Shown here piece by piece: positions 1 to 64,000 of a stretch of DNA of 64,000 nt. Below the pieces are notes generated by a model that made no database searches, was not told the DNA's origin, and saw nothing but the letters and a program-made list of their open reading frames with translations. Within the stretch, counting starts at the first letter, position 1. The number at the start of each line of letters is the position of its first letter. Source of the stretch: Levilactobacillus lanxiensis (lineage in GTDB: Bacteria > Bacillota > Bacilli > Lactobacillales > Lactobacillaceae). Where the stretch lies: the NCBI RefSeq assembly GCF_016861655.1, contig NZ_BOLN01000006.1, forward strand, positions 1 to 64,000. Direction: 5' to 3'. The translations under genes were made by a program, and so were the position numbers.

Positions 1-4
1 TACC

Positions 5-50
5 AAAAAGCTGGTTGAGGAAAATCCGAAGATTTTCCTCAACCAGCTTT
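5..50 (-). terminator. lexA terminator
   Basis: A perfect 20-bp inverted repeat (7-26 with 31-50) has a 4-base loop that reads TTCG on the minus strand. It is followed by a run of five T on the minus strand. It lies just downstream of the lexA stop codon, so it is a strong intrinsic terminator and may also stop transcription arriving from the left. Confidence 0.85.
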
Positions 51-95
51 CATTTTGGAGACTTATGTCACAGCCCCGATTTTGATTGTCACTGG

Positions 96-725
96 TTAGT
101 GAACGTCGTCGCGGAAGAGACCCACAACGCGGCCCAAAATGCTGACATGGTTCAAGATGATGGGCGCCATGGTATCATTTTCGGGTTGTAACCGGAAATG
201 GTCGGCTTCCTTAAAGAATCGCTTGCAAGTGGCTTCGTTTTCCTCGGTCATGGCGATGACAATGTCACCGTTGTCCGCGGATTGTTGCCGCCGGACAATG
301 ACTTGGTCACCATTGAGAATACCGATGTTGATCATACTCTCGCCGCGAATCGTTAACATGAAGAGTTGATCGTCGTCGTTTTCAAATTCTGGGGGAACTG
401 GGAAGTAATCCGTGGCTTCCTGAACAGCCAGAATCGGTTCGCCGGCAGTCACGGTGCCTAAGACCGGAATTCGGGTCTGTTCCTCATGGACGCCTAGTTC
501 TTCCAAACCAGCGGGCGTGACTTCTAGTGCCCGTGGCTTAGTGGGGTCCTTGACCAGCAAGCCCTTTTTTTCCAGGCGGGCGATGTGGCCATGAACCGTA
601 GAGGTTGAAGAGAGCGATACGGCTTCACCAATCTCCCGGACGGTTGGCGGATACCCTTTTTCATTGACCCGTTCCCAAATGAAGCGGAGAACGGCGATTT
701 GTTTGCTTTCAGAAGCTTTACTCAT
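96..725 (-). CDS. lexA: LexA, SOS-response transcriptional repressor
   Basis: LexA represses DNA-damage genes and cleaves itself when bound to RecA filaments. The 209-residue protein has an N-terminal winged helix (about 1-65, with the family motif YPPTVREI) and a C-terminal S24 peptidase domain. The self-cleavage bond Ala94-Gly95 (TAGEP), the nucleophile Ser130 (GESM) and the general base Lys168 (TCKRF) are all present, so it should be active. I chose the ATG at 725 because GAGGTGG stands 6-8 bases upstream; an in-frame ATG at 749 has no such site. It is divergent from ynzC, with a LexA operator between them. Confidence 0.97.
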
Positions 726-785
726 TTTTTCTGCCACCTCGTTCGTCATTCGTAGTATAGTTTAGTGTTAGTGTAGCATACAGAC

Positions 786-809
786 CGAACATTTTCAAAC
801 AGATGTTCG
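786..809. promoter_or_regulatory. LexA operator (SOS box) region
   Basis: The Gram-positive SOS consensus is CGAACATATGTTCG. Positions 796-809 read CAAACAGATGTTCG, 12 of 14 matches. A perfect half site, CGAACAT, also stands at 786-792 and forms an exact inverted repeat with ATGTTCG at 803-809. The site lies between lexA and ynzC, directly upstream of the ynzC -35 box, so it can control both genes. Confidence 0.75.
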
Positions 810-819
810 GGTAAATAAG

Positions 820-848
820 TTGAAATCTAAAATTAACCCTGATATGAT
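820..848 (+). promoter_or_regulatory. ynzC promoter
   Basis: TTGAAA (820-825) and TATGAT (843-848) are separated by 17 bases. The LexA operator ends 10 bases upstream of the -35 box, so repression by LexA is likely. Confidence 0.7.
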
Positions 849-913
849 AGACTCTGACTTGAAAAAGCGGGGTTAATACCCACAAAAATACTGAAATTAA
901 AGGAGGGTCGTTC

Positions 914-1162
914 ATGGCAGACACGACAATAGACACCTTGCTGGCCCGGATCAACGAGCTGGCACACAAGAACAAGGCTGAAGGCTTGACCGAGGCCGAA
1001 AAGAGCGAACGCGCTGACTTACGCCAACAATACCTGAAGTTATTCAAGCAGAGTTTCCGGAGCCAAGTTGAAATGCTGCAGGTCTACAACAAGGATGGTA
1101 AGGAAGTTACCCCTGAAAAGGTCCGGCAGATTCAACGGAACAAAGGTTTACGTGACGATTAA
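914..1162 (+). CDS. ynzC: DUF896 family protein (YnzC-like)
   Basis: This small 82-residue, highly charged helical protein matches the DUF896/YnzC family, including the central LTEAEKSERADLRQQYLK segment. In Bacillus the family member sits next to lexA in an SOS-induced operon, and the same neighbourhood is seen here. The biochemical function is unknown. AGGAGGG at 901-907 fixes the start. Control by LexA is inferred from the operator in the divergent promoter region. Confidence 0.92.
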   Translation: MADTTIDTLLARINELAHKNKAEGLTEAEKSERADLRQQYLKLFKQSFRSQVEMLQVYNKDGKEVTPEKVRQIQRNKGLRDD

Positions 1163-1169
1163 GGAAAGA

Positions 1170-1199
1170 AGCGAGTCCTTTTTGGGATTCGCTCTTTTA
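1170..1199 (+). terminator. ynzC terminator
   Basis: AGCGAGTCC pairs with GGATTCGCT (one G-T pair), followed by TTTT. It directly follows the ynzC stop codon. Confidence 0.75.
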
Positions 1200-1261
1200 A
1201 TTTCCCTTAAGTTTGTGTAGAATTGTTAAATGAATGACTTCATCAAAGGAGGGGAACGAAC

Positions 1262-1483
1262 TTGGCAACTTGGATCTGGATCTTAATCGTGATCGTCGTC
1301 GGCCTGGCCTGCGCAGCGGGTGGCTTTTTCGGCGCACGGAAGTACATGGAAAACTATCTGAAAGACAATCCACCAATTAACGAAGACCAATTACGGGCAA
1401 TGATGTTGCAAATGGGGCAAAAGCCTTCACAACGAAAGCTTCATCAAATGATGAACGCGATGCAACAAAACGCTAAAAAATAA
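1262..1483 (+). CDS. yneF: UPF0154 membrane protein (YneF-like)
   Basis: This 73-residue protein has one N-terminal membrane segment (about residues 4-24, very hydrophobic, ending [10 protein letters not shown]) and a basic cytoplasmic tail, as in the YneF/UPF0154 family. The function is unknown. The start is TTG at 1262, supported by AAGGAGGGG at 1246-1254. In Bacillus yneF is found near lexA and ynzC, as here. It is flanked by terminators on both sides, so it is probably transcribed alone. Confidence 0.88.
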
Positions 1484-1497
1484 ATTGGCTTTATTGA

Positions 1498-1536
1498 GAC
1501 TCGCTTCCAGCTTATTTCCTGGAGGCGAGTCTTTTT
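1498..1536 (+). terminator. yneF terminator
   Basis: GACTCGC...CCAG pairs with CTGG...GCGAGTC around a short loop, followed by TTTTT. It separates yneF from the ABC transporter genes. Confidence 0.85.
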
Positions 1537-1620
1537 GATTGTATTTTATGAAAATTCCAGTAAAATGATAAAGTCTGTGCTATATTTTAATCATATTCTA
1601 ATTTTTAAGGAGGGATGTTC

Positions 1621-3381
1621 GTGAGTATCTTTCGCAAATTATCCTGGTACTTTCGTCTGGAATGGCGACGGTATCTGATAGGGGTCATTGGCCTCTTGTT
1701 GACGGCCATTATTGCCATCGTTCCCCCTCGTATCATCGGGAACATGGTGGATGGCATTCACGGGCAGACCATGACGAGCCATTTATTGCTGCTTGATCTG
1801 CTGTTCGTGACGCTAGCAGCGCTGGCCCAGTACGGGACCCGTTACATCTGGCGCAATGCCATTTGGGGTGGGGCTGCGCGGCTCGAACAACTGCTGCGGA
1901 ATCGACTCTTTGGGCACTTTATGAAAATGGACCGGGTCTTCTACCAGAAGTACCGGACCGGGGACTTGATGGCCCACGCCACCAACGATCTGGAAGCCAT
2001 TCAACGGGTGGCCGGTGGGGGGATTCTCCAGTTTGCCGATGCCATTATTACGGGGGGCACCACGCTGATTGCCATGATGGCCTTAATTGATTGGCGGCTG
2101 ACCCTCTTAGCCATTATTCCATTCCCCCTGTTGGCGGTCGTTTCCTGGTACCTGGGACAAAAGATTCACCGAGCCTTTGGTGAATCCCAAGCGGCCTTTT
2201 CACGGCTGAACAACAAGGCCCAGGAAAGTATCAGCGGCATCAAGGTCATTAAGGCCTTGGGCCAAGACGATGCGGACGTGGCGGACTTCGATGCCCAAGT
2301 TGACCGGACCATTGGAATTAATCGCCGGGTTAACCGGTTGGATTCCATGTTTGACCCGGCTATCACGTTGATCATCTCGATTTCCTACGTGGCAACGATT
2401 GTCCTTGGGGGACTGTTTGTTACCCACAACATCATTACCATCGGGAACCTGGTGTCCTTTATCAGCTATCTGGCCATGATGATTTGGCCGATGTTTGCCG
2501 TGGGGATGCTGTTCAACACCATGGAACGGGGAAATGCCAGTTACGACCGGGTCATGGAATTGCTAAACGAGAAGACCCATATCATCGACCAAAAAGATGG
2601 GATTCAACAACGGCCACAGGGAACTATCAGCTACCACGTGCACCAGTTTGATTACCCAGACGATGGTGGGGCTAGCCTGCAGCAGGTTGATTTTGAACTG
2701 CCAGCCGGGCACACCCTGGGCATTGTTGGCCGAGTTGGGGCTGGGAAGTCCACGATTATGAAATTGATTTTGCGGGAGTTTGACAACTATTCCGGTGAAA
2801 TTGACTTTGGTGGTCATCCGATTAAGGACTACGCGCTGGACAGTTATCTGCCAGCGATTGGGTATGTGCCGCAAGAAAGCTTCCTATTCTCTTCGAACAT
2901 TTTTGAAAATATTCGCTTTGCCCAGCCGGATGCGACCCAAGAACAGGTCGAGGCGGCTGCGGCCAAGAGTGATCTGGCCGGGCAAATCGCCAAACTGCCG
3001 GCTGGTTACGATACCGAAGTGGGTGAGGAAGGGATTTCCTTATCCGGGGGTCAACGCCAACGGTTAGCGATTGCCCGCGCTCTGTTGATCAATCCAGAAT
3101 TATTGATTTTGGATGATGCCTTGTCCGCGGTCGATGCCGAAACGGAAGCGGAAATTCTCGCCAACCTGAAGGCCGAACGGGCCAACAAGACCACGATTAT
3201 TTCTGCGCATCGGTTAAGTTCCGTGATGAATGCCGATGAAATTCTGGTTCTCAGCGACGGCGCCGTGGCCGAACGGGGGACGCACGAACAATTGATGGCG
3301 TCTCATGGCTGGTACCAACGCATGTTTACGCAACAACAACTTGAAACTCAGGTGAAGGGAGGCGTCAGTGATGGCAGATAA
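1621..3381 (+). CDS. ABC exporter half-transporter, subunit 1 (degenerate catalytic site)
   Basis: This half-transporter of the multidrug/lipid exporter type (LmrC/YheI/YfiB-like) has a six-helix membrane domain at about 1-310 and an ATPase domain at about 335-575. The ATPase domain has Walker A GRVGAGKST, signature LSGGQ, Walker B ending ILDD, and the SAHRLSS switch. The catalytic glutamate after Walker B is Asp (ILDDALS), the usual mark of the degenerate site in heterodimeric exporters. I chose GTG at 1621 because AAGGAGGG at 1607-1614 abuts the upstream ATG at 1615. It overlaps the next gene by 11 bases, which implies coupled synthesis. The substrate cannot be told from sequence. Confidence 0.93.
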   Translation: MSIFRKLSWYFRLEWRRYLIGVIGLLLTAIIAIVPPRIIGNMVDGIHGQTMTSHLLLLDLLFVTLAALAQYGTRYIWRNAIWGGAARLEQLLRNRLFGHFMKMDRVFYQKYRTGDLMAHATNDLEAIQRVAGGGILQFADAIITGGTTLIAMMALIDWRLTLLAIIPFPLLAVVSWYLGQKIHRAFGESQAAFSRLNNKAQESISGIKVIKALGQDDADVADFDAQVDRTIGINRRVNRLDSMFDPAITLIISISYVATIVLGGLFVTHNIITIGNLVSFISYLAMMIWPMFAVGMLFNTMERGNASYDRVMELLNEKTHIIDQKDGIQQRPQGTISYHVHQFDYPDDGGASLQQVDFELPAGHTLGIVGRVGAGKSTIMKLILREFDNYSGEIDFGGHPIKDYALDSYLPAIGYVPQESFLFSSNIFENIRFAQPDATQEQVEAAAAKSDLAGQIAKLPAGYDTEVGEEGISLSGGQRQRLAIARALLINPELLILDDALSAVDAETEAEILANLKAERANKTTIISAHRLSSVMNADEILVLSDGAVAERGTHEQLMASHGWYQRMFTQQQLETQVKGGVSDGR

Positions 3382-5167
3382 ACCACACGAATCCGCTTGG
3401 GCCCATAGCATGTCGACCAAGGAACAACTGACGGTGGTCAAGCGACTCTTTCATTTTGCCGCGCCCTATAAATGGTTCTTCGTCGGCTCCGTCATCTTGT
3501 CGGCGCTGATCAGTGCCGTGAACGTCTTCCTGCCATGGCTGCTCCAGACCTACATGGACAAGTATTTACGAACCAGCAACGCCACGATTGCCATTATGTG
3601 GATGTTTGCCGGCCTCTACCTGTTCGGGATGGTCGTCAAGGCGGTCTTCCAATTCTGGCAAAACTACACCAGTACCATGGGTGCCGAGTACATGCTAGAA
3701 AATGTGCGTCGCAAACTTTTCCATGATTTACATGGTAAGGGGATGCGGTACTTTGACCAAACACCGGGCGGGTCCATCCTGTCGCGGTTGATGAACGATA
3801 CCATGACCTTCTCCAACTTCTGGGCGCTGTTTAACACTCTGGTGCTGGCGTTGTTTGCCGTGATTTCATCATTCATTGCCATGTACGTGACGGACGTGAA
3901 GGTGGCACTTTGGACGTTGATTCTGGTGCCATTCTTAGGCTTGACGATTTGGTATTACCAACGCTTCAGTTCCAAGGTTTATCGGCGGATGCGGGAACGC
4001 TTGAGTGAATTGAACACCAAATTAGCCGAGGCCATTACGGGAATCAGTGTCATTCAAGAATTCCGCCAAGAAAAGCGGACGGCGGCCAACTTTGAAAAGA
4101 CCAACAAGGCCTATTACGGGACCCGTCGCGATATGATTCGGACCAACTCGTTATTGTTGAGCCCCATCATCAATCTGTTTTACGCGTTAGGGACCGTCAT
4201 TGTATTGGGCATCTTCGGTGTCCGTGGCCTGCATGAGGTCGTCGCTGCCGGGGTTATTTACGCGTTCATTACCTACCTGAACAACTTCTACAGCCCCATG
4301 AGCAACATGATGGATAACCTGAGTGACTTCCAAAACGGGATGGTCGCGGGTTCTCGGGTGTTACGCATCTTAGATGACCAAACGCTCGCACCCCAACAAC
4401 ATCCCGTGGCTGATGCCAAGATCACGGCCGGCAAAGTTGAATTCCGCCACGTGACCTTTGCCTACGACCAGGAGCATCCCGTCTTGCGGGACGTCTCGTT
4501 CGTCGCTGAACCCGGTCAAACGGTCGCCTTGGTTGGCCAAACGGGTTCCGGGAAGACGTCAACAATCAACGTGTTGATGCGTTTCTACGAGTTCCAGTCT
4601 GGCCAGGTCTTGATTGATGACCGCGACATCCGGGACTACCCGGCAGCCGAACTCCGCGCTAAGATGGGGTTGGTTTTGCAGGAGCCGCAGTTGTTCTATG
4701 GCGATATTCAAACCAACATTCGGATGTTTAATCCGGATATCTCCGACGAACAGGTTGCCCGGGCCGCGCACTTCGTTCAAGCCGATGAATTCATCGACAA
4801 GTTGCCGGAGGGCTACGCTACGCCAGTGCTGGAACGGGGAACTGAATACTCCGCTGGTCAACGGCAATTGATTACTTTTGCCCGGACCGTGGTCACTGAT
4901 CCGAAGATTCTGATTTTGGATGAGGCAACGGCCAACGTCGATACGGAAACGGAAACCATGATTCAAAACGGCCTGAACCGGATTCAGGAAAACCGGACGA
5001 CAATTGCGATTGCGCACCGGTTGTCTACGATTCAAAATGCCGATTTGATTCTGGTTATGAATCAAGGAAAAATCGTGGAACGCGGGACCAACGACGAGTT
5101 GATGGCGCAACACGGTTACTACTACGACATGATTCAGCTCCAAAACGCCGCTCACGTGGACGAATAA
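3371..5167 (+). CDS. ABC exporter half-transporter, subunit 2 (canonical catalytic Glu)
   Basis: This is the partner of the preceding half-transporter: a membrane domain at about 25-330 and an ATPase domain at about 350-590. Walker A is GQTGSGKTS, Walker B is ILDE with the catalytic Glu, and the switch is AIAHRLS. Its signature motif is YSAGQ rather than LSGGQ. In a heterodimer this altered signature faces the Asp-bearing site of subunit 1, so both changes fall in the same, non-catalytic site. The start is ATG 3371 with AAGGGAGG 8 bases upstream; GTG at 3368 is the alternative. A multidrug or lipid exporter is likely. Confidence 0.93.
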   Translation: MADKPHESAWAHSMSTKEQLTVVKRLFHFAAPYKWFFVGSVILSALISAVNVFLPWLLQTYMDKYLRTSNATIAIMWMFAGLYLFGMVVKAVFQFWQNYTSTMGAEYMLENVRRKLFHDLHGKGMRYFDQTPGGSILSRLMNDTMTFSNFWALFNTLVLALFAVISSFIAMYVTDVKVALWTLILVPFLGLTIWYYQRFSSKVYRRMRERLSELNTKLAEAITGISVIQEFRQEKRTAANFEKTNKAYYGTRRDMIRTNSLLLSPIINLFYALGTVIVLGIFGVRGLHEVVAAGVIYAFITYLNNFYSPMSNMMDNLSDFQNGMVAGSRVLRILDDQTLAPQQHPVADAKITAGKVEFRHVTFAYDQEHPVLRDVSFVAEPGQTVALVGQTGSGKTSTINVLMRFYEFQSGQVLIDDRDIRDYPAAELRAKMGLVLQEPQLFYGDIQTNIRMFNPDISDEQVARAAHFVQADEFIDKLPEGYATPVLERGTEYSAGQRQLITFARTVVTDPKILILDEATANVDTETETMIQNGLNRIQENRTTIAIAHRLSTIQNADLILVMNQGKIVERGTNDELMAQHGYYYDMIQLQNAAHVDE

Positions 5168-5470
5168 TTTTCAGTTTCTTCGTCAGCGCCTCCGGACTGG
5201 TTAAAATATGCCGGGACGCAGAGCTGTTCGTTCCCGGCGGCGGGCTCAAGGTTCCCTGCTATGGGGCCGGTTACAGCCTGAGAGGCGGGCTTCCACCTCG
5301 ACTTTGAGCCAAAAAGCGGTCTCAAAGGTCGTCCCATGGTCTAGGCTGGAAAAGAACTCCAGCCAAGACCATCGACACGGCCGGGAACCTTGGCCCGCCT
5401 CTGGTCACTGAGACTGTCTGGCTGAGCATATTTTAACCAGTTCTGCGGTTCATGTTGGTCTAAAATTATT
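5163..5470 (+). repeat. Nested-palindrome intergenic element, copy A
   Basis: Three nested inverted repeats can be read: AATAATTTT (5163-5171 with 5462-5470), a perfect 16-bp repeat (5196-5211 with 5426-5441), and an inner 17-bp stem with one bulge (5239-5256 with 5383-5399). Inside lie CTTTGAG/CTCAAAG and a 15-bp hairpin (5336-5350 with 5358-5372, one mismatch). The outermost arm includes the stop codon of the ABC gene. Other copies are at 6.5, 9.0, 23.3, 23.5, 24.0, 30.3, 32.5, 52.9 and 59.9 kb. No coding capacity is evident. Confidence 0.9.
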
Positions 5471-5557
5471 AGTTCCGTGCTCAGATGTTTAAATATTTTG
5501 TCAGCATTCACGTACTTTATCGTAGAGATTGCTGGCAGCTGAATTAAAAGTGAAACG

Positions 5558-5619
5558 AAAAAGGGCTTCGTTAGTGCGTCACAGTAAATGCTGTGGCAGA
5601 CACTAACGAAGTCCTTTTA
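5558..5619. terminator. Bidirectional terminator between ABC exporter and plsC
   Basis: A long hairpin pairs AAAGGGCTTCGTTAGTG with CACTAACGAAGTCCTTTT and has A and T runs at its two ends. It can serve the converging exporter and plsC transcripts. Repeat copy A lies between the exporter stop codon and this terminator. Confidence 0.85.
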
Positions 5620-5638
5620 TCATGGAATAATGATTGCG

Positions 5639-6274
5639 TTAATCTTTTTTCTTTTCGCCCGTGACGTCAACGTAGTGGAAGTTCGGGTCGATTTCGTTGT
5701 CGAGCTTATCGAAGGCCGCCTGCATTTCTTTTTCGATGACGGCTTGGCCTTCCTCGTTTAATTTCATCTTGCGGTCGATGATGATGGGCGTCCCGAAGGC
5801 AATCGTGACCGGTTTGCGGGAAAATAGTTGTTTGAAGGTCAGGGGACCTTGGTAGACAGCGGGAACTAGGGGAACGCCGGCCATCTTGGCAATGACCGCC
5901 GCGCCACCCTTGAGTTCGGCGGAGTGCCGGGAGCCTGAAGGGAACATGATCAGCGACAAATCCCCCTGACGCAGAATACGGACCGGGGTTTTGATGGCCG
6001 AAGGGCCTGGATGGTCACGATTTACTGGAAAACCGTTGACATGTTTCAACAACCATCGGAAAATAGGGTTTTGGAACAATTCTTCCTTGGCCATAAAACT
6101 AAACTTGCGCGGATAACCCGCCATGGCAAAATAAACGGGATCAAACCAGGTCCGGTGGGGACCCACCAAAACGTAAGGGCCGTCCGGCAAGTCAGCTTGG
6201 TGAACGTACCGCGCCCGGCCGTTGACGATGTACAAAATCGTGCAAACCACGCCCCGTAAGAATTTATAAAACAT
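5639..6274 (-). CDS. plsC: 1-acyl-sn-glycerol-3-phosphate acyltransferase
   Basis: PlsC makes phosphatidic acid by adding the second acyl chain to lysophosphatidic acid at the membrane. The 211-residue protein has an N-terminal hydrophobic stretch and the catalytic HX4D motif HRTWFD. The substrate-binding motif usually written FPEGTR appears as FPSGSR, so the Glu is replaced by Ser. I chose ATG 6274 because AGGAG lies 8 bases upstream; the longer version (from 6340) has no such site. The gene is divergent from the yabB-like methyltransferase gene, with repeat copy B between them. Confidence 0.93.
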   Translation of the reverse strand: MFYKFLRGVVCTILYIVNGRARYVHQADLPDGPYVLVGPHRTWFDPVYFAMAGYPRKFSFMAKEELFQNPIFRWLLKHVNGFPVNRDHPGPSAIKTPVRILRQGDLSLIMFPSGSRHSAELKGGAAVIAKMAGVPLVPAVYQGPLTFKQLFSRKPVTIAFGTPIIIDRKMKLNEEGQAVIEKEMQAAFDKLDNEIDPNFHYVDVTGEKKKD

Positions 6275-6513
6275 GTGATACACTCCTCTCGCAATGAAAC
6301 TGATTGTTTCTAGTATGCAAAAAAAGTCGCGGGGTTGCAAGTTATCTTGTGAAAATGCCAGAGAATTGTGCGTGTGACAACTATCTGGGTGGCTGCTGAT
6401 AGCGTGGCTTGATAGAGCCCAAACTTAAATAGGCGAAAGATGGCGTGTACATGTTAAAAGCGTTAGTCCCTGTAAGAGAATATAGAATGGCAGTTCAAGG
6501 GAGTGAGCTGCCA

Positions 6514-6757
6514 GGTTGGCAAAATGTGACAGGGCGGCCAGTGTCAGTGACCAGAGGCGGGCCAAGGTTCCCGGCCGTGTCGATGGTCTTAACTGAGTGA
6601 TTTTCTCAGTTTAGAGCATGGGGCAACCTTTGAGACCGCACTATGGCTCAAAGTTGAGGTGGAAGCCCGTTTCACAGGCTGGAACCGACCCCACAGCAGG
6701 GAACCTTGAGCCCGCCGCCGGGAACGAACAATTACCACAAACTAACTAATTTTAACC
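6514..6757 (-). repeat. Nested-palindrome intergenic element, copy B
   Basis: This is copy A in the opposite orientation. The terminal arms are weaker (GGTTGGCAAAAT at 6514-6525, ATTTTAACC at 6749-6757). The inner stem GGCGGGCCAAGGTTCCC / GGGAACCTTGAGCCCGCC, the hairpin ATGGTCTTAACTGAG / CTCAGTTTAGAGCAT and CTTTGAG/CTCAAAG are intact. It lies between the divergent plsC and methyltransferase genes. The rest of 6275-6513 shows nothing I can name. Confidence 0.88.
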
Positions 6758-6789
6758 AAAAACCATTTAACGAAACGGAGGCGTTATCG

Positions 6790-7536
6790 GTGAACTTGAA
6801 ACCCGATGAACGAATCGATCAATTATATAGTCAAGATATTCAAATTATTCAGAGTCCCGAGGTCTTTGCCTTTTCACTGGACGCCGTATTGCTGGCAGAC
6901 TTCGCCAAGCTCCCGTTGCGCGCGACCAGTCAGACCGTCGACCTGTGTGCCGGCAATGGTGCGGTGGGCCTGTTTATGAGTGGCAAGACGCACGGCCAGT
7001 TAGCTGAGGTGGAGATTCAGCCGCGGTTGGCCGACATGGCCCGGCGCAGCATCGCTTTGAATGACCTGACGGACCGCATGACGGTATACGAAGGCGATTT
7101 GGCCCAGGTGAACGACTGGATTCCCAAGGATTCGGCAGACGTGGTGACCTGCAATCCACCGTACTTCGAAGATTTGCCGGATAGTCAAAAGAATCCGAAC
7201 CGGTATCTGGCGATTGCCCGTCATGAGATTTTGACCAATTTGGCAACGATTGTTGAAACGACCAGTGGCTTGCTCAAGATGAATGGGAAGGCCTACTTTG
7301 TCCATCGGCCAGACCGACTGCTTCAGCTGTTGGAGCTGATGACGGCGAACCGGTTGGCGCCTAAACGCGTGCGGCTGGTTCACCCGAAGCCCGGCAAGGA
7401 AGCCAACATGGTCCTGGTCGAAGCCATCAAGGACGGCAAGCCCGGGGGACTGCGGTTCCCAACACCGCTCACGGTTTATGATGCGCAAGGCCATTATACG
7501 CCCGAAGTGGAGGCGTTACTCTATGGCCAACACTAA
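6790..7536 (+). CDS. tRNA1(Val) A37 N6-methyltransferase-like protein (YabB/TrmN6 family)
   Basis: This 248-residue class I SAM-dependent methyltransferase has the SAM-binding segment [13 protein letters not shown] and the catalytic NPPYF motif of adenine N6 methylases. In Bacillus the equivalent gene (yabB) precedes a GIY-YIG gene (yazA), as here. I chose GTG 6790, which has CGGAGG 8 bases upstream. A longer reading frame starts at 6706, but its extra N-terminus is the body of repeat copy B and is not family-like. It overlaps the next gene by 14 bases. Confidence 0.9.
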
Positions 7537-7792
7537 GTTGTATTATTTCTACGTGCTCTTATGCGCGGACAATTCCCTGTACGGCGGCTTCACGACCGAC
7601 GTTGCCAAGCGCTTTGCCACCCATTTGGCCGGCAAGGGCGCCAAGTACACGAAGGTTCATCGGCCATTGAAGATCCTCTATAGTGAAGAATTTAACAGCA
7701 AGCACGATGCCTTACACGCGGAGTGGGCCTTCAAGCATCAGAGCCGGCAAAAGAAATTGGCCTACCTAGCCGAACATGGGGTAAGTCTTTAG
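7523..7792 (+). CDS. GIY-YIG domain protein (YazA/UPF0213 family)
   Basis: This 89-residue single-domain GIY-YIG protein begins with [20 protein letters not shown], where YVL and YGG form the two motif strands. Arg in AKRFATH and Glu in HAEWAFK follow. The family is widespread; a nuclease or nucleic-acid role is assumed but not proven. The start ATG 7523 has GTGGAGGCG 7 bases upstream, inside the end of the methyltransferase gene. The overlap suggests translational coupling. Confidence 0.92.
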
Positions 7793-7874
7793 TGGAGAAA
7801 ATTGGTTTATCTGTGTTACACTATCCCCGTGGTTCAAAAAAAGTGTCTCAAATTAATTTGAGGAGGAAATTACT

Positions 7875-8870
7875 GTGAAAATTATTGCTTATGGCATTCG
7901 TGACGACGAACAACCTTATTTGGAACAATGGTCCAAGGAACAAGGGATTGAAGTTAAGGCTGTCGGCGACCTTTTAGACGACAAGACGGTTGATCTTGCT
8001 AAAGGCTATGACGGGGCAGTGGTTTACCAACAAAAGCCTTACACGGCGGCTGTCTTAGACAAGTTGGCTGCGAATGGCGTGACCAATCTGTCATTGCGGA
8101 ATGTCGGTGTGGATAACGTTGATGCTGATGCTGTTAAACGTAACGGCTTCAAGGTCACCAACGTTCCCGCTTACTCACCAGAAGCGATTGCTGAATTGAC
8201 GGTTACCCAATTGATGCGTCTGCTACGCCGGACACCAACGTTTGACCGCAAGCAGGCCAACGGTGACCTGACGTGGGCCCCAGACATTGCGGATGAATTG
8301 AACAGCATGACGGTGGGGATTGTCGCCACCGGTCGGATTGGTCGCGCGGCCATGAAGATTTACCAAGGCTTTGGTGCCAAGGTGATTGCTTACGATGTCT
8401 TCCACAACCCAGAACTGGAAAAGCAGGGCATCTACGTGGATACGCTGGATGAATTGTACGCCCAAGCCGACGTCATTTCCTTACACGCACCCGCAACCAA
8501 GGATAACGAAAAGATGTTGAACGACGACGCCTTCAGTAAGATGAAGGATGGCGTTTGGATCTTGAACCCTGCCCGTGGTGCGCTGATTGACACGGACGCT
8601 TTGATCCGAGCCCTCGACAGCGGCAAGGTTGCCGGCGCAGCGCTGGATGTTTACGAAGACGAAGTGGGCATCTTCAACACCGACTTCGGTAGCTTCGATG
8701 CCATTCCTGACGAACGTCTGAAGAACTTGATGAAGCGCGAAAACGTGCTGGTTACGCCACACATCGCCTTCTACACCAAGACGGCCGTTAAGAACATGGT
8801 CCAATTTGCTTTAAACAACAACAAACAATTAATTGAAACTGGCAAGGCCGAGAACGAAGTTAAGTTCTAA
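7875..8870 (+). CDS. ldhD: D-lactate dehydrogenase
   Basis: This NAD-dependent enzyme reduces pyruvate to D-lactate in the cytosol, a main fermentation step. The 331-residue length and sequence match the D-2-hydroxyacid dehydrogenase family. The Rossmann motif is TGRIGRAAMKIYQGFG at about 152-167. The catalytic Arg lies in NPARGALID, the Glu region in DVYEDE, and the His in TPHIAFYT. GAGGAGG lies 8 bases before the start. The gene stands alone with its own terminator. Confidence 0.96.
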   Translation: MKIIAYGIRDDEQPYLEQWSKEQGIEVKAVGDLLDDKTVDLAKGYDGAVVYQQKPYTAAVLDKLAANGVTNLSLRNVGVDNVDADAVKRNGFKVTNVPAYSPEAIAELTVTQLMRLLRRTPTFDRKQANGDLTWAPDIADELNSMTVGIVATGRIGRAAMKIYQGFGAKVIAYDVFHNPELEKQGIYVDTLDELYAQADVISLHAPATKDNEKMLNDDAFSKMKDGVWILNPARGALIDTDALIRALDSGKVAGAALDVYEDEVGIFNTDFGSFDAIPDERLKNLMKRENVLVTPHIAFYTKTAVKNMVQFALNNNKQLIETGKAENEVKF

Positions 8871-8885
8871 AAATTGCTAGCAAAA

Positions 8886-8912
8886 AAGCCGCTCAACGTG
8901 AGCGACTTTTTT
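8886..8912 (+). terminator. ldhD terminator
   Basis: AAGCCGCTCA pairs with TGAGCGACTT (one mismatch) around ACG, followed by seven T. Confidence 0.85.
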
Positions 8913-8915
8913 TAC

Positions 8916-8960
8916 GCTTACTTTTCAATTTAGGAAGACTACCTGAATTGAAAAGTAAGC
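8916..8960. repeat. 19-bp inverted repeat downstream of ldhD
   Basis: GCTTACTTTTCAATTTAGG (8916-8934) pairs with CCTGAATTGAAAAGTAAGC (8942-8960), with only one T-G pair, around a 7-base loop. It follows the ldhD terminator and precedes repeat copy C. There is no T run, so it is not a typical terminator. Confidence 0.75.
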
Positions 8961-8987
8961 CAGTTATCATTAGTCAAATTAAGAATG

Positions 8988-9141
8988 AACTGTAAACCGT
9001 TGCGCCATGTCAGTGACCAGAGGCGGTCCAAGATGCCCGAGGTGGAAGACCGCACCTCAGGCTGGAGCCGTTCCCCACAAGCAGGGTATCTTGAGACCGC
9101 CGCCGGGAACGACTGACAACACGCAATCGGTTTCTACAGTT
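8988..9141 (-). repeat. Nested-palindrome intergenic element, copy C (internally deleted)
   Basis: Sequence related to copy B (GTCAGTGACCAGAGGCGG, GGTGGAAGACCGC, CCGCCGCCGGGAACGA) is present, but the central hairpins are missing. The outer arms AACTGTAAACCGTTGCG (8988-9004) and CGCAATCGGTTTCTACAGTT (9122-9141) pair with small bulges. The right arm contains the last codons and stop codon (9134-9136) of the HAD gene. Confidence 0.8.
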
Positions 9142-9856
9142 CAGGGACGGCGGAGAGGGCGAGCAGGAGGTCCTGCAGTTCCAAAGAATCGCCGACCGTC
9201 TGATCAGGAATCCAACTACCGCCATCGGTCATTTCCGCGTTGCGGTGGTTGAACCAGAAGGCGTGCCAACCGGCTTGCTTAGCCCCCTTGACGTCCATGC
9301 CGTAGCAGTCACCCACGTAGGCGACTTCGGTGGCGCGGAGGTTCAAGCGGTGATTCATCATCGTGAAGATCTGCGGGTCAGGTTTGGCCAAACCGGCTTC
9401 TTCAGATGTGATGATGTTATCCCGGTCAATCCAACGGTGCATTTCCAATTGCATGACTTTTGCGAGTTGGTGTTGCGTTTTACCATTGGTAATAATGCCC
9501 AACTTAAATTGGTCTTTCAGTTGGTCCAAGGCGGTTGCCAGCCCGGGGAACAATTTAATCTCTTGCAGGCCAGCGGCATAGGCTTGTTCAAACGCTAATG
9601 CCGTGGCACTGTCAACCGGCGCGGCGTCCTGCTTTTGCAGGGTGGCGTTCAAACGGTTGACGGCCATTTCTTCGTGCGACCAGCGGCCACTGGCGACCTG
9701 GTCGTAGGCACTAGCGCTTTGGCAGCGGTAGTCCTGAAAGGCCTGGGTGAAATCGAGCGTTTCTGAATTGGTTACTAGTGGTTCCAAGGCGGCCACGAAG
9801 GGAGCCTTTTGGTCATAGAGCGTGTCATCGACATCGAAGACGACCGCTTTTATCAT
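9134..9856 (-). CDS. HAD-superfamily hydrolase (YjjG/YfnB-like nucleotidase)
   Basis: This 240-residue HAD phosphatase has motif I DVDDTLY (residues 8-14), a threonine/asparagine motif II region (IITNGKT), the lysine region LAKPDPQIF, and the acidic motif IV YVGDCYGMD. The overall pattern is closest to the YjjG/YfnB group, which removes phosphate from nucleotides or small phosphates; the substrate here is not determined. GAGGAGGAAACG precedes the ATG. The 3' end lies inside the arm of repeat copy C. Confidence 0.85.
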   Translation of the reverse strand: MIKAVVFDVDDTLYDQKAPFVAALEPLVTNSETLDFTQAFQDYRCQSASAYDQVASGRWSHEEMAVNRLNATLQKQDAAPVDSATALAFEQAYAAGLQEIKLFPGLATALDQLKDQFKLGIITNGKTQHQLAKVMQLEMHRWIDRDNIITSEEAGLAKPDPQIFTMMNHRLNLRATEVAYVGDCYGMDVKGAKQAGWHAFWFNHRNAEMTDGGSWIPDQTVGDSLELQDLLLALSAVPEL

Positions 9857-10048
9857 TTCGTTTCCTCCTCATTTAGTTCTTTGGTAGTTTATCATACTTA
9901 TTAAAAAATGCCAATTTTCTGGGATGAAGGGGACTAATGTTCGGCTCTGGCTTTAACTAGCGGGGGAGGATAATCCAGCAGGATGGAAATTAACGAACGG
10001 CGTCACGTCAGTCGTTGGCAAAGGTTGCCAAGAATCCTAAACTTTTGC

Positions 10049-10200
10049 TTGTGTTTAGCCGAGAGATTTTGTATAATTACTTTCGGTGCGTATGCGCCAA
10101 TTCACACCTCGCGTGATGACCGGAGGGGTGCTCGCTTGCGAGTTCTCCAGTCAGTTGAGCGTGGGGGAGGAAATCAAAAACTATTTGGAGGCATTTTATC
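10049..10200 (+). promoter_or_regulatory. rpsB promoter and structured 5' leader
   Basis: TTGTGT (10049-10054) and TATAAT (10072-10077) are 17 bases apart. The transcript would start near 10084 and carry a leader of about 115 bases. It can fold GGTGC/GCGCC, TCAC/GTGA, and a longer hairpin at 10119-10151 (ACCGGAG with CTCCAGT and CTCGC with GCGAG). Such leaders often bind the encoded ribosomal protein; S2 autoregulation is inferred, not shown. I see no gene in 9857-10048. Confidence 0.65.
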
Positions 10201-10998
10201 ATGGCTGTTATTTCAATGAAACAACTGCTCGAAGCCGGTGTCCACTTTGGTCACCAAACCCGTCGTTGGAACCCTAAGATGAAGCAATACATCTTCACGG
10301 AACGTAACGGTATCTACATCATCGACTTACAAAAGACGGTGAAGTTGATTGACGTTGCTTACAACTACATGAAGGACGAAGCTGCTAAAGGCGCCGTTGT
10401 TCTGTTTGTTGGGACTAAGAAGCAAGCGCAAGATTCTATCGAAGAAGAAGCTACCCGTGCCGGTCAATACTACGTTAACCACCGTTGGTTAGGTGGGACT
10501 TTGACTAACTGGGAAACCATCCAAACTCGGATCAAGCGTCTGAAGTCTTTGAAGAAGATGGCTACTGACGGTACTTTTGATGTTCTTCCTAAGAAGGAAG
10601 TTTCCTTACTTAAGAAGTCTCAAGACAAGTTGGAACGTTTCTTAGGCGGTATCGAAGACATGCCTAAGCTGCCTGACGTTATGTTCATCGTTGACCCTCG
10701 CAAGGAACAAATCGCTGTTCATGAAGCACAAAAGTTGAACATTCCGATTGTTGCCATGGTTGATACGAACACTGACCCAGACGAAATCGACGTTGTTATC
10801 CCATCTAACGATGACGCTATCCGTGCCGTTCGTCTGATCACTTCCAAGATGGCTGATGCCATTGTTGAAGGCCGTCAGGGTGAAGACCAAGTTGACGAAA
10901 AGACCTTTGAAAAGAAGTCTGATGCCGCTAAGGGCGACAAGAAGACCGACAACTCAATGGAAAGCATCGTTAACGCTGTCGAAGGCGACAACAAGTAA
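10201..10998 (+). CDS. rpsB: 30S ribosomal protein S2
   Basis: S2 is a small-subunit protein that binds late near the head/body junction and helps S1-type contacts. The N-terminus [20 protein letters not shown] and the body are typical of S2. At 265 residues it has a charged C-terminal tail (about 225-265, rich in Lys, Asp and Glu). TTGGAGG is 8 bases before ATG. Codon use is strongly biased, as expected for a highly expressed gene. tsf follows after a leader containing a possible attenuator. Confidence 0.98.
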
Positions 10999-11089
10999 TT
11001 AAATGCAAGGTTGCGGGTAACCGCGACTTTCCAAATATGATTTAAAGCACCTTAGGCTGGCTTAATGTTTAGGACCGATAATGGCCTGA

Positions 11090-11108
11090 GATTGAGTCAG
11101 TCTTTTTT
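11090..11108 (+). terminator. Weak attenuator-like hairpin between rpsB and tsf
   Basis: GATTG pairs with CAGTC around AGT and is followed by six T. Alternative pairings upstream (GCACC...GGTGC and TTAGGC/GCCTGA) could compete. The stem is short, so only partial termination is suggested. Confidence 0.4.
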
Positions 11109-11146
11109 GGTGCCTTAGATGAATTGATAAAAGGAGGCCATTACAC

Positions 11147-12031
11147 ATGGCAAGTAAAATCACTGCAGCACAAGTTAAAGAGTTACGGGACAAGACTCAA
11201 GTTGGGATGATGGATGCTAAGAAGGCCCTCGTTGCCTCTGACGGCGACATGGACAAGGCCATCGACTTCTTACGTGAAAAGGGTATCGCTAAGGCCAAGA
11301 AGAAGAGCGGCAACGTTGCTGCTAACGGTTTGGCTCGCGTGAAGGTTGACGGTAACACCGCTGCTATCATCGAAGTCAACTCAGAAACTGACTTCGTCGC
11401 AACCAACGACACCTTCAACGGTTTAGTTGACTTAGTTGCCGACACGATTGCTGCTAAGCAACCAGCTGACTTGGATGCTGCTTTGGCATTACCAACTGCT
11501 GATGGCTCAACGATCAATGAAGAAATCGTTAAGACCACGCAAGTAACTAGTGAAAACGTCCAATTACGTCGTTTCGCTATCGAAAAGAAGACGGATAGCC
11601 AAGTCTTCGGTTCCTACTTACACCAAGGTGGCCAAATCGCCGCATTGGTTGTTTTGGAAGGCGCCGACGAAGCTACTGCCAAGGATGTTGCGATGCACGT
11701 CGCTGCCATCAACCCAGAATTCGTTTCTCGCGATGACATTCCTGCTGACCGCTTAGCTCACGAACGTGAAGTTCTGAAGCAAGAAGCCCTCAACGAAGGC
11801 AAGCCTGAAAAGATCGTTGAAAAGATGGTTGAAGGCCGTCTGCACAAGTTCTTGTCAGAAATCAGTTTAGCTGACCAACCATTCGTTAAGGATGGCGACC
11901 AAACTGTCAGCCAATTCGTTGCTAGCAAGGGTGGCAAGTTAGTAACCTTTGTCCGTTACGAAGTTGGTGAAGGAATCGAAAAGCCAACGGTTGACCTGGC
12001 CAAAGAAGTTCAAGACCAAATCAACGGTTAA
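11147..12031 (+). CDS. tsf: Translation elongation factor Ts
   Basis: EF-Ts recharges EF-Tu by exchanging GDP for GTP. The 294-residue protein shows the N-terminal UBA-like domain ([23 protein letters not shown]) and the core motif [10 protein letters not shown] that contacts EF-Tu. AAAGGAGG lies upstream of the ATG. It follows rpsB, the usual arrangement, and ends at a strong terminator. Confidence 0.98.
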
Positions 12032-12041
12032 TTCCTGAAGA

Positions 12042-12077
12042 AAAGCGTAGATTCCGTGAGGGAGTCTACGCTTTTTT
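12042..12077 (+). terminator. rpsB-tsf terminator
   Basis: AAAGCGTAGATTCC pairs with GGGAGTCTACGCTTT around GTGA, followed by T residues. Confidence 0.9.
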
Positions 12078-12163
12078 GCTGGAATCAAAATAATAATGGC
12101 AATAAAATAAGTCAAAACAAGTCGTGGATTCTGCGTTACACTAGACTTAGCTGGAGGCGCTAT

Positions 12164-12244
12164 CAGTGAAGGTTTCCCAAATATGGGGAAATTTGTAAGG
12201 AATTGTCAGGAAAAACAGGTTTTCGTGCGCCCTGACTATCACTG
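12164..12244 (+). promoter_or_regulatory. Possible structured 5' leader of pyrH
   Basis: CAGTGA (12164-12169) pairs with TCACTG (12239-12244). Two hairpins lie inside: GGTTTCCC/GGGGAAAT (12171-12192) and GTCAGG/CCTGAC (12205-12236). This would make a three-way junction 50 bases before pyrH. No known riboswitch class is recognised, and a promoter upstream of it is not clear. Confidence 0.35.
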
Positions 12245-12262
12245 GCCCCCCGTTTATGATAG

Positions 12263-13018
<756 letters not shown>

Positions 13019-13020
13019 TT

Positions 13021-13578
13021 ATGGCTGATCAGATAGTTACAACAGCAGAATCAAAAATGAAAAAGGCGGAAGAAGCCTTAAAGCGTGAATTGGGAACGAT
13101 TCGTGCCGGCCGGGCCAACGCCAGCATCTTAAACCGGGTCATGGTGGACTACTATGGCGCCGCAACACCACTGAACCAAGTGGCTTCCATTACCATTCCA
13201 GAAGCACGGCTTTTGTTGGTGACACCTTACGACAAGTCTGCCTTGGAAGACATTGAAAAGGGAATCTTGGAATCCGATGTCGGCATTACGCCAGCAAACG
13301 ATGGCTCCGCTCTTCGTTTGGTCATTCCCCAATTAACTGAGGAACGGCGTAAGGAAATTGCTAAGCAAGTTAAGGCCAAAGCCGAAGAAGGCAAGGTTGC
13401 CATCCGGAACGTCCGTCGTGACGCCATGGATAGCATCAAAAAGGGCCATAAGAACGGCGATTACACCGATGACGACCTGCACAACCTGGAAGACCAAGTT
13501 CAAAAAGTAACGGACAAGGCCATCAAGGGTGTCGACACAATTGCTGCCGACAAGGAAAAGGAAGTTATGACCGACTAA
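13021..13578 (+). CDS. frr: Ribosome recycling factor
   Basis: RRF, with EF-G, splits the post-termination ribosome. The 185-residue length is standard, and [13 protein letters not shown] and the C-terminal [16 protein letters not shown] helix segment are typical. It directly follows pyrH with a 2-base gap, so the two are co-translated. Confidence 0.98.
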
Positions 13579-13604
13579 CCACCTATAAAAAGGAGCGCTT
13601 AAAT

Positions 13605-14036
13605 ATGGCAGAAGACAAACAAAACAACCAAGAAGATCCAGAAAACATTGAAATCACGCCAGGTACGGAACAATTTGGCAAAATGGTCTTTCGTTTAAAC
13701 AATCCGGTCAACGCGGAAAACGTCTCAATCTTGAACTACAACGGTGCTGAACTGGAACAAATTCAAGATGGCGTATACGCCCAACCAGCCTTTGTTAGCG
13801 ATGACTTCAACCTGTTCTTTGTGGTCACCCAATTAATCGGTGACGACTGGATCGTGGCCTTTTCTAAGGCAACCATCGAGAACGGTAATGAAATCACGGA
13901 CCTATCCGACCCACTCCCAACCGGGGAAGGCCTGAACCTGTTAGGCCAAGTTAGCGCCGATGACGCCAACACCCTGTTAAGCTACTTCGGCACCTTAGCG
14001 GACGCTAAGCGTGGCGAATGGCGGTTAATTGAGTAG
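13605..14036 (+). CDS. Hypothetical acidic protein between frr and uppS
   Basis: I do not recognise this family. The 143-residue protein is acidic and predicted cytosolic, with no signal peptide or membrane segment. A disordered, Glu/Asn-rich N-terminus (about 1-25) is followed by alternating hydrophobic segments that suggest a beta-rich fold, ending KRGEWRLIE. AAAGGAGCG lies 8 bases before ATG. Its place inside a conserved lipid/translation operon, and a terminator just after it, suggest it was added to the operon in this lineage. No function is assigned. Confidence 0.8.
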   Translation: MAEDKQNNQEDPENIEITPGTEQFGKMVFRLNNPVNAENVSILNYNGAELEQIQDGVYAQPAFVSDDFNLFFVVTQLIGDDWIVAFSKATIENGNEITDLSDPLPTGEGLNLLGQVSADDANTLLSYFGTLADAKRGEWRLIE

Positions 14037-14069
14037 CCGGTCAAAATTAAAGTTTTCGCTCAATTTGGG

Positions 14070-14098
14070 GGCCGGGATAGTTTCCCGGTCTCTTTTTT
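14070..14098 (+). terminator. Intrinsic terminator upstream of uppS
   Basis: GGCCGGGA (14070-14077) pairs with TCCCGGTC (14083-14090), followed by CTTTTTT. It may end the pyrH-frr transcript or reduce read-through into uppS. Confidence 0.7.
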
Positions 14099-14137
14099 GT
14101 TATGATGAGAGGTTGTAAAGACCAATGGAGGTGCGCC

Positions 14138-14929
14138 GTGTTTTCATTTTCAAAAAAAGATCAAGCAACGGGTGAAGTGACAGAACGCCAGCTGGATGAC
14201 GCCAACATCCCGGCTCACGTCGCCATCATTATGGATGGTAACGGCCGGTGGGCGCAGCAGCGGCATTTGCCCCGAATCGCCGGACATAAGCAAGGGATGA
14301 ACACCGTCAAGACGGTGGCCAAGGCCGCGAGTCATTTAGGGGTCAAGGTGTTGACGCTCTATGCTTTCTCAACGGAGAACTGGAAGCGGCCAACTGCCGA
14401 AGTAAATTATCTGATGAAGTTGCCCGTGGATTTCTTTGGGACCTTTGTGCCCGACCTAATCAAGAACAACATCCGTGTGAAAGTCATGGGCTACACGGAT
14501 CAATTGCCAGCCGCCACGCAAAAGGCGGTCAAGGATGCGATTGCGGATACCGCTGAGTGTACGGGAATGGTGCTGAACTTCGCGTTGAACTACGGGGGCC
14601 GCGCAGAAATCGTGACGGCCGTTCAGACGTTGGCACAACAAGTCCAGGCGGGGACCTTAGATCCTGCCGCGATTGATGACGCTGCCATCGACCAACAGTT
14701 GATGACCAGTGACCTGGGTGAGTTGCGTGATCCCGACCTGTTGATTCGAACCAGTGGCGAAGAACGCCTATCGAATTTTATGCTCTGGCAGGTCGCCTAC
14801 AGCGAGTTTGTCTTCACCCAGCAACATTGGCCGGACTTTGACCAAACGGCGCTGGAAGAGGCTATTTATGAGTATCAACAGCGACACCGGCGGTATGGGG
14901 GATTAGCCTCCGAACCGGAGAAAAAATAA
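14138..14929 (+). CDS. uppS: Undecaprenyl (isoprenyl) diphosphate synthase
   Basis: UppS condenses isopentenyl diphosphate onto farnesyl diphosphate in cis to make the C55 carrier lipid for cell-wall synthesis. The 263-residue protein has the catalytic Asp33 in IIMDGNGRWAQ, the AFSTENWKRP segment, and RTSGEERLSNFMLWQ. I chose GTG 14138, with TGGAGGTG 5 bases upstream; an ATG at 14102 would overlap the terminator and lacks a good site. It is followed by cdsA after 18 bases. Confidence 0.96.
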   Translation: MFSFSKKDQATGEVTERQLDDANIPAHVAIIMDGNGRWAQQRHLPRIAGHKQGMNTVKTVAKAASHLGVKVLTLYAFSTENWKRPTAEVNYLMKLPVDFFGTFVPDLIKNNIRVKVMGYTDQLPAATQKAVKDAIADTAECTGMVLNFALNYGGRAEIVTAVQTLAQQVQAGTLDPAAIDDAAIDQQLMTSDLGELRDPDLLIRTSGEERLSNFMLWQVAYSEFVFTQQHWPDFDQTALEEAIYEYQQRHRRYGGLASEPEKK

Positions 14930-14947
14930 AATTGAGGAGCTTTTAAC

Positions 14948-15736
14948 ATGAGACAACGGGTTATTACGGCGGTCATCGCCTTAATCATATTTATCCCCAT
15001 TATTATCGCGGGGGGCATCTGGGTGGACATCGCCGCCATTGCGTTAGGCTTGGTGGCGTTGTCAGAAGTCCTGATCATGCGGAAAAAATTGCTGATCAGT
15101 CCAGAGGCTTGGATCTCTGGTATCGGTATCATTGCCGTTATCGCACCTAGCAGTTGGTGGGACTGGTTACCCAGCTACCTGAATCCTTGGTACATCGTTT
15201 ATTTGTTTGTGCTGTTATTATTGTTACGGACGGTGGTTTCCAAGAACCGGTTCTCCTTTGACGATGCCGGGGTCATTACCCTGAGCATGCTCTATATTGG
15301 GATCGGGTTCCACTTCTTCATCGCTGCACGAGGCGTGGGCTTGATTGCGCTGCTGTACGCGCTATTCATCGTGTGGACGACCGACTCTGGCGCCTACATG
15401 ATTGGCCGGAAGATTGGGAAAAATAAGTTGGCCCCCCACATCAGTCCCAACAAGACTTGGGAAGGTTCCATTGGCGGGTCCTTAGTGGCCACGATTGTTG
15501 GCAGTGTCTTCTGGTACTTCTACCCAATTGGTCACTACAGTTTGCTGGTCATGGTTCTGTTGACGTTGGTCTTCTCCATCGTGGGTCAGTTCGGTGATTT
15601 AGTTGAGTCCGCTTTGAAACGTTATTACGGCGTCAAGGACTCTGGAAAGATTTTACCCGGTCATGGTGGCATCTTAGACCGGTTCGATAGTTTACTGTTA
15701 GTTCTGCCAGTCATCCATTTATTCGGATTGATTTAG
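14948..15736 (+). CDS. cdsA: Phosphatidate cytidylyltransferase
   Basis: CdsA makes CDP-diacylglycerol, the precursor of phosphatidylglycerol and cardiolipin, in the membrane. The 262-residue protein has seven to eight hydrophobic segments and the C-terminal family signature from GDLVESALKRYYGVKD to LDRFDS. TTGAGGAGC precedes ATG. In many Firmicutes dxr follows here; it is absent, which fits the mevalonate-dependent isoprenoid synthesis known in lactobacilli. Confidence 0.96.
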   Translation: MRQRVITAVIALIIFIPIIIAGGIWVDIAAIALGLVALSEVLIMRKKLLISPEAWISGIGIIAVIAPSSWWDWLPSYLNPWYIVYLFVLLLLLRTVVSKNRFSFDDAGVITLSMLYIGIGFHFFIAARGVGLIALLYALFIVWTTDSGAYMIGRKIGKNKLAPHISPNKTWEGSIGGSLVATIVGSVFWYFYPIGHYSLLVMVLLTLVFSIVGQFGDLVESALKRYYGVKDSGKILPGHGGILDRFDSLLLVLPVIHLFGLI

Positions 15737-15835
15737 ACTTAGCTGTTCGCTTGCGCCCCCTAGGGTCCTTAGGGTATGCTAGGGAGCAGATGCAAAAACG
15801 AAACGCTACTCTCGACTGAAGAAGGGACGACACCT

Positions 15836-18861
<3,026 letters not shown>

Positions 18862-18873
18862 CGACACCGTAAA

Positions 18874-18899
18874 GACCAGCATTGATGGCTGGTTTTTTT
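18874..18899 (+). terminator. proS terminator
   Basis: ACCAGC pairs with GCTGGT and is followed by seven T. It lies 44 bases before the polC start and may lower read-through into polC. Confidence 0.7.
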
Positions 18900-18942
18900 G
18901 GTTCCTCACAGAAATGTTTCAAGTGATGAAAGGAGTTTCCTC

Positions 18943-21900
18943 GTGGACGAAGATCGCCATGCTTTATTTGAAAAATTATTACAACAACTAGATCTGTCTG
19001 CCGCTGCGACGCAACCGTATTTCCAGACGGCCACTATTGACCGGCTCACGGTGCACGAGCAATCACGGCGGTGGCACTTCTTCTTGAAGTTGCCAAGTTT
19101 GATGCCGTTCACGGCTTTCGTTGATTTTCACAATCATTTACAAATGGCCTTTAAGGATATCGCCAAGGTCGAGGCCACCTTGGAAGTGGACCAGCCGGAG
19201 CTGACGAACCGGGCGCTCGGGGACTATTGGAAATGGGTCGTTGAGAACAGCGGCTTGACCAGTAACCTGGTGCAGGAATTGTGTCAGTCACAGGTTCCGG
19301 GACTGGACGAGGATAACCGCGTTCTGTTATACGCGCAAAATGAAGTCGTCAAAGACTTCTTGACCAATCAGGCCCTTGGCCCGTTGGAAGCCACGTACCG
19401 GGATGCCGGCTTCCCTAAGTTTAATATCAAGGTCATGGTCGACGAATCTAAGTCCCAGGCTAAGATTGATGAATTCAAGGCTCGTCAGGAAAAGAACGAT
19501 GCCCAGCTGGCCCAACAGGCGGCCGCGGCAATCGAAAAGGCCAATCAGAAACGCGCCGCTCAGGGCGATACGCCGGTTGCTGAGGGTCCCACTCAGATTG
19601 GGAAGACCATCAAGGGTGACCAGCCGATTACCCGGATGGTGGATATCACCCAAGAAGAACGTTCCGTGGTGGTTGAAGGTTACGTCTTCGACAAGGAAGT
19701 GCGGAAGCTGCGGTCGGGTCGGCAACTGTTGACCCTGAAGATTACCGACTACACGTCTTCGTTTGCCGTGAAGAAATTCTCGCGGGGAGCGGAGGACGAA
19801 GCCCAATTTGCTGGGGTCGAAGAAGGTAGTTGGGTCAAGGTTCGGGGGAGCGTGCAGGAAGACACCTACATGCATGACCTGGCCTTGAACGCCTACGACA
19901 TTAATCAAGTGAAGCACGCCACGCGCCAGGATACGGCACCAGCCGATGAGAAACGGGTCGAACTCCATTTACACACGTCCATGAGCCAAATGGATGCAAC
20001 GAACCCCATCACGGATTACGTGAGCCGGGCGAAAAAGTGGGGCATGCCAGCCCTGGCCATTACCGATCATTCTGACGTGCAGGGATTTCCTGCTGCCTTC
20101 AATTCGGGTTCTAAGGCAGGCATCAAGATGCTCTACGGGGTGGAAGCCAACCTGGTGGACGATGGGGTGCCAATTGGGTACAACAGCGCCCACGAGGCCT
20201 TAGATGGCGCCACGTACGTTGTCTTTGACGTGGAAACCACCGGGCTGTCTGCTATTTACGATAAAGTTATCGAACTCTCGGCGGTCAAGATGCAGCATAA
20301 AAACGTGATTGAACAGTTTGAAGAGTTCATTGATCCTGGGTTCCCGCTGTCAGAACAGACCACTAATTTGACCAGTATCACGGACGATATGGTTGCCGGT
20401 TCCAAGTCGGAAGAGGAAGTCTTTAAGCTTTTCCGCGAATTCTGTGGGGATGCCATCATCGTTGGGCATAACGTCACGTTTGACGTGGGGTTCATGAACA
20501 CCGGGTACCAGCGTCACGGGATGCCGGAAATCAGTAACCCCATCATTGATACCTTAACGTTGGCCCGATTCCTGTACCCGACGCTGAAAAGTTACCGGTT
20601 GAATACCTTGGCGAAACGCTTCCATGTCAGCCTGGAGCACCATCACCGGGCCGTCTACGATGCGGAATCCACGGGACACTTGAATTACCTGTTCTTAAAG
20701 GATGCCGAGGACCGCTATAATATTCAGTACCATGATCAGTTGAATGATCACATGACCGACAATGATGCTTACAAGCACGCGCGGCCAAGCCATGCCATTT
20801 TGATTGCCAAGACCCAGGACGGGTTGAAGAACATGTTTAAGCTGGTTTCGGCTTCGAACGTGGATTACTTCTACCGGGTGCCCCGGGTACCGCGGAGTTT
20901 GCTGGATAAGTACCGAGACGGCATCATTGTCGGGTCGGCTTGTTCCTCCGGTGAAGTCTTTACGGCCATGATGCAAAAGGGTCAGGTCGAAGCGGCAGCG
21001 AAGGCCAAGTATTATGACTACTTGGAAGTTCAACCCAAGGCGGCCTACAAGCCCCTGATTGATTCCGGCTTGATTGCTGACGAAGCCAATCTGGAAGAAA
21101 TCGTGGGCAACATGGTCAAGTTGGGACACGACCTCAACAAGCCCGTCGTGGCGACCGGGGATGTGCATTACCTGGATCCGGAAGATTTCATTTACCGGAA
21201 GATCCTGATTCACTCCCAAGGGGGTGCCAATCCACTGAACCGTCACGAATTGCCAGACGCGCATTTCATGACGACCAATGAGATGCTGGATGACTTTGCT
21301 TACCTGGGACCGGAAACGGCCAAGGAAATCGTGGTCACCAACACCCAGAAGATTGCCAACGACGTGGATGAGGTTCATCCGTTAAAGGATAAGCTGTACA
21401 CGCCCCGGATGGAGGGTGCCGAGGATGAAATACGGCAACGGACCATGGATACCGCGCACGCGTGGTATGGCGATCCGCTGCCAGAATTGGTCCAACACCG
21501 GGTCGACCGGGAACTGAAGTCCATCATTGGGAACGGGTTCTCCGTGATTTATTTGATTGCCCAACGGTTAGTAGCCAAGTCCAATAAGGACGGATACTTG
21601 GTTGGGTCACGGGGGTCCGTCGGGTCCAGTGTCGTGGCCACGTTCACCGGAATTACCGAAGTGAACCCGTTGCCACCACACTACCGGTGCCCGAACTGCC
21701 AGTATTCTCATTTCTATACCAAAGGGGAATACAGTTCCGGCTACGATTTACCTGAAAAGAACTGCCCCAACTGTGGGACGTTAATGATCGGTGACGGCCA
21801 TAACATTCCTTTCGAAACTTTCTTAGGGTTTAAGGGAAACAAGGTCCCCGATATTGATTTGAACTTCTCCGGGGACTACCAACCGATTGCCCACAACTAT

Positions 21901-23280
21901 ACCAAAGTCTTGTTCGGTGAGAAAAATGTGTACCGAGCCGGCACGATTGGGACAGTGGCGGACAAGACCGGTTACGGGTACGTCAAGGCTTACGAACGGG
22001 ATACCGAGCAGAACTTGCGGGGCGCCGAGATTGATCGGCTAGCCAAGGGTGTGACTGGTGTCAAACGGAACACGGGGCAACATCCCGCGGGAATCATTGT
22101 TGTGCCGGACTACATGGATATTTACGACTTTACGCCGATCCAGTACCCAGCCGATGACCAAAACGCGGCTTGGCAAACGACCCACTTCGATTTCCATTCG
22201 ATCCATGATAATATTTTGAAAATTGATATTCTGGGACATGATGATCCCACGATGATCCGGACGCTCCAAGATTTATCCGGGGTCGATCCGCAGACCATTC
22301 CGATGGATGATCCCGGGGTCATGGCGTTGTTCTCTGGGACGGATTCCTTAGGCGTGACGCCGGAAGAAATTCAATCCAAGACGGGAACGCTGGGTGTGCC
22401 TGAATTTGGGACGCGGTTTGTCCGGGGGATGCTGGAAGAAACGCATCCGCAGAACTACTCGCAACTCCTCCAAATTTCTGGACTTTCTCACGGGACCGAC
22501 GTGTGGTTAGGGAATGCCGAAGAGTTGATCAAGAACGGTACCGCCACCATCGCTAACGTGATTGGGTGTCGGGATAACATCATGACCGACTTGATCAACT
22601 TCGGCCTTGATTCCGAAACGTCCTTCCAGGTCATGGAACACGTGCGGAAAGGCCGGGGTATCCCGGATGAATGGCAAGAGAAAATGAAGGAGACCGACTG
22701 TCCGGACTGGTACATTGATTCTTGTTTGAAAATCAAGTACATGTTCCCACGGGCCCATGCCGCAGCCTACGTGCTGATGGCGTTACGGGTGGCCTACTTC
22801 AAGGTCTACTTCCCAATCATTTACTACGCTGCTTACTTCTCTGTTCGGGCCGATGACTTTGACGTCGTCGCCATGTCACAGGGGAAGACAGCGGTTAAGG
22901 CGGCCATGAAGGCTATCAACGACCAGGGGATGGACGCGTCCACCAAGGACAAAAACCTCCTGACCGTGTTGGAATTGGCCAACGAAATGCTCGAACGGGG
23001 CTTCAACTTCAAGATGATCGACCTGGAACGTTCCGACGCTGCTGACTGGATCATTGACGGGGACACGCTGATTGCGCCATTCCAAGCCGCACCTGGCTTG
23101 GGATTGAACGTCGCCAAGCAAATCGTGGCTGCCCGAAACGACCGGCCGTTCATTTCCAAGGAAGACCTGGCCAAGCGTGGGAAGGTCTCGAAGACCATCA
23201 TCGACTTTATGACTGAGAACGGCGTGCTGAAGGGCTTGCCGGATGAAAACCAACTCAGCCTCTTCGACGACATGATGTAA
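18943..23280 (+). CDS. polC: DNA polymerase III alpha subunit, PolC type
   Basis: PolC is the main replicative polymerase of Firmicutes. The 1445-residue protein has an N-terminal domain, an OB domain (about 235-330), a PHP domain ([11 protein letters not shown]...ITDHSD, about 340-420), and a 3'-5' exonuclease inserted in it (FDVETTGL, about 425-590). The polymerase core carries the catalytic [10 protein letters not shown] and a zinc-finger-like CPNCQYSHF...CPNCG. I chose GTG 18943 with AAAGGAG 7 bases upstream. Three repeat elements follow it. Confidence 0.98.
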
Positions 23281-23305
23281 CCGCTCCTGACGTGAAGTCG
23301 TGGGC

Positions 23306-23490
23306 TGGCAGCGCCTTGCCGGGCGAGAAAAATGGGCCGGAACGCTGGGGGCAGGACGGCCAGAGCCAAAGGGCGGTCTCTGCCCTCGCTTTGAACCACC
23401 AAAACCGTGTTTCAAAGTCGCCATTTTCTAAGAAAAACACTTAGAAAATCCCCCGGCTGAGCCCATTTTTCTCGCCCTATCGGCTTACAT
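23306..23490 (+). repeat. Nested-palindrome intergenic element, copy D
   Basis: A perfect 17-bp inverted repeat GGGCGAGAAAAATGGGC (23321-23337 with 23461-23477) encloses CAGAG/CTCTG, CTTTGAA/TTCAAAG (23389-23417) and ATTTTCTAAG/CTTAGAAAAT. The layout equals that of copy A, but the stem sequences differ and pair within the copy. It begins a few bases after the polC stop codon. Confidence 0.88.
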
Positions 23491-23548
23491 GGTGGAGAAG
23501 TCAGCAGATGCTACTTCATTGACTATGTCTTGTTAGGGTGTGGTGTCA

Positions 23549-23777
23549 CGTGAAAGCTGGTTCAACTGGCGGTCACAGCGCCTTACCGGGCGGCGAAAAT
23601 AAACCGGAACGCTGGGGGCGGACAGCCGAAGCCAAAGAGCGGTCTTCGGCTTCGCTTTGAGCCTCAAAGGACGAGTCTCAAAGACGCCAATTGCCTTGGC
23701 GAACCGCCAAGGCAATTCCCACAGCTGAGTTTATTTTCGCCGCCCTCACGGCTGACACTAGTTGAACCCGGGTCACG
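23549..23777 (+). repeat. Nested-palindrome intergenic element, copy E
   Basis: The outer arms CGTGA and GGTTCAACT pair with AGTTGAACC and TCACG. A perfect 17-bp repeat GGGCGGCGAAAATAAAC pairs with GTTTATTTTCGCCGCCC. Internal hairpins are GCCGAAG/CTTCGGC, CTTTGAG/CTCAAAG and AATTGCCTTGGCG/CGCCAAGGCAATT. It is in the same orientation as copy D, 60 bases away. Confidence 0.88.
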
Positions 23778-23813
23778 GCGGCATCAGTTTCTTTGGATGA
23801 TATTGTGTTAAGA

Positions 23814-23846
23814 AGGCAGGATTCCCATAGGGGGTTCTGTCTTTTT
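23814..23846 (+). terminator. Likely polC operon terminator
   Basis: GGCAGGATTCCC pairs with GGGGGTTCTGTC (with G-T pairs) around ATA, followed by TTTTT. It lies more than 500 bases after polC, beyond repeat copies D and E. No gene is visible in 23847-24027. Confidence 0.75.
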
Positions 23847-24027
23847 GTTTACGTTATTTTGTTTTTTAAAGCCAACACTGAAAGTTTCAAAAGAGCAATG
23901 ATGACGGAAAAATTTCTTGGTCTAACGAGTTAGTTCGATGACCGTTAGATTGCGCGTTAGAAGTTGCTAAAGGTATTTCCGTTTTACGTGATTGCCTATA
24001 TGGGCAGTTAACCGTGATTTTTGGGGC

Positions 24028-24237
24028 TAAGACAGTGTAAGCCGCAGGTCTGGTGAAAATGGGCTCAGCCGTGGGAATGCCCTTAGTGGCGCACTTTGCC
24101 GCTTAGGGCATTGATATCTTTGAGACGCGATTCTCAGCGGCTCAAAGTAAGACCGGAGACCGTACTTTGGCTCCGGTCGTTCGCCCACAGCGGACCGGTC
24201 CCATTTTCACCAGACCGGAGGCGCAAACACAGTCTTA
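24028..24237 (-). repeat. Nested-palindrome intergenic element, copy F
   Basis: The outer arms TAAGACAGTGT (24028-24038) and ACACAGTCTTA (24227-24237) pair at 10 of 11 positions. A perfect 16-bp repeat GTCTGGTGAAAATGGG (24048-24063 with 24200-24215) follows. Inside are AATGCCCTTAGTGGC/GCCGCTTAGGGCATT, CTTTGAG/CTCAAAG and GACCGGAG/CTCCGGTC. It is inverted relative to copies D and E. Confidence 0.9.
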
Positions 24238-24264
24238 ATGCCCAAACAATCCGACTGTAAACGC

Positions 24265-24292
24265 TTACAAAGTCCGCTAACTATGTTATAAT
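24265..24292 (+). promoter_or_regulatory. Promoter of small membrane protein gene
   Basis: TTACAA (24265-24270) and TATAAT (24287-24292) are 16 bases apart, with an extended TGT before the -10 box. Confidence 0.7.
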
Positions 24293-24347
24293 TTACTTAA
24301 GGAAAACGTAAACCATTAATAAACTTTAGCGAAAGCGGGTGTTCACC

Positions 24348-24623
24348 ATGTTACGGCGGTTCGTGCGATTACCAGATGGGTGGATTTTTCTGGCAGGTTA
24401 TTGTTTGCTTGGCTTAGGTTACATTTTGTTCGGTATCATGGCGAGCGTGGGTGAGGCCACGTTCTTGGCGATGGTGTTAGCCTACTTCGTGGTGGCTTTC
24501 ATCCTCACGCTGATTAAGGCCATTAGTTTAAAGTCGGTGTCCACGACGCGATTAAATTTCTTAGTCTTTGAATTTATCACGATTGTCGGCTTCGTTTTAC
24601 TCCTGTTAACTTGTGAAGCGTAA
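24348..24623 (+). CDS. Small three-helix membrane protein, unknown function
   Basis: This 91-residue protein has three hydrophobic segments (about 12-32, 38-60, 72-90) and a short basic N-terminus (LRRFVRLPDGW). I recognise no family. It has its own promoter and terminator between polC and rimP. The start is uncertain: ATG 24348, or GTG 24339 three codons earlier; the ribosome site is weak for both. Confidence 0.7.
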   Translation: MLRRFVRLPDGWIFLAGYCLLGLGYILFGIMASVGEATFLAMVLAYFVVAFILTLIKAISLKSVSTTRLNFLVFEFITIVGFVLLLLTCEA

Positions 24624-24693
24624 GGGGCACGACGGTTGCAATCACGCGGTAGCTGTAGTAAACTAGCTCTTGTAGTTAAACTCGTTTTTTAAA

Positions 24694-24723
24694 TGAGTGA
24701 GCAGTCATTGCTCACTCTTTTTA
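24694..24723 (+). terminator. Terminator upstream of rimP
   Basis: GAGTGAGCA pairs perfectly with TGCTCACTC around GTCAT, followed by TTTTT. It ends the small membrane protein transcript or acts as an attenuator for rimP-nusA. Confidence 0.85.
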
Positions 24724-24750
24724 ATGGAAAAATATAGGAGGCGGAATTCT

Positions 24751-25224
24751 TTGAGTACTGTCGTCGAGACCGTGACGGCCTTAGCCCAGCCAATCGTGGC
24801 GCAGCATCAGTTTGAACTAGTTGACGTTGAATTTGTCAAAGAAGGTAAGAGTTGGTACCTGCGGCTCTACATCGATAAGCCGGGGGGCATCAACATTGAA
24901 GAATGTGCGATGGTCAGTGATGAGATATCCGAAAAGATGGATAGCTTGGATCCAGACCCCATTCCTCAAGCCTACTTCTTGGAGGTATCCTCACCGGGTG
25001 CTGAACGACCATTGAAGAAGCCGGCCGACTTTGAAAAAGCTGTCGGGGATTACATCCACGTATCCCTTTACCAAAAGATCGGTAATAGCAAGGTTTATGA
25101 AGGAACTTTGGAATCATTAAGCGCAGATAGTATGGCGTTAACGGTTAATTTAAAGGGTCGCATCAAGACCTTAACGATTCCCCGCGACGCCATTGCGCAA
25201 GCCCGGTTAGCTATCAAGTTCTAA
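24751..25224 (+). CDS. rimP: Ribosome maturation factor RimP
   Basis: RimP helps assemble the 30S subunit. The 157-residue protein has the N-terminal domain with [19 protein letters not shown] and the linker [13 protein letters not shown] typical of the family. The start is TTG 24751, fixed by AGGAGGCGG at 24736-24743 and the family N-terminus; upstream in-frame codons lie inside the terminator. It is first in the rimP-nusA-rnpM-ylxQ-infB-rbfA operon. Confidence 0.95.
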
Positions 25225-25245
25225 CAATAAGGAGCGAAACAACAC

Positions 25246-26511
25246 ATGAGTAAAGAATTATTGGGTGCCTTAGATGTTCTGGAAACGGAAAAAGGCATCG
25301 ACAAACAAATCGTGATTGACGCCCTCGAAGCCGCTTTGGTTTCGGCGTACAAGCGTAATTACGACCAAGCCCAAAACGTTGAGGTCAATTTTGACCAACG
25401 GAAAGGGGACATTCACGTCTTTGCCGTTAAGAAAGTCGTTGACCAAGTCTACGATTCACGGCTGGAAGTTAGTCTGGATGAAGCCCTGACCATCAACAAG
25501 GGTTATGAAATTGGCGATGACATCAAGTTTGAGGTCACCCCTAAGAATTTCGGTCGAATCGCTGCGCAAACGGCCAAGCAGGTTATCCTGCAACGGGTTC
25601 GTGAAGCCGAACGGAACATCATTTACAACCAATACAGCCAATACGAAAATGAAATCGTGACCGGGGAAGTTGAACGTCAGGATTCACGGTTCGTTTACGT
25701 TAGCTTAGGTAAGGTTGAAGCCGTGATGGGTCGTCAGGATCAAATGCCTAACGAAACTTACCGGATTCACGACCGCATCAAGGTCTACGTGACCCGCGTG
25801 GAAAACGCCACCAAGGGCCCACAAGTCTTTGTTAGCCGGACCCACGCCGATTTATTGAAGCGGTTATTTGAACAAGAAGTCCCAGAAGTTTACGATGGGA
25901 CTGTGGAAATCATGGCGATTGCGCGTGAAGCCGGTGACCGGGCCAAGGTTGCGGTTCGCTCAAACAACCCTGACATCGACCCCGTGGGGACCAGTGTTGG
26001 CCCTCGTGGTCAACGGGTTCAGACCATCGTGAATGAACTCGGTGGTGAAAACATGGATATCGTTGAATGGACGGATGACGAAGCCAAGTTTATCGCTAAC
26101 GCGTTGAACCCAGCCGAAGTTCTGGATGTTATCTTTGACCCGAACAACGAACGGGCTTGCCAAGTTATCGTGCCAGACTATCAATTATCCCTGGCCATTG
26201 GGAAGCGGGGCCAAAACGCCCGTTTAGCCGCTAAGTTGACCGGTTATAAGATCGATATCAAATCAGAATCCGAAGCATCTGCTATAATGGAAGCTGATCA
26301 GACTGCTAGCGACGATACGACTGAAGCCAGTGATGTTTCTGCCGCAGCGACGCCTGATGAAGACGCGGCCGCAACTACTGAAGCCACGACGGACGTTCCA
26401 TCAGCTGAGACTGAAACGACTGAAGATGCCGCAACGGCAACCCCAGCTGATTCAGCAGCGGATACCGACGCCACTAGTGACGCTACCGACGACGGTGACG
26501 ACGCCGAATAG
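25246..26511 (+). CDS. nusA: Transcription factor NusA
   Basis: NusA binds RNA polymerase and RNA and controls pausing, termination and antitermination. The protein has an N-terminal polymerase-binding domain (1-125), an S1 domain (about 133-200) and two KH domains (about 205-345, with GPRGQRVQ and IGKRGQNARLAAKLTG). The 421 residues include an extra tail (about 345-421) made almost only of Ala, Thr, Asp, Glu and Ser, not found in the 371-residue Bacillus protein. AGGAGCG precedes ATG. Confidence 0.97.
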   Translation: MSKELLGALDVLETEKGIDKQIVIDALEAALVSAYKRNYDQAQNVEVNFDQRKGDIHVFAVKKVVDQVYDSRLEVSLDEALTINKGYEIGDDIKFEVTPKNFGRIAAQTAKQVILQRVREAERNIIYNQYSQYENEIVTGEVERQDSRFVYVSLGKVEAVMGRQDQMPNETYRIHDRIKVYVTRVENATKGPQVFVSRTHADLLKRLFEQEVPEVYDGTVEIMAIAREAGDRAKVAVRSNNPDIDPVGTSVGPRGQRVQTIVNELGGENMDIVEWTDDEAKFIANALNPAEVLDVIFDPNNERACQVIVPDYQLSLAIGKRGQNARLAAKLTGYKIDIKSESEASAIMEADQTASDDTTEASDVSAAATPDEDAAATTEATTDVPSAETETTEDAATATPADSAADTDATSDATDDGDDAE

Positions 26512-26537
26512 CGCCATTTACAAGGAGGGTTAGGTCC

Positions 26538-26834
26538 ATGAAACAACGGAAGATCCCCATGCGCAAGGATATTGTGACTGGGGAAATGGCACCGAAGAAA
26601 CAATTGGTGCGGGTCGTCCGCAACCAAGAACAAGCGGTCAGCATTGATCCGACCGGCAAGCAATCCGGGCGTGGGGCTTACATCAGTTTGGATGTAGCCA
26701 TTGCGCAACGGGCCAAGAAGGAACGGACCTTTGACCACGCCTTTGGTGTTAAGATCGATGATCAATTTTACGATGATTTAATTGCGTACGTTGATCATCA
26801 GCAAGCACGACGGGAATTATTCGACAATGACTAA
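26538..26834 (+). CDS. rnpM: YlxR family protein (RnpM, RNase P modulator)
   Basis: This 98-residue basic protein has the YlxR fold signature: PMRKDIVTGEMAPK, LVRVVRN, GRGAYISLD. Homologues bind RNase P RNA and other nucleic acids. AAGGAGG lies before ATG. It overlaps ylxQ by 8 bases, in the usual nusA-ylxR-ylxQ-infB order. Confidence 0.95.
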   Translation: MKQRKIPMRKDIVTGEMAPKKQLVRVVRNQEQAVSIDPTGKQSGRGAYISLDVAIAQRAKKERTFDHAFGVKIDDQFYDDLIAYVDHQQARRELFDND

Positions 26835-27129
26835 TCCCGAGCGCGCCTTACAATTATTAGGACTGGTCCGGCGAGCAGGTAAACTGGTTACCGGCGAGTC
26901 CTTTGTCCTAGCCGCCGTACGGGATCGATCAGCTAAATTGGTACTCATGGCCAGTGATACTGGTAAGAGTAGCCAAAAGCAATTCCGTGATAAAACGACG
27001 AGCTATAACGTCCCATTGAATGAATCATTTACTAAGGACCAACTGAGCACGGCCATCGGGTCGGCGCGCACGGTCATCGCAATTACTGATCCGGGATTTG
27101 TCCGGAAGTTACAACAATTACTTGAGTAG
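26827..27129 (+). CDS. ylxQ: L7Ae-family putative RNA-binding protein YlxQ
   Basis: This 100-residue protein of the ribosomal L7Ae/L30e/S12e family is thought to bind kink-turn RNA. The N-terminus LLGLVRRAGKLVTGE and LVLMASDTGKSS are typical. I chose ATG 26827 inside the end of rnpM; an in-frame ATG at 26782 would overlap more deeply. There is no clear ribosome site, so translation is probably coupled to rnpM. Confidence 0.92.
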   Translation: MTNPERALQLLGLVRRAGKLVTGESFVLAAVRDRSAKLVLMASDTGKSSQKQFRDKTTSYNVPLNESFTKDQLSTAIGSARTVIAITDPGFVRKLQQLLE

Positions 27130-27176
27130 CCACCTGACGTTCTCGTGATCGGTAGAATATTAAGGAGTGTGAAGAT

Positions 27177-29675
27177 ATGGGGAAAAAGCGAATCTATGAA
27201 CTCGCAAAAGAAATTAATGTCTCCAGTAAACAGATCATCGCGAAAGCCGAAGAAAAAGGCTTTCCGGTGAAAAACCACATGTCAACGCTCGGCGAGAACG
27301 AAGAACGTCAGTTACGGGCTGCTTTTAAGCCTCAAGGCAAGCCAGCAGCTAAACCAGCCGCTGGTAAGTCGCAGCCGGCTCGGCAATCTGCGTCAAGTAC
27401 GCAGGCTGCGCGACCAGCACAATCCGGGAACCAAACCCGTGGCAACGCAACGACTCACCAGAATCAGAATCATGGGAGTTCGCAGCAGTCCGGTAACCAG
27501 CAGAAGTCGTCGACGAACGGGAATCAACAACGTTCACAGCAGAATTCAGCTGGCGGGAACCGTAACCAACAGAACGGCAATAATGGCAACCGGAACCATA
27601 ATAATGGTAATGGGGGCAACAATCAGAATCACCGTAACAACAATAAAAATAATGGCCAGACCGGGAGTACACACACTGAGCAACACAATTCCGGTACCGG
27701 CAGATTTGGTGGAAGCTTGAATAATAATACAAACAATAGTAACGGCCGGCGTAGTAGCAACGGTGGCAACGGCAATAGCCGTGGGGGCCGTAATAACCGG
27801 AACAACCGCAATAACCGCCGTCGTAATAATAACAACAATAATCGTTACAAGAAGAACCAACGGATTAAAGACACGAACCAACACAAGGGCGCACCAGAAC
27901 GGAAGAACAAAGCTTTACCAGAAGTTTTGGTCTATTCCGATGGGATGAACGCCCAAGACTTGGCAAAAATCTTACACCGTTCTTCAGCTGAAATCGTGAA
28001 GAAACTCTTCATGTTGGGTGTCATGGTCAACCAAAACCAATCCCTGGACAAGGATACGATTGAAATTTTGGCTGACGACTACGGCATCAAGGCCCAAGAA
28101 AAGGTTGAAGTTGACGTTTCTGATATCGACAAGGCCTTTGAAGAAGAAATGGCCAACAAGGATCACCTGGTTTCACGGGCACCAGTCGTTACCATCATGG
28201 GTCACGTTGACCATGGGAAGACGACGCTGTTGGACCACTTGCGTCATTCTCACATTACTGAGGGTGAAGCCGGTGGGATTACGCAGGCCATTGGGGCTTA
28301 CCAAGTCCACTACAATGACAAGCTGATCACCTTCTTGGATACCCCAGGACATGCGGCCTTTACTGAAATGCGGGCTCGTGGTGCCGAAATCACCGACATC
28401 ACTGTCTTGGTGGTTGCTGCCGATGATGGGGTTATGCCACAAACCATCGAAGCCATTCACCATGCGAAGGCTGCTGGGACGCCAATTATCGTGGCTGTGA
28501 ACAAGATCGATAAGCCAGGTGCTAACCCGAACCACGTCATGGAACAATTGACGGAATACGAATTGATTCCTGAAGACTGGGGTGGCGACACCATCTTCGT
28601 TGAAATTTCAGCGAAGTTTGGCAAGAACATCGACGAACTGCTCGACATGATCTTGCTGCAGTCCGAAGTCTTGGAATTAAAGGCGAACCCTGAACAAAAC
28701 GGTGCTGGGAACGTTATCGAAGCCCGTTTGGATCAAGGTCAAGGTTCCGTTGCGACCTTACTCGTTCAACAAGGCACCTTACACGTTGGGGATCCAATCG
28801 TTGTCGGGAACACGTTTGGTCGTGTCCGGACGATGGTCAACGAACGTGGTCGTCGGATCAAGGACGCCGTACCATCAACCCCTGTTGAAATTACTGGGTT
28901 GAACGACGTGCCAGAAGCTGGGGACCGGTTCGTGGTCTTCAACGATGAAAAGACTGCTCGGGCAGCCGGTGAAGAACGGGCCAAGGAAGCCTTGGTCAAG
29001 GAACGCCGGAACACGAGTCATGTCACGTTGGACAACCTCTTCGATTCCCTTAAGGAAGGCGAAATGAAGGAAGTCGACGTGATTATCAAGGCCGACGTTC
29101 AAGGTTCCGTTGAAGCCTTGGCTGGGAGCTTGAAGAAGATCGACGTCTCTGGCGTTCGGGTCAACATCATTCACTCTGCCGTTGGGGCCATTAACGAAAG
29201 TGATGTCACTTTGGCGGAAGCCTCAGATGCCATCATTATCGGATTCAACGTTCGCCCAACGCCACAAGCACGGGCCCAAGCCGACAGCGACAAGGTCGAC
29301 ATTCGCCTGCACAACGTCATCTACAACGCCATCGATGAAATTGAGACGGCGATGAAGGGGCTGCTGGAACCAACCTACGAAGAAGAAATCACTGGTGAAA
29401 TTGAAGTCAAGGATATCTTCCATGCCTCTAAGGTCGGCACAATTGTCGGTGGGATGGTGACTGAAGGTTACGTCAGCGCTGATAGCGACGTCCGGTTGAT
29501 CCGTGACGGCGTGGTCATTTACGAAGGTAAGCTGGGTAGCTTGAAGCGGTTCAAGGACGACGTCAAGCAAGTTAAGATGGGTTACGAATTAGGGTTAACT
29601 ATCGAGAACTACAACGACATCAAGGTAGACGACGTGATCGAAGCCTACGTGATGAAGGAAGTTCCCGTTAAATAA
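27177..29675 (+). CDS. infB: Translation initiation factor IF-2
   Basis: IF-2 is the GTPase that brings initiator tRNA to the ribosome. The 832-residue protein has an N-terminal helical domain (1-50) and a long low-complexity linker (about 52-235), extremely rich in Asn, Gly, Gln and Arg. It is followed by the IF2-N domain, and a G domain from about 335 with [16 protein letters not shown] and NKID. Domains II, III and the tRNA-binding C2 domain complete it. AAGGAGTGTG precedes ATG. Confidence 0.98.
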
Positions 29676-29694
29676 ATAATCGGAGGCAAACGCC

Positions 29695-30045
29695 ATGGCA
29701 CAATATCGAGTTGGCCGGTTGGAACAAGAAATCCAGCGGGAAGTTACGGATATTCTCCTAAAACGTGTCCGCGATCCGCGGGTCGAGGGCGTCACCGTTA
29801 CCGGTGTGGAAGTCACAGGTGACTTGCAGCAGGCAACGATTTACTACAGTATTTTATCCGACAAGGCTTCTTCAGCGGAAAAGACGCAGCAAGGTCTGAA
29901 CAAGGCCACTGGGTTGATCCGGTCCGAATTGGGTTCACGCTTAAGCATCTACAAGACGCCAGAGCTGAACTTCGAACAGGACTCTTCCGTGCGTTACGGG
30001 AGTCACATCGATGAACTGTTAAATGATTTACATCGCCGCGAGTAA
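29695..30045 (+). CDS. rbfA: Ribosome-binding factor A
   Basis: RbfA helps 16S rRNA 5'-end maturation and cold adaptation. The 116-residue KH-like protein has RVGRLEQEIQREVTDIL and VTGDLQQATIYYSI typical of the family. CGGAGGC precedes ATG. It follows infB by 19 bases and is closed by a terminator. Confidence 0.97.
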   Translation: MAQYRVGRLEQEIQREVTDILLKRVRDPRVEGVTVTGVEVTGDLQQATIYYSILSDKASSAEKTQQGLNKATGLIRSELGSRLSIYKTPELNFEQDSSVRYGSHIDELLNDLHRRE

Positions 30046-30060
30046 TCGCAGGTGTTAGAA

Positions 30061-30094
30061 GGGCGTCGGTCGTTAATGACCGGGGTCCTTTTTC
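30061..30094 (+). terminator. rbfA terminator
   Basis: CGGTC pairs with GACCG around GTTAAT, with further partial pairing outside, followed by TTTTT. The stretch 30095-30304 holds no gene I can support. Confidence 0.65.
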
Positions 30095-30304
30095 TGTGGG
30101 GTGGTGGCAAAAAGATTGGGGGATGAACATACCTGAGAAGTGGGGTGACGGGAAGCAGACAGCGACTCAGGTCCACACAATTCTGGGGTTTCCATTAGCC
30201 AGCAACCTTTTGTCTGTGGTAAACTATATGAGCTATGCATCTTAGGATTAATTAAAGCAACTTGATAGCCAAATGAGACGTGTTATTGCATGAATGCGGG
30301 ACCA

Positions 30305-30570
30305 GTTAGTCTGGACTGCAGGATTGGTGAAAATGGGTGGCTAACGTAAGCGACCAGAGGCGGGCCAAAATTCCCGGCTGTGTCGATGCTCTTAGCTGAG
30401 TGACTTTCTCAGTTTAGAGCATGGGACGACCTTGGAGACTGGTGTTTTTCCAGGCTTCAAGGCGAGCTGGAAGACCGGGCCTCAGGCTGGAGGCGTTCCC
30501 CACCGCAGGGAGTTTTGAACCCGCCGCCGGAAGCGGATGGTTAGAGACTTTATTTTTACCAGTAACTAAC
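30305..30570 (-). repeat. Nested-palindrome intergenic element, copy G
   Basis: The outer arms are GTTAGT (30305-30310) and ACTAAC (30565-30570); the second arms, ATTGGTGAAAATGG and TATTTTTACCAGT, are imperfect. The inner stem GGCGGGCCAAAATTCCC pairs with GGGAGTTTTGAACCCGCC. Hairpins are ATGCTCTTAGCTGAG/CTCAGTTTAGAGCAT and CCTTGGAG.CTGG/CCAG.CTTCAAGG. It lies just upstream of truB. Confidence 0.87.
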
Positions 30571-30597
30571 ACGTAGAAATGAAACGGAGGAACCAGC

Positions 30598-31509
30598 ATG
30601 GATGGGATTATCCCCCTGTATAAAGAACGCGGCATGACCAGTTTCGACTGTGTTGCCAAACTGCGTCACATTTTACACACCAAAAAAGTTGGCCACAGTG
30701 GCACATTGGACCCCAGCGTCGACGGTGTTTTGCCAATTTGTATTGGTTCAGCGACCAAGGTCGTTCCGTACCTGATGGCCTCCGGTAAAATGTACCGGGG
30801 AACCGTCACGTTAGGCTTTGCGACCACGACCGAAGATTTAGATGGTGAGGTCGTGGAGAAGCAACCGTTGACTACGCCGTTCACCTTTGAACAATTAACG
30901 GCTGCGACGGCGAAATTGACCGGGATTATTCAACAGACGCCACCGATGTTTTCCGCGGTCAAAGTCAACGGACGTAAGCTGTACGAGTATGCGCGTGCTG
31001 GTGAAACGGTTGAACGTCCCACGCGGACGATTACGGTCGACCACTTTACGTTGACCGATGCTGGTACCTTTGACGCCGACGCCGGGACCCAGACCGTGGC
31101 CTTTGAAGTGGCCTGCTCCAAGGGAACCTACGTCCGGACGCTAGCCGTTGACCTGGGTCGCCAGCTCGGCGTGCCCGCGGTCATGTCCTCGTTGACGCGG
31201 CACAAAAGTGGGGGCTTCACCCTGGACCAGACGGTGACGTTGGACCAGGTAGCCGAAGCCATGGCCAATGAGGACCTGAGTCCCATCTTGCGGCCAATCG
31301 ACTATGCCTTGGCGGAATACCCACACGTGGCTCTGAGCGACCGTGTCTGGGCTTTAGTGAAGAACGGGGTCTTCCTGACAACGGAAGAGGTGGACGGCGC
31401 TACGGCACCGGAAATCGCCCTGACGTATCAAGGTGCGACCAAATGTCTGTACCAGTGGTCTGAAGAAAAACAACAATATAAACCGCTAAAAATGTTTGCG
31501 GTGAACTAA
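30598..31509 (+). CDS. truB: tRNA pseudouridine-55 synthase
   Basis: TruB makes pseudouridine 55 in the T loop of tRNA. The 303-residue protein has the catalytic Asp in GHSGTLDPSVDGVLP and the family segments GTVTLGFATTTEDLDG and CSKGTYVRTLAVDLG. CGGAGG precedes ATG. It pairs with ribF, which follows after 22 bases. Repeat copy G and a terminator separate it from rbfA. Confidence 0.97.
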   Translation: MDGIIPLYKERGMTSFDCVAKLRHILHTKKVGHSGTLDPSVDGVLPICIGSATKVVPYLMASGKMYRGTVTLGFATTTEDLDGEVVEKQPLTTPFTFEQLTAATAKLTGIIQQTPPMFSAVKVNGRKLYEYARAGETVERPTRTITVDHFTLTDAGTFDADAGTQTVAFEVACSKGTYVRTLAVDLGRQLGVPAVMSSLTRHKSGGFTLDQTVTLDQVAEAMANEDLSPILRPIDYALAEYPHVALSDRVWALVKNGVFLTTEEVDGATAPEIALTYQGATKCLYQWSEEKQQYKPLKMFAVN

Positions 31510-31531
31510 GTTTTGAGAAGAGGAATTTCCA

Positions 31532-32488
31532 ATGGAAGTTATTCACATACATCACCCCTTAGATGCACGTCAGATTCCCGATGAGCCGGTCGTCTTGGCC
31601 ATGGGCTTTTTCGATGGCGTTCACCGAGGGCACCAGGCGGTCATCAACCGGGCGAAGGCGGTGGCACAAGCCAAGGGCGTCAAGTTAGCCGTTTTGACTT
31701 ACGATCACCATCCAGCCCTGGTTTACCGGCCATTACAAGCGGATGATCAAAAATATCTGAGTCCCATCAAACGGAAGCTGGAACAACTGGACCGTTTGGG
31801 CGTTGACCGGGTCTTTTTGGTGAACTATACCGGTGATTTCGCTTCACAAACGCCCCAGGAGTTCGTTGACAACTACCTGGTCGGCTTTCACACGGTGGCC
31901 GCAGTGGCGGGCTTTGACCACACCTACGGCAAGAAGGACGTGGCCAATATGGACTTGTTGCCAGGCTATGCCCAGGGACGCTTTGAGGTGATTACCGTGC
32001 CAGAAGAGGCTAACGGCACGCAAAAGGTGAGCTCCAGCCATATTCGCGAAGCCATGAAGGCAGGAGACATTGACTTGGTTAACCAGTTACTGGGCTATAC
32101 CTACCGTTCGACCGGGCTGGTGGTTCACGGCGAGGCCCGGGGCCGGACGATTGGGTACCCAACGGCCAACGTCTTGGCACCCCAAAACGAATGGATTCCT
32201 GGTATCGGCATCTATACGGCTCGACTTAAAGTCGGCGCCATCTGGTACCCTGGGATGGTCTCTGTGGGCCGCAACGTGACCTTTGGGGATAACCGGCCCA
32301 TCACAGTGGAAATGAACCTGTTGGACTTCCAGGGCGACCTGTACGGCGAACCCGTTGAGGTCGAATGGCACCACCGGCTTCGTGGCGAGGTCAAATTCGA
32401 CGATGCGGACGGGTTAGTGGCCCAGTTGAAGCAGGACGAGGACAATACGCGCGCCTACTTCCAGCAACTAGCAGCGCACGAATCATAA
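31532..32488 (+). CDS. ribF: Bifunctional riboflavin kinase / FAD synthetase
   Basis: RibF converts riboflavin to FMN and then FAD. The 318-residue protein has an N-terminal nucleotidyltransferase domain (GFFDGVHRGHQ; SSSHIREAM) and a C-terminal riboflavin kinase domain (RGRTIGYPTANV from about 205). AGAGGAAT precedes ATG. Repeat copy H directly follows its stop codon. Confidence 0.97.
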   Translation: MEVIHIHHPLDARQIPDEPVVLAMGFFDGVHRGHQAVINRAKAVAQAKGVKLAVLTYDHHPALVYRPLQADDQKYLSPIKRKLEQLDRLGVDRVFLVNYTGDFASQTPQEFVDNYLVGFHTVAAVAGFDHTYGKKDVANMDLLPGYAQGRFEVITVPEEANGTQKVSSSHIREAMKAGDIDLVNQLLGYTYRSTGLVVHGEARGRTIGYPTANVLAPQNEWIPGIGIYTARLKVGAIWYPGMVSVGRNVTFGDNRPITVEMNLLDFQGDLYGEPVEVEWHHRLRGEVKFDDADGLVAQLKQDEDNTRAYFQQLAAHES

Positions 32489-32490
32489 TA

Positions 32491-32790
32491 GGCTAAACTA
32501 GGTGTTCGTTGCGCCTCCGGGCTGGTGAAAATAGGCCGTGACGCTGTCGTGTCAGTTCCCGACGGCGGGCTCAAAGCGCCCTGCTGTGGGGCCGGTTCCA
32601 GCCAAAGGGCGGGCTTCCACCTCAACTTTGTGCCTGAGAAGCGGTCACAAAGGTTGTCCCATGGGCTAAGCTGAGAAAATCACTCAGCTAAGGCCATCGA
32701 CACAGCTGGTCACTTTGGCCCGCCTCTGGTCACTAACATTGACTGCGTGGCCCATTTTCACCAGCTCTGCGGCTGACACTGGTTTAGACC
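32491..32790 (+). repeat. Nested-palindrome intergenic element, copy H
   Basis: The outer arms GGCTAAACTAGGTGT and ACACTGGTTTAGACC pair with small bulges. The second arms CTGGTGAAAAT and ATTTTCACCAG are perfect. The inner stem is GGCGGGCTCAAAGCGCC (32564-32580) with GGTCACTTTGGCCCGCC (32708-32724). Hairpins are CTTTGTG/CACAAAG and ATGGGCTAAGCTGAG/CTCAGCTAAGGCCAT. It lies between ribF and the terminator at 32889. Confidence 0.9.
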
Positions 32791-32888
32791 GTGATACATT
32801 TGTTTCTGAGCCCTATGTGTCGTTAACTTGAGAGCAAGGTGGGCTAGTTTAATTCGTAGCTCACTCAATCATATTTCGCAATAAATCG

Positions 32889-32931
32889 TGTCACGCACTT
32901 CCCGAAACTGGGTTGTGGCGTGGCATTTTTA
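32889..32931 (+). terminator. Likely truB-ribF terminator
   Basis: TGTCACGC and ACTTCCC pair with GGGTTGT and GCGTGGCA, followed by TTTTTATTTTTT. It stands 400 bases after ribF, beyond repeat copy H. The stretches 32791-32888 and 32932-33124 hold nothing else I recognise. Confidence 0.75.
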
Positions 32932-33124
32932 TTTTTTGCTCGACCATTTTGACAAATTAATTGGGTGGATGTCAGGGACGTGTTACCATCTGGCGTGGTG
33001 ATACGGGTGGTAATGGCTATTATTGGTTTTACCCTTAAAAATCACCAAAAATGGGTATTTTTCTCAGTGAATTCAAAAAATTAGCACTTAATAGCAACGA
33101 TTGCTAAAAATTCTACCAGATTTC

Positions 33125-33153
33125 TTGACTTCAAAACCGGGTTTTGCTACATT
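33125..33153 (+). promoter_or_regulatory. hrcA operon promoter
   Basis: TTGACT (33125-33130) and TACATT (33148-33153) are 17 bases apart. The CIRCE operator starts 12 bases after the -10 box. Confidence 0.8.
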
Positions 33154-33164
33154 ATATATGTGTC

Positions 33165-33191
33165 TTAGCACTTGTGATGTTTGAGTGCTAA
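33165..33191 (+). promoter_or_regulatory. CIRCE operator for HrcA
   Basis: The sequence is TTAGCACTT, nine bases, GAGTGCTAA. This is the CIRCE consensus (TTAGCACTC-N9-GAGTGCTAA) with one mismatch in the left arm. It overlaps the likely transcription start, so HrcA should repress its own operon. Confidence 0.95.
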
Positions 33192-33207
33192 AAAAGGGGT
33201 GATTGTG

Positions 33208-34245
33208 ATGCTTTCAGAAAGACAAATGATGATTCTGCGAGCCGTTGTCCGCGACTTTACTAACACTGGTGTGCCAGTGGGGTCCAAGACATTAGCCAAG
33301 CAGTTACCCATCCACGTAAGCTCAGCGACAATTCGTAACGAGCTGGCGGCGTTGGAAGAGCAGGGGCTCATTGAGAAAACCCACTCGTCTTCCGGTCGAA
33401 TTCCTTCTGGCGAAGGTTACCGGTACTACGTCGACCACTTGGTTAAACCAGATCCGTTACGGCCCAACGATATGGACGTGATTCAGTCTTCGTTAGGTGG
33501 CGATTTCCATAAGATTGACGAAATTATTTCGCAATCGGCAACGATTTTGTCCAACCTGACTAGCTACACAGCCTTTACGTTGAAGCCAGAATTGAAGAAC
33601 AGTCGTCTCAGTGGGTTCCGGTTAGTGCCACTCGGCAAGCGGCAAGTGATGGCCATCCTGGTCACCGATAGTGGTGATGTGGAGAACCAGACCTTCGACG
33701 TGAACGAGACGGTGACTGGGGACCAACTCGAGGCGGTCGTCCGGTTGATTAACGATCAGCTGGTTGGTTTGACGTTGCCAGAGGTCCTACAGAAGTTACA
33801 AGCAGATATTCCGATGAAAATCGCCAACTATTTACAAAGTCCCGAGGGCTTCCTAGATATCTTTGGCGACGTGCTCACCCGGGCCGCACAAGAGCGGTTC
33901 TACGTGGGCGGTCGGCTCAACCTGTTGAACTTCTCGCAGGACAGTGACGTGGATTCACTGAAGTCGTTGTACTCATTGATCGATAAGACCGATGACATTG
34001 CCAACGTTTTGGGGCAACCGAGTGATAAGATTTCCGTGCAAATCGGAAATGAAATGACCAACGATGCGCTCCGTAACTTCAGTTTGATCACCGCCACCTA
34101 CGACGTTAACCAGCACGGCAAGGGTATGATCGCCATTCTGGGACCGACCCGGATGCCATATTCACGGATGTTGGGAATTGTCGGTGCGTTTCGTGAAGAG
34201 CTCGCGAAAAAACTATTAGATTATTATCGGTTTTATGACGAGTAA
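33208..34245 (+). CDS. hrcA: Heat-inducible transcription repressor HrcA
   Basis: HrcA binds CIRCE and represses chaperone genes until misfolded protein titrates GroEL. The 345-residue protein has an N-terminal winged helix (LSERQMMILRAVVRDF; SSATIRNELAALEEQGLI; SSGRIPSGEGYRYYVDHL) and the GAF-like dimerisation domain. I chose ATG 33208 (family N-terminus) with AAAGGGGTGA upstream; GTG 33205 is adjacent. The reading frame extends back into CIRCE but is not expected to be translated there. Confidence 0.97.
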   Translation: MLSERQMMILRAVVRDFTNTGVPVGSKTLAKQLPIHVSSATIRNELAALEEQGLIEKTHSSSGRIPSGEGYRYYVDHLVKPDPLRPNDMDVIQSSLGGDFHKIDEIISQSATILSNLTSYTAFTLKPELKNSRLSGFRLVPLGKRQVMAILVTDSGDVENQTFDVNETVTGDQLEAVVRLINDQLVGLTLPEVLQKLQADIPMKIANYLQSPEGFLDIFGDVLTRAAQERFYVGGRLNLLNFSQDSDVDSLKSLYSLIDKTDDIANVLGQPSDKISVQIGNEMTNDALRNFSLITATYDVNQHGKGMIAILGPTRMPYSRMLGIVGAFREELAKKLLDYYRFYDE

Positions 34246-34265
34246 AGAAAGGGAGGTTTTTTATC

Positions 34266-34850
34266 GTGGCTGACAAGCAACAACCATCCACTGATGATGA
34301 AACTGCGGCAAAGGCCGCCACTACTAAGCAAGACCCAGACAAGACTGAGCAAGGCGCAGCAGCGGAACCAAAAGCCGCCGCTAAGCCAACCGTTACGGCT
34401 GAACAGTTAGCCGCCGTGCAAAAGAAGGCGGATGACTTCGAAGACAAGTATCTTCGGGCCGAGGCGGAAGTGCAGAATATGCAGGCGCGTTACCAAAAGG
34501 AACAAGCGTCGCTCATCAAGTATGATGGTCAGCAACTCGCGAAGGACGTGCTCCCCGTGATTGATAATTTGGAGCGAGCTTTAGCGGTTGAAGCGACCGA
34601 TGATGCCAGCAAGCAGATCAAGAAGGGTGTTCAGATGACATACGATCACATGGAAGACGCGTTGAAGCGTAACCACGTGACCGAGATCGAAGCACTGGGC
34701 AAACCATTTGATCCAACGTTACATCAGGCTGTTCAGTCCGTGCCCGTTAGTGATGGGCAAACGGCTGAAACAGTGGTTAACGTGCTGCAAAAAGGCTACC
34801 AACTGAAGGACCGGGTTCTCCGGCCAGCAATGGTTGTCGTGGCACAATAA
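34266..34850 (+). CDS. grpE: Nucleotide exchange factor GrpE
   Basis: GrpE releases ADP from DnaK. The 194-residue protein has a disordered Ala/Lys/Glu-rich N-terminus (1-45), a long helix, and the C-terminal beta domain with GKPFDPTLHQAVQ and RPAMVVVAQ. The start is GTG 34266 after GGGAGG. It is in the HrcA-controlled operon. Confidence 0.97.
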   Translation: MADKQQPSTDDETAAKAATTKQDPDKTEQGAAAEPKAAAKPTVTAEQLAAVQKKADDFEDKYLRAEAEVQNMQARYQKEQASLIKYDGQQLAKDVLPVIDNLERALAVEATDDASKQIKKGVQMTYDHMEDALKRNHVTEIEALGKPFDPTLHQAVQSVPVSDGQTAETVVNVLQKGYQLKDRVLRPAMVVVAQ

Positions 34851-34886
34851 ATTTATAAATAAAAACTAAAAAAGAGGGAATTTTTG

Positions 34887-36758
34887 ATGGCAAGTAACAA
34901 GATTATCGGAATTGACTTAGGGACGACGAACTCTGCTGTCGCCGTTCTCGAAGGTAGCACGCCTAAGATCATCGCGAACAAGGAAGGCGCCCGGACGACG
35001 CCATCCGTTGTCGCTTTTAAAGACGGCGAAACGCAAGTTGGTGAAGTGGCCAAGCGCCAAGCAATCACCAACCCTAACACCATTTCATCTATCAAGAGTC
35101 ACATGGGTGAAGCTGGCTTCAAGGAAACGATTGATGGCAAGGATTACACGCCAGAACAAGTTTCCGCAATGATTTTACAACACCTGAAATCATTCGCCGA
35201 AGATTACATTGGCGACACGGTTGACAAGGCCGTTATCACGGTCCCAGCTTACTTCAACGATGCCCAACGGCAAGCGACGAAGGATGCCGGTAAAATTGCT
35301 GGCTTGAACGTTGAACGGATCATCAACGAACCAACGGCCGCTGCTTTGGCTTACGGTTTGGACAAGCAAGACAAAGATGAAAAAGTCATGGTCTACGACC
35401 TTGGTGGTGGGACCTTTGATGTTTCCATCCTGGACTTAGGTGACGGTGTCTTCGATGTGCTCTCCACGAACGGGGATACGCATTTAGGTGGGGACGACTT
35501 TGACCAAAAGATCATGGACTGGTTGATTGCCGGCTTCAAGGACGAAAACGGTGTCGACTTATCTAAGGATAAGATGGCTGTTCAACGGTTAAAGGACGCT
35601 GCTGAAAAGGCCAAGAAGGACCTTTCTGGTGTGACTGAAGCCTCAATCAGCTTGCCATTTATCTCCGCTGGCGACAACGGTCCCTTGCACTTGGAAAAGA
35701 GCTTGAGCCGTGCTAAGTTCAACGAATTGACTGCTGACCTGGTTGAAAAGACTCGGATCCCCGTTGAAAATGCGTTGAAGGATGCTGACTTACAAGCTAG
35801 CGACGTTGACGTTGTCATCTTAAACGGTGGTTCTACACGAATTCCAGCCGTGCAAGAAGCCGTACAAAAGTGGACGGGTAAGGAACCTAACCACTCCATC
35901 AACCCTGATGAAGCCGTTGCTTTAGGTGCCGCCGTTCAAGGTGGGGTTATCACCGGTGATGTGAAGGACGTTGTTTTACTTGATGTGACGCCATTATCCT
36001 TGGGTATCGAAACCATGGGTGGGGTCTTCACCAAGTTGATCGACCGGAACACAACCATTCCTACCAGCAAGTCACAAGTCTTCTCAACTGCTGCTGACAA
36101 TCAACCAGCCGTTGATATCCACGTCTTACAAGGTGAACGGCCAATGGCTGCTGACAACAAGACGTTGGGTAACTTCCAACTTGCTGACATTCCAGCTGCC
36201 CCTCGTGGTGTTCCTCAAATCCAAGTGACCTTCGATATCGACAAGAACGGGATCGTTAACGTTTCTGCCAAGGACATGGGCACGAACAAGGAACAAAAGA
36301 TTACCATCAAGAGTTCCGACGGTCTGTCTGACGAGGAAGTTGAAAAGATGATGAAGGAAGCTAAGGAAAACGAAGCTTCCGATAAGCAACGTAAGGAAGA
36401 AGTCGACACCAAGAACGAAGTCGACCAATTACTCTTCCAGACCGACAAGACGTTGAAAGACGTTAAGGGTAAGGTCTCTGACGATGAAATCAAGAAGGCT
36501 GAAGATGCCCGCGATGCCCTGAAGAAAGCCCAAGAAGCGAACAACTTGGACGATATGAAGAGCAAGAAGGACGACCTGAACAAGATCATCCAGGACCTCT
36601 CCGTCAAGTTATACCAACAAGCACAACAGGCACAACAAGCACAAGGTGCTGACGGCGCCGCTGCTGGCCAAGCCAGTGGTGATGCTAAGAGTGATGGTAA
36701 GGATGACAACACCGTTGACGGTGACTTCCACGAAGTTAACGACGACGATAAGAAGTAA
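34887..36758 (+). CDS. dnaK: Chaperone DnaK (Hsp70)
   Basis: DnaK binds exposed hydrophobic peptides in an ATP cycle. The 623-residue protein has the ATPase domain ([39 protein letters not shown]), the interdomain linker [12 protein letters not shown], the peptide-binding domain and the helical lid. A Gln/Ala-rich and acidic tail (about 570-623) ends [10 protein letters not shown] chose ATG 34887; a TTG at 34884 is also in frame. A terminator follows. Confidence 0.98.
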
Positions 36759-36781
36759 TCTTACTGTCAGTGTGTAAGCAG

Positions 36782-36814
36782 AAAGTCAGAGTCCGTGGGG
36801 CTTTGGCTTTTTGT
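36782..36814 (+). terminator. dnaK terminator
   Basis: AAAGTCAGAGTCC pairs with GGGCTTTGGCTTT (several G-T pairs) around GTG, followed by T residues. It separates dnaK from dnaJ, so dnaJ may be made at a lower level or from its own promoter. Confidence 0.75.
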
Positions 36815-36928
36815 TTCGAGTATGCTATTCTTACTAGAGGAAGTTTTAACAGCTGAATCGGTTGTACCGAGTCTAGCTAGCGAACAACGCTAGTAACGGA
36901 AATATCGGAATTGATTGGGAGGAAAAAG

Positions 36929-38077
36929 ATGGCGGAAACGGACTTATATGGCGTACTGGGCGTCGCAAAGGATGCCAGCCAAGCAGAAATTAAAAAGGCC
37001 TATCGCAAATTGTCAAAGAAGTATCACCCGGACTTGAATAAGGCCCCTGACGCGGCGGAGAAATTCAAGGCTGTGCAGGATGCCTATGACGTTTTGGGTG
37101 ACGAACAGAAGCGGTCTAACTATGATCAATATGGTTCTGCTGATGGCGCACAAGGCGGTTTCGGTGGCTTTGGCGGCGGTCAACAGGGTGGCTTCGGCGG
37201 CTTTGGTGGCGGCGGTGGTTTCGACGACATCTTTAACCAATTCTTTGGTGGCGGTGGCGGCCAACGTAACCCGAATGCCCCACGGCCAGGTCGGGACCTG
37301 CAATACCAAATGGACTTGAAGTTTGAAGAAGCCATTTTTGGGAAGAAGACCAAGATCAAGTATACCCGTGAAGCCCAATGCCACACCTGTGGCGGGAACG
37401 GCGCTAAGCCAGGGACTTCACCCGTCACTTGTCACCAATGTGGCGGTTCCGGTTATGTCACGACTGAAACCAACACGCCATTAGGCCGGATGCGGAGTCA
37501 ACAACCTTGTCCTGTCTGCCACGGTACGGGCCAAGAAATCAAAGAAAAGTGCCCAACCTGTGGGGGTACCGGTCATACGGAAGACCAACACGAAGTTGAA
37601 GTCACCATCCCAGCTGGGGTCGATGACGGACAACAAATGCGGTTACAGGGCCAAGGCGAAGCCGGTCAAAACGGTGGTGGCTATGGTGACCTGTTTATCA
37701 TCTTCCAAGTGGAACCTAGCAAGGACTTCCGGCGTGATGGCACGGAAATCTACTTCAATCAAGACGTTTCATTTGTCCAGGCTACCCTTGGGGATGACGT
37801 CACGGTCAAGACGGTCCATGGTGACGTTAAGCTGAAGGTGCCAGCCGGTACCCAAGGCGGCACGACCTTCCGTTTGAAGGGCAAGGGTGCGCCAAGATTG
37901 CGGGGCAATGGTAACGGTGACGAACACGTGACCGTGAAGGTTGTCACACCTAAGAACCTGAATAAGGGGCAACGCGATGCCTTACGTGACTTTGCGAAGG
38001 CCAGTGGCGAAAGTGTTACAGGTACTGGCAAAGGAAACTTATTTAACAAAATGCGCGACAAGTTCAACGAAAATTAA
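36929..38077 (+). CDS. dnaJ: Chaperone DnaJ (Hsp40)
   Basis: DnaJ delivers clients to DnaK and stimulates its ATPase. The 382-residue type I protein has a J domain (HPD in KKYHPDLNK), a Gly/Phe-rich region (about 70-115), and four CXXCXGXG-type zinc motifs ([32 protein letters not shown]). The two client-binding domains follow. I chose ATG 36929 with GGGAGG upstream; an in-frame ATG at 36911 lies ahead of that site. Confidence 0.98.
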
Positions 38078-38111
38078 GCATGGGTTAAGAATGCGTAAAT
38101 AGTTGATATAT

Positions 38112-38144
38112 CAAGGCTGCTGACGATTGTCAGTGGCCTTTTTT
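38112..38144 (+). terminator. dnaJ terminator
   Basis: AAGGCTGCTGAC pairs with GTCAGTGGCCTT around GATT, followed by six T. Confidence 0.88.
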
Positions 38145-38208
38145 GATGGGCAAAATAACCGTGACCCCCCTGAAATGAAAAGAAAGGTTTAAGGTTGAGT
38201 GAGGTTGT

Positions 38209-38237
38209 TTGCAATCCGGGTAGGGCAATGATATTCT
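38209..38237 (+). promoter_or_regulatory. dlt operon promoter
   Basis: TTGCAA (38209-38214) and TATTCT (38232-38237) are 17 bases apart, with an extended TGA before the -10 box. Confidence 0.65.
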
Positions 38238-38381
38238 CAGAACATAAGGAGCGTGGTAGGGACCACATAAGCTCCAGGCTTAGTCAGCGTCGATTCGTCG
38301 GGGAGTTACCGACCTGGTTAAGTGGTGTACGGACGTCGACTTTGGGGGCGAATCGGTCGACAAACTTTGGGGGTGAATTTC
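38238..38381 (+). promoter_or_regulatory. Structured dlt leader with duplicated 15-base segment
   Basis: The leader can fold GGAGC.GTGGT/ACCAC.GCTCC (38248-38275) and GTCGG/CCGAC. Just before dltX a 15-base segment ACTTTGGGGGYGAAT occurs twice (38339-38353 and 38364-38378), 25 bases apart. The second copy includes the dltX ribosome site GGGGGTG; no start codon follows the first. Confidence 0.5.
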
Positions 38382-38531
38382 ATGAGAGCAAAGTGGCTGG
38401 CTTTATGGCATCAGCCGGTGGTCGCTTTTATTGGCTGGACCTTATTCTACTTTGTGATTTTGATGGCGTTGGTTTATTTATACGGGTATAGCGGTTTGAA
38501 TAATTCAACGTTCATTTACAACGAGTTCTAG
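38382..38531 (+). CDS. dltX: DltX, small membrane protein of teichoic acid D-alanylation
   Basis: This 49-residue protein has one membrane segment (about 15-37) and ends NNSTFIYNEF, the conserved C-terminal motif of DltX. In related bacteria DltX carries D-alanine or links DltB and DltD. GGGGGTG lies 6-8 bases before ATG. It is the first gene of dltXABCD. Confidence 0.92.
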   Translation: MRAKWLALWHQPVVAFIGWTLFYFVILMALVYLYGYSGLNNSTFIYNEF

Positions 38532-38584
38532 TTGCGAGAACAACCAGCTCGCGGGAGTATGATTAATCTTTGGGGGGATTGAGT

Positions 38585-40111
38585 ATGATTAGAAACATGA
38601 TTACGGCCATGGATCAGTGGGCGCTCCAAGACCCGGAACGGTTAGCTTACGATGACCTTGGTCACACAAACACTTACGGGGAATTAAAACAACGTTCAGA
38701 CGCCCTTGCGGCTCACCTGGACAGCATGGACCTACCGGCACACGCACCGATCATGGTGTACGGGGGCCAAACCTTTGACATGATGGCAACGTTCCTGGGA
38801 ATCGTCAAGAGTGGTCACGCTTATGTGCCAATCGACACGCACTCACCATTGGAACGAATTACCACGATCAATGAGATTGCGCAACCAGCTGCGGCGATTG
38901 CTGTCAGCGACTTACCAACCACATTGGGTGACACACCGGTGATTACCGCCGATGACTTAACCACAATTTTTAACCAGTCCGTCGATTATCACGTGGACCA
39001 TGGGGTTAGCGGGGATGACACCTACTACATCATCTTCACGTCAGGGACGACTGGGAAGCCTAAAGGGGTTCAGATTTCACACACCAATCTTTTAAGCTAT
39101 GTGAACTGGATGCTGAGTGACGACTTCACGTTACCAGCTAATGCCCGCACGTTATCACAAGCGCCATACTCGTTCGACCTGTCCGTCATGGATTGGGGAC
39201 CGACCTTGGCAGCTGGTGGCACGCTGGTGGCGTTACCAAAGACCGTCACGGATAACTTCCGCGCCTTGTTTGAAACCTTACCGACGATGAACCTGAACGT
39301 CTGGGTCTCAACGCCATCGTTTGTGGACATTTGCTTAATGGAGCCCACATTTGATGCCACTCATTATCCACAGCTCACCCGGTTCCTGTTCTGCGGCGAG
39401 GAATTGACTCATGCCACGGCAGCGAACCTGCACCAACGCTTCCCAAAGGCTCGGATCTTCAACACTTATGGTCCAACGGAAACCACGGTGGCGGTGACCC
39501 AGGTGGAAATTACCGAACAGATTTTAGCGGACTACCCACGGCTGCCAATTGGCTATGCCAAGGATGATACGACGATTACCGTTGTTGATGACCAGCTCCA
39601 GCCGGTGCCAGCAGGGACTGAGGGCGAGCTGATGATTAGTGGACCGTCCATGTCCAAAGGGTACCTGCACAATCCAGAGAAGACTGAAAAGGCCTTTGTG
39701 ACAGTAGACGGGAAAACGGTTTACCGCTCTGGTGACTTAGGGGTTCAATTGGACAACGGATTGATCATGTACCGTGGCCGGACTGATTTTCAAATCAAGC
39801 TTCACGGCTACCGCATTGAACTGGAAGAAGTTAACCACTACCTGTCCCAAGAGGACCACATCCAAGTGGGGGTTGCCGTGCCACGGTACGACCGCAACCA
39901 CAAGGTTAGCCAGTTGATTGCCTGGGTCGTGCCAAGCGAATCAGACATTGAAAGTGAATTAGCCCTGACCAAGGCTATCAAACAGAATTTACAGGGCGGC
40001 GACATGATGGAATACATGATTCCACAGCGCTTCGTCTACAAGGAAAGCCTACCGATGACCCCCAACGGCAAGGTTGATATTAAATCGATTATCGCCGAGG
40101 TCAATCAGTAA
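38585..40111 (+). CDS. dltA: D-alanine--D-alanyl carrier protein ligase
   Basis: DltA activates D-alanine with ATP and loads it onto DltC. The 508-residue adenylating enzyme has the P-loop YYIIFTSGTTGKPKG, FNTYGPTETTVAVT, YRSGDLG, and the C-terminal Lys in PMTPNGKVD. I chose ATG 38585; GGGGGGA lies upstream, and the in-frame codon at 38570 precedes it. The stop codon overlaps the dltB start (TAATG). Confidence 0.98.
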   Translation: MIRNMITAMDQWALQDPERLAYDDLGHTNTYGELKQRSDALAAHLDSMDLPAHAPIMVYGGQTFDMMATFLGIVKSGHAYVPIDTHSPLERITTINEIAQPAAAIAVSDLPTTLGDTPVITADDLTTIFNQSVDYHVDHGVSGDDTYYIIFTSGTTGKPKGVQISHTNLLSYVNWMLSDDFTLPANARTLSQAPYSFDLSVMDWGPTLAAGGTLVALPKTVTDNFRALFETLPTMNLNVWVSTPSFVDICLMEPTFDATHYPQLTRFLFCGEELTHATAANLHQRFPKARIFNTYGPTETTVAVTQVEITEQILADYPRLPIGYAKDDTTITVVDDQLQPVPAGTEGELMISGPSMSKGYLHNPEKTEKAFVTVDGKTVYRSGDLGVQLDNGLIMYRGRTDFQIKLHGYRIELEEVNHYLSQEDHIQVGVAVPRYDRNHKVSQLIAWVVPSESDIESELALTKAIKQNLQGGDMMEYMIPQRFVYKESLPMTPNGKVDIKSIIAEVNQ

Positions 40112-41319
40112 TGTTGTCATTTGAACCTTACGGCAACCCAACGTACTTTGCCTTGTTGGGTGTGGCGTTACTGCCACTGATGATTGGTCTTCTGTACGGC
40201 AAACGGTCACGCCTGTACGAAACGTTGATCTCAATCTTCTTTCTGGTCTTAACCTTTGGCGGTCCGAAATGGACGCAAGGGGTGGCCTTGATCATCTACA
40301 TTTTGTACGAAGTGGCGTTGACCTGGGGGTATGCCGTTTATCGCAAGCACCAAAATTCGGGGCCGATATTTTACCTGATGGTGATTCTCGCCATTATTCC
40401 GTTGACCATCGTGAAGGTCACACCCGCCGTGGAAAACGGTCAGGCTTCCCTGATTGGGTTCCTGGGGGTCAGCTACCTGACGTTCCGGGCGGTGCAAACC
40501 ATGATGGAAACGCGGGATGGCACGTTAAAAGACTATCAGGTCATGACGTTCTTACAGTTCATGCTGTTCTTCCCCACGATTTCATCTGGGCCCATTGACC
40601 GTTACCGGCGATTTGAAGCCGATTACCGGTCAGTGCCCGACCGTGAGAAATATCTCGGGATGATTCAAAAGGGGATTCGTTACATCTTCGTTGGCTTCTT
40701 GTACAAGTTCATCCTGGCGTACTACTTCGGGACAATGCTGATGCCTAAGCTACAAGTGATGGCGATGCATTCTCGGGGCGGCTTCCTGGACTTGTCGTGG
40801 CCGGTGCTGGGGTACATGTATGCTTACAGTGCTGACTTGTTCTTTGACTTCGCGGGGTACTCGTTGTTTGCCGTCGGAACGTCCTATATCATGGGCATTG
40901 CGACGCCAATGAACTTCAATCAACCGTGGCGGTCACCGAACATCAAGGATTTCTGGAACCGGTGGCACATTACCTTGTCCTTCTGGTTCCGAGACTTTAT
41001 CTACATGCGCCTGGTTTTCTGGTTCATGAAGCATAAGGTCTTCAAGAAGCCAACCACCACGGCTAACGTGACGTACATTATTAACATGTTGGTCATGGGG
41101 TTCTGGCACGGGGTCACCTGGTACTACATCACGTACGGGCTGTTCCATGGGTGTGCGTTGGTTATCAACGACACCTGGCTGCGGTACAAGAAGAAGCACC
41201 GGGCCAGTGTGCCACACAACGGCTTCACCCAAGTATTTGCCATCTTCTTAACGGCAAATATGGTCTGCTTCAGCTTCCTGATCTTCTCAGGGATGCTGGA
41301 TAAATTATGGTTTCATTAA
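40111..41319 (+). CDS. dltB: DltB, MBOAT-family D-alanyl transferase
   Basis: DltB passes D-alanine across the membrane toward DltD and teichoic acid. The 402-residue protein has about 11 hydrophobic segments and the MBOAT motifs RSPNIKDFWNRWHITLS and the conserved His in MGFWHGVTWYY. It overlaps dltA by one base, so translation is coupled. Confidence 0.98.
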   Translation: MLSFEPYGNPTYFALLGVALLPLMIGLLYGKRSRLYETLISIFFLVLTFGGPKWTQGVALIIYILYEVALTWGYAVYRKHQNSGPIFYLMVILAIIPLTIVKVTPAVENGQASLIGFLGVSYLTFRAVQTMMETRDGTLKDYQVMTFLQFMLFFPTISSGPIDRYRRFEADYRSVPDREKYLGMIQKGIRYIFVGFLYKFILAYYFGTMLMPKLQVMAMHSRGGFLDLSWPVLGYMYAYSADLFFDFAGYSLFAVGTSYIMGIATPMNFNQPWRSPNIKDFWNRWHITLSFWFRDFIYMRLVFWFMKHKVFKKPTTTANVTYIINMLVMGFWHGVTWYYITYGLFHGCALVINDTWLRYKKKHRASVPHNGFTQVFAIFLTANMVCFSFLIFSGMLDKLWFH

Positions 41320-41354
41320 GTAGGGTTATAACTATTATTTAGGGGGAAATTATT

Positions 41355-41588
41355 ATGGATATCAAAGAAACTGTTTTAGGGATTTTGAACGACTTAACGG
41401 GTAACGATGTTAGCGGCGCCATGGACGACAACTTGTTCGACAGTGGCCTGATGGACTCTATGGGGTCTGTTCAACTATTATTGCAATTACAAGGGGACCT
41501 AGGCATCAACGTGCCCGTTTCTGAATTTGAGCGGTCAGAGTGGGACACGCCCAACAAGATCATTGCGAAAGTCGAAAGTCTGGCTTAG
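41355..41588 (+). CDS. dltC: D-alanyl carrier protein
   Basis: This 77-residue acyl-carrier-like protein holds D-alanine on a phosphopantetheine arm. The attachment serine is in [12 protein letters not shown] (Ser at about 36). GGGGGAAAT precedes ATG. It is the fourth gene of dltXABCD. Confidence 0.97.
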
Positions 41589-41591
41589 CCA

Positions 41592-42881
41592 ATGGCAAAG
41601 CGATTACTACGGATCTTTGGTCCGTTAATTCTCGCGGCGATTCTGGTTTTTGCGGTGTTGGCAATGCCCGTTACCTGGGGCTTCAGTCACGTTAGCGCGG
41701 CTCGTGAACGGCAGGCGGCAGTTTCCTTGTCACCCAACGTCTTACGAGGGAAGCATATGAAGGAACAGGCGCTAAAGGATGGCTACGTGCCATTCTTTGG
41801 TTCCTCCGAGTGGTCACGGTTTGACCCCATGCATCCGTCCGTGTTGGCCCAGAAGTACAAGCGGTCTTACCGGCCATTTCTGCTGGGGGCCCGGGGCTCA
41901 CAGTCTCTGACACAGTACTTCGTGATGCAAAACATTCAGGGCGAATTGCGGAACAAGAAAGCTGTCTTCGTGATTTCACCACAATGGTTCGTGAAGAATG
42001 GGACCCGGAAAGACGCGTTTGGCTTCTACTACTCACAATTACAAACGGCGGAATGGCTGACCCATTTCCGGCACGATGCGATTGACCAGTACGCGGCCCA
42101 ACGGTTGCTCCAAATGCCCGCAGCTAATTCGGACCACTTCATCTACGCTGCGCTACAATGCGTGGCCAAGGGTGAAAAGTTGACGGATTTCCAGCGGTTC
42201 TACCTGCAAACGCGCAAGAATATGCTGACACAAGAAGACCAGTTCTTCTCCGGCATTGACCTGCCATCGCAAAACCTCAATCGGGTGAACCAGCAAGCCA
42301 AGAAGTTACCCACTCATTATTCCTACTCGGCACTGGATCGCCTGGGTGGTCAGTTAGGGAAAGCTGCGACGGGTGATAACCGATTCCACATCAGCGATAA
42401 GTTCTATAAGCAAGGGCTGAAGAAGGAATTGAAGACGGGCAATCTGAAGAACTTCCAGAAGAACCTGTCGTACACCAAGTCGCCGGAATTCGCTGACTTC
42501 CAGCTGTGTCTGGATCAATTCTCACGGTTGAACACCAACGTGCTCTTCATCATTCCACCAATCAACGCGCGGTGGCAGAAGTACACGGGCTTATCGGCCA
42601 CGATGCTCAAGCAATTTGACCAAAAGATTCACTACCAATTACAATCACAAGGGTTCAACAACATTGTTGACCTCAGCAACAAGGGGAACGTGCCGTACTT
42701 CATGACGGATACGATTCACTTGGGCTGGCGTGGTTGGTTGGCCGTCGATAAAAAGGTCAATCCGTTCCTCAGTAAGCAACAACCGCAACCGCACTACGCG
42801 ATTAGCGACAAATTCTACAGCAAGCAATGGCAGAACTTGGCGCCAAGCGATTTGAAGCAGTATGAGGCGGACAATAAATAG
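41592..42881 (+). CDS. dltD: DltD, teichoic acid D-alanyl transfer protein
   Basis: DltD is a membrane-anchored extracellular protein that finishes D-alanine transfer to lipoteichoic acid. The 429-residue protein has one N-terminal membrane helix (about 8-30). The catalytic Ser lies in PFFGSSEWSRFDP, with the partner Asp/His in FMTDTIHLGWRGW near the end. It starts 4 bases after dltC and ends with a terminator. Confidence 0.97.
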   Translation: MAKRLLRIFGPLILAAILVFAVLAMPVTWGFSHVSAARERQAAVSLSPNVLRGKHMKEQALKDGYVPFFGSSEWSRFDPMHPSVLAQKYKRSYRPFLLGARGSQSLTQYFVMQNIQGELRNKKAVFVISPQWFVKNGTRKDAFGFYYSQLQTAEWLTHFRHDAIDQYAAQRLLQMPAANSDHFIYAALQCVAKGEKLTDFQRFYLQTRKNMLTQEDQFFSGIDLPSQNLNRVNQQAKKLPTHYSYSALDRLGGQLGKAATGDNRFHISDKFYKQGLKKELKTGNLKNFQKNLSYTKSPEFADFQLCLDQFSRLNTNVLFIIPPINARWQKYTGLSATMLKQFDQKIHYQLQSQGFNNIVDLSNKGNVPYFMTDTIHLGWRGWLAVDKKVNPFLSKQQPQPHYAISDKFYSKQWQNLAPSDLKQYEADNK

Positions 42882-42891
42882 ATGTTAACTG

Positions 42892-42925
42892 GCGGGTATC
42901 CCTTTTGATGGGGTGCCCGTTTTTT
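42892..42925 (+). terminator. dlt operon terminator
   Basis: CGGGTATCCC pairs with GGGGTGCCCG (two G-T pairs), followed by six T. Confidence 0.88.
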
Positions 42926-43002
42926 AATTTGGAAGGAATGAAGATGAAATTTTGGCATCAAACAAGTTGCCGATTGCTTATTGGATTCAGTAGGGGTTAA
43001 AG

Positions 43003-43031
43003 TTAAGAAAATGCGATGGCTATGTTATAAT
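43003..43031 (+). promoter_or_regulatory. lepA promoter
   Basis: TTAAGA (43003-43008) and TATAAT (43026-43031) are 17 bases apart, with an extended TGT before the -10 box. Confidence 0.65.
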
Positions 43032-43067
43032 TGTTGAGAATGGCGTTTAAGAAAGTAGGAAATCAAC

Positions 43068-44900
43068 ATGGATCTTGAGAAATTAAAGCAACATCAAAAA
43101 TACATCCGTAACTTTTCCATCGTGGCCCATATTGACCACGGGAAGTCCACGATTGCGGACCGAATCTTGGAGTTAACGGATACCATTTCCAAGCGCGACA
43201 TGCAAGATCAAGTGTTGGATAACATGGACCTTGAGCGTGAACGCGGAATTACGATTAAATTAAACGCGGTTGAATTGACGTATCACGCCAAGGACGGCCA
43301 CGACTATGAATTTCACCTGATTGATACACCTGGGCACGTCGACTTCTCCTATGAGGTTTCACGGAGCCTGGCAGCCTGTGAAGGGGCCGTCCTGGTCGTG
43401 GATGCTGCGCAAGGGGTCGAAGCTCAGACGTTGGCCAACGTTTATTTAGCCTTGGACGACAACCTGGAAATCGTGCCGGTCGTTAACAAAATCGACCTGC
43501 CCGCCGCTGATCCCGAAAAAGTTAAGAAAGAAATTGAAGATGTGATCGGGTTGGATGCGTCCGACGCCGTTTTGGCCAGTGCCAAGCAGGGTATCGGGAT
43601 TCCAGAACTGCTGGAACAAATCGTGGCCAAGGTGCCCGCACCTAGTGGTGACTTGGATGCGCCGTTGAAGGCTTTGGTCTTCGACTCCGTTTACGATGAT
43701 TACCGGGGCGTTGTGCTGAGTGTCCGGGTATTTGAGGGTACGGTTCAACCCGGCGATAAGATTCGTCTGATGAACAGCGGTAGTGAATATGAAGTGACTG
43801 AGGTCGGGGTCAACTCGCCTAAGCCAATTTCACGCGATTACCTGATTGCCGGTGACGTGGGCTACATCACGGCCAGCATCAAGGACATCACGGATACGCG
43901 AGTGGGTGATACCGTCACCAATGCGGCTAAGCCTGCCGACAAGGCCTTGCCTGGGTACCGGGAAATGAGTCCCATGGTTTACGCCGGGCTCTATCCAACC
44001 GACAACGCGAAGTTAAACGACTTGCGTGAGGCTTTGGAAAAATTGAAGTTGAACGATGCCGCATTGGAATTTGAACCCGAAGCGTCGCAGGCGTTGGGTT
44101 TTGGGTTCCGGTGTGGGTTCTTGGGGATGCTCCACATGGACGTCATCCAGGAACGCTTGGAACGAGAATTCAACTTGGACTTGATCACCACGGCACCATC
44201 CGTTACCTACCACGCGTACTTGACGGACGGTGGCATGAAGGAAGTTGAAAACCCTGCAGAAATGCCGGAAGCTTCTGCCATTAAGCGGATTGAGGAACCC
44301 ATCGTGAAGGCCACGATTATGGCGCCTAACGAATACGTCGGGGCCGTTATGGACCTGTGTCAACACCGACGGGGCCAGTTCTTGACGATGGAATACCTGG
44401 ACGATTACCGGGTCAACATTATCTATAACATGCCGTTGTCAGAAATCATTTTTGACTTCTTTGACAAACTGAAGTCGAGCACCCGGGGCTACGCTTCCTT
44501 GGATTACGAGCGGGCCGGGTACCAACAGGCCGACTTGGTCAAGATCGATATTCTCCTGAACGGCGACAAGGTCGATGCCTTGAGCTTCATCGCGCACCGG
44601 ACCTTCGCCGCCCAACGGGGTCGTGAAATTGCGTCTCGGTTGAAGGGTATTATCCCACGCCAAAACTTTGAAATCCCTGTGCAAGCAGCTATCGGGGCTA
44701 AGATCATTGCGAGAACGACGATCAAGGCCTACCGGAAGGACGTGACCGCCAAGCTTTACGGTGGTGACCGGACCCGACGGATGAAGCTGTTAGAGAAGCA
44801 AAAGGTTGGGAAAAAGCGGATGAAGGCTGTTGGGAAAGTGGATATCCCTCAAGAAGCGTTTATGGCTGTCCTCAAAACCGATGAGGATGAAACCAAGTAG
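43068..44900 (+). CDS. lepA: Elongation factor 4 (LepA)
   Basis: LepA is a ribosomal GTPase linked to back-translocation and 30S assembly. The 610-residue protein has the G domain ([21 protein letters not shown]), EF-G-like domains, and the LepA-specific C-terminus ([23 protein letters not shown]). The Shine-Dalgarno site is weak (TAGGA). The AT-rich foreign segment starts soon after its stop codon. Confidence 0.98.
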
Positions 44901-44997
44901 TGACGCGGGTTCTAGGGGACTGCCTTTTCGGCTGCCGCCCATTTGCCTACCATTTGTCGACGGAATTGTTGGCGTGTCGACAAAATTAAATAATTTA

Positions 44998-45363
44998 CTA
45001 AGATGGTGCACTGTCAGTTCTTCTGATGGAGCACCATTTTGCGAATATGTCGACGGTCTCAGAACTCATCTTCTCAGTAACATGGGAGTATGTGTCCATT
45101 GTAGTGCTAATTCTCGCATGACCCAGTCTGGCCTGAATTTCCTTAATGTTTGTATTGTTCTCTAACACCGTAGGACGCAAAGAACGGAAATAAAACGGAA
45201 ACTCGAGCTTGTCCTGAACTTTACTAGCATGGTATTTTACGGAGTTTGGTGTAACGGAAGCCCCATTTTCCTTAGTGTTGTGGCGAAATTGAATTCTATA
45301 TAATTCTTTCCAAAACAAACGCGTTGTTCCATCTGGTCTTTGCGCTTGCAATTTACGAGTCAT
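44998..45363 (-). pseudogene. Tyrosine integrase remnant (C-terminal part)
   Basis: The 121-residue reading frame resembles the C-terminal catalytic domain of a phage or ICE integrase. IKEIQARLGHARISTTMDTYSHVTEKM is typical and keeps the nucleophile Tyr. The usual HxLRHTHA box is damaged: it reads FRSLRPTVLEN, so the first His is Arg and the second His and neighbours are missing. The N-terminal half is absent. It is AT-rich, unlike lepA. I read it as a decayed mobile-element integrase. Confidence 0.82.
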
Positions 45364-45403
45364 AATCTTAGATTTATATAGTTAAGTTATAAATTCTGAT
45401 TCT

Positions 45404-45447
45404 AACAAAAGATACACCTCTCATTGACAGAGGTGTATCTTTTGTTT
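45404..45447. terminator. Bidirectional terminator between nuclease gene and integrase remnant
   Basis: A perfect 17-bp inverted repeat ACAAAAGATACACCTCT with AGAGGTGTATCTTTTGT has a 7-base loop and A/T runs on both sides. It ends the nuclease transcript on the minus strand. Confidence 0.9.
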
Positions 45448-45460
45448 GGTCCATACCTGA

Positions 45461-46861
45461 TTAGTTAGCAGCATTTTTTTTGAGCGCTAAAGTTTCACGA
45501 TATTCTTCTGCCTCTGGATTTCGCTTAAAATCAACGGTAACGTTCTTATATTTTTTGAGTTCCTCCTCGACATCGTCAATTGAAATATTAAAGTATTCTT
45601 TTCTCCCATTGACCTTGTTGATTCGCTCGTTCGAGAATCTGTTGTGAAGCTCGGCTTCTAGTTGGTAAGCATCTTCACTGAATATAAGGGCATGTACATC
45701 AAACTTGAAGGGGACAGAGGCGCTGCCAAGTTCATTGACCCTATCCATGGGTTCGAGGCGGCGTGTTACCCCAATTTTAAAAACGTTTTTTCCAAAAGAA
45801 CCGATATTTGAGATGATATAAACGTATCCCGCAGTTGCGTGCTGTTCTCGATAATCAACTTCAGATTTTTGACTGTGTTGGTCGGCTAATTCGACTTTGA
45901 GCTTTTCGATTTCATCTAACAGACTTTGATTATTCGGGTCTTCTCTTGATTTTGCTTCGAGCTCACTAATTGCCTGAGAATAATGATGAATTTCTTTATC
46001 AATTTGTTTGCGTTTGGCCGCTATTTCACGTTGTAGGGCCTTTTCTTCTCGTTCTTTTGCTCGTTCTTCTCGGAGTAATTCTTTTTCTTCCTGAACTTTT
46101 TGTCGATATTCAAATGCTAAGTTAAGTTCCTTTATTTTTAAGTTCAGATATTCTGTGCTTAATTTGACATAAACAACATCATACATCTTGTTGTGTTGTT
46201 CAAAAGAGCGTTGAATACGTTTCTCGATTCGATCAAAGTTGGAGTAAGTAGCTTTACTGATAGCTTCTGTACATTCGTTGTTAAAGCTGCGTAGAATTGC
46301 TTTGACATTATTACGGTTCATTTTTCTACCTTGAGCCGAGCTGTTGTTTACAAGCCAATTTTCATTGCAACTAGCTGCAGTTTTATCTCGTATCATACGC
46401 TTCTGGCTATCACGAATTTCCGCCAAGACATTTTTATAATCTAAAGCCGTAGCAAAATCATACTGAGGCTTGTATAGTCCGTAAGAACTCATCTCTAAGT
46501 CTGGTTCTAAATCACTAATATCAGCACGTATGCTTTCCTTCTTCTGATTTAGTTCTTTAAGTTGATTTTCAAGCGATTTAATTTTGATATTTCTAGTGTC
46601 AGCTGTTTTTTTAAATTTTGTTTTGAGCTGTTCCTCATTCTCTTTTAGATTAGATAATTCTTGCTTTTCTGATTCTATCATTTCACTAAGCTTTAGAGGT
46701 TCCAGTTCATGGATAGAAAGCTTCAAATTTGCCTTCTTAGTTAACTCTTGTATTGAGTGTTCCAGCTCGATATTCATTCTTGAGAGTGCGTCGTTAGTTT
46801 CTTTTAAGTGTGCAATTTCATTTTTGAATTTTGAAGTTTTAAATATATCACTAAATGCCAT
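45461..46861 (-). CDS. DUF4041 / GIY-YIG (T5orf172) nuclease, SNIPE-like anti-phage candidate
   Basis: The 466-residue protein has a coiled coil (about 13-125), a DUF4041 domain (about 125-275, with the conserved segment YGLYKPQYDFATALDYKNVL and GRKMNRNNVKAILRSFNNE) and a second charged helix (255-330). A C-terminal GIY-YIG nuclease of the T5orf172/MUG113 type starts near 343 (GYVYI, KIG, Arg in TRRLEPMDR, Glu in LEAELHNRF). This domain pair is that of SNIPE, a nuclease reported to cut phage DNA during entry. No N-terminal membrane helix is visible here, unlike the described protein. AGGAGG precedes ATG. The gene is AT-rich and beside a dead integrase, which suggests transfer. The anti-phage role is inferred. 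Confidence 0.85.
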   Translation of the reverse strand: MAFSDIFKTSKFKNEIAHLKETNDALSRMNIELEHSIQELTKKANLKLSIHELEPLKLSEMIESEKQELSNLKENEEQLKTKFKKTADTRNIKIKSLENQLKELNQKKESIRADISDLEPDLEMSSYGLYKPQYDFATALDYKNVLAEIRDSQKRMIRDKTAASCNENWLVNNSSAQGRKMNRNNVKAILRSFNNECTEAISKATYSNFDRIEKRIQRSFEQHNKMYDVVYVKLSTEYLNLKIKELNLAFEYRQKVQEEKELLREERAKEREEKALQREIAAKRKQIDKEIHHYSQAISELEAKSREDPNNQSLLDEIEKLKVELADQHSQKSEVDYREQHATAGYVYIISNIGSFGKNVFKIGVTRRLEPMDRVNELGSASVPFKFDVHALIFSEDAYQLEAELHNRFSNERINKVNGRKEYFNISIDDVEEELKKYKNVTVDFKRNPEAEEYRETLALKKNAAN

Positions 46862-47123
46862 ATGAAATTTCCTCCTAGTAGGTATGGGCCAATGATTGTA
46901 GGTCCCAATCGATGATGTCCAAATTATATGTGGCTAATGTATTCATTATGACACATGAATATACTGCTGGGAAGATGTGGGATTTTTTATTGCTCCCCGT
47001 TTGTTTAGAAACTAAGCTTTCCAGACAAGTCATCCCCCATACATCACTAACCCAATCAATGGTAATCTACAGATATATTTAGCGACGTTAGACAACTGAA
47101 GGACGATTGAGGGGGAGTAGCGC

Positions 47124-47366
47124 ATGACTAAGGGACTAGCATTTGCGTTTCATGGGGGACCAACCGCGTTTATTGATCGATTGGCCATTGTCATCGACGA
47201 CCTGGATGACGAAGACTTGAAAATTTTGGAACAGGTTTGTGAATGGTCATGGACGAATCACTGTGTCATTCCGGTGGAGAGCTTTCGGTTATCACCAACT
47301 GAGGTCGAATGGCGGTTAACTAAGCTGGAACGGTTAGAACTGTTGGATCTTGGAGAACGCGTTTAA
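47124..47366 (+). CDS. Hypothetical small acidic protein
   Basis: This 80-residue acidic cytosolic protein is rich in Leu and Glu; I do not recognise it. The second half (ESFRLSPTEVEWRLTKLERLELL) could form a winged-helix-like helix pair, but this is weak. GAGGGGGAG lies 7 bases before ATG, and a strong terminator follows. Base composition returns to that of the core genome here. No function is assigned. Confidence 0.7.
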   Translation: MTKGLAFAFHGGPTAFIDRLAIVIDDLDDEDLKILEQVCEWSWTNHCVIPVESFRLSPTEVEWRLTKLERLELLDLGERV

Positions 47367-47372
47367 GTAGGG

Positions 47373-47413
47373 AGTCAACGACTGGCATCGGGGATGTTGG
47401 TCGTTGACTTTTT
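47373..47413 (+). terminator. Terminator of 47124 gene
   Basis: AGTCAACGAC pairs with GTCGTTGACT, with an inner ATCGGGGAT segment, followed by TTTTT. Confidence 0.85.
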
Positions 47414-47422
47414 CTTCAAATT

Positions 47423-47466
47423 AAAACACCCAGGCACACGTCAATCGACGTGAACCTGGGTGTTTT
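47423..47466. terminator. Bidirectional terminator
   Basis: AAAACACCCAGG and CACGTC pair with GACGTG and CCTGGGTGTTTT. It can stop transcripts from both sides, including the minus-strand secreted protein gene. Confidence 0.88.
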
Positions 47467-47507
47467 GCATTGCTACGGAATAGGCTAAAAGTCCATTTAA
47501 ATCTTTA

Positions 47508-47930
47508 TTAGCCGATATTGTACAGAATATGTTTAAAGGTTGTCTTCGTCGTCCGCGTAGCAATTTTCTTTTTACTAGTGAACGGAAACTGACCAGAGAA
47601 CTGTAATTGATTATGAGATAATTGGGTCAACTTTATCGGCTTTTTGCGATACTTAGGCGCCATGATTGAATAGTGATTGCCAGTTTGCTTCACAGAGGTC
47701 ACCTTGAGTTGGAAGTAACCTTTGCCATAGGGGCCAGCATAAACGTAGTGGCGGGTTAAATGAATGGCCTTGGCCTGGCCAATGACTTTGACTGGGCCAT
47801 GCTTGTAGTAGCCGCGCAACTGCGTGGGAACCGTTTTGGTCGTTTTAGCTTCAGCAGACACCGGTAGTCCGGCGGAGCCCAACAACAGACCGGTTAACAG
47901 CGTGATTGAAAGTGTTAGACGTTTATTCAT
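47508..47930 (-). CDS. Secreted protein of unknown function
   Basis: The 140-residue protein has a signal peptide (basic NKR, hydrophobic LTLSITLLTGLLLGSAGL, likely cut after SAEA near residue 28). The mature part is strongly basic, with many Lys, Thr and Tyr and a beta-strand pattern. I recognise no family; it may be a small cell-wall binding protein. I chose ATG 47930 with AAAGGA 9 bases upstream. Confidence 0.78.
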   Translation of the reverse strand: MNKRLTLSITLLTGLLLGSAGLPVSAEAKTTKTVPTQLRGYYKHGPVKVIGQAKAIHLTRHYVYAGPYGKGYFQLKVTSVKQTGNHYSIMAPKYRKKPIKLTQLSHNQLQFSGQFPFTSKKKIATRTTKTTFKHILYNIG

Positions 47931-48052
47931 TAAAATCATCCTTTACACCAAGATTTATGTAGACACGAATACACAGATTAATATACTGCTGAAATTGGGT
48001 GGAATAAAATGCATTCTTCGTTAGACTGTGAAGGGGATTGACCATCACAGTG

Positions 48053-48080
48053 AAAAACGGTTGCCTTTTCGGACAACCGT
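48053..48080 (-). terminator. Terminator of 48097 gene
   Basis: On the minus strand ACGGTTG pairs with CAACCGT, followed by five T. Confidence 0.75.
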
Positions 48081-48096
48081 CGTAGCTGTTTCACTG

Positions 48097-48450
48097 TTAA
48101 TATTTGTGATACCAATGATGACCCTTAGCCGCAACCACAAAGAAGGTTCGTGAATTGTGGGTATATTTATGTGGCGACTTGATCACCCAGACGCCACCGG
48201 AACTCATTAACCAGTGGGAAATCTTGACGTGGGCGCCCTTGTGAACGTAGCCGGCATCGGTAAAGCGGTTGGCGGCCTCGTACTTGCCGGTCCGCACCCG
48301 GTAAACGTGAACGGTCCGGGTGATTTTTACACGGCGGGTAGCCTTGGCAGCGTACGCATTACCATTTAAATAACTGGCGTGGACGGGGATGGCGGGTAAG
48401 CCGACCATGACCAGGGCCAGTAACAACAATCCCCATTTTCTCAAATGCAT
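48097..48450 (-). CDS. Small secreted basic protein (SH3-like, tentative)
   Basis: The 117-residue protein has a clear signal peptide (1-25, MHLRKWGLLLLALVMVG, ending PVHA). The mature part is basic with repeated short hydrophobic strands (VKITRTVHVYRV, GAHVKISHWLM, GVWVIKSPHKY) like the bacterial SH3 or SLAP-type wall-binding domains of lactobacilli. This assignment is by pattern only. AGGAGG precedes ATG. Confidence 0.75.
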   Translation of the reverse strand: MHLRKWGLLLLALVMVGLPAIPVHASYLNGNAYAAKATRRVKITRTVHVYRVRTGKYEAANRFTDAGYVHKGAHVKISHWLMSSGGVWVIKSPHKYTHNSRTFFVVAAKGHHWYHKY

Positions 48451-48516
48451 GAAACTCCTCCTAGAAAGACAATCAGCTTTTAACGTCGTCAGTTTTGGAC
48501 GTCACCGCAGACCAGC

Positions 48517-48545
48517 AAAAAACGGCTAGCTAGTCGCCAGTCGTT
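48517..48545 (-). terminator. Terminator of 48584 gene
   Basis: On the minus strand AACGACTGGC pairs with GCTAGCCGTT (one mismatch and one G-T pair), followed by six T. Confidence 0.6.
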
Positions 48546-48583
48546 TCAGTAGTCTAATGAATAAGGGACTTAGTCATTCGTGT

Positions 48584-48946
48584 TTACTCGCGTTCGGCGT
48601 CCTCGGCTAATTCCAGCCAAATGGTTAGGGGTGACGGGATGTAGTCCGGCCACTTTTCCATTTTCTTGGCACAGCGGTCCAACAGGTGGCTCTTGCCGTC
48701 CGTGGCGAGGTCCTCAAAGACCGTCAACGCTTCGGTATTGTCTTCTAAATCAACCTTCAGTGTTGGGGCACTGTGGCGCCACTCTTCAATCAAATCCTGA
48801 TAGATCACGATTCTGCGTGCTTGTAAGATGGTGTAGTCCACACCTTCTACGTGGAGCTGCTTGGTGAATAGGTCATACTCGTCAAAGACCGCCGTTTGGG
48901 CCCGTTGCCAATCAGTTTCGGTAAAATCTGCTTGTTGTTCTTTCAT
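48584..48946 (-). CDS. Hypothetical cytosolic acidic protein
   Basis: This 120-residue protein is acidic and mostly helical by composition, with no signal peptide or membrane segment. I do not recognise the family. AGAGGT lies before ATG. It stands among genes for secreted proteins but is itself predicted to stay in the cell. Confidence 0.7.
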   Translation of the reverse strand: MKEQQADFTETDWQRAQTAVFDEYDLFTKQLHVEGVDYTILQARRIVIYQDLIEEWRHSAPTLKVDLEDNTEALTVFEDLATDGKSHLLDRCAKKMEKWPDYIPSPLTIWLELAEDAERE

Positions 48947-49083
48947 CTTCGTCGACCTCTAGATTCACATAAAATATGTAGAATAGTTAATTTTTATTTA
49001 TTCGCTAAACAAATGACCCTTTCCACAGTATAGCATTTTCTCGCGAAATAGTAAGCGGCTGGTTAGACCAATCGGTAGCACGC

Positions 49084-49109
49084 AAAAAGGCTGGCGGATG
49101 CACCAGCCT
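49084..49109 (-). terminator. Terminator of 49117 gene
   Basis: On the minus strand AGGCTGG pairs with CCAGCCT and is followed by TTTTTG. Confidence 0.82.
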
Positions 49110-49116
49110 GACAGGC

Positions 49117-49368
49117 CTACTTTTCCCAGCCACACAACGTGTAGTGGTGGCTCTTTGCCCATTTCTTCGTCACGTGTTTGAGCTTACCCGCGTGATTCAG
49201 ACCACGACAGGTTTTGTCGAAGTGATAACGATGGCCGTGGTTAGGGGCAATCCAGACTTTGGCGCTCTTGGCTTCGGCAGTAGGAACAGGGGCGGTCAGG
49301 GGTTCGACGACGCCACCCAGCGTAAAGGTGATGGCAATCAGGGTTAGGGCTTTGCGTAGTGTTTTCAT
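49117..49368 (-). CDS. Small secreted protein with Cys/His (nuclease-associated type) motif
   Basis: The 83-residue precursor has a signal peptide (1-33, cut near AEA). The rest carries GHRYHFDKTCRGLNHAGKLK and a second Cys in LCGWEK. This His-x-x-x-x-Cys-x-x-Leu pattern resembles the small domain found at the ends of secreted nucleases and in stand-alone wall proteins of lactobacilli. A metal or disulfide role for the two Cys is possible. AGGAGG precedes ATG. The nuclease gene lies next upstream. Confidence 0.72.
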   Translation of the reverse strand: MKTLRKALTLIAITFTLGGVVEPLTAPVPTAEAKSAKVWIAPNHGHRYHFDKTCRGLNHAGKLKHVTKKWAKSHHYTLCGWEK

Positions 49369-49427
49369 TAATTTTCCTCCTAGGGAATCGCGTCAGCTTT
49401 TCAAGTCTTCAGAGTTTGGACCACTGA

Positions 49428-50288
49428 TTAACTGGCTTGACTGTAGCCGGTGGCGTAGTCAATCGTGTAACCAGGTTCGACGTTAAAAATGTAGACGTTG
49501 AAGTGAATCTCGTTGGAGCCTAACGACTGCGCCCGCATTTGGACCCCACGGGCGACCAATTCACTACCCCGAAAAATGGGGGTCACGGTGTAACGCACGT
49601 AATGGGCCTTGCTAGCGTGGAGGTAGGTGGCGACGTCCATTTCGTTGTGTAGCATGAGCGGGCTGTTCAGGGTCCGCGTCCCAGTCATCAGGTTCTTCGG
49701 ATTGTTATTTTGACCGGTAAATTGGTAGCCGATTAAATGACTCCGGTTGTACAACCAGCCGTGATGCGTGCGCTTGTTGTGCCAGCCGGTCGGATCGACG
49801 GTCAGAGATTCCCGCTTGGCACTCGGCATCAGCGACTGATTCAACAGAGCTTCGGCGCCGGTGACCCGGTTTTGACTGTCGAGATTGTGATACGTTTGCC
49901 AGGCACCATGGGCCTTGGACAGTTGTTTGCGACTAAAGCCCGGATTGTTGTGGTTGACGGTAATCTCCTGTTGGCCCGCGTAGGTGAGGGCGGCAAGGTT
50001 CGTGGTGGCCGCCGACTTGGTGGACCGTTTAGCGGCTGGTTTCTTCTTGGCGGATTTTTTAAGCTTGGCCTTGCGGTGGGCCAGGGACTTCTGCTCACTG
50101 GCTAGGCGGGCACTCTCAGCGGAATTGGCCTGCTCTAATTTTTTAGCCTGCTTTTGGGGCTGATGATCATAAACGACCTTGGTGCTGGTCGCATCGGCTG
50201 CGGCGGACTGTTTGTTATGGGTACAGCCGCTGAGCCCGATAAGTGCCAGACTCAGCAGTGTGGCCGTGATAGCGGTTAATTTTTTCAT
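49428..50288 (-). CDS. Lipoprotein DNA/RNA non-specific endonuclease (EndA/Spd type)
   Basis: The 286-residue precursor has a lipoprotein signal (LIGLSGC, lipid on Cys about 22) and a Lys/Ala-rich linker (about 30-95). The C-terminal beta-beta-alpha metal nuclease domain shows the active-site motif NRSHLIGYQF, the variant of DRGH seen in streptococcal secreted DNases, with Asn in NNNPKNLMTGTR. It probably degrades extracellular DNA or acts in DNA uptake. It directly follows the 50290 gene (start 1 base after that stop codon), so they form an operon. Confidence 0.92.
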   Translation of the reverse strand: MKKLTAITATLLSLALIGLSGCTHNKQSAAADATSTKVVYDHQPQKQAKKLEQANSAESARLASEQKSLAHRKAKLKKSAKKKPAAKRSTKSAATTNLAALTYAGQQEITVNHNNPGFSRKQLSKAHGAWQTYHNLDSQNRVTGAEALLNQSLMPSAKRESLTVDPTGWHNKRTHHGWLYNRSHLIGYQFTGQNNNPKNLMTGTRTLNSPLMLHNEMDVATYLHASKAHYVRYTVTPIFRGSELVARGVQMRAQSLGSNEIHFNVYIFNVEPGYTIDYATGYSQAS

Positions 50289-50289
50289 T

Positions 50290-50907
50290 TTATCGCAACG
50301 CCTTTCTGTAGCCGGCCGCCTTGGCTTGCGCTTCCGTTTGGAAGTAAACGGCGTTACTACTGTTCATGTGGTAGCCCGATTGCCCGGGTACGTGATAAAT
50401 CTTGGAATTCTTGTTGCCAATGATCTGGCCGTTCTTGCCGGTGGTCAGGTCGCCTCGGGTATGGCGGGCGTGGCTAGACTGTGTCGTCGTGCTAGAACTC
50501 GCTGCCTTGGCTGCGGCTGCCTGACTGACCGCTTCCCGTGAGGCACTCTTGGCACTCGCCCGACTTTCGGACTGGCTAGAAGCCTGACTGGCACTGGCGG
50601 CTTTGCTGGCAGCGGCGGCCTGTGAGCTGGCTTGGGCAGCGAGTTGGTCGCTGGTCGCGGTCTGTTGGCTGGCAATCACGGCCAACCGGCGGGACTCGGC
50701 TTTGGCGCGCGCTAACCGCTTCGTGCCCACCTGAACGGTCTTGGTCTTGATGGTCGGCTGTGGGTTGTCAGCGGCTAGTCCGACCATGCCGCCAAAGAGG
50801 GCGAGAAAAATAAAGGCGCTCCCTAAAATCCTACGGCGATGGGGTTTGCGCAGGACCCAGTAGGCCGCACCGCCCCACAGGAGAATCCAAATAAGTGCAA
50901 ACGTCAT
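50290..50907 (-). CDS. Membrane-anchored protein with Ser/Ala linker and C-terminal Ada-like (sunset-type) domain
   Basis: The 205-residue protein has two membrane segments (about 2-20 and 27-46) and a long Ala/Ser/Gln linker (about 60-145). The C-terminal domain (about 158-205) has IIGNKNSKIYHVPGQSGYH and AVYFQTEAQAKAAGYRKA. This domain is often fused to or encoded beside secreted nucleases. The linker would hold it outside the membrane. It is co-transcribed with the lipoprotein nuclease. A DNA-binding or docking role is inferred. Confidence 0.82.
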   Translation of the reverse strand: MTFALIWILLWGGAAYWVLRKPHRRRILGSAFIFLALFGGMVGLAADNPQPTIKTKTVQVGTKRLARAKAESRRLAVIASQQTATSDQLAAQASSQAAAASKAASASQASSQSESRASAKSASREAVSQAAAAKAASSSTTTQSSHARHTRGDLTTGKNGQIIGNKNSKIYHVPGQSGYHMNSSNAVYFQTEAQAKAAGYRKALR

Positions 50908-51109
50908 GTGATGATCAGCTTCTTTCCCCTAGTTTGCCACTTTAGTCCTGTATGTGTGCTACAAAGTAGTTGTGGCTCACCACCAATTCTACGGGCATGG
51001 ACCGCCAGTCGCAAGACATTTTTGTAATTAATTCTAAAGATTGCGATGGTGAACAAAATTTTGCGGGTTAATGACGTCGTTAATAAAAATAGGATCAGTG
51101 GGACAACCT
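50908..51109. other. Non-coding gap between nuclease operon and mscL terminator
   Basis: I see no gene or clear hairpin here. The minus-strand ribosome site for the 50290-50907 gene, AGAAGCTGATCATCAC, is weak, and no good promoter is recognised. Confidence 0.5.
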
Positions 51110-51149
51110 AAAAAGCCATGCCTTCCGCGACTCGCGGATAGACATGGCT
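51110..51149 (-). terminator. mscL terminator
   Basis: On the minus strand AGCCATG...CCGCG pairs with CGCGG...CATGGCT, followed by TTTTT. Confidence 0.85.
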
Positions 51150-51206
51150 GATTGAAGGGTTTTGTAATGATGAGGTGTGTTAGTAAGAACTGGTGAACTA
51201 AGCAAC

Positions 51207-51581
51207 TTACTTGTCTTTTTTAAGCAGTTCGACGATTTCACGAAGGTACTTTTCTTCCTGCGTTGGCACGGGCTCGCTAGGTTCTTCCGCCGGTTTAGCC
51301 AGAATCTTGTTGAGTAGCTTAATCAACAGGAAGACCACGAAGGCAATAATCAGGAAATTAATGACGGAGTTGATGAAGGCCCCGTAGCGGAAATGGGCGC
51401 TGCCCACGGTGAGCACCAGGTTGGAGAAGTCAATGCTCCCCACAAAGATTCCCAGCAGGGGGTTGATCAGATTGGTGACCAACGAGTTGACGATGGCGGT
51501 AAAGGCTGCCCCGACAATAACCCCGACGGCCAGGTCCATGACGTTGCCGCGGGCGATAAACTCTTTAAATTCTTTTAACAC
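51207..51581 (-). CDS. mscL: Large-conductance mechanosensitive channel
   Basis: MscL opens under membrane tension and protects against hypo-osmotic shock. The 124-residue protein has the family N-terminus [26 protein letters not shown] (M1 helix) and a second helix ([17 protein letters not shown]). The charged C-terminal helix ([12 protein letters not shown]) completes it. AGGAGGAATCG precedes ATG. Confidence 0.98.
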
Positions 51582-51773
51582 GAGCGATTCCTCCTAAAGG
51601 TTTTGTCTTCTATTTTTAATGATTTGGGTAAAAATTGCAACCAAAACGCTGAGGCTAAAACGTTTAGCAACCAATGGGCCGATTGGCAACGAGGCACTCA
51701 ACGATGCATGGCCGACTGTGCTGCGGTAGAATGGGTTTATAAGCAGACGAATTCAAGTATAGGAGGACTGATG

Positions 51774-52172
51774 ATGGCGAGCATTCAGTTAAGTGACGCT
51801 TTGGTTGCGTTGCTACAGCGCAAAGGGTTGGCACAAAAAAATCTGATTTTGTTGACGGACGATGGTGGCGGCAAGTATTCCCTTCAGGGTGGGGCCTGTA
51901 CGATTGGCACCAACTTCACGCTGATTGTAATCGATGCGCCTGACAAAGATTATCCGGTTAGCTTGCACAATGACCAGGGGATTCGGCTCTGGACATCCGA
52001 CTACGATTTGATTTTTCTGGAAGCGGGCGTGGCCATGGATTATCGAAACGGCCAGATTTCAATCAAGGATGATGCGCATGCACTGCTGGATAACGCGGTT
52101 CAAATTGCGAATGGCCAGGACGTATTGGCTGCCTTCGCCCAGGGCATTACGTTGAAGGGTGAGTCTTGCTAA
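51774..52172 (+). CDS. HesB-like (Fe-S biosynthesis domain) protein
   Basis: The 132-residue protein has the pattern of the lactobacillar Fe-S_biosyn/HesB-like family: LILLTDDGGGKYSLQGGACTIGTNFTLIVID and the late strand YDLIFLEAGVAMDYRNGQISI. It lacks the Cys-x-Cys pair of true Fe-S carriers, so cluster binding is doubtful. I chose ATG 51774, 7 bases after AGGAGG; ATG 51771 is adjacent. An in-frame reading continues to 51603, but that part has no family resemblance. Confidence 0.75.
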   Translation: MASIQLSDALVALLQRKGLAQKNLILLTDDGGGKYSLQGGACTIGTNFTLIVIDAPDKDYPVSLHNDQGIRLWTSDYDLIFLEAGVAMDYRNGQISIKDDAHALLDNAVQIANGQDVLAAFAQGITLKGESC

Positions 52173-52468
52173 GCTTACAGTAACGCGTACCGAAAGTGAG
52201 CCGCTTTTTTTCAATTTAGTTGGTTCCAATGGTCCTGAAAGTATAGTACAATAAACAATGTAAGTGGTTTCAATCGGATTGCCAAATGCGTGAAATTTCC
52301 TGTAATCGACCGTGAAAAAAGTTTGGGAAGCCAGACATTTTGCTTGCAATCTAGTGAAAAATCAACTATTATCAATTATTGATACATTTTAAAACGGGTA
52401 GGCAACCGAACCGGCGTTGACGTCGGTTAAAAGCTGAGTAGATTGTCATGAATTAGGAGGTGATTACC

Positions 52469-52786
52469 ATGCTGAGTCGAACCAAAGAGTTCTTACGGCA
52501 ACATAACTATCGTTACGAAAAGTCGTATATTCGGCCATTGATGGCGCCAGAGAGCGTCTACGTGTTTAAATTCGGTCAAGATTCGCTCAATAATCGGGTA
52601 ATCATTCGTTATGGTCACACGTGGACCGGCCGTCAGCGAATCAACGAGATTGATTTGCGGCTGCACAAACAAAAGCATCCACGCGTGTTTCAAAACGAGG
52701 CGGATATGTTAGATTACTTGGAAACGCAACTTGCCCAGCGCGAGCAACGTCACGCTGATCATCCGAGCGATACCGAGAAGGTCTAG
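52469..52786 (+). CDS. Hypothetical basic protein
   Basis: This 105-residue protein is basic and predicted cytosolic; I do not recognise it. It is rich in Arg, His and Tyr, with a beta-rich middle (SVYVFKFGQ, NRVIIRYGHTW) and a charged helical tail. AGGAGGTGAT, an almost perfect ribosome site, lies 7 bases before ATG 52469. A terminator follows. The gap 52173-52468 before it holds only short imperfect hairpins. Confidence 0.72.
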   Translation: MLSRTKEFLRQHNYRYEKSYIRPLMAPESVYVFKFGQDSLNNRVIIRYGHTWTGRQRINEIDLRLHKQKHPRVFQNEADMLDYLETQLAQREQRHADHPSDTEKV

Positions 52787-52818
52787 GACCGTTTTGTTAA
52801 TTATTTAATTTTAGCGGT

Positions 52819-52854
52819 GAGCCGCAGACAATTAAATTTGCCTGAGGCTCTTTT
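52819..52854 (+). terminator. Terminator of 52469 gene
   Basis: GAGCC and CAG pair with CTG and GGCTC around an A/T-rich loop, followed by TTTT. Confidence 0.7.
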
Positions 52855-52924
52855 CTTTGGCCTGAATTTTGGCAATTCACAGCCGACTCCTCTATAATTG
52901 AAGAGTCAGCTTCTTTCCGGCGAC

Positions 52925-53170
52925 CAACCTGCGTGAAAATCGCGGGTCAATGCCGCTCCCGGCGGCGGGATCAAGGTGGTCCTGCTATGGGGAACGGTTC
53001 CAGCCTGAGAAGCGGTCTTCCACCTCGCCTTGCAGCCTGGAAGAACACCAGTCTCCAAGGTCGTCCCGTGATCTAAGCTGAGAAAATGCCCTCAGCTAAG
53101 ATCACCGACACAGCTGGCCACCTTGCCCCGCCTCTGGTCGCTAACACTGATCAGCAATCTTCAATGGGCT
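52925..53170 (+). repeat. Nested-palindrome intergenic element, copy I
   Basis: The inner stem GGCGGGATCAAGGTGG pairs with CCACCTTGCCCCGCC. Hairpins are GTGATCTAAGCTGAG/CTCAGCTAAGATCAC and CCTTGCAG.CTGG/CCAG.CTCCAAGG. The left end GCGTGAAAAT is present, but the right arm has decayed. It lies 130 bases upstream of prmA; a separate hairpin GTGCGGGT/ACCCGCAC (53217-53244) follows. Confidence 0.85.
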
Positions 53171-53302
53171 TGGACTGCAAGAATACGACTTGTGTGTGCC
53201 AGCTGTTAGCCAGTGCGTGCGGGTTAAACTTGTGTTACCCGCACGGAAGCATAGTGAAAGATAAAATATAGAAAATTAAACCCTCAAGGAGGATATTTAC
53301 CC

Positions 53303-54253
53303 ATGGAATGGACCGAAGTCAGTGTCATTACCACGAACGAAGCCGTTGAGGCCGTTAGCAATATTTTACAGGAAGCAGGAGCCAGTGGCGTGAAAATCGA
53401 TGACGCCGCCGACTACGCCAACCTGAAGCCCGGCAAGTACGGAGAAGTTGTGGATCTTGCGACGATTCCGCACCGGACGTCTGGCGCGGAAATCAGCGCT
53501 TACTATCCCGAAACCATCTTTGTCCCAGAAATCTTGCCAACTATCAAGCAACGGGTCAGTGACCTGACCAAATTTGGCTTGGATCCTACGCCCGGGACGG
53601 TCACGACCAAGGCCGTGGACGACGAAAGCTGGGCAACGGCCTGGCAGAAGTATTACCATCCAGTCCGGGTCACCCGTTATCTGACGGTCAGCCCTAGCTG
53701 GGAGAATTACCAACCCGTTCAGGCGGATGAGCACGTGATTCGGTTGGACCCGGGGATGGCCTTTGGCACCGGGACGCACCCAACTACGCGGCTGTCACTG
53801 ACGGCTTTGGAAATGGTGGTTCGCGGCGGCGAGACCATGTACGACGTGGGAACCGGTTCAGGGGTCTTGAGCATTGCGGCTAAATACTTGGGTGTCAAGG
53901 ACATCACGGCCTTTGACCTCGATGACGTGGCCGTTCGTTCCGCCAAGACCAATCTGGACCTCAATCCCGTCGCAACGGACATCGTGGCTAAGCCCAACGA
54001 CCTGTTAAATGGGATTCACAAGCCGGTTGATCTAGTGGTGGCCAACATTTTGGCCGAAATCATCCTGCCACTGATCCCCCAAGCTTGGGAAAACCTGCAC
54101 GATGGCGGTTACTTCCTGACGTCTGGCATCATCGCCGACAAGCTGGATGAAGTTGTGGTTGCCCAGAAGAAGCAGGGCTTCATCATCGATAACATCCTGC
54201 AAATGAAGGACTGGCGTGGCGTGATTGCGCACAAGCCAACGGAGGATGACTAA
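53303..54253 (+). CDS. prmA: Ribosomal protein L11 methyltransferase
   Basis: PrmA trimethylates ribosomal protein L11. The 316-residue protein has an N-terminal substrate-binding domain (1-120) and a class I methyltransferase domain with [25 protein letters not shown] and [16 protein letters not shown] precedes ATG. rsmE follows after 2 bases. Confidence 0.97.
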
Positions 54254-54255
54254 GC

Positions 54256-55014
54256 ATGCAACGGTATTTTTTGGAGGCAACTAGTCAGGATGGCGAACAA
54301 ATTACCCTCTCACCGGCCATCTATCACCACTGGGTCACGGTCCTGCGTGCTGAGGTTGGTGCTGAAGCGGAGTTCGTGGATGACACGGCCCATTTATTTC
54401 ACGGCCAACTCACGGCAGTGACTGGGGATTCGGCGACGGTCAGCTTGACGGCTGTCCCAACGCCAGCGGTCGAACTGCCCGTGGGTGTCACAATTATTTG
54501 TGGCTTGCCCAAGCAGGAAAAGGCTGAATGGATCACGCAAAAGGCCACCGAATTGGGTGTGGACCACGTGATTTTCTATGCCGCGGACTGGTCGGTTGCC
54601 AAGTGGCAGCCCAACAAGGTCGACAAAAAGTTAGCCCGCTTAACTAAGATTTCCCATGGTGCAGCGGAACAGGCACATCGATTGCGTCGGCCAGACGTCA
54701 GCTACGCCAAAAACCTACGTACGGCCTTAGAAACGCCACACGACGTGGCCCTAGTGGCGTATGAGGAGTCGGCTAAGCAGGGTGAACAAAGCGCCTTAAA
54801 CCAGCAACTTCAGGCCCTGACTCCCGGTCAACGGGTGGTCGCCGTTTTTGGCCCCGAGGGCGGCATCAGCCCAGCCGAAGTTGCCCAGGCACAGGCATTA
54901 AATGCCACACTGGTGGGCTTAGGCCCGCGGATTCTCCGCACGGAAACAGCACCGTTGTATTTCCTGTCGGCGGTCTCCATGGTCTTGGAGTTACAGCAAG
55001 TTAACCCTAGTTAA
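54256..55014 (+). CDS. rsmE: 16S rRNA m3U1498 methyltransferase
   Basis: RsmE methylates U1498 in the decoding centre of 16S rRNA. The 252-residue SPOUT-fold protein has an N-terminal PUA-like domain and the knot motifs FGPEGGISPAEV and LGPRILRTETA. CGGAGGATGAC lies inside the end of prmA, so the genes are translationally linked. Confidence 0.96.
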   Translation: MQRYFLEATSQDGEQITLSPAIYHHWVTVLRAEVGAEAEFVDDTAHLFHGQLTAVTGDSATVSLTAVPTPAVELPVGVTIICGLPKQEKAEWITQKATELGVDHVIFYAADWSVAKWQPNKVDKKLARLTKISHGAAEQAHRLRRPDVSYAKNLRTALETPHDVALVAYEESAKQGEQSALNQQLQALTPGQRVVAVFGPEGGISPAEVAQAQALNATLVGLGPRILRTETAPLYFLSAVSMVLELQQVNPS

Positions 55015-55109
55015 TCGCGTAAATTAACCCGGATAACGGGTAACAGGGTGAAATCTCCCCTGAAACATGCTAAAATAGTTGCAATTATTAAGAGAGATGG
55101 GTGAACGAG

Positions 55110-55442
55110 ATGGCATTTTTAGAACGGATTGGCTGGCGTTACTGGCTGGTCGCCATCGTTATGGGGTTGGCGTTGCCAGCGTTAGCCACGGGGATTGGGA
55201 TTAGCCCCGTCATGCGCTTCGGTGGGTTACTGGTGATTATTAATGGCTGTTTGGCGATTGTTTTAGGTCGCCTGATCTATCGGAAGACCCAACCAGGGTG
55301 GTGGCTGTTGATTTGGCCACTCATTTATTTATCGGGTTCGCTGTGGTTTTTGCCACGCTACACCCGTTACTTTGCGATTGTTTACCTGTGCATCTCCTAC
55401 TTGGCGTACGGTTTAACGCAGGCCAAGACTGAATCGAAATAA
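55110..55442 (+). CDS. Four-helix membrane protein, unknown function
   Basis: The 110-residue protein has four hydrophobic segments (about 9-29, 33-53, 64-82, 88-104) and a short charged end. It may belong to the small membrane proteins found before rel in lactobacilli (DUF3397-like), but I am not sure. A -10 TAAAAT with extended TGC (55068-55076) lies upstream. The start is ATG 55110; GTG 55101 is possible. Confidence 0.7.
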   Translation: MAFLERIGWRYWLVAIVMGLALPALATGIGISPVMRFGGLLVIINGCLAIVLGRLIYRKTQPGWWLLIWPLIYLSGSLWFLPRYTRYFAIVYLCISYLAYGLTQAKTESK

Positions 55443-55529
55443 CTTAACTGTTCAAAATGACCTGTGACTGACCGCGCAATGTCGCGTCAGCGCAGACAAT
55501 TTTAAAAAACTAAGGGTGGTGGCGTCCAT

Positions 55530-57764
55530 ATGACCAAAGAACGTGTCTGGACGGCTAAAGAAGTAATTGCCAGAGTCGGTAAATATATGAATGCGGAACA
55601 CGTTGAAATGGTGGTTAAAGCCTGCCAGTTTGCGACGGTTGCGCACAAGGATCAAACACGTCAGTCTGGCGAGCCCTACATTATGCATCCCATTCAGGTC
55701 GCGGGAATTTTAGCCGACCTGAACATGGATCCCGAAACGGTTTCGGCCGGCTTCCTGCATGATATCGTGGAAGATACCGGGGTCACCTTGAGTGATGTCC
55801 GGGAGCTATTTGGCGACGACGTGGCGTTGATCGTTGACGGCGTCACCAAGCTGGGGAAGATTAAATACAAGTCTAACCGAGAGCAGTTGGCGGAAAATCA
55901 CCGAAAACTCCTGTTGGCGATGTCCAAGGATATTCGGGTCATGATCGTCAAGCTGGCTGACCGGTTGCATAACATGCGGACGTTGGAACACTTGCGGCCG
56001 GACAAGCAACGGCGAATCGCCAACGAAACGCTGGAAATTTACGCGCCACTGGCCGACCGGTTGGGGATCAGTACCATCAAGTGGGAACTTGAAGATATCT
56101 CACTGCGGTACCTGAACCCACAACAATACTACCGCATCGTCCACCTGATGAATTCACGGCGGGACCAACGGGAACAGTACATTGCTGGGGCCATCAAGGA
56201 TATTCAGGACTCCATCAAGGATTTGAAAATGACGCCTGAAATCTACGGCCGCCCGAAGCATATCTACTCCGTCTACCGGAAGATGAAGGACCAGCACAAG
56301 CAATTTAGCCAAATCTATGACTTGCTGGCCATTCGGGTCATCGTTGATACCATTAAGGATTGTTACGCCGTGCTGGGGGCCATTCACTCCCAGTGGAAGC
56401 CAATGCCCGGGCGGTTCAAGGACTACATTGCGATGCCTAAGGCCAACATGTACCAATCTCTGCATACCACGGTGATTGGTCCTGAAGGCAAGCCGCTGGA
56501 AGTCCAGATTCGGACCAAGGAAATGCACGCAGTGGCTGAATACGGGGTTGCGGCCCACTGGGCTTACAAGGAAGGGGTCACGGACAAGGTTCAAGAGACC
56601 AACTCTGGTGACAAACTGAACTTGTTCAAGCACATCATTGAACTGCAAGAAGATACCGATGATGCCTCCGACTTCATGGACAGCGTCAAGGGGGAACTCT
56701 TTGGCGACCACGTCTACGCGTTTACCCCTAAGGGCGACGTGCTGGAACTGCCTAAGGGTGCCGGGCCATTGGACATGGCCTACGCCATCCATACCGAGGT
56801 TGGCCACCACACGACTGGGGCCACCATCAACGGTAAGATTGTTCCTTTGAACTATGAAATTAAAAACGGGGACATTGTGGACATCCGCACATCCAGCAGC
56901 TCGGCCGGTCCTAGTCGGGACTGGGTCAAGCTGGTCTCGACGCGGCGGGCCCGCAACAAGATCAAGCAGTTCTTCAGAGCCGCCGACCGGGAACAAAACA
57001 TTGTCTCCGGCCAGGACGCCGTGGAACGGACGATTCGCGACCTGGGTTACGAGCCAAAGGGCTTGATGACCAAGGAAAACCTGGACAAGGTCACTGCTAA
57101 AATGCACTACCAGCACGCGGATGACCTGTTGGCGGCCATTGGGTTTGGCGATTTACAACCTCGCGGGGTTGCCAACCGGTTGACCGAGGGCGTGCGGCAG
57201 GCTGAGGAAGACGAACGGCGCCGGCAAGAGGAACGGGAACTGCTGGAAGAGCACCAGACCATTAAGAACGATCCCGATAGTGAAAAGAAGGATCGGAAGA
57301 AGGCCAAGGACTCCGATGGCGTGGTTATTGAGGGCGTGGACAACCTGTTGATTCGGTTGAGCCACTGCTGCTCGCCTGTTCCCGGCGACGACATTGTTGG
57401 GTACATCACTAAGGGCCGCGGGGTCTCCGTGCACCGGCAGGATTGCCCGAACGTCAAGAACGCTGAGCAAAATGGTGAACGGTTGGTCGACGTGCGCTGG
57501 GGCAACAAGGCCGGCGATAAGACCAACTACAACGCCGACATTGAAGTCCAGGGCTACAACCGTAACGGATTGTTAAACGACGTGCTACGGACGATCAACA
57601 ACAATACCAAGTACCTGACGTCCATCAACGGGAAGGTCGACCACAATAAGATGGCCACCATTTCCATCAGTCTGGGGACGCGAAACCAGCTCGAGCTTCA
57701 ACGAATCTTGGATAATATCAAAAATATTCCGGACGTCTACGTGGTCAAGCGGGCGTTCCACTAA
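55530..57764 (+). CDS. rel: Bifunctional (p)ppGpp synthetase/hydrolase
   Basis: Rel makes and degrades the stringent-response alarmone. The 744-residue protein has an HD hydrolase domain (about 25-190, HDIVED), a synthetase domain (about 235-345, with YRKMKDQHK and [16 protein letters not shown]), a TGS domain (about 390-450), a helical and zinc-finger-like region ([12 protein letters not shown]), and an ACT domain at the end. Both catalytic centres look intact. dtd follows after 14 bases. Confidence 0.97.
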
Positions 57765-57778
57765 GGAAGGGTCAAACG

Positions 57779-58225
57779 ATGCGCGTTTTATTGCAACGAG
57801 TTAGACAGTCAAGTGTGTTAGTCGAAGGCGACGTGAAGGGGTCCATTGCCGAGGGATATCTGTTACTGGTGGGTGCGGAAGATAGCGACACCAGCGAACA
57901 GGTTGATTACCTGGTTCACAAGATCACCAAGCTACGGGTCTTCGAGGATGAAGACGGCAAGATGAACAAGAGCATCGAGGACGTGGATGGCAGCATCCTG
58001 TCCGTCTCCCAGTTCACGTTGTACGCCAACACCAAGAAGGGCAACCGGCCAAGCTTCGTCGACGCCGGCGACCCCGCCCACGCGGAAAAAATCTACAACG
58101 AATTCAATGAGAAGTTAGCCGCAACGGGCCGTCACGTGGAAACGGGTGTCTTCGGCGCCGACATGCGCGTCGCCCTCATCAACGAGGGACCCGTCACGAT
58201 TTGGTTTGATACGGACGAGAAATAG
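57779..58225 (+). CDS. dtd: D-aminoacyl-tRNA deacylase
   Basis: Dtd removes D-amino acids wrongly attached to tRNA. The 148-residue protein has the N-terminal MRVLLQRV, the catalytic [17 protein letters not shown] and the late [11 protein letters not shown]. The rel-dtd order is common in Firmicutes. GGAAGGG precedes ATG. Confidence 0.98.
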
Positions 58226-58233
58226 AGTGTGGA

Positions 58234-58330
58234 GCGGGGCGATTAACTGGCGAGCATTAACGGCGTAACGGGAATGACCCCGGGTTTGGGTCGTTTCCGT
58301 TACGGTGTTAAGCGGAACCAGTTGCCCCGC
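58234..58330. repeat. Long imperfect palindrome downstream of dtd
   Basis: GCGGGGC (58234-58240) pairs with GCCCCGC (58324-58330). AACTGG pairs with CCAGTT, and a 17-bp inner stem CGTAACGGGAATGACCC (58264-58280) pairs with GGGTCGTTTCCGTTACG (58288-58304) with two G-T-type changes. It has no T run. It does not share sequence with the dispersed element family. The stretch 58331-58517 holds only a short palindrome, AGATGATCATCT (58433-58444). Confidence 0.8.
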
Positions 58331-58517
58331 GTAGCACGTTTCAGAGGCTGCCAGGACCAGAATTGCTCCGCGAAGAACAATCCGAGCGGTCTAAAGCAAG
58401 CTGGGTTCAAAGGATACACCTGTCTCTGAGATAGATGATCATCTGAACTTAACCGCCTCGCATATCACAGAAATATTTTCAAATCAACAAAAACAAAACC
58501 AATAAAAAATCACACAA

Positions 58518-58553
58518 AAAACGGCTAGCTTCCCAACAGAAACTAGCCGTTTT
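58518..58553 (+). terminator. Terminator-like hairpin upstream of HAD gene
   Basis: AAAACGGCTAG pairs perfectly with CTAGCCGTTTT around a 14-base loop. It ends eight bases before the HAD ribosome site, so it may stop the rel-dtd transcript or attenuate the HAD gene. Confidence 0.65.
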
Positions 58554-58570
58554 CTAAAGGAGGAACCGGC

Positions 58571-59215
58571 ATGCGCTATCAACAATTATTTTGGGACTTT
58601 GATGGAACCCTCGTGGACACCTATCCGGGGATGGTCGCGGCGTTTTGTGACGCGTTGGAGGCTTGTGGTGTCAATAACTTTGAATTGGACGAAGAGGAGA
58701 TTTACAAGGCGATGCGCCAACACAGCCTCGGCAATGCCCTTCAACGGTTTACCGCTGAATTTCGGTTGAACCGTGAACGGTTAGCAAAGGTCTATCAACA
58801 GGAGGCAGCGCCACGGTTGAAAGATGCGCCCGCATTTGCCGGTGTTGCCGAGGTTTTAGCGGCCAACGTTAACGCAGGCGGCCGGAACTTCTTGCTGACG
58901 CACCGGGACCATCACGCGATGGATCGGCTGTCACAGCTGAATCTGGCGCAATACTTTACTGGCGCCGTCACGGCCGACGATGATTATCCGAGAAAGCCGG
59001 ACCCAACCAGTCTGATTGCCCTGTCCAAGCAGTACGACGTTCAACGCGAGGATGCCCTAATGATTGGCGACCGTAACCTGGATGTCCAAGCGGGCCACCG
59101 TGCGGGGATGGCGGGCGCCTTATTTGACCCCGAGCACTTGATCGTTGACGAGAGCCAACCAGAGATTCGCGTGATTCGTTACGCTGAGTTGCAGGATTGG
59201 TTGACGAAAGAATAG
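58571..59215 (+). CDS. HAD-superfamily phosphatase (phosphoglycolate-phosphatase-like)
   Basis: This 214-residue HAD protein has motif I WDFDGTLVDT (residues 8-17), motif II TH in FLLTHRD, Lys in YPRKPDPTSL and the acidic motif IV MIGDRNLDVQAGHRAGM. The alpha-helical cap follows motif I. The substrate cannot be named. AAAGGAGGAAC precedes ATG. Confidence 0.88.
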   Translation: MRYQQLFWDFDGTLVDTYPGMVAAFCDALEACGVNNFELDEEEIYKAMRQHSLGNALQRFTAEFRLNRERLAKVYQQEAAPRLKDAPAFAGVAEVLAANVNAGGRNFLLTHRDHHAMDRLSQLNLAQYFTGAVTADDDYPRKPDPTSLIALSKQYDVQREDALMIGDRNLDVQAGHRAGMAGALFDPEHLIVDESQPEIRVIRYAELQDWLTKE

Positions 59216-59343
59216 CCTTAAAGCAGGTTAAGTTAAACTTTCAGATTATTCCCGCATGGGTTAGTTGAAAATTTCAGGAATCGTGTACGCCATTCTACAG
59301 CTATCGAGTAAGAAAAGTTGTTGTGTAGAGAGAAGAGCGTTCA

Positions 59344-59706
59344 ATGAAAAAAGTAGTAACGATTGGATTAAGAATATTAGCCTCACTAATAACCATTTAT
59401 TTGGGCCTATGGTACCTGGTAAACGCCGATGCAGAAGTAAATACGGTTGAAACAGTTGATCCATCATTTATTTGGGCTGATTTACTCCTGTGGTTAGAAG
59501 TCGTATTGATGGCCCTTATATTAATTAACTTGTGGCTAGGTTTTAAAATATCTGAGAAAATAACTAATTGGTGTGTGCTAATGGCATTGGTCGTGTCTAT
59601 TCTGATTCTTTTGATGGCACAGGCACTGGGGAGCTTTATTCTAGTAATATTGGTTTTGGCGGTAATTGTTTGGACGCTCAACTTCAAGCTGAAAGAATGG
59701 CATTAG
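59344..59706 (+). CDS. Membrane protein of unknown function
   Basis: The 120-residue protein has four hydrophobic segments (about 5-25, 43-65, 72-92, 93-113). It is more AT-rich than its neighbours, which may mean later acquisition. I recognise no family. The ribosome site is poor (AGAGAGAAG). A strong terminator follows. Confidence 0.65.
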   Translation: MKKVVTIGLRILASLITIYLGLWYLVNADAEVNTVETVDPSFIWADLLLWLEVVLMALILINLWLGFKISEKITNWCVLMALVVSILILLMAQALGSFILVILVLAVIVWTLNFKLKEWH

Positions 59707-59777
59707 TTATGAACCATTGTCAGTTACGCGTGGGTCTAGTTAATTTTCAAACGGTTGAGATTCAGTGAGTTATGGAC

Positions 59778-59822
59778 AAAAAAGGAAGAAAATTCTCAAG
59801 TCGAGAATTTTCTTCCTTTTTT
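59778..59822. terminator. Bidirectional terminator
   Basis: A perfect 20-bp inverted repeat AAAAAAGGAAGAAAATTCTC with GAGAATTTTCTTCCTTTTTT has a 5-base loop. Confidence 0.9.
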
Positions 59823-59905
59823 CGATAGAAACCGAGTGATGTTCCGGCCTCTTTATCAGTAATTTTTGGTAAAAAGCTAACGTGTGGAAAATATTTGCAG
59901 GAGAT

Positions 59906-59945
59906 GGGGTTAAAATACGCGGCTCATGTCAGTGACCGGAGGCGA
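59906..59945 (-). repeat. Nested-palindrome element, fragment J
   Basis: GGGGTTAAAATACGC and GTCAGTGACCGGAGGCG match one end of copies A and B (reverse orientation). The rest of the element is missing; the sequence passes directly into the 3' end of the fructosamine-kinase-like gene. Confidence 0.7.
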
Positions 59946-59958
59946 AGAGCACACGGCT

Positions 59959-60801
59959 TTACCCCCGTGAAAGAATCTCGTCAACCGCGCCGCCATACGT
60001 TTCCCCAAACAGATTCAAATGCGCCAACAAATAATACAGTTGGTAGTGCGCCAACCGATCCGTATATCCCGCGGCAAACGGGTAGGCATCCGTGTACCCC
60101 CGATAGAAGTCGGCGGAGAAGCCCCCGAAGATGGTGGTCATGGCGATATCAAATTCGCGGTCGCCGTAGAGAACGTCGGGGTCAATCAGCGTGGGAGTGC
60201 CATCGGCGGTGAACAGATAGTTGCCCGACCACAAGTCGCCATGTAACAGGGCTGGCGTGATTTTCCGGTCCTGATTCTCGGTGACAATGTGTTGGCGAAC
60301 CCGGTCGTAAGCGGCCTGTCGTTGGTCGTTCCACAGATGATGGGCCTGTGCCCGTTTCACCAACGGATCGAGGCGTTGCTGGAGATAAAAGGTGGTCCAA
60401 TCCGTTTGCCAATCATTGTGCTTGGGGAGCTTGCCGACGAGGTTGTCCTGGTCAAAGCCAAATTTGGGAGCCGTGACCCGGTGAACGCGGGCGACAGCTT
60501 GACCCAGCTCGTACTGACTCCCGTGCCCGGTCTCCAGAAATTCCAGAACCAGGTAGGCGTCGCCGTCGATGTTGCCGGTGGCTAACACGTCGGGCACGTT
60601 TACGGCCTGGCCGAGAGCCTTGAGTCCGGCAACCTCGTGGCTGTAAAAGCTGGCCGGCGTTTGTGGTTGCACTAACAAGAAGGCGGGGCCCTCTGCCGTA
60701 GTCAGGCGGTAGGCTAAGTTGATATCGCCGCCGGAAACCGGAGTCGCTGCGCTAACGTTGGGGAGTGGCAGCTGGGCCAACCAAGCTTGTGTGAGTGTCA
60801 T
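59959..60801 (-). CDS. Fructosamine/ketosamine-3-kinase family protein
   Basis: This 280-residue protein of the APH/fructosamine kinase fold has the catalytic loop LLHGDLWSGNYLF, metal site LIDPDVLYGDREFDIAM and N-terminal VSGGDINLAYRL. Members phosphorylate sugar amines linked to proteins, leading to deglycation; the actual substrate is not known. The start ATG 60801 has AGAAAGAAGATC upstream, a weak site. The 3' end adjoins repeat fragment J. Confidence 0.88.
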   Translation of the reverse strand: MTLTQAWLAQLPLPNVSAATPVSGGDINLAYRLTTAEGPAFLLVQPQTPASFYSHEVAGLKALGQAVNVPDVLATGNIDGDAYLVLEFLETGHGSQYELGQAVARVHRVTAPKFGFDQDNLVGKLPKHNDWQTDWTTFYLQQRLDPLVKRAQAHHLWNDQRQAAYDRVRQHIVTENQDRKITPALLHGDLWSGNYLFTADGTPTLIDPDVLYGDREFDIAMTTIFGGFSADFYRGYTDAYPFAAGYTDRLAHYQLYYLLAHLNLFGETYGGAVDEILSRG

Positions 60802-60825
60802 AGATGAAGATCTTCTTTCTAAAAA

Positions 60826-61677
60826 TTAAGAGGCTGCTTGAAAATACTTGCTGAGGCCGGCAACTACGCGGGTAGCCACGGCCTTTTGGTAACTGGTGCT
60901 ACGGATGTAGCTGAAGTCCTTCTTGGTGTTGATATAACCCATTTCTAAGAGCAGCGATGGCCGGTTGTTATCCCGAATAACCTCAAAGTTGCCGTACTTG
61001 ACGCCCCGGTTGGTTAGGCCCAGGTCGTCCATCTGACTGTTGACGTCCGTGGCCAATTCATATGAGGTGTCGTGGTGGTAATAGTAGGTCGTCGTCCCGG
61101 AGCCGAGGTTATCCGCGGGGGCCGAGTCAAAGTGAAAACTAATGAAGGCACTGGCCTGATCCGTGTTGGCGAGGGCGGGCCGGTCGGCTAGGCTGACGGT
61201 CTTGTCGCTGTCACGGGTCATGATGACGTGGGCACCACGGGCGCGGAGCTGCTTGGCAACCTGTTGGGCCATGGCTAATGTGTACGTTTTTTCGTCGTGA
61301 TTCTGGTCGATGGAAAGGGCGCCGGAATCGCTGCCCCCGTGGCCGGGATCCAAGACGATGGTGGCTTCCGACAGGGCGGTGGCGCGTTTCAGGTTACCCG
61401 GGTGTTGGACCAACCAACTAGCGACCCAGCCGAAGTGGTTCTGGCTGTCGCGCACGTGGTACCAGTTATCCTTTTCACCTAAAATGGTCAAGCGACTGTT
61501 TTTTTTAACCTTGTGGGTGACAGAATAGGTCAGGCCGGGGCCGGTCCGCAGGTTAATATTGCTGACGGTCGCGACGACGGAATTGTGCTGGATAAAGGCA
61601 AAAATCAAGCCTCCAGCGACTAAGAGAATGACCAGTCCGGTGACCAAGCCGGGCCAGTTGCGAGGTTTAAAATGCAT
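60826..61677 (-). CDS. N-acetylmuramoyl-L-alanine amidase with SH3b domain
   Basis: This cell-wall hydrolase cuts the bond between MurNAc and the peptide. The 283-residue protein has a membrane anchor (about 10-28), a bacterial SH3 domain (about 35-95), and an Amidase_3 zinc domain (about 105-280). The zinc ligands lie in VLDPGHGGSDSGA, the Glu next to YTLAMAQQ, and SFHFDSA; the catalytic Glu is in LLEMGYINTKKD. AAAGGAG precedes ATG. It is divergent from the hisS T-box. Confidence 0.94.
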   Translation of the reverse strand: MHFKPRNWPGLVTGLVILLVAGGLIFAFIQHNSVVATVSNINLRTGPGLTYSVTHKVKKNSRLTILGEKDNWYHVRDSQNHFGWVASWLVQHPGNLKRATALSEATIVLDPGHGGSDSGALSIDQNHDEKTYTLAMAQQVAKQLRARGAHVIMTRDSDKTVSLADRPALANTDQASAFISFHFDSAPADNLGSGTTTYYYHHDTSYELATDVNSQMDDLGLTNRGVKYGNFEVIRDNNRPSLLLEMGYINTKKDFSYIRSTSYQKAVATRVVAGLSKYFQAAS

Positions 61678-61800
61678 GTGACGGTCTCCTTTAGTAAATT
61701 AGTTTTTATTATACCACGGAGAGTGAAAGTGCTTGTTAGAATCCCGTTAAGATATGGTCAAGACCGCTTTCAACAATCAGGCAAAACTTTGGTAACCACC

Positions 61801-61829
61801 TTGACTTTTCCTCCGATTTTCAGTATTCT
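61801..61829 (+). promoter_or_regulatory. hisS-aspS promoter
   Basis: TTGACT (61801-61806) and TATTCT (61824-61829) are 17 bases apart. Confidence 0.85.
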
Positions 61830-61839
61830 TAGGAAGAAT

Positions 61840-62048
61840 AAAATAGATTGCCCATGAGAAAGATTAGTAAGAGAATGCCCGTTATCAGAGAGGTCGCGTT
61901 GCTGGGAGCGACTAACGGTGTAACTTTGAAGACACTTTTGAGGCTAATGACGCTCGTCGTCATTCGTTTGCAACGTTATCCTGCAGAGAAATTTAAAAGG
62001 TGGTACCGTGCATACCTGCGCCCTTGTCTATTGACAGGGGCGTTTTTT
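61840..62048 (+). promoter_or_regulatory. T-box riboswitch upstream of hisS-aspS
   Basis: Stem I is visible: ATTAG (61863) with CTAAT (61944), CCGTTA (61879) with TAACGG (61913), and the apical GTCGC/GCGAC. The specifier region reads GACAC at 61931-61935, containing both GAC (Asp) and CAC (His). The T-box sequence AAAAGGTGGTACCGTG is at 61995-62010. The terminator CGCCC...GGGCG with six T is at 62019-62048. Uncharged tRNA would stabilise the antiterminator and switch on synthetase genes. Confidence 0.95.
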
Positions 62049-62080
62049 ATTTTCTGTGGGTGCAGGAAGGGAGAATGCTC

Positions 62081-63376
62081 ATGCGTTATCAACGACCAAA
62101 GGGAACGGCGGACATCTTACCAGGAGACTCAGAAACCTGGCAGTTCGTCGAGGCCACCGCGCGCCAGTTGTTTGCTAATTACCGCTTCAAAGAAATTCGG
62201 ACGCCAATGTTTGAAAACTTTGAAGTCTTTTCACGGACTTCCGGGGATACCTCGGACATCGTGACCAAGGAAATGTATGACTTTAAGGATAAGGGGGATC
62301 GGCACCTATCCTTGCGGCCAGAAGGAACGGCCGGTGTGGTTCGGGCATTTGTTGAAAATAAACTTTACGGCCCCGAAACGCAAAAGCCTTACAAGGTCTA
62401 CTACATGGGCCCGATGTTCCGTTACGAACGGCCCCAATCAGGTCGGCAACGGCAATTCCACCAAATCGGGGTGGAAGCCTTCGGTAGTGACGCGCCCGAA
62501 CTGGACGTCGAAGTCATTGCTTTAGGGATGAACCTGCTGAGTAAGCTGGGTCTGAGCCACTTACGGTTAGCCTTAAACACGTTGGGTGACAAGCCTAGCC
62601 GAGACGCTTACCGTCAAGCTCTGATTGACTTCTTGGAGCCTCACTTTGATGAATTGAGTGACGACTCCAAGGTCCGCTTACACAAGAACCCACTGCGGGT
62701 TCTCGACAGCAAGGACAAGCACGACCAAGAAATCGTGGCCGACGCACCGTCTATCCTCGACTTCCTGACGCCGGAAGCCACGGCCCACTTTGACCAAGTC
62801 AAGGCGAGCCTGGACGCTTTAGGCATCGACTACGACGTTGATGCCACCATGGTTCGGGGGTTGGATTACTACAACCACACCATCTTTGAAATCATGGCCG
62901 ATTCACCAGCCTTAGGTGAAGGTTACACGACCGTCTTGGCCGGTGGCCGGTACAACGGGTTGGTCGCTGAGTTGGGTGGCCCTGAGATGTCCGGTGTCGG
63001 CTTTGGTCTGGGTGTTGAACGCCTGGTCTTACTGATGCAGGCCGAAAAGGTTGCCATTCCAAATGATCACCCCTTAGACGTTTACGTCGTGGGTATCGGT
63101 GACCAGACGTCCTTAGAGACGTTGAAATTGGTTCAGGCCATCCGTGCCGCTGGGTTGACCGCTGATCGCGATTACCTGAGCCGCAAGCCTAAGGCCCAGT
63201 TCAAGACGGCTAACCGATTGGATGCCGCCTACACCTTGACCATTGGGGATCAGGAATTAGCCGATCAAACGGCCAACCTGAAGTCCATGGCAACGGGTGA
63301 AGAAATCAGCGTGCCATTAGCTGACATTTATCAAGATTTTCAAAACGTCGTGGCAACCAAGTTCACGGCAAAATAA
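62081..63376 (+). CDS. hisS: Histidyl-tRNA synthetase
   Basis: This class II synthetase charges tRNA-His. The 431-residue protein has [11 protein letters not shown] at the start, motif 2 ([28 protein letters not shown]), the histidine motif [13 protein letters not shown], motif 3 ([14 protein letters not shown]), and the anticodon domain. I chose ATG 62081, 7 bases after AAGGGAG; ATG 62075 is possible. A longer frame starts at 62000 inside the T-box and is not credible. Confidence 0.97.
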
Positions 63377-63389
63377 AAGAGGGAAAGAC

Positions 63390-64000
63390 ATGGAAAAGAA
63401 TTTGAAACGCACCACGTATGCCGGTTTAGTCGACGAACAATACCTCGACCAAACCGTTGTCTTAAAGGGTTGGGTGCAAAAGCGCCGGAACCTGGGTGGC
63501 CTGATCTTTATCGATCTGCGCGACCGTGAAGGCATTGTGCAATTGGTCTTCAGTGAAGAATACGACAAGGACTCTTTGGAAGTCGCTGAACATTTACGGA
63601 GCGAATACGTCATCGAAGTGCAAGGTCAAGTCGTTGCACGGACGCCTAAAGAAGTTAACCCCGACATGAAGACGGGGAAGGTTGAAGTCCGGGTCACTGT
63701 CATCAACCTCCTGAACAAGTCCAAAGAATTGCCATTTGAAATCAAGGATGGCGTGAACGCCTCTGACGATTTGCGGTTACAGTACCGTTACCTGGACTTA
63801 CGTCGGCCAGAAATGCAAAAGGGCCTGTTACTGCGGAACCGGATCGTCCAATCCGTCCACAGCTACTTCGATCAAAACGGTTTCATCGACATCGAAACGC
63901 CAGATTTGACCAAGTCCACGCCAGAAGGGGCCCGGGACTACCTGGTGCCTTCACGGATCTACCCAGGTCACTTCTACGCCTTGCCACAATCTCCACAATT
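63390..64000 (+). CDS. aspS: Aspartyl-tRNA synthetase (partial, runs off window)
   Basis: The first 203 residues show the OB-fold anticodon-binding domain ([32 protein letters not shown]) and the start of the class II core ([39 protein letters not shown]). GAGGG lies 6 bases before ATG. It is 13 bases after hisS and shares the T-box. The 3' end is outside the window. Confidence 0.97.

What the first reader, a model, noticed from the sequence alone, without database searches (positions are those of the whole stretch)
45461..46861. DUF4041/GIY-YIG nuclease similar to the SNIPE phage-entry defence protein
The domain order (coiled coil, DUF4041, T5orf172-type GIY-YIG) is that of SNIPE. Here it is the only apparent cargo of an AT-rich segment next to a dead integrase. 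Unlike the described membrane-bound protein, no N-terminal membrane helix is visible, so localisation may rely on the coiled coil or a partner. A lactobacillar version would be a new branch to test.
Basis: partly seen in the sequence, partly recalled or inferred. Interest (0 to 1): 0.75.

Follow-up and report, generated by a model that had tools for sequence, protein, structure and literature searches.

The report
TM-less SNIPE-family anti-phage nuclease
A lactic acid bacterium carries, on a decayed prophage scrap, an intact relative of SNIPE, a nuclease that cuts phage DNA as it enters the cell; it lacks the usual membrane helix and instead starts with a short conserved 'cap' that seems to have alternated with that helix many times in evolution.

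Summary
Window 45461-46861(-) encodes an intact 466-aa protein with long helices, DUF4041 and T5orf172/GIY-YIG. It matches PADLOC's PD-Lambda-1 (= SNIPE) over residues 23-464 (E 9e-140), keeps the catalytic Glu (E402 = SNIPE E414) and has no membrane helix. It lies beside a truncated integrase at a site behind lepA that holds different cargo in sister species. 'New branch' is not supported: a Lactobacillus phage has a full-length homologue, 26 of 397 Lactobacillaceae genomes have matches, 34% of published SNIPE homologues lack a membrane helix (PMC13190303), and a Streptococcus thermophilus PD-Lambda-1 already protects by >3 logs (PMC12322248).

New here: helix-less homologues mostly begin with one of two short caps, M[GS]hxDhFKxxxFK (the window's) or M[GS]LFxxK. 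In a fresh set 21 of 21 helix-less and 0 of 9 helix-bearing proteins had a cap, against 29 of 566 other ORFs. A tree of the C-terminal part needs 12 changes of the helix state (7 forced by well-supported branches); one origin is rejected (p 7e-6). I propose that the cap does the helix's job, as DivIVA's Phe/Arg loop does. Hydrophobic moment supports this only weakly; localisation is untested.

The parts
45461..46861 (-). SNIPE/PD-Lambda-1-family gene, 466 aa, intact
46870..46876 (-). Shine-Dalgarno AGGAGGA, 8 nt before the ATG
   Evidence: read; scored as a 6-base match
46805..46861 (-). N-terminal cap, residues 1-19 (MAFSDIFKTSKFKNEIAHL), 'tag' type
46484..46852 (-). long N-terminal helices, residues 4-126 (coiled coil by inference)
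46136..46303 (-). DUF4041, residues 187-242
45551..45829 (-). T5orf172/GIY-YIG nuclease, residues 345-437
45656..45658 (-). catalytic Glu codon, E402 (SNIPE E414)
45404..45446. 18-bp perfect hairpin with 7-nt loop between the gene and the integrase scrap; perhaps a two-way terminator (the consensus scan listed no terminator)
   Evidence: read; part of repeat I1
44998..45363 (-). C-terminal remnant of a tyrosine integrase
46992..46993 (.). right edge of the insertion: homology to both sister species resumes here

Best explanation
The gene is an intact, helix-less member of the SNIPE (PD-Lambda-1) family, left behind by a prophage or similar element that once integrated behind lepA. Shown by comparison: family membership, intact catalytic and DUF4041 residues, place of many homologues beside integrases, absence of a membrane helix, and a conserved N-terminal cap that alternates with the membrane helix across the family. 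Inferred: the protein sits at the inner face of the membrane, held there by several copies of the cap (a Phe next to a Lys, shown at the tip of a coiled coil, as in DivIVA) or by a partner that the cap docks to; DUF4041 meets the tape measure protein and DNA of an entering siphophage; the GIY-YIG domain cuts that DNA during entry. The host chromosome would be spared because the enzyme is kept away from the nucleoid. I put family membership at about 0.95, anti-phage action at about 0.75, and the cap as the localising element at about 0.5.
For: PADLOC PD-Lambda-1 E 8.8e-140 over residues 23-464. PhiR26_1 PD-lambda-1 is SNIPE or very near it: 9 of 9 residues named in passages of the paper (E223, N250, L253, W257, E264, K305, I308, T319, E414) have the named letter. 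E402 is invariant in the 27 rows of A2. Full-length homologue in Lactobacillus phage PLE3 between repressor/protease genes and integrase. S. thermophilus PD-Lambda-1 EU01: >3-log protection against some phages, lost on removal of the integrated gene (PMC12322248 passages). SNIPE without its membrane helix is toxic through its nuclease (PMC13190303 passages), so helix-less homologues need another restraint. Cap: strict regex in 29 of 58 helix-less and 0 of 22 helix-bearing NR80 homologues; same regex on a fresh set 9 of 21 and 0 of 9; either cap 21 of 21 and 0 of 9; background 16 and 29 of 566. Membrane-helix state: 12 changes on a 104-row tree, 7 forced by starred branches; one clade rejected, p-AU 6.8e-6. 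DivIVA precedent: coiled coil capped by loops showing F17 and K15/R18, the Phe inserting into the bilayer (PMC3924036 passages).
Against: No experiment here on cutting, phage defence or localisation. The cap is not a strong amphipathic helix: over residues 2-12 its mean hydrophobic moment equals that of other soluble N-termini (0.322 and 0.322; the window's own 0.371), over 9 residues it is 0.529 against 0.354 with 18% of the background as high, and over 13 or 18 residues it is lower than background. D5 is fixed in the cap alignment (the regex allowed only D or N there), which suits a docking motif as well as a lipid anchor. AlphaFold2 confidence for residues 1-10 is low (mean 53). PMC12322248 also reports a 98.5%-identical homologue with no activity, so homology does not prove activity. 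No PDB relative reached E 0.001 by fold.
Confidence: 0.72

Rival explanations
1. The cap is a docking motif for one host or phage protein at the membrane (an entry channel or division protein), not a lipid anchor.
For: Favoured letters D5, F7, K8, K13 rather than free hydrophobic variation; unexceptional hydrophobic moment; SNIPE itself associates with ManYZ and needs no lipid anchor for that (PMC13190303 abstract).
Against: Two unlike caps (tag and M[GS]LFxxK) and membrane helices alternate across the tree, easier to explain by a common target such as the bilayer; no partner is known.
Confidence: 0.35
2. The helix-less proteins are cytoplasmic and restrained otherwise (auto-inhibition by the coiled coil, activation by a phage protein); the cap merely ends or staples the coiled coil.
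For: Membrane-localised SNIPE is reported to be auto-inhibited (PMC13190303 passage); AlphaFold2 draws residues 4-51 as one helix.
Against: The cap was found in no helix-bearing homologue of either set (0 of 22 by the strict regex; 0 of 9), though several of these also have long helical N-terminal regions by their letters; SNIPE without its membrane helix is toxic.
Confidence: 0.3
3. A prophage gene for something other than defence, such as a homing-type or replication nuclease.
For: PLE3's record notes 'replication' for its homologue; GIY-YIG domains occur in homing enzymes (PMC1564403, start of abstract in the search listing only).
Against: Match to PD-Lambda-1 over nearly the whole length; place next to repressor and integrase genes, read in the integrase direction, in many homologues; a streptococcal homologue defends.
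Confidence: 0.1
4. A silent relic: the element is lost and the gene is drifting.
For: The integrase is truncated and no repressor or protease gene was seen beside it. Four other Lactobacillaceae genomes show broken or partial copies (G324, G255, G096, G405), some perhaps only contig ends.
Against: Open frame, ribosome-binding site and the invariant residues are intact. Selection was not measured: the nearest homologues are about 65-69% identical, too far for that.
Confidence: 0.15

Closest known systems
SNIPE / PD-lambda-1 of E. coli (PADLOC PD-Lambda-1; PMC13190303, PMC9519451)
   Same: Long helices, DUF4041, long helix, GIY-YIG; catalytic Glu at the same place; also carried by a phage (PhiR26_1); 41% identity over 86% of the query by tblastn
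   Different: SNIPE has an N-terminal membrane helix; the window protein has a 13-19-residue cap instead; W257, where W257R raised Bas14 defence, is N247 here
Helix-less SNIPE homologues reported by Saxton et al. (34% of 474)
   Same: No predicted membrane helix
   Different: The paper links them to DivIVA-, T3SS-ATPase-, PH- and DUF4428-like N-termini; the short caps are not described in the parts I read, and its Supplementary Table 3 could not be read
PD-Lambda-1 EU01 of Streptococcus thermophilus (PMC12322248)
   Same: Same named system, in a lactic acid bacterium, shown to protect against some streptococcal phages
   Different: Its sequence and N-terminus were not examined here
PHROG 1847 (unknown function)
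   Same: Match over residues 2-464, E 5e-150
   Different: The family bears no function in PHROGs; this work suggests SNIPE
DivIVA N-terminal domain
   Same: Coiled coil whose tip shows a Phe next to a basic residue (PMC3924036 passages)
   Different: No sequence homology shown; analogy only

Membership tests
SNIPE / PD-Lambda-1 | Profile match over nearly the full length | tested here: met
   PADLOC E 8.8e-140, residues 23-464 against model 37-476 of 491
SNIPE / PD-Lambda-1 | DUF4041 domain | tested here: met
   PF13250 E 4e-19, 68.7 bits, cut-off 27
SNIPE / PD-Lambda-1 | C-terminal GIY-YIG nuclease with catalytic Glu (E414 in SNIPE) | tested here: met
   PF10544 E 1.1e-18; E402 aligned with E414 and invariant in the 27 rows of A2
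SNIPE / PD-Lambda-1 | N-terminal membrane helix (prototype; 66% of the published homologues, so not defining by the authors' own use of the name) | tested here: not met
   Maximum 19-residue Kyte-Doolittle mean 0.18 in the first 110 aa; PMC13190303 section 9
SNIPE / PD-Lambda-1 | Membrane localisation | not testable with these tools
   Only indirect: a conserved cap in place of the helix
SNIPE / PD-Lambda-1 | Cuts phage DNA during injection; protects against siphophages | not testable with these tools
   Known for E. coli SNIPE (abstract); protection known for a S. thermophilus PD-Lambda-1
Homing GIY-YIG endonuclease | Insertion into an intron, intein or specific target gene | tested here: inconclusive
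   The gene is free-standing between an integrase remnant and the insertion edge, but free-standing homing enzymes exist (recall) and no intron search was run

The most novel reading that the evidence does not exclude
SNIPE-family nucleases use two short N-terminal caps, M[GS]hxDhFKxxxFKxEI and M[GS]LFxxK, as exchangeable replacements for the membrane helix. In the course of evolution prophages have repeatedly traded membrane helix for cap in front of the same DUF4041-nuclease, so self/non-self discrimination by place does not need a membrane-spanning segment.
Probability: 0.45. Interest if true: 0.65.

Novelty: new member of a known kind. Interest (0 to 1): 0.48.

Why it matters
SNIPE spares host DNA because it is tethered to the membrane, yet a third of its published relatives lack a membrane helix. 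A short, conserved, exchangeable cap gives that puzzle a concrete test: two residues (F7, K8) and one tag-swap. It also suggests a function for PHROG 1847 and marks the lepA-downstream site of Levilactobacillus as a place where integrase-linked elements leave different cargo genes.

Tried and rejected
Classic amphipathic membrane helix (PspA-like, an idea from recall): only weakly supported, see the hydrophobic-moment figures; PspA itself was not compared. Lipid-binding score (HeliQuest-type D; formula and hydrophobicity scale from recall): the values of helix-less and helix-bearing rows overlap widely.

Cap as a mobile module on other proteins: a 26-column profile searched in 251 Lactobacillaceae genomes gave E below 1e-9 in six places, all six SNIPE homologues (one is the window's own). 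The other 18 places had E 0.005-0.05. One of these (G255) is the out-of-frame start of a SNIPE copy. A motif look at the 18 loci showed no other protein that begins with the cap, but printed nothing for 12 of them, so this is a loose negative.

Attachment-site repeat: no shared word of 9 or more bases between 44781-45100 and 46851-47124. Solved relatives by sequence: one hit, apolipoprotein A-I, E 0.0027, taken as coiled-coil chance. Foldseek: Slx1 (a GIY-YIG enzyme) first, but at E 0.13; the VIA-align rows are dominated by the long helix 272-341 and say nothing on the nuclease. Promoter-like sites: 11 against 6.3 +/- 2.8 in shuffles, not used.

Limits of the cap counts: the regexes were written after I had seen the whole first set; my notebook entry 2 says 'fixed on Lactobacillaceae', which is wrong. 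In one search twelve rows were listed for judging by eye, of which eleven were in the set (7 to tag, 1 to membrane helix, 3 to unknown); two of the seven have no normal in-frame start (L018, L081). In one search the three regexes were unchanged, but the tag class there is the union of the two tag regexes, and the start search was bounded a little differently. Of 85 new ORFs, 50 with 80% or more identity to old ones and five redundant ones were dropped; one locus (L258) gave two of the 30 fresh ORFs. Related sequences are not independent, so the Fisher values are not true probabilities. One search leaves out six rows (three long branches, three unknown N-termini). All trees are 'quick' ones with many open forks. 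In one search the printed '38 of 81' viral loci includes the window by a sorting slip; it is 37 of 80.

Full report
WHAT IS THERE. Window 45461-46861(-) is an intact 466-codon gene with a good ribosome-binding site. Its protein carries DUF4041 and a T5orf172/MUG113 GIY-YIG domain after about 120 residues of predicted helix. It matches PADLOC's two PD-Lambda-1 models over nearly its full length (8.8e-140 and 7.7e-129) and PHROG 1847 (5e-150). It is the only match in its genome. No membrane helix is predicted by hydropathy.

WHICH FAMILY. PD-lambda-1 was found in a functional selection in E. coli; [quoted passage not shown] It was later named SNIPE (PMC13190303: outline and abstract, passages, section 9 in full). 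The PhiR26_1 protein annotated 'PD-lambda-1' agrees with the paper's numbering at 9 of 9 residues named in the passages seen. Its E414 aligns with E402 of the window protein, and the 27-row alignment keeps this Glu in every row. Of three positions named for Bas14-enhancing changes, W257 is N247 here, E223 is E213 and I308 is I298.

WHERE IT SITS. The gene is in a 35-40% GC stretch of an otherwise about 50% GC window, next to the C-terminal end of a tyrosine integrase. The genus is Levilactobacillus by inference: the same-genus genomes G012 and G345 have contigs of exactly the length of named L. wangkuiensis and L. mulengensis contigs with the same homologue. Homology to G345 runs to 45099 and to G012 to 44899 (the end of lepA), and resumes at 46993 and 46992. 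Between these points the sisters carry other things. G345 keeps the last 100 bp or so of the integrase scrap and a 182-aa protein without a Pfam match. G012 has an ORF that reads like an integrase, a DUF1828/DUF1829 gene, a DUF6978 gene and a 299-aa protein with a secretion-like start. A third relative, G011, has there a 378-aa integrase with repressor (HTH_3), M78 protease and a SHOCT-domain protein. So the site behind lepA is an insertion hotspot, and the window holds a decayed occupant. G012 and G345 carry their own SNIPE homologue (65-69% identity) elsewhere, after a repressor-like gene and before a complete integrase.

RELATIVES. 26 of 397 Lactobacillaceae genomes, the window's own included, have a match at E up to 0.001; at least four of these are fragments or broken (G096, G405, G324, G255). 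In wider samples 12 of 398 genomes of the class have PF13250 and 11 of 348 of the phylum match the profile, five of them only weakly at E above 1e-6; both counts include the window's own genome. Lactobacillus phage PLE3 holds a homologue (45% identity, full length) between repressor/protease genes and the integrase; in Streptococcus phage Javan633 it lies between a repressor and the integrase. A tyrosine integrase lies downstream on the same strand, within the DNA held, in 11 of 22 Lactobacillaceae loci and 37 of 80 viral loci (only integrases like the three seeds are counted, and many flanks are cut). A S. thermophilus PD-Lambda-1 gives >3-log protection against some phages of three genera, while a 98.5%-identical one gives none (PMC12322248 passages).

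THE CAP. Saxton et al. report that 34% of 474 homologues lack a predicted membrane helix, and that SNIPE without its helix is toxic through its nuclease. Many helix-less proteins collected here share a start: M[GS]hxDhFKxxxFKxEIxxL. From 117 distinct proteins, 108 of at least 370 aa gave 80 at 80% identity; with starts chosen by Shine-Dalgarno match, a strict regex hits 29 of 58 helix-less and 0 of 22 helix-bearing proteins. Eight of 560 other ORFs of the same loci match it. With eleven N-termini judged by eye, the 80 are 37 tag, 23 membrane helix, 9 'short' (M[GS]LFxxK and the like), 8 other and 3 unknown. One of the 8 others (L027) has a cysteine-rich start that looks, by eye, like the DUF4428 kind named in the paper.

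VALIDATION. Two further scans of viral contigs gave 85 distinct ORFs, 30 of them fresh after removing relatives at or above 80% and redundancy. With the regexes unchanged: 9 membrane helix, 10 tag, 11 short, 0 other. Strict tag 9 of 21 helix-less; either cap 21 of 21; neither cap in any of the 9 helix-bearing; background 16 and 29 of 566 soluble ORFs.

EXCHANGE. On trees built from the part after residue 124, so without the N-terminus, membrane helix and caps are interleaved: 10 changes for the helix in 80 rows (7 forced by starred branches), 14 in 110 (8 forced), 12 in 104 after removing long or unknown rows (7 forced). Holding the 31 helix-bearing rows together is rejected (p-AU 6.8e-6). Neighbouring rows differ, such as L133 (helix) with L158 (tag), L076 with L139, L153 with L135, and L136 in one small group with L143 and L126 (supports of the pair forks 83-86). 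Counts of changes cannot tell gain from loss, and the exact number is soft.

WHAT THE CAP MIGHT DO. The favoured Phe-Lys pair at the tip of a coiled coil recalls DivIVA, whose N-terminal coiled coil is capped by loops showing F17 and K15/R18, the Phe inserting into the bilayer (PMC3924036 passages). Against a simple lipid anchor: the hydrophobic moment is ordinary over 11 residues and only mildly raised over 9, and D5 is fixed. A docking motif remains nearly as likely. The cap profile was significant (E below 1e-9) only in SNIPE homologues among 251 Lactobacillaceae genomes.

NOVELTY. The gene is a new member of a known family; helix-less members were known. The caps and their exchange with the membrane helix were not in the texts I saw: text searches; the word 'amphipathic' does not occur in the SNIPE paper's main text, which I read only in part. 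Supplementary files could not be read. Three held papers contain 'DUF4041'; one of them, PMC12904381, I saw only in listings.

Noticed in passing
window 44900-46992; L049, L050, L051: The region behind lepA is an insertion hotspot in Levilactobacillus with different cargo in each relative examined (a SNIPE homologue; a 182-aa protein; DUF1828/DUF1829 plus DUF6978; a SHOCT protein with a complete integrase).
   Followed up: partly
window 45404-45446: Perfect 18-bp hairpin with T-rich flanks on both strands between the gene and the integrase remnant; perhaps a two-way terminator.
   Followed up: no
window 49428-50288 (-): 286-aa protein with Pfam Endonuclea_NS_2 (E 2.5e-37) and a lipoprotein-like start, a likely surface DNA/RNA nuclease.
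   Followed up: no
window 38570-42881 (+): Four consecutive genes that read like a D-alanylation (dltABCD) operon; the names come from recall, not from a search.
   Followed up: no
PHROG 1847: A phage protein family of 'unknown function' that the SNIPE homologue matches over nearly its full length; SNIPE is a likely function.
   Followed up: partly
G255 C16:8652-9966; G324 C46:69-1393: Broken or split copies of the same gene in other Lactobacillaceae, showing that the gene also decays.
   Followed up: no
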